Of a DNA stretch of 22,166 nucleotides, positions 1 through 22,166 are shown in pieces. The notes beneath the pieces are model-generated. The model was not told where the DNA came from. It saw only the letters and a list, made by a program, of their open reading frames with translations, and did not search any database. The position numbers were made by a program, and so were the translations under genes. This DNA comes from a virus. The DNA is taken from positions 1 to 22,166 of the IMG/VR virus record IMGVR_UViG_3300046007_007542, one strand, 5' to 3'. The first letter of the stretch is position 1. The number at the start of each line of letters is the position of its first letter.

Positions 1-1136
1 AGGAGATGAGGGCAGAGGTGGGCGTCATGGGACCCTGATTTTGAACGACTTATGGCCACCTGAATCATTTTTTCTTTTATTGGATGAGACGGCAATGCCT
101 CGATTGTCTCAATAAGCTTATTGGGATTAGCTCGCCTTGCGTTGTTCTCGACCGCGCACAGCGGCCTAAGGTTTAAGTGATGCCAACATATCTCAAGGTC
201 CTCTTGATTGCTTTGATCGAACCATGAGCAAGGGATGATGTGGTCTATTTGCCAAAACCCGTTGACTGCCTTCCCAATGTTTTCCCATGTCATCCACTCT
301 TCCCATTGGGATTCAATCCACCTTTTAAACTCCGCTTGCGTGCATCCAAGAAGGCCTAACATCCGTCTGCTTGGCTTTCCGGTTCCAACTGCGACCTTCT
401 TAAATCTCCGTCGCATCATCTCTTTCAACCTAAAATGCGGCTCCGTCTTGTATCGCCTGTGATACTCCGATTTAAATCCATCAGCCTTTGCCTTATCGTT
501 GATTTCCTTAAATCTGATAGAATGCTCCTCTTTTGCCTTCTGGTTGCGCATCAACCGTTCCGCTTTCGCTTTTTCCTGTCGCCCGTAATCAAAAAGCTCA
601 AGGCCCCGCGTTTTAACCGTGGTTTTGATCCTTTTCTTAAAAACACTTTTGGAATCAACAACCACGCCCCGGCCTATCAATCTCCGAAGAATAGACGCAG
701 GGTCTTTGGCCATGTCTTGAACTGTCCGAATCTGCACGCCATTTCTTTTTAGGGCGTCTCGTATCGTGTTCTTTGCGGTTTCGCGTCCAAGGAGTCGCTT
801 AGCGATGGTTTTAATCCCAACGCCTGATGCGTAAAGCTTTATGATTTTATCTTCATCTAAGTTTGATCTGCCTGGCGACACGCACTGCCTTGAGCAAAAC
901 TGCCCAGAAGCCCCGCGCTTCGGCGCGAACTCAGCCCCGCAGTTGCCGCAGATGGCTGTGGCTTGAAACTCCTTCGGCACGCCGTGATGCCCAGCCATTT
1001 GCACCCCATGCTGTGCCGCCTTCTCCGCGCCGTAATGCGCCGCCATCTGCCCGGTCACCTTTGCAGGGCAAGATTTTACCGATTCCGCCGATTCAGCGTC
1101 AATCCTATTCGGTTCGGGATCGCGTGCCTCACTCAT
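1..1136 (-). CDS. HNH endonuclease, homing-type, partial (C-terminus beyond window)
   Basis: The minus frame starting at ATG 1136 stays open for 378 codons and runs off the left edge, so the end of the protein is not seen. Residues 63-85 hold a zinc-knuckle-like pattern (C63-x2-C66, C81-x3-C85). Residues about 92-135 look like a helix-turn-helix (LYASGVGIKTIAKRLLG). A basic linker follows. An HNH core lies at about 294-336, with FWQIDHIIP (D298, H299), then WHHLNLRPL and ENNARR supplying the later His and Asn. This order (DNA-binding N-terminus, HNH C-terminus) is typical of free-standing phage homing endonucleases that cut intron-less or rival genomes. It starts 4 nt after the stop of the upstream AT-hook gene, so it is probably co-transcribed. 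The HNH assignment is strong; a homing role is inference. Confidence 0.8.
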   Translation of the reverse strand, partial: MSEARDPEPNRIDAESAESVKSCPAKVTGQMAAHYGAEKAAQHGVQMAGHHGVPKEFQATAICGNCGAEFAPKRGASGQFCSRQCVSPGRSNLDEDKIIKLYASGVGIKTIAKRLLGRETAKNTIRDALKRNGVQIRTVQDMAKDPASILRRLIGRGVVVDSKSVFKKRIKTTVKTRGLELFDYGRQEKAKAERLMRNQKAKEEHSIRFKEINDKAKADGFKSEYHRRYKTEPHFRLKEMMRRRFKKVAVGTGKPSRRMLGLLGCTQAEFKRWIESQWEEWMTWENIGKAVNGFWQIDHIIPCSWFDQSNQEDLEICWHHLNLRPLCAVENNARRANPNKLIETIEALPSHPIKEKMIQVAISRSKSGSHDAHLCPHL

Positions 1137-1140
1137 GGCC

Positions 1141-1413
1141 CTAATGTCTCATCACACGCTTGAACGCATTGATCAGCTCAACAGGATCCACCATGCCCCA
1201 TGCGTTATGCGTGCGTCCGATCTCCATCTCGACACGGTGCACCAGGTTAAGGTTTGGGTTGCCTTCAATCTCGTCTTGCGTTGGTTGCTCCACATCTTCG
1301 ATGATATCGATTAACTCAACGTCATGCATGGCATCAACCTGCTCGACATCCTCGACGGGTAGCACTTCTGCCTTGGCCTTTGCTGGCCGTCCTCTTTTCT
1401 TTTGTTGGTTCAT
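1141..1413 (-). CDS. Small AT-hook protein
   Basis: A 90-aa protein if started at the ATG at 1413. The N-terminus carries an AT-hook-like motif, KKRGRPAK (residues 6-13), a short element that binds the minor groove of AT-rich DNA. The rest is acidic (EDVEQ, EDVEQPTQDEIEG) and ends in a predicted helix. The frame is open further upstream to about 1536, but that part overlaps the 58-aa membrane gene and reads poorly, so I prefer the start that gives the AT-hook at the N-terminus. There is no classic Shine-Dalgarno; the start is preceded by AACGAAC, a motif also seen before two other starts in this window. The function is unknown: it may be a nucleoid-binding or regulatory phage protein. Confidence 0.6.
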   Translation of the reverse strand: MNQQKKRGRPAKAKAEVLPVEDVEQVDAMHDVELIDIIEDVEQPTQDEIEGNPNLNLVHRVEMEIGRTHNAWGMVDPVELINAFKRVMRH

Positions 1414-1424
1414 AGGTTCGTTGG

Positions 1425-1601
1425 TTAAGCTGCCATTATCAGCAACATGAGAATGATCGCGCAGATGATCAGCACAAAGAAGCATCCAGTGCAGCCGCAG
1501 CATCCTGCTGCTCGACGCTCTTGGAAATTCTCGCAATGAATCACTCTAGCCGGAAGCTTCCTGACAATTTGTTTTCGACGCCCTTCTTTATTTGGTTTCA
1601 T
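1425..1601 (-). CDS. 58-aa Cys-rich C-tail-anchored membrane protein
   Basis: This short gene reads ATG at 1601 to TAA at 1425-1427. It has a basic N-terminal half (NKEGRRKQIVRK, then ARVIHCENFQERR). A tight cysteine cluster, GCCGCTGC (residues 33-40), leads straight into one hydrophobic segment (FFVLIICAIILMLLIMAA, residues 41-58) that ends the protein. That layout predicts a cytosolic basic domain with a C-terminal membrane anchor. The cysteines beside the membrane could be palmitoyl-like, metal or disulfide sites. The start overlaps the end of the upstream gene by 14 nt, consistent with translational coupling. No family is recognised; a holin-like, superinfection-exclusion or envelope-targeting role is possible but not shown. 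Confidence 0.6.
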   Translation of the reverse strand: MKPNKEGRRKQIVRKLPARVIHCENFQERRAAGCCGCTGCFFVLIICAIILMLLIMAA

Positions 1602-1941
1602 TGCAATTTCGTTTGTATGCCACCCAATAACCCTTCCGCCCCTTCAGCACGAGCTGCACGCGGATCGGTGATTTCTCAATGGCCAGTTGGAACTGAAGAC
1701 TCCGCAGGAACTGGTGGACCTCACAACCTGCGGTAAAGCCAAGAACGTCGGTCAGGTGTTTGGCCGCGATCATCTCTCGGCCCAAAGCATATCGGAGGAA
1801 GGCAATACGGCGAGCGTTGCGGATGTAGCATCTCCTGCCGTGAGAATGCACCTCGCCTCCGTTGATCGGCAGCAGGACTGGCGACTCCCACCCGTCGAGG
1901 ATGGCATCATCCAGGTCGGTGTGGTAGGTTCGCTCGGTCAT
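1588..1941 (-). CDS. Hypothetical 117-aa phage protein
   Basis: ATG at 1941, 117 aa. The N-terminus is acidic (TDLDDAILDGWESP). The middle has a short HSHGRRCYIRNARR stretch. The second half (FLRYALGREMIAAKHLTDVLGF, then HQFLRSLQFQLAIEKSP, RVQLVLKGRKGYWVAY) has a helix-helix-strand-strand feel, like a winged-helix fold with a basic wing. It could therefore bind DNA, but I do not recognise a family. It is the first gene of a small group with the 58-aa membrane protein, overlapping it by 14 nt. No convincing Shine-Dalgarno precedes the start. Confidence 0.65.
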   Translation of the reverse strand: MTERTYHTDLDDAILDGWESPVLLPINGGEVHSHGRRCYIRNARRIAFLRYALGREMIAAKHLTDVLGFTAGCEVHQFLRSLQFQLAIEKSPIRVQLVLKGRKGYWVAYKRNCNETK

Positions 1942-1994
1942 GCTTAGGGATTCGCCTACAAGTTTTTGTGGCTAACGCGTGTTCTGCCAAGAGA

Positions 1995-2198
1995 TCACAG
2001 GCGCGACCTCCTGATCTTGTCGGTGATCCATTCGGCCTGAGAGAGTCCCTTCGCCGCGCACAGATCCCGCAACTTCGCTGCGTCTTGTGGCTCCAGCCTC
2101 ACGGTGATTGCCTCGCGGGGCGTGGCTCTTGGCTTGCGGCCTGCGCCTTCGCGCTTTCCACCTCGGATCAGCACCTCGACAAGCGGCTTGTCGCTCAT
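1995..2198 (-). CDS. Ribbon-helix-helix DNA-binding protein
   Basis: 67 aa from the ATG at 2198. I chose this start because a GAGGG purine run sits 6 nt upstream, a good ribosome-binding site. In-frame ATGs also exist at 2252 and near 2213. The protein contains GGKREGAGRKPR (residues 13-24), the signature N-terminal arm of a common phage and plasmid small protein family. A strand (EAITVRLEP) and two helices (DAAKLRDLCAAKGLSQAEWITDKIRR) follow, which is the Arc/MetJ-type ribbon-helix-helix layout. Such proteins dimerise and insert the strand into the DNA major groove, usually as repressors. The target here is unknown. Confidence 0.75.
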   Translation of the reverse strand: MSDKPLVEVLIRGGKREGAGRKPRATPREAITVRLEPQDAAKLRDLCAAKGLSQAEWITDKIRRSRL

Positions 2199-2264
2199 TT
2201 TCTTCCCTCGATGGCTCATCTCGCCATTGAGTGCTTTGTTGTCTTCTCTCATGATAAAAGGGGA

Positions 2265-2287
2265 GGGCGGGGGATTGAACCCCGCCC
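2265..2287 (-). terminator. GC-rich hairpin, possible intrinsic terminator
   Basis: Eight perfect base pairs (GGGCGGGG with CCCCGCCC) enclose a 7-nt loop, directly after the stop of the 66-aa gene. On the minus strand a TTTT run follows, but only after about five more bases, so termination may be weak. The loop reads TTCAATC, which makes the element resemble a tRNA T-arm. No matching acceptor, D-arm or anticodon arm is present nearby, so a tRNA is not supported. Confidence 0.45.
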
Positions 2288-2294
2288 GGGTTTG

Positions 2295-2495
2295 TCACTT
2301 TGCTGCGGTGTAGGCTGCGTTCCAGAAGGCGTATCCTTCGACTGTCTTGCCCCAGATGATTCCTTTTTGGATTGCGGTGGCGACATCGGCGGCGCGTTCT
2401 GCCATCATTTGCGGAGCGGTCATCTCGGCGGCCCTGATAGCCTTGGTGGCGAGTTCGGTCGGGAGGGTTTCCAAGATTTGGCGGATCGTTTTCAT
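2295..2495 (-). CDS. Hypothetical 66-aa phage protein
   Basis: 66 aa from the ATG at 2495; the frame is open back to about 2537 but the N-terminus MKTIRQILETLP looks natural. The protein is mostly helical (TELATKAIRAAEM, MMAERAADVATAIQKG) and ends with aromatic residues (WGKTVEGYAFWNAAY). No family is recognised. The start lacks a Shine-Dalgarno but has AACGAAC three nt before the ATG, as at two other starts in this window. It sits downstream of a 185-nt spacer and is followed by a GC-rich hairpin, so it may be its own short transcription unit or the first gene of the group to its left. Confidence 0.6.
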   Translation of the reverse strand: MKTIRQILETLPTELATKAIRAAEMTAPQMMAERAADVATAIQKGIIWGKTVEGYAFWNAAYTAAK

Positions 2496-2680
2496 TTTGT
2501 TCGTTAGTTGGTTTTGGTTACGAATGAACAATGACACACCGTTTGATTTCGCGCAAGCATTATTTCAAACTCTTTTCACTTTATTTTCGGACGGTCTAAG
2601 AGGCAGAACCAGACACGGATGGCAATCCTGCGGATGCCATCGTTGAGGTGTTTGCTTAAGGGCGGCTTTCTTGGCCTAGA
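2496..2680. other. Intergenic spacer with hairpin
   Basis: No gene is convincing here. A hairpin lies at 2618-2641, with arms GATGGC/GCCATC plus ATCC/GGAT, one bulged A and a 3-nt loop. It has no T-tract on either side, so it may be an mRNA end stabiliser, a factor-dependent stop or a protein site rather than an intrinsic terminator. The AT-rich part at about 2530-2575 could hold a minus-strand promoter for the 66-aa gene (TTGCGC and, 17 nt later, CATTGT), but the match is weak. Confidence 0.35.
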
Positions 2681-2974
2681 TCAAAACGGAATATCCGAAT
2701 GATCGTCCATCGAAACGTTCACTGAGCTTTCCTGCCTAGCTGGCGCGGGAGTCGGCCCCTTAGTTCCAACCTCCTTCCAGTTGCCAATGATCGGCCCCTT
2801 CTCCCCTGCCATGCGGCGCTCCTTGCCCAGATCCTGCGTGACGAAGCCATCGTTGCCGAACTGGTCCGGCCCTTCTTTGTTGTCGAAGAAGACCAGGCTC
2901 AGGTATTTGCCGTTCTTCCCTTCGTAAAGGGCGGTCTTGTCGATTTTGGTGACGTTGATGTTTGCTGTTCTCAT
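2681..2974 (-). CDS. Small single-stranded-DNA-binding-like protein
   Basis: 97 aa. The N-terminal part is rich in strands (RTANINVTKIDKTALYEGKN, then KYLSLVFFDN), as in an OB fold. A low-complexity linker (GPTPAPARQESS) leads to a C-terminal tip DDHSDIPF. Cellular SSB proteins end in an acidic tail closing with DIPF, which docks replication and repair partners, so this tip is a strong functional hint. The start overlaps the helicase stop (ATGA), placing it last in the replication operon. I infer a phage SSB that coats DNA unwound by the helicase. The fold assignment rests on the tail and context, not on a recognised core motif. Confidence 0.6.
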   Translation of the reverse strand: MRTANINVTKIDKTALYEGKNGKYLSLVFFDNKEGPDQFGNDGFVTQDLGKERRMAGEKGPIIGNWKEVGTKGPTPAPARQESSVNVSMDDHSDIPF

Positions 2975-4749
2975 TGTATTACTTTGTTTGAATCAAATTC
3001 TGTAAATCGGAATCTAGCGGAATCAAAATTGAGTTTGAACATGCCAAGCCATCCGGTTTCGCGCTGCTTCTCGACAATGATCTCGGTATCGTGCATGGAG
3101 CGTTCTTCCTCGCTCGTCAGTTTTCCGGCCTTGCGCTTCTTCTCTTTCTCAGGGTTGCGGAGGACAAGCAGAACGTTGTCTGCATTGTTGACCATTAAGC
3201 TTGAGCCTTTGATGGCATACATGCTAGGTCTTGCTCCATCTTGCGCTGGCTTTGCCAAATGCGCAACCAGATGTAGATGACTTCCCGTTTCTTTGGCAAA
3301 GTCTTGGAGCCGATTGCAAAACTCTCCTTGGGCTGGGTAATCCTCCTCCAAGCCCTGCACTCGCATCAGTGAGTCGATCACGAAATGGCTTGTCCCATAG
3401 CGGCGGTGCGAGAACCACATCATCTCCGTCAGCGAATCCTTGGTGATCGAGCCGACAACATCGGAAAAGACAATGCTTTCGCCTACGTTCCGCGCAAACT
3501 CACGCGCAGCAGTCTCGTTGATGTTCCTTTTTCCGTAGAACACCGACAGCATCTTCCGAAGCTGAGTTTCGACGCGGATCTCGAAAGAGCCGATGAAGAC
3601 AGGAATCCGTGCGCCCAAGAGCTGGGCAACCATGAAGTTGAGCATGGTAGACTTGCCAGCATGCGAGAAGCCGCCCCAGATGGTCAGCTCACCTGGGCGG
3701 AAGTAAAAGCCATCTCCATTGTGCCAATCCATTTTTAGGAACGGCATCGAAAACGGCTCGGGCTTTGGTTTCACGTCCTCGACGAGGCGATCCTCCATTT
3801 CCGCCGTCGTCACCAATCGCTCGATGCGAGGGCGCTTGGCATTGGCAACCCAATCGCGTGCGTCCTCGGCGGTGAATCCAGCCAGCAGGCAATCGTTGGC
3901 GTCCTTTTTGGGCATCGCTACGATAAAGCAACGGTGCTTCCCTAGCCGCGTCACCGCCATGTTGGCGATCTTCCTCCCGGCCTCGTCTTGATCGAACGCC
4001 AAATAGATCGAATCGAACGCTTGGAGGTTGTGCCATTCAAACTCCACCCATGTCGCTCCCGTGCCGTTGGGAACCGACAGCGCAGGGATTCCCCATTGAT
4101 GCCAAGTGGCCGCGTCGATCTGGCCCTCGCAGAGCAGGATTGTCTTTGATCGGTAGCTCGACTCAGGAACGGCTTGCCATCCAAAAAGGCTCGGAGCGCA
4201 ATCCTTGTCCTGCCACACCTTCTTTTTCTCGCCCAGCGTCCGATATGAGCGGTTGATGATCTCGCCGGCTGGAGAGATGCACGGGAAAACAATAGCCTTC
4301 CGGTCTGTGTCGATCTCGATTTTCAGCCTCTCGATAATCTCCGGCTTCAGCCCCCGCGTCTGGGTCAACCAGGCGTAGGCGCGACCATTTGGTGATGGAG
4401 CTTCAGACTTGATTGCGGGAGCGTGGCCGTAAACCCGCTTCTCATGCTGCCTGACAGGCTCGGAGATGCCAAGGTATGTCCTCACCGCAGAAACGGCCTC
4501 TCCTGCTGAAATCGCTCGAGAGAGACGCCAAAGGTCCACTAGATCGCCGTGGTCATCGGTGGCCCAATCTCTCCATTGGCCTGCGTGCCCTCCCGTCATC
4601 GTGAGCTTGAGCGAATCACCTGGTGCGCCTGACAGGTCGCCGCAGATCCACTCGTTGCCGTGACGCCTGCCACCGGGGAGGAGCATTGGCGCAAGCTCCT
4701 CAATCCTGCCGACGAGTTGCTCGGATAGGTCTGAAACGGTCAGAAGCAT
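2971..4749 (-). CDS. TOPRIM/DnaB-type replicative helicase (primase-helicase-like)
   Basis: 592 aa. Residues 1-95 resemble the N-terminal region of primase-helicases (GGRRHGNEWICGD, then GGHAGQWRDWATDDHGDLVDL) but with a single Cys, so the CHC2-type zinc site is absent. A TOPRIM core follows: CEGQIDA (207-213) and AFDQDEAG (251-258). The RecA-like helicase domain has Walker A GGFSHAGKST (359-368), the catalytic-Glu region GSFE (387-390), Walker B HFVIDSL (455-461) and a VAHLAK sensor region (495-500). It most likely forms a ring helicase at the fork, like T7 gp4 or Twinkle. Primase activity is doubtful without the zinc site. It overlaps the upstream initiator gene by 10 nt and the SSB-like gene by ATGA. 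Confidence 0.9.
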   Translation of the reverse strand: MLLTVSDLSEQLVGRIEELAPMLLPGGRRHGNEWICGDLSGAPGDSLKLTMTGGHAGQWRDWATDDHGDLVDLWRLSRAISAGEAVSAVRTYLGISEPVRQHEKRVYGHAPAIKSEAPSPNGRAYAWLTQTRGLKPEIIERLKIEIDTDRKAIVFPCISPAGEIINRSYRTLGEKKKVWQDKDCAPSLFGWQAVPESSYRSKTILLCEGQIDAATWHQWGIPALSVPNGTGATWVEFEWHNLQAFDSIYLAFDQDEAGRKIANMAVTRLGKHRCFIVAMPKKDANDCLLAGFTAEDARDWVANAKRPRIERLVTTAEMEDRLVEDVKPKPEPFSMPFLKMDWHNGDGFYFRPGELTIWGGFSHAGKSTMLNFMVAQLLGARIPVFIGSFEIRVETQLRKMLSVFYGKRNINETAAREFARNVGESIVFSDVVGSITKDSLTEMMWFSHRRYGTSHFVIDSLMRVQGLEEDYPAQGEFCNRLQDFAKETGSHLHLVAHLAKPAQDGARPSMYAIKGSSLMVNNADNVLLVLRNPEKEKKRKAGKLTSEEERSMHDTEIIVEKQRETGWLGMFKLNFDSARFRFTEFDSNKVIQ

Positions 4750-5564
4750 CCGGCCTCCTCTTTTTCGATTTCCTCATCGGTCCAGTAGTCGGGATGGTCT
4801 CCCGCCGCCTCTCGTGCCTCGGCCTGCTTAATCCGCAGCAGCTTGGCCATGAGGTCGTCTTCCTCTTCGTGGGCGGTCTCAGCGGCGGATTGCGCTCTTG
4901 GCCATTGCGGCTCGTAATCAGACGGGCTTTTCTGGCTTGGCATGTATCCCGATGCCTTCCAAGCCCTGACGGTCGATTTCCAGCAGGCGATCTTTTTGCC
5001 TCCGTTGGTCCAGTCATTGCCCTCAAATTTGTTCCATGTCGCCTCGGCATCGCGAGGGTAAAGGCCAAGCTCTTGAAAAAAGGCATCAAACTCCTCGCGG
5101 GTTTGTGGGCGAGCCTTGCTCGCTCTCTTCACTTCACTTCCATTCCCTTCCCTTCTATTCCCTTCCTTCTTCGTCACTTGGGTGTCAGTTGCCTGACAGT
5201 TGCCTGACAGTTGGGTGTCAGTTGCCTGACAGTCCATCCACTTGACCTTGGTAATGAAGAACTTAAAGGCTTCCTTGAACCAAGATTCCGGCGCTCTTGT
5301 CTTCACTGCCATTGCTCGGGCTGTCAGGGGAGTGCCATCCTCCCGCACAAGGCTGCCACGCTCCTGACACTTGGATGCCACCTGCAAAATCAAAACCCAC
5401 GCGGCGAACAATTCGGCGGCGTTTTCCTGCTCCATGACGGTCGCAAAACCCTCGCCGTCGTGCTTGTTGGGAACACAAACCCAGCGCAGATTCTCAACCG
5501 TTCGGGAGCGGTTGTTTTCAAAATGCCTTTGCCAATCCTTGATTTTGTAAATCGGGTCACTCAT
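4740..5564 (-). CDS. Replication initiator / DnaD-like helicase loader
   Basis: 274 aa. The N-terminal 110 residues look like a winged-helix replication domain (WQRHFENNRSRTVENLRWV, then AAWVLILQVASK and LTARAMAVKTRAPESWFKEAF). A repetitive, polar linker follows, with CQATDTQ occurring twice (112-118 and 123-129). The region after about 155 (TREEFDAFFQELGLYPRDAE, then WNKFEGNDWTNGGKKI and WKSTVRAWKASGY) matches the C-terminal module common in phage replication proteins next to helicases. The tail is acidic. It lies between an HNH gene (ATGA overlap) and the helicase (10-nt overlap). I infer origin recognition and/or helicase loading, like lambda O or DnaD. As in lambda O, the gene holds an internal tandem repeat array. 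Confidence 0.7.
   Translation of the reverse strand: MSDPIYKIKDWQRHFENNRSRTVENLRWVCVPNKHDGEGFATVMEQENAAELFAAWVLILQVASKCQERGSLVREDGTPLTARAMAVKTRAPESWFKEAFKFFITKVKWMDCQATDTQLSGNCQATDTQVTKKEGNRREGNGSEVKRASKARPQTREEFDAFFQELGLYPRDAEATWNKFEGNDWTNGGKKIACWKSTVRAWKASGYMPSQKSPSDYEPQWPRAQSAAETAHEEEDDLMAKLLRIKQAEAREAAGDHPDYWTDEEIEKEEAGCF
5121..5172. other. Strand-biased pyrimidine/purine tract beside the repeat array
   Basis: About 50 nt on the plus strand are nearly pure pyrimidine (CTTCACTTCC, CCCTTCCCTTC and similar), so the coding strand is nearly pure purine and encodes KKEGNRREGNGSEVKRASK. It directly borders the 11-bp repeats. Such a tract can be easy to unwind or form triplex-type structures, and might serve as the unwinding element of an origin. 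This is inference. Confidence 0.4.
5179..5233. repeat. Five 11-bp direct repeats (iteron-like), putative replication origin
   Basis: Exactly five 11-bp units fill 55 bp. On the minus strand they read ACTGTCAGGCA (A) or ACTGACACCCA (B), in the order A-B-A-A-B. Each junction of B and A types makes a hyphenated palindrome TGTCAG-TTGC-CTGACA. Because 11 is not a multiple of three, three units (33 bp, 11 codons) return the same reading frame, giving the repeated CQATDTQ peptide. The array sits inside the replication initiator gene, which is where lambda-like phages keep their initiator-binding iterons. Confidence 0.65.
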
Positions 5565-5980
5565 TTCGTTGCCTCCTTTTCGATTAGGTGGAACAGCCGT
5601 GATTGCAGCGGGACAATGGCAAGCTCCATTTCATCGCAAGCTGACAAAAACCGCTTACTGGCGACCTCAATCCATCGAATCAAGGTTTTGCTGTCGTTTG
5701 CGAGTCGGGCCTGCGTCACGGCCTTGTAGAATGAATCAACAAGGGGCGGCATGTTCTCAAGGTTGCCTTCGTGCATCGCGGTGTGACAGTCCTCACAGAG
5801 CGTCACCAGGTCGCGGCAATCTGCATCCCATGGATTTTCGCCAGTGTATTTCTTGTGGTGGACGGCAAGGGTTGAGCCTTCTGAAAAGCAAAGTCGGCAT
5901 TTCCAATCGTCGCGCTCCATAACTTGTAGCCGCAGCTTTTGCCATCGCGGGTGTTTGAGTTTGTTGGAATAGTTGTTCAT
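5561..5980 (-). CDS. HNH endonuclease (compact, four-Cys)
   Basis: 139 aa from the ATG at 5980 (another ATG lies at 5986). The HNH/zinc core is at residues 24-72: DWKCRLC (C28-x2-C31), LAVHHKKY (His pair 41-42), then CRDLVTLCEDCHTAMH (C62-x2-C65, H66, H70). This is the classic small HNH nuclease with a structural zinc. The C-terminal half is helical. The open frame continues upstream to about 6142, but that stretch folds into strong hairpins and is better read as a leader. It is first in the replication operon and overlaps the initiator start by ATGA. It could be a homing nuclease or a nicking/packaging helper; the neighbour genes favour neither. Confidence 0.8.
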   Translation of the reverse strand: MNNYSNKLKHPRWQKLRLQVMERDDWKCRLCFSEGSTLAVHHKKYTGENPWDADCRDLVTLCEDCHTAMHEGNLENMPPLVDSFYKAVTQARLANDSKTLIRWIEVASKRFLSACDEMELAIVPLQSRLFHLIEKEATK

Positions 5981-5994
5981 AGGCATAAAAAAGC

Positions 5995-6088
5995 CCTCGC
6001 CCACCCATCGCGGTGAGACCCGGCGAATGCACCGGCGCGATGGAGGGACGAGGACTGTTTCAAGGTATTCATTTCTACGGGTCTCACT
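5995..6088 (-). promoter_or_regulatory. Structured 5' leader: long hairpin with poly-U end plus alternative pairing
   Basis: Positions 5995-6012 and 6036-6053 form an 18-bp stem with one mismatch and two G-U pairs. An inner CCGG/CCGG mini-stem lies in the loop. On the minus strand the stem is followed by GGCTTTTTTATG, so it looks like an intrinsic terminator placed just before the HNH start codons at 5986/5980. A 10-nt segment of the loop (GTGAGACCCG on the plus strand, 6014-6023) is perfectly complementary to CGGGTCTCAC at 6079-6088 upstream in the transcript. A competing helix or pseudoknot is therefore possible. A further small stem, GCCGA-TACGG-TCGGC, lies at about 6100-6114. No known riboswitch class is recognised. 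Confidence 0.5.
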
Positions 6089-6155
6089 CCGTGCCGATAC
6101 GGTCGGCATCTTTAGGCTCAACAAAATGATATGGATCCGCAACTAGAAAAAGCCG

Positions 6156-6194
6156 AAAATAAAGCAGGCTGAACCAAAGATTGGTCCAGCCTGC
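6156..6194 (-). terminator. Intrinsic terminator of the long minus-strand operon
   Basis: GCAGGCTG (6164-6171) pairs with CAGCCTGC (6187-6194). After one mismatch, ACCAA pairs with TTGGT, closing a 3-nt loop. On the minus strand the stem is followed by TTTATTTT (6163 down to 6156). It lies 8 nt beyond the stop of the modification-enzyme gene, so it should end the long transcript coming from the lysis/recombination genes. Confidence 0.85.
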
Positions 6195-6202
6195 AATTTA
6201 AA

Positions 6203-8413
6203 TCAAAGCCTGCCAATGGGGCGGTAATGATTTTTAATGTCTTTAATCGCTCCCTTGTAGGCCACAATTATCTTTTGCTCTCGCTTCGGAAACTTGCGAA
6301 CATGTAGCGTTTTTTTGGCCTGCGCAAGGCGAGTAAACTCACATTCAAGATAAATAATTTTGTTGTAGACGCTCAGGCCGTTTTCTTTGAAAAACAGTTC
6401 AGTTTCAGACTCAGAGCAGTAATAAGCTCCATTTTTGTCTCGGCTGTCCCCGGTCATCACGACGAAAAAACAGTTATCATTGAGCGCCTCGATTGCCTTT
6501 TTGTAACCTGCAAAAAGCGTGTCGCGGAATTTTTCGTAGGTGTCCATCGAGTTAATTTCACCTTCTGGAGACTTACCGTCATAGTCAATGTAACGCTCGA
6601 CCTTGTAATACGGAGGACACGTAAAAACCAAATCGAATTTTCCTTCCGGAAGATACGTCGCGCTGTCGCTTTTTATCCACTGAACAGAGGTAAACTCGGA
6701 ACATATCTTGTTGTTTGCGTCACACTGATTTTGCCTAATTTCACTGGCAACGTATTCGTATCCACAAGCGCCTGCAACGTAGCCAAACTGAACGCCGCCG
6801 CCAAAAGGATTGTAAACTCTAGTTCCATTTTTCGGCATAAAGAAACGCGCGATTACCTCACAAGCAACTGGGTCAAGAACGGAGGCATTCCCATTGTGAG
6901 CCTTTGTTGAAACTTTGATTTCTCCGTCTGCGCTAAGCTTTCGCTTGGTATTCACAACATTAGAGAATCCGGCCTCGCCCTGCCAACAGCCCTCGCGGCT
7001 TGCGTAAGATGGATTTTGAACTCCAGCCCTCTCTCCAGATTCATCAATTTTGGTTCGCCATTCTTTCTTCAATCTCAACCAGTCGCCTTTTAACGAACTC
7101 CACACGTTGCACATCGTAATATGAGCCAAAAGCTTGATTCGAGAATCCTCGAAACGGCCTTTGATCATGTAGTGGAAACCTGACATCTTTAAGTATGTCG
7201 TAAACCCAACGCTCTCGAAAACCTTTGGAGTTTCAAACTTGCTTTTAGGGTCAGTCGTAATCAAAGCCGGATAATCATCCTGGTTCTTTGAAAGAACTTC
7301 CAAAACCAGATTTCGGTAAAGCTCTGGCGAATAATGAGCTGGCCGAATAACAGATTGAAGCAAACAAAACTCGCCTACTTCATGGTTGATTTGAAATGTA
7401 AAAAAACCAGCAAACTCACCATCAACCTTTAAAATGATTGCTGAATGAATTTGCATGTTTTTCCTAGCTGCTCGCATTGCAATTCCATCTTCGATTGCGA
7501 GCTTTGCTACGTCGGACTCATAACCTGACCCAATAACACTTTCCACGTGTTCAAATGCCACCGATTTTTTAAACAGTTCTTCTTGCATGCTCTTTTTTGT
7601 TTTTTTGTTGTTTTTCAATGTGTATCCAGAAAGAACGCCGCATTGATCGCTGCAGTCCTCACATTTTCCGGTGAATACGTCCGGTTTGTTGACGCTAATG
7701 TTTACCATAGCGTTTATGTCTTTTCGCTTTTCGACGATCAAATCGCCGGAAATTACAAATGGATGGGAAGCTGGTATTCTTAACGGATTGTCAATTTGCG
7801 GCTCCAACTTGTAAAGTTCCCGCTGAATTGCATCCATGCGCCTTCCATTCTCCGTTTCACCAAATTTGGCTGAAACAATTCTAGCAACTGACCGAAGACC
7901 AAAAGCTTGCGCTCGGTAGAATTGAATCAATCGCCAATCAAGCTCTTCTTTGGTGTCTAATGCTGAAATTGAAGTGTTTAAAACAGCCCCAGCCGCCGCA
8001 AGTCTCTTAAAATGCTCATCTGATGCTGAAACCCAATGCTTTGTAATGATAACTGGGGTTTTTAACTTCCCAAGCCATTCGCAAACTTCAACCGTTCCAT
8101 TCCAATCGTGCGACGGGTCACCCATCGTCCCAATGCGAAACCAGTTTGCGCCGTGCGACATGACTTTTCGCTCAATCAAAGTTTTTTCAGCCGGAATAAT
8201 CTTTCTGCTCACGCTAACTGCAAAATCATAACCATAAAGGGAAGCGAGTTTGTTAGCGTAGCAAGAATCGTAACATCCGACGCCAGGTCTGGCTTTCATT
8301 CCTAGACTGCAACCTTTTACTGTATCGATATCCATTACGCCCTTGCTGTTTACTTCAACTGTCAATCGCTTGGCGTAGCGTTTGAATTTCAAATTAAGCT
8401 GAGTTGCTTTCAT
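6203..8413 (-). CDS. Three-domain DNA modification enzyme: radical-SAM-like + GNAT-like + DNA methyltransferase
   Basis: 736 aa from the ATG at 8413, which overlaps the upstream stop (ATGA); this decides the start. Residues 1-265 have cysteines C35, C47 and C51 (GCYDSCYAN) and strands typical of a radical-SAM-like barrel (FRIGTMGDPSHDW 92-104, PVIITKHW 120-127, NTSISALD 146-153). A second cluster, C251-x2-C254-x3-C258, follows. Residues about 285-420 look like a GNAT acyltransferase (AIILKVDGEFAGFFTF, CLLQSVIRPAHYSPELYRNL, KVFESVGF). Residues about 430-736 are an amino-methyltransferase of a phage type, with VYNPFGGGVQFGYVAG (533-548) for SAM binding, FTCPPYY (597-603) as the catalytic DPPY-like motif, and MTGDSRDKNG (653-662). 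I infer adenine or cytosine methylation plus further elaboration of the base, as a shield against restriction. The methyltransferase is sure; the first two domains are probable. Confidence 0.8.
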   Translation of the reverse strand: MKATQLNLKFKRYAKRLTVEVNSKGVMDIDTVKGCSLGMKARPGVGCYDSCYANKLASLYGYDFAVSVSRKIIPAEKTLIERKVMSHGANWFRIGTMGDPSHDWNGTVEVCEWLGKLKTPVIITKHWVSASDEHFKRLAAAGAVLNTSISALDTKEELDWRLIQFYRAQAFGLRSVARIVSAKFGETENGRRMDAIQRELYKLEPQIDNPLRIPASHPFVISGDLIVEKRKDINAMVNISVNKPDVFTGKCEDCSDQCGVLSGYTLKNNKKTKKSMQEELFKKSVAFEHVESVIGSGYESDVAKLAIEDGIAMRAARKNMQIHSAIILKVDGEFAGFFTFQINHEVGEFCLLQSVIRPAHYSPELYRNLVLEVLSKNQDDYPALITTDPKSKFETPKVFESVGFTTYLKMSGFHYMIKGRFEDSRIKLLAHITMCNVWSSLKGDWLRLKKEWRTKIDESGERAGVQNPSYASREGCWQGEAGFSNVVNTKRKLSADGEIKVSTKAHNGNASVLDPVACEVIARFFMPKNGTRVYNPFGGGVQFGYVAGACGYEYVASEIRQNQCDANNKICSEFTSVQWIKSDSATYLPEGKFDLVFTCPPYYKVERYIDYDGKSPEGEINSMDTYEKFRDTLFAGYKKAIEALNDNCFFVVMTGDSRDKNGAYYCSESETELFFKENGLSVYNKIIYLECEFTRLAQAKKTLHVRKFPKREQKIIVAYKGAIKDIKNHYRPIGRL

Positions 8414-8574
8414 TTTGCTCTGTATTGCCGTTGATATTCCCGATTCCTCTCCGCGCAAATCTCGCATCGCGTCCGATTCGGCACGGCCAACCTAGCGCAG
8501 ATCGCGCATCTACCGGCGGCGATCTGCTTTTCCTGCCAGCGTCGATTTCTAATGGTCTTTCCGTCTCCGTTCAT
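8410..8574 (-). CDS. 54-aa zinc-finger-like protein
   Basis: 54 aa from the ATG at 8574, chosen because it makes an ATGA overlap with the upstream stop. It has two CxxC pairs, RCAIC and RCEIC (about residues 28-31 and 41-44), flanked by basic stretches (TIRNRRWQEKQ and ERNREYQRQYRAK). That is a small treble-clef-like zinc knuckle. Such mini-proteins are frequent in phages and may bind nucleic acid or a partner protein. It is directly coupled by ATGA to the modification enzyme, so it may be an accessory factor of it. Confidence 0.65.
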   Translation of the reverse strand: MNGDGKTIRNRRWQEKQIAAGRCAICARLAVPNRTRCEICAERNREYQRQYRAK

Positions 8575-8954
8575 TTCGTCACCCTTTCCATCTCTGCGTT
8601 GTGCAAATCGACAGTTTCTTGAAAGTTCTGGTGATTCCTGACCATTTCGACGGTCCAAGGCTTCCACTCGACCGGGACGACTTCGCGGATGTGGACCTGC
8701 CTAGCGTCCCCGCTCGCTTTGTCTTTAGCGTCCTCCTCGGTAGGCCAGATTACACACATGCATAGATCATCAAGACCGTAAAGGTTAATCCAGCCCTCCA
8801 GCCTTTTCGGTTTTGGTCGATGCTGATCCACGATTTTTCGAGTATCCGCAATCACATGCATCTCCTCTTCGGTCAAACCTTCAGTATCATCGATGACAGC
8901 GAGGATCTCCAACAGCTTTTCTGCGGCTTCCAGTAGTTCGTTTTGTTCTTTCAT
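8571..8954 (-). CDS. Hypothetical 127-aa phage protein
   Basis: 127 aa from the ATG at 8954; a TTG three codons earlier is less likely. The N-terminal 50 residues are acidic and helical (EQNELLEAAEKLLEILAVID, then LTEEEMHVIADTRKIVDQH), suggesting a coiled coil. The second part (GWINLYGLDDLCMCVIWPT, EEDAKDKASGDARQVHIREVVP) matches a strand/turn/helix/strand pattern seen in many small uncharacterised phage proteins. The last part (WTVEMVRNHQNFQETVDLHN) is helical. No function is recognised. It starts 1 nt after the upstream stop and overlaps the zinc-finger gene by ATGA. Confidence 0.65.
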   Translation of the reverse strand: MKEQNELLEAAEKLLEILAVIDDTEGLTEEEMHVIADTRKIVDQHRPKPKRLEGWINLYGLDDLCMCVIWPTEEDAKDKASGDARQVHIREVVPVEWKPWTVEMVRNHQNFQETVDLHNAEMERVTK

Positions 8955-8955
8955 A

Positions 8956-9171
8956 TCAATCAAGTTTAAGCTTAAACATAAGCGAGTTCACAGCCTCGCG
9001 CTCCGTCTCTCCGCATTGGGTTTCCACATCGCCGAAAAGCTCAATCGAAGCCTCCCAGTAGGAATCGGACATGTCGAAGACGTAGAAGGTTTCGATACCC
9101 AATCGTTTCGCGTCTTTCTTCCAGCGCGGCACTTCGTCTGCAACATCTAGAAAATCGTTTATTTCGTTCAT
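8956..9171 (-). CDS. Hypothetical 71-aa phage protein
   Basis: 71 aa from the ATG at 9171 (ATGA overlap with the upstream gene). It is acidic, with an N-terminal helix (NEINDFLDVADEVPRWKKDA) and a strand-turn-strand-helix part (ETFYVFDMSDSYWEASIELF, GDVETQCGETEREAVNSLMF). The closing GETEREAVNSL pattern recalls the last helix of HicB-like or similar small alpha/beta folds, but this is too weak for a call. No toxin partner is next to it. Confidence 0.6.
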   Translation of the reverse strand: MNEINDFLDVADEVPRWKKDAKRLGIETFYVFDMSDSYWEASIELFGDVETQCGETEREAVNSLMFKLKLD

Positions 9172-9482
9172 GGTTTTGTTCCAATATTTGGTTGAACTAA
9201 CGAGGATTCCTCGGTAGATGGGTATTTGGCAAGAGCTTCCAGCAAGCAGTCTGCGGCATCTACCGCCGCTTCGGCAATAACGTCCCAGTGGCATCTGTCC
9301 CATCGCGAATTTAGGACAATGGACTGCATTGCCGCCTTCGCCGCCTCAAATCGCATTTGTTCTTGTGTCATGTTTTGCTTCAAAAGTTCGGTTTGGAGGT
9401 TCTGCAAAACTGCGTCGTTTTGGGCTGCAATTCTTTTCTTCCGCTCGATTTCAAGAGCCTTGGCGAGTTGGTCTTTGTTCAT
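9168..9482 (-). CDS. Hypothetical 104-aa coiled-coil protein
   Basis: 104 aa with a good GGAGAG ribosome-binding site that lies inside the end of the upstream gene, and an ATGA overlap. The first 55 residues are highly charged and helical (KDQLAKALEIERKKRIAAQN, LQNLQTELLKQNMTQEQMRF), consistent with a coiled coil. Next comes a helix with WDVIAEAAVDAADCLLEALAKYP. The tail is polar. No family is recognised. Confidence 0.65.
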   Translation of the reverse strand: MNKDQLAKALEIERKKRIAAQNDAVLQNLQTELLKQNMTQEQMRFEAAKAAMQSIVLNSRWDRCHWDVIAEAAVDAADCLLEALAKYPSTEESSLVQPNIGTKP

Positions 9483-9757
9483 GGTTCTCTCCTTTCAAAA
9501 CCTTTTGCATACCATTGGGCGAGCAGACTTTTCTTTCCGCCTCCGGTGAAGTAAGCCAACCCATGCTGTTGCAGCATAAAGAAGTTCGGCCTGATCCCAG
9601 CGGACATTACATCCGCCTTCGTTGAACCGGGGTTTTGCTTTAGAAAATCAAGCGTTGCCTTTGCATTGAGAGCGGCTTGCTTTTGAGCCGAAGTTCTGCC
9701 AGAGCGCCAGTCAGATTGGACTTGCTTTTGTCCTGGTGATAGATCGTCGTCGCTCAT
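9479..9757 (-). CDS. Hypothetical 92-aa protein, possibly winged-helix
   Basis: 92 aa from the ATG at 9757, overlapping the upstream stop (ATGA). After a polar N-terminus (SDDDLSPGQKQVQSDWRSGR), residues about 28-75 read like a winged helix: AALNAKATLDFLKQNPGSTK, ADVMSAGIRPNFFMLQQHGL, AYFTGGGKKSLLAQWY. The second helix, turn and wing are plausible for DNA binding. The family is not recognised and the target unknown. Confidence 0.6.
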   Translation of the reverse strand: MSDDDLSPGQKQVQSDWRSGRTSAQKQAALNAKATLDFLKQNPGSTKADVMSAGIRPNFFMLQQHGLAYFTGGGKKSLLAQWYAKGFERREP

Positions 9758-9933
9758 TTGGCCCTCCCCTCTTCAAAGCGTGACCATTCCGCCATTACGC
9801 GCACCTCGGTCAGTTCCGCGATAGCCCGATCTTTCTCGTCCCGTTGCGCTCCCATTTCGAGGGCAAAATAAAAGGCGAGTCCGTAGCCAAGTCCTGTGAT
9901 CAGGCAAAGTAATGCTGTTGCGTAGTCTCTCAT
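9754..9933 (-). CDS. 59-aa single-span membrane protein with coiled-coil tail
   Basis: A short gene from the ATG at 9933 to TGA at 9754-9756, with an ATGA overlap onto the next gene. Residues about 6-26 form one hydrophobic segment (TALLCLITGLGYGLAFYFAL). A charged helix follows (QRDEKDRAIAELTEVRVMAE). The layout resembles small phage membrane proteins such as inner-membrane spanin-like or exclusion proteins, but it is far from the lysis genes. The start is preceded by TTAACGAAC, which includes the stop codon of the upstream gene, rather than by a Shine-Dalgarno. Confidence 0.6.
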   Translation of the reverse strand: MRDYATALLCLITGLGYGLAFYFALEMGAQRDEKDRAIAELTEVRVMAEWSRFEEGRAK

Positions 9934-9943
9934 TTTTAGTTCG

Positions 9944-10234
9944 TTAATTAGATTCTAATTCACGCAAATGACGCTGAAGGTTCGCGAACTTCCTGACCCT
10001 TTTACATGCCACCTTCAATTGATGGTCGTCCGATTTTGGGTCACTGTGCAAAAATGCAATTCCAAGCAAAGCGCATCCAACATTTGCGGCGAGTTCGATT
10101 ATAACTGGTTCAATTTCCTTCAAAGGCAAATCACCACTTAAATCGCGAGAGATATCGTCCACAATATCTCCAGCTAGAATCCCGGCTGCCAACGAATACT
10201 CGCCGTTAGCCATTGCTCTTATATATTCCTTCAT
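9944..10234 (-). CDS. Hypothetical 96-aa phage protein
   Basis: 96 aa; the ATG at 10234 overlaps the stop of the nuclease-like gene (ATGA). It is mostly helical: EYIRAMANGEYSLAAGILAG, DIVDDISRDLSGDLPLKEIE, then a more hydrophobic helix PVIIELAANVGCALLGIAFL that is probably buried rather than membrane-spanning, and a basic C-terminus (KVACKRVRKFANLQRHLREL). No family is recognised. It is the last gene of the recombination stretch before a short 10-nt gap. Confidence 0.6.
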   Translation of the reverse strand: MKEYIRAMANGEYSLAAGILAGDIVDDISRDLSGDLPLKEIEPVIIELAANVGCALLGIAFLHSDPKSDDHQLKVACKRVRKFANLQRHLRELESN

Positions 10235-10548
10235 GATATATCTATTTCTTTCAATTCATATCTCCCGTTTTTGTTCTTCCTCCACCCGTGAACCAAAATG
10301 ATCCATCCGGCGGCTCGTAAATGTTCCAAGGCATCCGATTCATTGATCTTGTTGATGCGGCTTTTTGTATTCGCCCAGCTTGTTGATTGCACCGCTACAG
10401 TCTCGCCATCGCGGATCGCGAGGATGTCGATGATGCCGAAAAGATCCTGTCTAATGCGAGCGTGAGGATTCCACTTCTCGACTACCTGGACTAGCTGGCA
10501 GGTTTTGCGCAGATGGGCCAAGCTGCGAGCGGTGGGGGATTGTTTCAT
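10231..10548 (-). CDS. PD-(D/E)XK nuclease-like phage protein
   Basis: 105 aa. The core LFGIIDILAIRDGETVAVQS has the strand-turn-strand shape of the restriction-endonuclease fold. The Asp of IIDIL would be the metal ligand, and a Q-x-T (VQSTS) takes the usual E-x-K place. A helix (ESDALEHLRAAGWIILVHGW) and a basic end follow. The N-terminal part KWNPHARIRQDLFG is typical of a small uncharacterised phage family with this fold. It lies directly after the YqaJ exonuclease (ATGA), so a recombination or resolvase-like role is reasonable. With Q-x-T instead of E-x-K it may bind DNA without cutting. Confidence 0.6.
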   Translation of the reverse strand: MKQSPTARSLAHLRKTCQLVQVVEKWNPHARIRQDLFGIIDILAIRDGETVAVQSTSWANTKSRINKINESDALEHLRAAGWIILVHGWRKNKNGRYELKEIDIS

Positions 10549-11177
10549 CGTTTGTTTGCTGCGATCTCCTGCTCCCAGGCTTCCTCGTATTGCTCCGAGA
10601 ACGTGATGAGTGCGGCCTTGAGCTTTTGCGTAAACTCATCCCGCTCGATGAGGATCCGAAGGCTTGCCAGACCAGGCGACCAGCTTTGGAACCACCATGC
10701 CTCCGCTCCGGTCACGGCCATGCATCCGTGAACCTGATAAAGGTAGGAATCAGGAAGGATCCCAGCTCGACGGTATTCGATGTGCGTTGATGGCACTGGA
10801 ACTTTGCCCTCAAATCCAATGCTTTCGCCCTCAAGGAGGCCATCTGGCGAACATCCGAACCAGCCGTAATTGCTCTGACAAAAGCCCACCTGGACCAGCT
10901 TGTTTCCGGTAGCCTTCTCAAAAGCATCGACGGCCTGCGGCTCCATCTCAGTGCCGCGCTGCATGGCCGCGTTTTCAAAGTTGGGATTCTGCCAGCATTT
11001 CGCGCGTTCGCTGATAAGCTTGCAGATGGCCTTCTCACGCGCTCCCTCCGCGACCTTTCCTTTGGCCAAAAGCCACGGTCCAAAATTGGAAGCGGTCAGG
11101 ACTCCACGGCGAAGGTCGTGCCACTCCTCGGAGCGCTGCTCGCAATAGTAAATCGTGCAGTCTGGAAATTCTTTCAT
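10545..11177 (-). CDS. YqaJ-type viral recombinase (lambda-exonuclease family)
   Basis: 210 aa, the usual length for the family. Motifs in order: QRSEEWHDLRRGVLTASNFG (14-33), the family opening; RGTEMEP (74-80), with the metal-binding Glu region; GCSPDGLL (108-115), with the catalytic Asp; GFEGKVP (121-127), with the E-x-K pair; and YQVHGCMAVTG (147-157), with the conserved Gln. These enzymes resect double-stranded ends 5' to 3' and hand single strands to an annealing protein. The partner is RecT, encoded two genes upstream. The two intervening genes are the DGQHR-like and 143-aa proteins. Confidence 0.9.
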   Translation of the reverse strand: MKEFPDCTIYYCEQRSEEWHDLRRGVLTASNFGPWLLAKGKVAEGAREKAICKLISERAKCWQNPNFENAAMQRGTEMEPQAVDAFEKATGNKLVQVGFCQSNYGWFGCSPDGLLEGESIGFEGKVPVPSTHIEYRRAGILPDSYLYQVHGCMAVTGAEAWWFQSWSPGLASLRILIERDEFTQKLKAALITFSEQYEEAWEQEIAANKR

Positions 11178-11605
11178 GCTGATGCCAACGTTCTGGGTTT
11201 GGTTTCGAAGTCGAGACGAAGCGCCCTGTCGAGGATGTCATCGTTTGGCAGGTGGTTAATGCTCGGCAGGATCTCCGGTTTAGCCGGCTCGATTCGTGCC
11301 GGTATCACCTCGCGCTTCGATGCTGGAACCAGCTTCCCGCGCACCATCTTCGCGTCCTTGGCCGGGATCACTCTCGCCGGAATGATCCTTTCCTCGGTGG
11401 CGTCGATGCCAGTTTGGAAGTCGCACTTCCCGCCAAGGCCAACGTAGAGATCGACTCGGCGTTGCATCTTCTTTCGCTGCCTTGATGTGAGATCAAAGTT
11501 CTGGATCTGATACTCGGGAAGAAGGCGGCGAATCGCCGCAAGGTTGAATCGAATCGTTGGGTTCCCGCCCAGGTGATCAATGTGGTAGATGGAAACGTCT
11601 TTCAT
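11174..11605 (-). CDS. Hypothetical 143-aa protein with VIPAR-like repeats
   Basis: 143 aa with ATGA overlaps at both ends. Residues 1-65 look folded (DVSIYHIDHLGGNPTIRFNL, AAIRRLLPEYQIQNFDLTSR) and carry a basic stretch (RQRKKMQRR). Residues 74-109 hold five short repeats, IIPAR, VIPAK, LVPAS, VIPAR and IEPAK, a proline-containing linker that may be extended. The C-terminus is acidic/basic mixed. Unknown family. Its place between the DGQHR-like and YqaJ genes suggests a role near recombination or replication, but nothing in the sequence proves it. Confidence 0.65.
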   Translation of the reverse strand: MKDVSIYHIDHLGGNPTIRFNLAAIRRLLPEYQIQNFDLTSRQRKKMQRRVDLYVGLGGKCDFQTGIDATEERIIPARVIPAKDAKMVRGKLVPASKREVIPARIEPAKPEILPSINHLPNDDILDRALRLDFETKPRTLASA

Positions 11606-12411
11606 AGTTGTTCAAGCGTTGGGAAGCTTTCATCGAATGCCCATTTGAGAATTGTTGTGGGCTTGTTTTCTGCATGGGCCTTGAGTGCCTTGATGCCAAG
11701 GGCGGCGATCTCATGTTGCGAGAATTTACCTCGCGTCTTGTTGCTCTCGCGAATCAGGAGCTTTCGGAATGCCACTGCGGCAGGACTCCCGATTCCAGTC
11801 TCGACTCCGTTGAAGAACGATTCAGTTTTATCCTGCCCAATTCGCTCAAGAGCTAGAGATGCGAAGAAGGTTTTTCGCACCTTGCTGACGAGACCCTCAA
11901 GCACGTTCCACTTTTCAATGGCCCACTCAATCGAATCGTAATGCTGGTAATATGCATCAAGAACTTCGGTCTTCGACAATCGACGGGTTCCAAGATTCTT
12001 ACCGTCTGAGTAGCTCATCCACATCTTGGCGACACTTGACTTTGTAGCGTAGCTTGCGATTTCCTCGTATTTGAACGCATCTGAATAAGTCCTTGGAGTC
12101 CCTCCATCAATTAGCGGATAAACCTTTGGATCGAGTCCGCGAACCACCAAGACAACCGGAAAAAAGTCGGCTTGCAGGAAAGCATGAAGGCGATGCTGCG
12201 CATCGATCAATGCGCCATTCCAATCAAACCGAATTGCGTCTCCCGTAAACAACCATCTATCGTTGGTCATGTCTCGAACTGCCATCTTGACGAATTCCGG
12301 CTTGAGGTTCCGCTGAAAGTCAGGAACCGCAGCGAGCCACTTCTCGCAGATCTCGCGTGAGGTTTGCTCAAGCGAGACCTCAACGCCGTTGTAGGAAAGT
12401 TTATCGATCAT
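11602..12411 (-). CDS. DGQHR/ParB-like phage protein
   Basis: 269 aa. The key region is GDAIRFDWNGALIDAQHRLH (57-76), followed by VVLVVRGLDP (86-95) and IDGGTPRTYSDAF (101-113). This matches the phage variant of the ParB/Srx-like fold, in which the signature is usually I-D-G-Q-H-R; here the Gly is Ala. The remaining half is helical. Proteins of this fold include ParB CTP-switch and DndB-type regulators, but the phage branch is functionally obscure. It lies between RecT and the 143-aa protein with ATGA overlaps on both sides, so it is expressed with the recombination genes. Confidence 0.7.
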   Translation of the reverse strand: MIDKLSYNGVEVSLEQTSREICEKWLAAVPDFQRNLKPEFVKMAVRDMTNDRWLFTGDAIRFDWNGALIDAQHRLHAFLQADFFPVVLVVRGLDPKVYPLIDGGTPRTYSDAFKYEEIASYATKSSVAKMWMSYSDGKNLGTRRLSKTEVLDAYYQHYDSIEWAIEKWNVLEGLVSKVRKTFFASLALERIGQDKTESFFNGVETGIGSPAAVAFRKLLIRESNKTRGKFSQHEIAALGIKALKAHAENKPTTILKWAFDESFPTLEQL

Positions 12412-13166
12412 GCCGCGCCTCCTTCCGTAACGATTTCCGCTGCCGCCTCAATCGCTGGCTGCGAGAACGAAACCTTCGCGGCCTCGTTGGCGGCTCGATT
12501 CACCTGGATATCGGCGAGCTTGTCGCCATCCTTGTCGAGCGCATCGTGGAACTCAGGCGAGAGCGTCAGGCGCTTGGAATGGCGGCGGATAACCGTCTTC
12601 TTGGCCATCTCCTCGAAATCGGTGACCCACGGGCCGGATCCGCTCGCCTTGGACCGTTTGCGAATCGCTTCCACCTCCGCAAGCGTCATCACCTCGGTGT
12701 CGATCTCGCCGTTGGACATCTTAACGATGGAGTAAACCGCTTGGAGCTTCCCACGATCTTCCCGCCAGTTGACCGCATGGCTGATCTCGCCATTGATCCA
12801 TTCAAACGAGTCGTTCTCTTTGACCGTCTCGGCCTTCCACGAAACCACCTCGCCGGATCGTTTGGCAAGCTCGACGAGTCCCTTCCAGTCCACGATCAAT
12901 TGGACCTCTTTGCCGTAGGGGATCAGATGGCAGCGCCGGCCGTCAGGCTCAAGGCCAAGGCTAGAGCAGTCGAGCATGGCACGCATAAAGCTCTCCTGCG
13001 AGCATTCGGCGAGCTTGGGGGAGCGAAGTAGGAGCGTGGTGGCAACGCGCAGGAACCTGTCTGGCGTCATGTGGGAAGGCAAAGCGCGAGCAATCTGCGC
13101 ACGCACGGCCTCGGAATTGATCAGCCCCTTGATGGTGCGAGGGGCTTCGGTGATTTCGTTTTTCAT
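12408..13166 (-). CDS. recT: RecT single-strand annealing protein
   Basis: 252 aa from the ATG at 13166; the longer open frame to 13340 overlaps the upstream gene and is an Arg-rich, unlikely extension. Family features: ALPSHMTPDRFLRVATTLL (29-47), a conserved helix; then MLDCSSLGLEPDGRRCHLIP and YGKEVQLIVDWKGLVELA, the classic RecT core. RecT coats resected DNA and anneals complementary strands for recombination and concatemer formation. The matching exonuclease (YqaJ type) is encoded downstream in the same operon. The spacing of 23 nt to the gene before and ATGA to the gene after support one transcript. Confidence 0.93.
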   Translation of the reverse strand: MKNEITEAPRTIKGLINSEAVRAQIARALPSHMTPDRFLRVATTLLLRSPKLAECSQESFMRAMLDCSSLGLEPDGRRCHLIPYGKEVQLIVDWKGLVELAKRSGEVVSWKAETVKENDSFEWINGEISHAVNWREDRGKLQAVYSIVKMSNGEIDTEVMTLAEVEAIRKRSKASGSGPWVTDFEEMAKKTVIRRHSKRLTLSPEFHDALDKDGDKLADIQVNRAANEAAKVSFSQPAIEAAAEIVTEGGAA

Positions 13167-13189
13167 TCTCTTTTTTGGTAATGCGCGTA

Positions 13190-13432
13190 TCAGTCGCGCC
13201 CCTGCCCGTTGTCGGGGAAAATATCCAGAGCCAGCCCGTAAAGCTCCTCCTCGATGGCATCGACGGCGGCGAGTCGGATGCCTAGGTTTTTCAACATCCG
13301 CACCTGGACAGCGAGGCCGTCGTAGATGAGATGATCGCACGATTCCCGTTTGCGAAGTCGAAAGGCGCGGATCTCAGCGATGAGCTTGTCAGTCTCGCGT
13401 TCATGCGCGGTGAGTAGTTGGTTGAATGTCAT
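13190..13432 (-). CDS. Hypothetical 80-aa helical protein
   Basis: 80 aa, ATG at 13432 overlapping the upstream stop. Almost entirely helical and charged (FNQLLTAHERETDKLIAEIR, AFRLRKRESCDHLIYDGLAV, LGIRLAAVDAIEEELYGLAL). It could be a coiled coil or a small adaptor. No family recognised; the position just before RecT is the only hint. Confidence 0.6.
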   Translation of the reverse strand: MTFNQLLTAHERETDKLIAEIRAFRLRKRESCDHLIYDGLAVQVRMLKNLGIRLAAVDAIEEELYGLALDIFPDNGQGRD

Positions 13433-13629
13433 GGTCTGTGGATCAGGTAATCAATCGCGAGGTCGTAGTCGCGGCGCTCAACAACGGACGGGTCGAGTTC
13501 CTCCCCCGTCTCGTTGCAAATCACCGCAGCAACCTCACTGCGCTCAATTTCAATTGTCACAAGACGCTCGGCCTCGGGACCGTCGAGCAGGTAGCGCGAG
13601 ACGATGCCTGATATGGAATGCGGAATCAT
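13429..13629 (-). CDS. Hypothetical 66-aa protein
   Basis: 66 aa from the ATG at 13629, which makes an ATGA overlap with the tiny gene before it; the TTG two codons earlier is less likely. It has strands (IVSRYLLDGPEAERLVTIEI, SEVAAVICNETGEELD) and a final helix (RRDYDLAIDYLIHRP), so a small alpha/beta fold is expected. Unknown family. Confidence 0.6.
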   Translation of the reverse strand: MIPHSISGIVSRYLLDGPEAERLVTIEIERSEVAAVICNETGEELDPSVVERRDYDLAIDYLIHRP

Positions 13630-13727
13630 GGCCAAATCAGATCGAAAAGGGCCGGCACATTCCAGACTGCGAACACGGCAAGCGTTGTCAGCAGCTTTAC
13701 GAGAAAGTCCATGGGATCAAAGTGCAT
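13626..13727 (-). CDS. 33-aa membrane peptide
   Basis: A tiny frame from the ATG at 13727 (or 13712). After HFDPMD it is one hydrophobic segment (FLVKLLTTLAVFAVWNVPAL) ending in FDLIWP. Its start overlaps the end of the upstream gene by 11 nt and its stop overlaps the next start by ATGA, so it fits the coupled arrangement of its neighbours; this is the main reason to accept it. Function unknown. Confidence 0.4.
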   Translation of the reverse strand: MHFDPMDFLVKLLTTLAVFAVWNVPALFDLIWP

Positions 13728-13986
13728 TTGAAGCGATGTGAATAAGGGTTCCAGGTGCAACGTCGAAAAAGGCGACAGGCTCAGTTCTCCGCTGGGCCTC
13801 GTAGCGAGCGCGAGCGCGTTCAAGGGCGTCACGCATCGCGAAATAATCTGCGTCCGATTTGGCAGCGACTCCAGCCTCGAAAGCTCGGTTGAACATGTCG
13901 GCGACCGAATCCGCCGATGAGAATGAGAGGAACTCCTCCATGCGTGCGCGGAGGTTATCCGCTTTTCGATTTTGAAGAATGCTCAT
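13717..13986 (-). CDS. Hypothetical 89-aa protein
   Basis: 89 aa. A strong GAGGAGG ribosome-binding site precedes the ATG at 13986, inside the end of the RHH gene. Mostly helical: LQNRKADNLRARMEEFLSFS, DSVADMFNRAFEAGVAAKSD, YFAMRDALERARARYEAQRR, followed by a short strand region (VAFFDVAPGTLIHIAS). No family recognised. Confidence 0.65.
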   Translation of the reverse strand: MSILQNRKADNLRARMEEFLSFSSADSVADMFNRAFEAGVAAKSDADYFAMRDALERARARYEAQRRTEPVAFFDVAPGTLIHIASNAL

Positions 13987-14135
13987 GCTTCGTCCTCCTC
14001 GGGTTGATTTGCGGCGGAACGAATAGCTCGCATAAGCAAGCGGCGAGCTTGCGCGGAACGGCTCCGGTCCTGTTCTTGTGCAAGGGCGTCAAGCATTGCG
14101 CCCTCATCGTCTGGAATTTCAATGTTTAAGATCAT
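13983..14135 (-). CDS. 50-aa ribbon-helix-helix regulator
   Basis: A 50-aa frame from the ATG at 14135 to TGA at 13983-13985, with an ATGA overlap onto the 89-aa gene. The first strand ILNIEIPDDEG, helix AMLDALAQEQ and helix SRSAQARRLLMRAIRS fit the Arc/MetJ/CopG fold, whose dimers bind palindromic operators. A 25-bp near-perfect palindrome lies only 8 nt upstream of the start, over a candidate promoter. I therefore infer an autorepressor of the recombination/modification half of the operon. Confidence 0.65.
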   Translation of the reverse strand: MILNIEIPDDEGAMLDALAQEQDRSRSAQARRLLMRAIRSAANQPEEDEA

Positions 14136-14142
14136 CGTTTTT

Positions 14143-14167
14143 TCGTCGGCGGATCATCCGCTGACGA
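14143..14167. promoter_or_regulatory. Palindromic operator candidate
   Basis: Two 12-bp arms around a single central base match with one mismatch; the inner part GCGGAT-C-ATCCGC (14149-14161) is perfect. It lies between a candidate minus-strand promoter and the start of the RHH gene, near the expected transcription start. A repressor dimer could bind here; alternatively it forms a hairpin in the mRNA close to the start codon. Confidence 0.5.
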
Positions 14168-14171
14168 GGCC

Positions 14172-14199
14172 ATGATAAATCCCGCTTTAAAACTCGCAA
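14172..14199 (-). promoter_or_regulatory. Candidate sigma-70-like promoter
   Basis: On the minus strand TTGCGA (14199-14194) and TATCAT (14177-14172) are separated by 16 nt. The 94-nt spacer here is the largest in the long gene train and is AT-rich (T and A runs at 14201-14226). It would start transcription around 14165, inside the palindrome, ahead of the RHH and recombination genes. Confidence 0.4.
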
Positions 14200-14229
14200 G
14201 GGATTTTTTTAAGGAAAACAGAAAAAACC

Positions 14230-14484
14230 TTAAATACCTTGCTCTGCCTTGATTTCGACCGCATCGAGCAAAACGCGAGCGGCCTCGATCATCTGGGCCT
14301 CTAGATCCTCCTGCGGCCAGATCCATTCTTCGCCGCTGCCACCATCTTGATCCGCCATGCGATGCCCGAATCCGCGCAGACGCGCCGGCAGGTCGTCTGG
14401 ATCCCATGGGCAATCGGTCGCAGCTTGACCTGAGCGATGCAGCTCGCAGACGAAATTAATGGGAGGGCAGCAAAGGCAAATCAT
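14230..14484 (-). CDS. Hypothetical 84-aa protein with N-terminal cysteines
   Basis: 84 aa from the ATG at 14484, which overlaps the upstream stop (ATGA). The start ICLCCPPINFVCELH holds four cysteines and one His and may bind a metal. The middle (TDCPWDPDDLPARLRGFGHR) is acidic and Pro-rich. The end is helical (PQEDLEAQMIEAARVLLDAV). Unknown family. It is the last gene of the lysis-side group before the promoter-like spacer. Confidence 0.6.
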   Translation of the reverse strand: MICLCCPPINFVCELHRSGQAATDCPWDPDDLPARLRGFGHRMADQDGGSGEEWIWPQEDLEAQMIEAARVLLDAVEIKAEQGI

Positions 14485-14804
14485 GCCAAGCCCTTGAAAA
14501 CCGCCCACTCTAATTTCCTCACCGTCTGCTCCTCGACCCAGTCCCCCGTTTCCGGCGAGATTGCAATGGCGTGCCTCAGGTCGGCGATGAGAAGATGCAG
14601 CGCCTCATGCACTGCGACCTCGGCGGTCTGGTTTTCCCGGTCGCACAAGTCAGGATCCACGCGCACGATGGCCGTGCATGAACCAGGATCCGGCTCGATA
14701 CAGGCGTAATTGCCAACGCCGGGATCGCTTGAGAATTTGACGTCGTAATGAGCAAGGCCAAGAGCCTCTTGCGCTCTGCGGAAATGTCCCTCAAACGCGC
14801 TCAT
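14481..14804 (-). CDS. HExxH metalloprotease-like phage protein
   Basis: 107 aa from the ATG at 14804 (ATGA overlap with the phosphoesterase). The sequence AEVAVHEALHLLIADL (61-76) holds a zinc-binding HExxH (H66, E67, H70), and EEQTVRKLEW (91-100) may supply the third ligand. The first half reads as strands (YDVKFSSDPGVGNYACIEPD, CTAIVRVDPDL). This short layout occurs in a common phage family of predicted minimal metallopeptidases related in motif to SprT-like proteins. The substrate is unknown. Confidence 0.7.
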   Translation of the reverse strand: MSAFEGHFRRAQEALGLAHYDVKFSSDPGVGNYACIEPDPGSCTAIVRVDPDLCDRENQTAEVAVHEALHLLIADLRHAIAISPETGDWVEEQTVRKLEWAVFKGLA

Positions 14805-15796
14805 CGGCCTTCCAGCATGTTGCCAAGCAGGGAGCGCCCTTCCCAGATTCCCACATTGATGTGGAGGAACTCCCCGCTTTTGGCGATGACCTGGTAGCCG
14901 TAACCGTGGCTCCACCCAGTTGGGTCTGAATGCCGCCACAAAGGTTGACGTTGGCAAAGACAGCCGGGATTCCACGCTTTGACCAGACCGACGCCCGGGA
15001 GGACGCGCGTTGCACTGTCCTCGCGATGCGTGTGGGCAAAGACGACATTACCTGCCGTCCTCGAGACGGAATCGCTGGCGGCGTTTTTGGATCCGCTCAA
15101 CTCATGCACGAAAAAGATTTTCCCCATCTTGATCCAGCCAGGAGGCAGGCCCGGAACGTGCGTCTCGGACCGCCGGTAGTAAATTATGCCGCGCTCTTTG
15201 AGCTTGAGCAGGAACTCAGGCGCGTTCAGCTGCCGCAGGAACTCAGCATCTCGCGAGTTTGAAAGAGTCTCATCAATCACCCAACGCTCGACTCGGTCCT
15301 CATGGTTGCCTTCAATGTAATGGATCTGCGCGGAGGGCGCGGCCTCTTGGAGCTGATCGAGGAACCAGTTCCCATGCGCGATGTCATCTTGGTAGCTGTA
15401 GGTCGTCTGGGCGATGTAATTGGCCGTGTGATGCTTGGCAAGGAAGCCGCCACATTCCACGATGTCACCGTTGAGGATGATTTCATCCGGCGACAGTCGG
15501 CGCACATCGCCAAGAAACGCCTCGACGGCAGCGCGATCCATCATGGATCCGTGGACATCGTTTGCGATTAGCCTGACCGTCTCGGTTTTGACCCTTGGCC
15601 TCGGCTTGTATTCGTTCTTAATCGGGAACTTTGCCGCTCGCAAGGCATTGTATTCGTCCAGCGCATCGTCGCGATCCTTGCGCAGGGCTGATGCTTCAGC
15701 TCGGGCTTTGGCAAGTTCAGCCTGAGCCTTAACGACGCGGTTCATTGCGTCGGAGTCGCTTACGAGGCGGTCGGAAAGATTGATTTCGTCGCTCAT
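14801..15796 (-). CDS. Calcineurin-like metallophosphoesterase
   Basis: 331 aa. An N-terminal coiled coil (about 20-55, AQAELAKARAEASALRKDRD) precedes a complete metal-site set: NDVHG (D80, H82), LNGDIVE (G110-D111), EGNHEDR (N164, H165), FVHE (H231) and FAHTHRED (H255, H257). This is the di-metal phosphoesterase fold, which in phages may act on nucleic acid ends, nucleotides or protein phosphates. It is coupled to the HExxH gene. The reaction cannot be read from sequence; the intact motifs argue for activity. Confidence 0.88.
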   Translation of the reverse strand: MSDEINLSDRLVSDSDAMNRVVKAQAELAKARAEASALRKDRDDALDEYNALRAAKFPIKNEYKPRPRVKTETVRLIANDVHGSMMDRAAVEAFLGDVRRLSPDEIILNGDIVECGGFLAKHHTANYIAQTTYSYQDDIAHGNWFLDQLQEAAPSAQIHYIEGNHEDRVERWVIDETLSNSRDAEFLRQLNAPEFLLKLKERGIIYYRRSETHVPGLPPGWIKMGKIFFVHELSGSKNAASDSVSRTAGNVVFAHTHREDSATRVLPGVGLVKAWNPGCLCQRQPLWRHSDPTGWSHGYGYQVIAKSGEFLHINVGIWEGRSLLGNMLEGR

Positions 15797-15799
15797 GTT

Positions 15800-16231
15800 T
15801 TATCTGAGGTATTGTTTAGCCGTCTCGGGTGACATCACGCATTCCTCGAAATTGTCGGGAGCCATTTCCACCCATTTGATGCAGTGCAGGGCCTTCGCGT
15901 GCCGGCGGATTGTATCCTCGGACACTCCCAGATGCTGCGCGAAGTCCGCGACTCGGTAGCAGACTCCGCGCTTGATCTCATGGAGTCTTCGGCGGCAGTC
16001 TGAGCCTTGGGGCTTTTGTGGCATGACGCGCTTCTGATTTAGTGGAATGGCCTCCAATTCGCCCTGCGTGTCCTCCTGTGGTCCTTTCATCACCTCGCCC
16101 GTCATCGACGCTCTGACCTCGGCAACCTCCGCAGATGTGACCGCAGAGAGGTTTTTCGAGATATCGTAGTTGGCCGCGCTTGGTCGCTTCTCGATGGCTG
16201 CCAGAATTCTGTCTCGTTTTGCCTCGTCCAT
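15800..16231 (-). CDS. HTH DNA-binding protein
   Basis: 143 aa from the ATG at 16231, which lies 4 nt after the stop of the 39-aa gene; a longer frame to 16309 would overlap that gene fully. It appears to hold two winged-helix-like parts. The first is at residues 5-45 (KRDRILAAIEKRPSAANYDI, SKNLSAVTSAEVAEVRASM). The second is at about 95-125 (YRVADFAQHLGVSEDTIRRH, AKALHCIKWVE), with a recognisable turn LGVSEDTIRRH. They are separated by a polar linker. It may regulate the lysis-side genes or act in packaging; no family is certain. Confidence 0.65.
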   Translation of the reverse strand: MDEAKRDRILAAIEKRPSAANYDISKNLSAVTSAEVAEVRASMTGEVMKGPQEDTQGELEAIPLNQKRVMPQKPQGSDCRRRLHEIKRGVCYRVADFAQHLGVSEDTIRRHAKALHCIKWVEMAPDNFEECVMSPETAKQYLR

Positions 16232-16235
16232 GATG

Positions 16236-16355
16236 TTATCGGTATCCGCCGGGGTAATCGGGAAAATCGTCATCGTCGTCGTTTTGGCTGCATTTGAGGA
16301 CGAGGACAAAAGCCGCGATCATCAAAAGCGAGCCGAAGATAACGGAAGGGATCAT
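16236..16355 (-). CDS. 39-aa membrane protein with acidic tail, possible lysis accessory
   Basis: ATG at 16355 overlaps the endolysin stop (ATGA); TAA at 16236-16238. The N-terminus is one hydrophobic span (IPSVIFGSLLMIAAFVLVLK), followed by CSQN, a run of five Asp, and FPDYPGGYR. The Cys right after the span is not in a good lipobox. Holin and endolysin lie just upstream. A role in the last lysis step (spanin-like) or holin control is possible from position alone. Confidence 0.55.
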   Translation of the reverse strand: MIPSVIFGSLLMIAAFVLVLKCSQNDDDDDFPDYPGGYR

Positions 16356-17056
16356 GCTTCGTTCTGGGATGTTTTGCCGTCACTGGCGACCGTTTCGAGC
16401 GTATCGGTTCCAATGTCGAAACCTTTCGGCCATCGGTAGCCAACGATTCGCGAAGTGTCGAAGGGCTTGACGTTGACCGCATCGCCTTGGTTGCCGCCTA
16501 GAACCATGATGTTCCCGTATTGGTCCCTGCCCGTGACAAATCCAACGTGGCCGGATCCGCTTGATTTCGATCCGCGCCAGAAAACAACAATCGCACCGGG
16601 GATCGGTCCACAGGGCTGGCCCCACTTTTCAAAGCTTCGCGCCATGCCACTGCGAGTTCCGGCAATCCCGCAGTCCTCGAGCATGGCGTTGACGTATCCC
16701 GCGCACCAAGGGGTCTCGTCGTCGGAAAAGTATAGCTTTGCGAGCTGCCAGTAGGACAAGATGCGCTTGCTATGCTGCCGCCCAGCGATCTCGGAAACGC
16801 CGATTTCCTGCCTTGCGCGGCGTAGCCAGATTGGTTCGCCTGCTACTTTCGGAGGTGCGACCGATGCTTGCGGTTCTTTGCGTAGCTCGGCCAGCGTAAT
16901 CGGCCCAATGTAGTCGCGAGGCGATAGGGCTTTTGAGACCTTGAACGCGATGATCGCCGCTCGGGTTTTCGGCCCGATAACTCCATCCATTGCACCTGGA
17001 TCAAAGCCGTGGGCCTTGAGGCGCGTTTGGATTTCGGCGATCTCAGTTTTGGTCAT
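16352..17056 (-). CDS. Endolysin: peptidoglycan-binding + CHAP/NlpC-like amidase domain
   Basis: 234 aa. Residues 1-60 are a PG_binding_1-type module (IAEIQTRLKAHGFDPGAMDG, VIGPKTRAAIIAFK). After a Pro-rich linker, residues about 75-212 match the family of phage cysteine peptidases with the motif ETPWCAGYVNAML (C118 catalytic), GHVGFV (H170) and LGGNQGDAVNV (N189). Such enzymes cleave the peptide part of the cell wall. No signal peptide is seen, so release should depend on the holin encoded just upstream (ATGA overlap). Confidence 0.88.
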   Translation of the reverse strand: MTKTEIAEIQTRLKAHGFDPGAMDGVIGPKTRAAIIAFKVSKALSPRDYIGPITLAELRKEPQASVAPPKVAGEPIWLRRARQEIGVSEIAGRQHSKRILSYWQLAKLYFSDDETPWCAGYVNAMLEDCGIAGTRSGMARSFEKWGQPCGPIPGAIVVFWRGSKSSGSGHVGFVTGRDQYGNIMVLGGNQGDAVNVKPFDTSRIVGYRWPKGFDIGTDTLETVASDGKTSQNEA

Positions 17057-17229
17057 TTGGTCCGCTTACGTTTTTCCAGCGCCGACATCACGATACCGAC
17101 AAGAGCGACCGCCGCGCCGATACCGGTCTGGAGATCGGCCTGCGATACAATACCGGCTCCGGTTGCGTAGCCGCCCGCGATAGTCAGGCCGTGACGAAGG
17201 AGTAGACCAAGAAGAAGTTTCGTGTCCAT
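17053..17229 (-). CDS. Holin (58 aa)
   Basis: A short gene from the ATG at 17229 to TGA at 17053-17055, overlapping the endolysin start. It has two hydrophobic segments: residues about 4-28 (KLLLGLLLRHGLTIAGGYAT, with the RHGLTIAGG pattern common in small phage holins) and about 35-51 (GIGAAVALVGIVMSAL). The tail is basic (EKRKRTK). These small two-span proteins form the timed membrane lesions that release endolysin. It is the first gene of the long minus-strand train. Confidence 0.8.
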   Translation of the reverse strand: MDTKLLLGLLLRHGLTIAGGYATGAGIVSQADLQTGIGAAVALVGIVMSALEKRKRTK

Positions 17230-17301
17230 GCCGGACCGCTCAACAAAACGAACGAAAAACGCAAGTTGAAAATCTCCTTTGTTTTGTGGAGGGATTGCAA
17301 C
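17230..17301. other. Divergent intergenic region
   Basis: 72 nt separate the minus-strand holin from the plus-strand tape measure, so promoters for both directions are expected here or further inside. GGAGGG at 17288-17293 is a good ribosome-binding site for the tape measure. No convincing -35/-10 pair is visible for either direction. One AACGAAC copy lies at 17247-17253 on the plus strand, away from any start codon. Confidence 0.4.
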
Positions 17302-19137
17302 ATGGCCGCAAAAGCAGACCTAAAGACCACGATCTCGGCAGACATGACGGGATTTGCTGCGACGATGCGACGAGCTGGAGGGCTGGCTGCAACTACTGGG
17401 ACTAAAATCGGGAAATCGTTGGGCGGCGCAGGCAAGGCTTTGGGCGGAATAGCAAAGACCTCGGCCATTGCTGGCGCTGGGCTTGCCGCCGTTGGAGCCG
17501 CAGCCGCTGGCGCTGGTTTAACGATGGGCATTAAAAACGCCGCAGACCTAGGAGGAAAACTGGCAGATCTTTCTGCGCGAACAGGAATCGCCGCCGGTGA
17601 TCTGGCGGTAATGGGGAGGGCCTTTGAAGACAATGGCGTCTCAGCCGACAAGATCGGCGGCGTCATCAACAAGCTTCAAAAGGGAATTACAGAGTTCGGC
17701 AACGGATCAAAAACCGCAGCAAAGCCTTTTGAAAAGCTTGGCATCTCGTTCGACGAAATTTCAAAGCTCAATCCATCAGATCAATTTCAGCTAATCCAAA
17801 GCAAGATTGCCGCAATCCAATCGCCTACCGAAAGGGCCGCTGTTGCCATGCAGCTATTCGGGAAATCAGGCGGGGAGCTTTTGACGCTTTTCGCAGATGG
17901 CAAGGCATTTGCAAATGCTGGAACATTTTTGGGAAGCCAAGCTGAGATTCTTAACCGCAACGCCGGTCTCTTTGATGAGATTTCCGACATCCTTGCAAGG
18001 GCAGGGGAAAAGTTCCAAGGCTTTTTTGTTGGCATCCTTGACGTTATCGGCCCTGCCCTCTTAGAAGTTTTGCAAAAGTTCGATTCCTTGGACTTTGCCA
18101 AAATGGGCCAAGACGCCGGGGGCTTTATTATGGAAGCGGTAAGCATGACGGGCAAACTGCTCGACATGGCCTATCAATTCGGTCAAAGGCTTGGAAATGG
18201 AATTGAGGCTTCTGGCATGCTTCTTCGAGAAGTATTTAGTGCTGATTTCTGGGTCGCTCAGGGCAAGCTTATCGTCGCGGCAATGGGAGATGGGGTAAAT
18301 GTCTTGATTGCTGGCGTCAAAGCATACGGCGCAATGCTATTGCAGCTTTTGCAAGAAATGCCCAATCTAGTTTGGAATGCTTGGAAGTTCCTAACGGATC
18401 CTTCTTTCTGGTCAACCGTGAAAGACTCTCTTCTAAATGTTGCATTATCGTTTGCGGAATCGTTTACGAGAATGTTGGGGAAGGCTTTCGGCCTGTTGAA
18501 AAACATGGATTTTGAAGGGCTTAAACAGATGGGCAAAGACATCATGGAGCAGATCAGCGGAGGCGGAAAGGATGGTTTCAAGTTTGAGGTTGGCGACAGT
18601 GTAAAAGATTCGTTTGATCGGATTTTTGAAGCTGGCAAAGATGCATTTAAAAACGCCGGGGACTTTTTCGACACAAGCGCCTTAAAAGAAGACGCCATGA
18701 AAGCGTTTTCAGAAATAGGAGGGCAATGGAAAGAGATCTTGAATCGACCTGTTGAATCCCTGCCGAAAGCATTGGGTGATTTTGTGCAAAAATACAGACC
18801 GCAAATTGAAAAGATGGCAGGAACTCAGGCAGGAACAACCACCGGAGCTGCAAGCACTGATGGGGCAGGTCGCGTATTCGGAGAAGCAGTTCGCCCCTCC
18901 AACCGTGTATTCGGACAAGCTGGTGCGCCGCTAGGAACTGATAACGTGTTTGCAAAAGATCGCGCTCGACTTGGCATTGCCTCGGGAATGACAACCGGGG
19001 GACTTGGGGAAAAGCGCCGTCTCAATACATCGGCAAACGACAAAGAAGCGAAGAAGAATCTGTCGCTGCAAGAGCAACAAGTGACATCGCTGCAATCCAT
19101 CGAAACTAAAATCGGCCAAGCCATTACCGTTAACTGA
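17302..19137 (+). CDS. Tail tape measure protein
   Basis: 611 aa from the ATG at 17302, chosen for its GGAGGG site 8 nt upstream. Early residues (LKTTISADMTGFAATMRRAG) are typical of tape-measure N-termini. An Ala/Gly-rich hydrophobic segment follows at 45-77. Then comes the family-wide region ADLGGKLADLSARTGIAAGD, LAVMGRAFEDNGVSADKIGG, and AAVAMQLFGKSGGELLTLFA. The remainder is helical and amphipathic and ends in a polar tail. The protein sets tail length and helps DNA passage. At 611 aa it suggests a fairly short non-contractile or contractile tail. Upstream tail genes are not next to it. Confidence 0.88.
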   Translation: MAAKADLKTTISADMTGFAATMRRAGGLAATTGTKIGKSLGGAGKALGGIAKTSAIAGAGLAAVGAAAAGAGLTMGIKNAADLGGKLADLSARTGIAAGDLAVMGRAFEDNGVSADKIGGVINKLQKGITEFGNGSKTAAKPFEKLGISFDEISKLNPSDQFQLIQSKIAAIQSPTERAAVAMQLFGKSGGELLTLFADGKAFANAGTFLGSQAEILNRNAGLFDEISDILARAGEKFQGFFVGILDVIGPALLEVLQKFDSLDFAKMGQDAGGFIMEAVSMTGKLLDMAYQFGQRLGNGIEASGMLLREVFSADFWVAQGKLIVAAMGDGVNVLIAGVKAYGAMLLQLLQEMPNLVWNAWKFLTDPSFWSTVKDSLLNVALSFAESFTRMLGKAFGLLKNMDFEGLKQMGKDIMEQISGGGKDGFKFEVGDSVKDSFDRIFEAGKDAFKNAGDFFDTSALKEDAMKAFSEIGGQWKEILNRPVESLPKALGDFVQKYRPQIEKMAGTQAGTTTGAASTDGAGRVFGEAVRPSNRVFGQAGAPLGTDNVFAKDRARLGIASGMTTGGLGEKRRLNTSANDKEAKKNLSLQEQQVTSLQSIETKIGQAITVN

Positions 19138-19138
19138 C

Positions 19139-19765
19139 ATGCCAACCGCCGCATCTAGAGGAACAACGTCATTCCGCGATTTTTCAGTCGATTCCGCTAA
19201 GGGGTTCGACGGCCCTGACACATTGACCGTGACTCGTCGCGGCGCTGTAGGAACTTCAAATGCACAGCTTAATTCGGAGTTGGCGCAATGGAAGCGAGGC
19301 GCGGCGCATTCAACCTACAAAAACATGTTTCTTCAGACCGTATCGTGGCAGGAGCGTGGTCCGGTTTGCGATGTCGTTCTAAATTACCTCGGATTTCTTG
19401 ACGCAACCGATACGGACAAAGGCGTCATCGACATTACTGATGACATTGCAGAGGAAAGCGTGACAATCACCACCACAACAGGAGAAAACGTCAGTTTCCG
19501 GTATTTTGCCCAGACTGCGACAACGCGATGGATCAGCAGATCAACGACATATCCCAGGAAACCAAAGTTTCCCGGCGTGGTTCCAACAAGCCTTCCGGTG
19601 GGCTTGCTTCGACAACCGAATCCGCCAAACTTTACTGGCGACATCGCAGGCCAATATGAACTTGAAGGCGTGCTTGCAGGATTCCAGCGCGTGCGTCTGG
19701 CAAAGACTGTTTGGGCAGTGACGGAGACATGGAAAAATCTGGTTGAACCAAAAGCAGCAGAGTGA
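19139..19765 (+). CDS. Probable distal-tail protein (208 aa)
   Basis: 208 aa; starts 1 nt after the tape-measure stop. It is rich in strands and polar residues (TLTVTRRGAVGTSNAQLNSE, then ESVTITTTTGENVSFRYFAQ). There is no clear family motif. Proteins encoded right after the tape measure usually build the tail tip or baseplate, so that is the inferred role. The acidic C-terminus ends in EPKAAE. Confidence 0.6.
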   Translation: MPTAASRGTTSFRDFSVDSAKGFDGPDTLTVTRRGAVGTSNAQLNSELAQWKRGAAHSTYKNMFLQTVSWQERGPVCDVVLNYLGFLDATDTDKGVIDITDDIAEESVTITTTTGENVSFRYFAQTATTRWISRSTTYPRKPKFPGVVPTSLPVGLLRQPNPPNFTGDIAGQYELEGVLAGFQRVRLAKTVWAVTETWKNLVEPKAAE

Positions 19766-20412
19766 TGAGTTACTCATTCCCAACATTCAAAAGCGGCAAC
19801 ACGAACTTTGCCAACGCGCTAAATGCCGTCGTTGCCGCTGCGAAAAAACACGGCGTCAACCCTGGTGGCAGACCGGGATGGTCAGAGACAGAAAACGGAT
19901 GGCTACCGCCGCACATCTTCAGCACCGCGACGAGTTCTTTTAGATGGGACTTGGAAAGATCGAAGATTGAACCAGAAAAATGGACTTTGCTTAACCCTTC
20001 CGTAACCTATTCACTAGAAGATGTGACGCAGGAAGTCACAATAGAAATGGAGCCATTTGAGCTTGCAGAAGATAAATGGGTAGTCGCTAAGATGGTTGGG
20101 CCAATTAATGATTTTCTCTTAAACCCGATTATTACAATTGAGGTTTTGGCGGAGGCCGATTGGGAAAGCTACCCTTCTGCCTACGAATTCGGCCCTGATC
20201 CATTTGATTGGCAGGTTACGCGAATCCCGCTGCACAAAGTGGAATACGTTGAACCTCCTGAGCCTGGCGATCCGCCTAATACGGGAGACGCTTTGTTAAT
20301 CGCTGAGAATGTTTATGCCACCAAGCTAATCGGACCCTACCCAACGCTCGCTTTCACCTTGGCAACCGTGCCAGATGAAAACAGGACGCGAGTCGTTCCA
20401 ACGTTCTTATGA
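19765..20412 (+). CDS. Probable tail-tip protein (215 aa)
   Basis: 215 aa from the ATG at 19765, in a TGATG overlap with the previous stop. Strand-rich, with many aromatic residues (FPTFKSGNTNFANALNAVVA, GWLPPHIFSTATSSFRWDLE, LEDVTQEVTIEMEPFELAED) and a Pro-rich segment (YVEPPEPGDPPNTGD). No family is recognised. The position between two other likely tail genes supports a structural role. Confidence 0.6.
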   Translation: MSYSFPTFKSGNTNFANALNAVVAAAKKHGVNPGGRPGWSETENGWLPPHIFSTATSSFRWDLERSKIEPEKWTLLNPSVTYSLEDVTQEVTIEMEPFELAEDKWVVAKMVGPINDFLLNPIITIEVLAEADWESYPSAYEFGPDPFDWQVTRIPLHKVEYVEPPEPGDPPNTGDALLIAENVYATKLIGPYPTLAFTLATVPDENRTRVVPTFL

Positions 20413-21131
20413 TCGCTCCCTTCCAGAATCGCTATAGCATGGCGTGGCCGTTTGCTGCGGAAAGCGCGTTCCAAGAGATTGATACAGCCGCAGAGTTCCC
20501 GCGATGGAACGTGGCTGGCGATTGGCGAATGCCGCCGGGGAAGGTTTGTGATCTACTAACGGCGAAGGAGTTCAATTTTTCGTTTGAGTTCAACTCTGCG
20601 GCTTTTAACACGGAATTTAGCGAAGATTTTCCAGAGGACGTAACCCATTCAGTTGTCTGCCAAAGCGGAACTTGGAAATACGATGCTCCAACAGGATTGG
20701 AAACTTACAATCTCGATTCGAAATGGGACACGCAAGTAAAGCTATTCCAACGAGACTTTGACGAAATAGAAGCGGGGGAGTTCATTAATTTCAGCCCCGG
20801 TTACATACCGCAGGGATTTGCTGGATTGACCTACTTTCGGACTTTTGATGTCCCTGAAGAATTTGGAACGAACTGGGCGTTTAGCCTGTTAATGACGGCA
20901 ATGATTCCCTTTCCAACAAAAAATGAATCTGGAGATTACGTATGGGGCTGCAACGGCATGATAAATGGAAGCGCCATTCGATCGGAAGAAGGACTCGATA
21001 TCAGACAATACGGATTCTCATCGGCTGGATCCTCTTACCTAGGAATTAATGATCGAGGAGGACCGGGAGAAGGGCTTGGCGGGTCTTTTACAGACCTTTC
21101 AATCTCAATCGCAACTCACTTCCCAGCCTGA
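20409..21131 (+). CDS. Probable tail-associated protein (240 aa)
   Basis: 240 aa; ATGA overlap with the previous gene. Strand-rich and aromatic (PFQNRYSMAWPFAAESAFQE, EFNFSFEFNSAAFNTEFSED, YFRTFDVPEEFGTNWAFSLL), ending in a Gly-rich part (GPGEGLGGSFTDLS). It fits a baseplate, tail-tip or carbohydrate-binding protein but no motif decides it. It is the last plus-strand gene, and its end overlaps the end of a minus-strand gene by 16 nt. Confidence 0.6.
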   Translation: MIAPFQNRYSMAWPFAAESAFQEIDTAAEFPRWNVAGDWRMPPGKVCDLLTAKEFNFSFEFNSAAFNTEFSEDFPEDVTHSVVCQSGTWKYDAPTGLETYNLDSKWDTQVKLFQRDFDEIEAGEFINFSPGYIPQGFAGLTYFRTFDVPEEFGTNWAFSLLMTAMIPFPTKNESGDYVWGCNGMINGSAIRSEEGLDIRQYGFSSAGSSYLGINDRGGPGEGLGGSFTDLSISIATHFPA

Positions 21132-21418
21132 CCCAAAAATTCAAAAAGGTCGTCTGTCTTTTCGCTGGCGGAAATATGCTCCTTGCGAATCTTTTCGACA
21201 TCGGGGATCTGAATCTGCGCGTTCAACCTTGCGAACTTGTCCCAGCTCTCGCGTTCCATGTTGTAGCTCCATGACTGCTCGACTGCGCGACTCAGCCTGG
21301 TAAAGGCAACGGCGGCTCTCCATGATGTCACGCAAGCAGCGGCGAGCAGGACGATAGCAGCGGTCACAATCGGATTGACCTTGAGCGCCTTAGCAAGCGA
21401 TAGAGCGGCGTCTTTCAT
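21116..21418 (-). CDS. 100-aa membrane protein
   Basis: 100 aa from the ATG at 21418, 2 nt after the stop of the tail-fibre-like gene. Residues about 14-38 form one membrane span (NPIVTAAIVLLAAACVTSWR). The rest is a charged helical domain (RLSRAVEQSWSYNMERESWD, IPDVEKIRKEHISASEKTDD). The topology resembles small inner-membrane phage proteins; no family recognised. The end overlaps the convergent tail gene by 16 nt. Confidence 0.6.
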   Translation of the reverse strand: MKDAALSLAKALKVNPIVTAAIVLLAAACVTSWRAAVAFTRLSRAVEQSWSYNMERESWDKFARLNAQIQIPDVEKIRKEHISASEKTDDLFEFLGQAGK

Positions 21419-21420
21419 GG

Positions 21421-22166
21421 TTAGGAGATGACCCTCCATTCATTGGTGTTGCTGCGCCAAAGATGAATTGGGTTTGATGTATGGGCCAAAGAAATGGATC
21501 CGGTCGTGCTTCCGTGGGAAATCAGCGTGACGCCAGATCCTTCGGCAAGAGTAACGGAGCCGGATGATTTCCGGTTTACGATCCAAAAATGGCTATCCTG
21601 CACCCATGTCGTGTCGGCCTGCGCGGAAATTGTCACCGTCGATACTCCGCTGCCGCATTCGATGTATTTTTTGTCGTGGTCGCCGACGATTAAGCTCGTA
21701 TCGGTTGAAAGTGTTACGACTCCACTAGGAAGTGCCTCAAGCCCCACCGTTGAGCTGAGATTGCCGCCTGAGAGCGTCAAGCCAGTGCCAACGGTGATTT
21801 GCTCCACTGCGCCCGTCGAGGCCGTGGTGCGCCCTAAAAGCCGCGCCGTTGACATCGTCAACCCTGAGCTGCCAATCGCGCCTCCGCTGGCGTAATCGGT
21901 TCCGGCGGTAGCGGCAGACAAAACGCCGCTTGTAAGTTTTGCAATGCCGGTCGTGGTCGCTCGCTTCAGTTGCTTGCCATCCGTGCCGTTGAACAAACAG
22001 ACCTCATTTGCGACAGAAGAGGAGAGACCATTTACAGGTTCAGCGATGACCGCCACATCGAGCGGAAAGTTGCGCCAGACCTTTGCGTTGGTCGATGCGT
22101 TGTAGTCATCCGGTCGAATGGTCGTCGGTGCGCTTTCTGCATCCGTGCTTGCAATCAGTTGGTAAA
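21421..22166 (-). CDS. Tail-fibre-like protein, partial (N-terminus beyond window)
   Basis: The minus frame is open through the right edge, so the start is outside; 248 residues are visible. The sequence is rich in Gly, Ser, Thr and Ala with repeated strand-turn units (GIAKLTSGVLSAATAGTDYA, LLGRTTASTGAVEQITVGTG, LTLSGGNLSSTVGL), as in trimeric phage fibres. The C-terminal part (TDTSLIVGDHDKKYIECGSG, DSHFWIVNRKSSGSVTLAEG) looks like a small beta domain at the tip. A GTG at 22056 could serve as a start but the reading frame clearly continues with sensible sequence (TTIRPDDYNASTNAKVWRNF). Host recognition or fibre stabilisation is inferred. Confidence 0.75.
   Translation of the reverse strand, partial: YQLIASTDAESAPTTIRPDDYNASTNAKVWRNFPLDVAVIAEPVNGLSSSVANEVCLFNGTDGKQLKRATTTGIAKLTSGVLSAATAGTDYASGGAIGSSGLTMSTARLLGRTTASTGAVEQITVGTGLTLSGGNLSSTVGLEALPSGVVTLSTDTSLIVGDHDKKYIECGSGVSTVTISAQADTTWVQDSHFWIVNRKSSGSVTLAEGSGVTLISHGSTTGSISLAHTSNPIHLWRSNTNEWRVIS

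Follow-up and report, generated by a model that had tools for sequence, protein, structure and literature searches.

A radical-SAM-like, GNAT-fold and DNA-methylase fusion protein of uncultured phages as a candidate DNA-base hypermodification enzyme

The window analyzed here, the whole 22,166-base stretch of a virus record, encodes a 736-residue protein, P0001, in which a radical-SAM-like domain, a GNAT-fold domain and a DNA-methylase domain follow one another. On balance, we read P0001 as an enzyme that hypermodifies bases of phage DNA, its single polypeptide carrying three predicted active sites. The gene is a single open reading frame running from 8413 down to 6203, with the following features (window coordinates):

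6203..8413, minus strand: three-domain protein P0001, complete (open reading frame and translation; full-length relatives in viral contigs)
7628..8413, minus strand: radical-SAM-like domain, residues 1-262 (AF2 model, Foldseek, replacement by PF04055 proteins elsewhere)
8261..8311, minus strand: cluster-binding loop C35-x11-C47-x3-C51, right after strand 1 (conservation, model)
8102..8137, minus strand: RIGTMGDPSHDW, after strand 2, at the presumed position of the radical-SAM GGE motif (conservation in alignment A1)
7640..7663, minus strand: C251-x2-C254-x3-C258 (invariant in A1)
7124..7561, minus strand: GNAT-fold domain, residues about 285-430 (AF2 model, fold search)
7439..7471, minus strand: AARKNMQIHSA motif of the GNAT domain, residues 315-325 (invariant columns of alignment A2)
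7352..7372, minus strand: EFCLLQS motif in GNAT strand 4, residues 348-354 (A2, model, motif counts)
6206..7126, minus strand: exocyclic-amino DNA-methylase domain with N-terminal extension, residues 430-736 (profiles, alignments A3 and A6)
6794..6811, minus strand: motif I variant NPFGGG, residues 535-540 (122/122 relatives)
6605..6622, minus strand: motif IV TCPPYY, residues 598-603 ([TSA]CPPYY in 120/122 relatives)

Judging from their translations, the neighbors of P0001 are phage replication and recombination genes, among them a primase/helicase-like protein (2971-4749) and an SSB-like ORF (2681-2974); HNH-like, YqaJ-like, RecT-like and tail-tape-measure-like proteins are also encoded in the window. 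The gene is preceded by a small ORF (8410-8667, minus strand) with several CxxC pairs, zinc-ribbon-like, whose stop overlaps the P0001 start at 8413 as ATGA. This overlap suggests translational coupling of the two.

Searches of sequence libraries recognized nothing in residues 1-430, and we therefore built alignments of relatives and predicted structures. The alignments comprised 57 sequences of the first block (A1; 32-76% identity to the window protein) and 55 of the second (A2). The AF2 model of the first block had a pLDDT of 93, and when the model of residues 1-276 was searched against the PDB with Foldseek, the top 21 matches were radical-SAM enzymes (best E 1.9e-4, best match probability 1.00). 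They included HydE, biotin synthase (BioB), AprD4, pyruvate formate-lyase activase (PFL-AE), MgmA, lipoyl synthase (LIAS), CysS and EpeE. TM-scores were only 0.3-0.5, about 0.4, so the match covers part of the barrel. The second block was modeled with a pLDDT of 87; residues 267-440 gave 318 PDB matches at E <= 1e-3, the best 50 of which were GNATs. Both folds had been proposed in an initial annotation made from the sequence, which named a placing of residues 1-420 in unrelated folds as evidence against its reading; that outcome did not occur.

The cysteines of the first block are conserved across relatives. In the 57 sequences of A1, C51, C251, C254 and C258 are invariant, and conservation is at least 90% at C35 and C47; the pattern Cx(8-14)Cx3C[YFW]A occurs in 100/104 non-redundant relatives and CX2CX3C in all 104. 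In the model, the first three follow strand 32-34, with helix 36-41 next. Their spacing, CX11CX3C here and CX10CX3C in many relatives, differs from the classical CX3CX2C. Within RIGTMGDPSHDW, residues G95, P100 and W104 are invariant and G98 and D99 at least 90% conserved in the same 57 sequences. This segment aligns with VRIGGMTDCFQP of an alternative radical-SAM protein that replaces the block in some relatives (see below), and is presumably the counterpart of the GGE motif. The C251/C254/C258 triad is a possible second metal or cluster site.

Pfam family PF04055 gave no match to the window protein, nor does it appear among the listed family matches of the block's 57 relatives. The replacement proteins pass the PF04055 cut-off (E 1e-11) and carry CX3CX2C. 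A collinear alignment of the alternative protein with the block (170 columns, P 6.5e-4, probability only 27%) helps, if weakly on its own, to tie the latter to the radical-SAM superfamily. DUF5131 (phage Gp37/Gp68), a family of radical-SAM-like proteins, is matched by two of the 57 block members (best E 0.001), and has a similar GC..CYA cysteine motif. It differs in the spacing of the first cysteine and in its partners, and the window protein does not match it.

The C-terminal block matched the phage families phrog_12517 (E 2.1e-39) and phrog_498 (E 1.7e-37), PF01555 at an E value of 9e-4 that is weaker than the curated cut-off, and the PADLOC models mad2 and Type II MTase, which are defense or restriction-system DNA methylases. 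Motif I reads NPFGGG in all 122 non-redundant relatives and DPF in none: the acidic residue that opens this motif (D/E-P-F) is absent, and asparagine is constant where aspartate is usual. Motif I (FxGxG) and motif IV ((S/T/N/D)xPPY) together with the profiles assign the block, in line with the initial annotation, to the exocyclic-amino DNA methylases. Membership of this family makes a DNA adenine or cytosine, modified at its exocyclic amine, the most likely substrate. An enzyme directed at RNA (tRNA or rRNA) or at a host protein, keeping translation going during infection for instance, would fit a weak NCBIfam match (E 0.026) between the methylase core and protein-glutamine methylases and the action on tRNA of Elp3, the best-characterized radical-SAM plus GNAT enzyme (PMC13315578). 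We regard such a target as quite improbable, given that the close relatives of the block are ParB-fused phage DNA methylases and that its PADLOC matches are to DNA methylases as well.

Relatives of P0001 were collected from viral contigs as about 125 non-redundant groups, and phage homologs with the same three-domain order were indeed found, full-length ones at identities down to 55%. GNAT and methylase domains form one polypeptide in nearly all relatives. The radical-SAM block is fused to them in about 49/125 groups and is encoded by a separate gene immediately downstream in 45/125 or immediately upstream in 17/125; in a further ten groups, a dissimilar, PF04055-type radical-SAM gene occupies the downstream place. 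Fused or adjacent, a radical-SAM part is thus present in about 120/125 groups, a total somewhat biased towards presence by two of the four viral scans, which included the radical-SAM block; the other two used GNAT or GNAT-methylase queries that do not favor radical-SAM neighbors. Four groups have no radical-SAM gene, and three of these lie at contig ends. The only phage with intact flanks and no such partner is L044, whose GNAT-methylase (L044:7941-9395) retains all motifs; no radical-SAM gene was detected in its 40.8-kb contig, 8 kb either side. The enzyme may be supplied by the host or have been lost.

On a tree of the GNAT-methylase (122 rows), the arrangement changed 28 times, the minimum being 4. 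Ten scattered positions on the tree carry the alternative radical-SAM protein, and well-supported branches force at least 6 of them. Used as the sole query, one such protein (from L074) found just itself; the wider set was obtained with the GNAT-methylase as query. Genes of a shared pathway are expected to stay adjacent while they split, change order or are replaced, and this pattern provides strong evidence that the radical-SAM, GNAT and methylase parts serve one pathway. No third partner gene recurs near the GNAT-methylase genes, so the gene set looks self-sufficient. Domain architecture and functional coupling are established computationally. The three blocks are separable, as first proposed: over half of the relatives encode the first one on its own. 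The cysteines, NPFGGG and TCPPYY that had been picked out initially lie where they were placed and are conserved beyond chance.

Phages do carry accidental fusions, and the three domains might have been joined by chance without a common function. This is hardly conceivable here and is refuted in the main by the arrangement counts and the tree: full-length relatives diverge to 55% identity, and fission, reordering and replacement have recurred without loss of adjacency. A chance or assembly-derived fusion was also rejected, since L002 and L003 are nearly identical contigs of independent origin and divergent relatives are numerous.

Homologs of the radical-SAM block also exist without a GNAT-methylase (L135, L146 and L148); like the lone GNAT-methylase of L044, the missing PF04055 match and the low TM-scores, they weigh against the hypermodification reading. 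The L148 homolog stands alone between a ParB_N gene, a PAPS-reductase-like gene and a second ParB_N gene (L148:4687-7923), possibly a different modification cluster, and that of L135 lies near a second, PF04055-positive radical-SAM gene with no methylase nearby (L135:5857-9233).

Within the GNAT domain, AARKNMQxHSA was found in 123/125 and EFCLLQS in 124/125 non-redundant relatives; these counts are biased upward, some loci having been found with patterns derived from the GNAT motifs, and two scans mostly used other patterns. The Q/RxxGxG/A loop that binds the CoA pyrophosphate after strand 4 occurs in 0/125 of them. Its absence is the main weakness of the reading that an acyl-derived base is made, and it leaves an acyl donor possible because Mom too appears to be without that loop, as judged by eye from an alignment of Mom sequences. 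The proteins of the Mu Mom family resemble P0001 in having a GNAT-fold domain in a phage DNA-modification setting. Homology of the GNAT block to Mom was rejected, with hhalign P values of 0.4 against nine Mom sequences and 0.78 against Mu Mom alone, and the stretches HYS, ELNR and S[FY]AD by which Mom is recognized are missing. Jumbo-phage Mom domains have endonuclease domains as fusion partners (PMC7824862), unlike the GNAT block, which is joined to methylase and radical-SAM domains. The domain assignments of the initial annotation stand; kinship with Mom and a canonical CoA-binding loop are not supported.

The closest database relatives are ParB-domain methylases. These phage ParB_N-DNA methylases (phrog_498, phrog_12517) share a homologous methylase domain, including part of its N-terminal extension, and begin with a ParB domain; P0001 has no ParB and carries the GNAT domain in that place, preceded by the radical-SAM domain. 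Their motif I is DPF(A/C)GG or D(C/P)FAGD rather than NPFGGG, and their partner is an AdoMetDC-like gene rather than a radical-SAM gene. P0001 could in principle be a plain m6A or m4C methylase, in which the GNAT domain replaces ParB as a non-catalytic DNA-binding or scaffold domain and the radical-SAM domain does a separate job. The ParB-domain relatives and the position of a GNAT domain devoid of the CoA loop at ParB's N-terminal place favor such an enzyme. We nonetheless consider it unlikely: a radical-SAM part is retained in about 120/125 groups even where a dissimilar protein has taken its place in ten, and AARKNMQIHSA and EFCLLQS are almost invariant, more than a scaffold requires.

The AdoMetDC-like gene directly follows the ParB-methylase gene, usually overlapping it, in 62/76 ORFs of the sister family:

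L303:3482-5123, L304:3494-5339 and L307-L386: ParB_N-methylases with motif I D(C/P)FAGD(S/T)VFG, together with a SAM-decarboxylase-like gene

L305 and L306, the two ParB-methylases with DPF(A/C)GG that we looked at, have no such gene. The pairing suggests that decarboxylated SAM serves the sister family as an aminopropyl donor, and the D(C/P)FAGD methylase and its SAM-decarboxylase-like partner could constitute a DNA aminopropyltransferase system. Phage SpeD homologs can, however, be decarboxylases of ornithine or arginine (PMC9992855, PMC10407285).

The sister-family pairing also suggests that relatives of the methylase block can use non-standard donors. A methylase-like domain of P0001 working with a SAM analog might transfer an alkyl or aminoalkyl group, the amine then being acylated by the GNAT domain, with C-H chemistry by the radical-SAM domain. 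Besides that pairing, the altered motif I of both families (FAGD in the sister, NPFGGG in the GNAT-methylases) and the carboxy-SAM precedent of CmoX (PMC12783734) point this way. Such a donor appears improbable in view of the alternative activities of SpeD homologs and of our finding that no AdoMetDC gene adjoins the GNAT-methylase genes. The single co-occurrence (L293:56-6177) comprises an AdoMetDC-like gene and a second methylase-like ORF (FAGD) alongside a GNAT-methylase/radical-SAM pair, and the AdoMetDC-like gene belongs to that second, separate methylase.

To our knowledge, Elp3 is the sole studied precedent for radical-SAM and GNAT domains working on one nucleobase. Fold matches place the two domains of P0001 in the same order as in Elp3, where the GNAT domain produces acetate that moves on to the radical-SAM site to yield a carboxymethyl group on tRNA U34; in both, the domains share one polypeptide, and that of Elp3 acts on a nucleic-acid base (PMC13315578). 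Unlike Elp3, P0001 has no CoA loop motif and has an additional DNA-methylase domain, and in its relatives the radical-SAM part is sometimes a separate gene. Kinship by sequence was dropped as a candidate, as the Elp3 family model TIGR01211 did not match P0001 at E <= 1; no Elp3 was among the best 50 fold matches of the radical-SAM block, and a search of 118 genomes for true Elp3 genes for profile comparison yielded none above the cut-off. Carboxymethyl DNA bases serving as handles are known in phages through another route, the CmoA/CmoX/CmoY 5-carboxymethylcytosine system, in which tRNA-modification chemistry is re-used for a functionalized DNA base (PMC12783734). That system combines carboxy-SAM with a C5-cytosine enzyme, and neither a radical-SAM nor a GNAT domain is mentioned for it (PMC12783734).

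For P0001 as a hypermodification enzyme, we propose that the methylase-like domain would bind DNA, flip out an adenine or cytosine and work at its exocyclic amine, which it would methylate or to which it would attach a SAM-derived group. The radical-SAM domain would make a 5'-deoxyadenosyl radical and so activate a C-H bond, and the GNAT-fold domain would supply or attach an acyl unit, for example an acetyl-derived one. Following the logic of Elp3, the latter might feed acetate to the radical-SAM domain, as in tRNA carboxymethylation. The resulting base, larger than methyl, would hide phage DNA from host nucleases. The Elp3 and phage carboxymethyl-base precedents together favor such an acyl-derived, larger-than-methyl product. 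A more specific version, which we put forward tentatively and at low confidence, is a DNA counterpart of Elongator, in which a radical-SAM/GNAT acetate-radical module combined with a base-flipping methylase would generate a carboxymethyl-type or acyl-derived DNA base; its core may use a non-standard SAM donor. If this is true, we know of no earlier DNA-modification machine that combines radical-SAM with GNAT.

Among 50,697 phage records, nothing matched past the methylase domain, and no cultured phage with the three-domain system was found; 72,556 plasmid records contained no match to the GNAT block. Three full fusions are present in bacterial assemblies of GTDB, namely MAGs of Desulfobacterales and Desulfobacula and a Smithella genome, all in phage-like surroundings. 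In the phylum of Smithella, one of 395 genomes was positive, namely, the query's own. The enzyme family is one of uncultured phages. A literature search of open-licence PMC papers returned no description of the radical-SAM, GNAT and DNA-methylase combination. The three-domain enzyme falls outside Mom, Elp3 and the ParB-methylases, which are defined by their ParB domain.

If the hypermodification reading of P0001 is true, a chemistry that combines radical C-H activation with an acyl unit on the amine of a base would join the known phage DNA modifications, through an enzyme family overlooked by surveys of cultured phages. Elp3 would then no longer be the only example in which radical-SAM and GNAT domains work together on a nucleobase, P0001 being the second. 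It would also predict a definite new nucleoside and offer a compact enzyme for DNA labeling.
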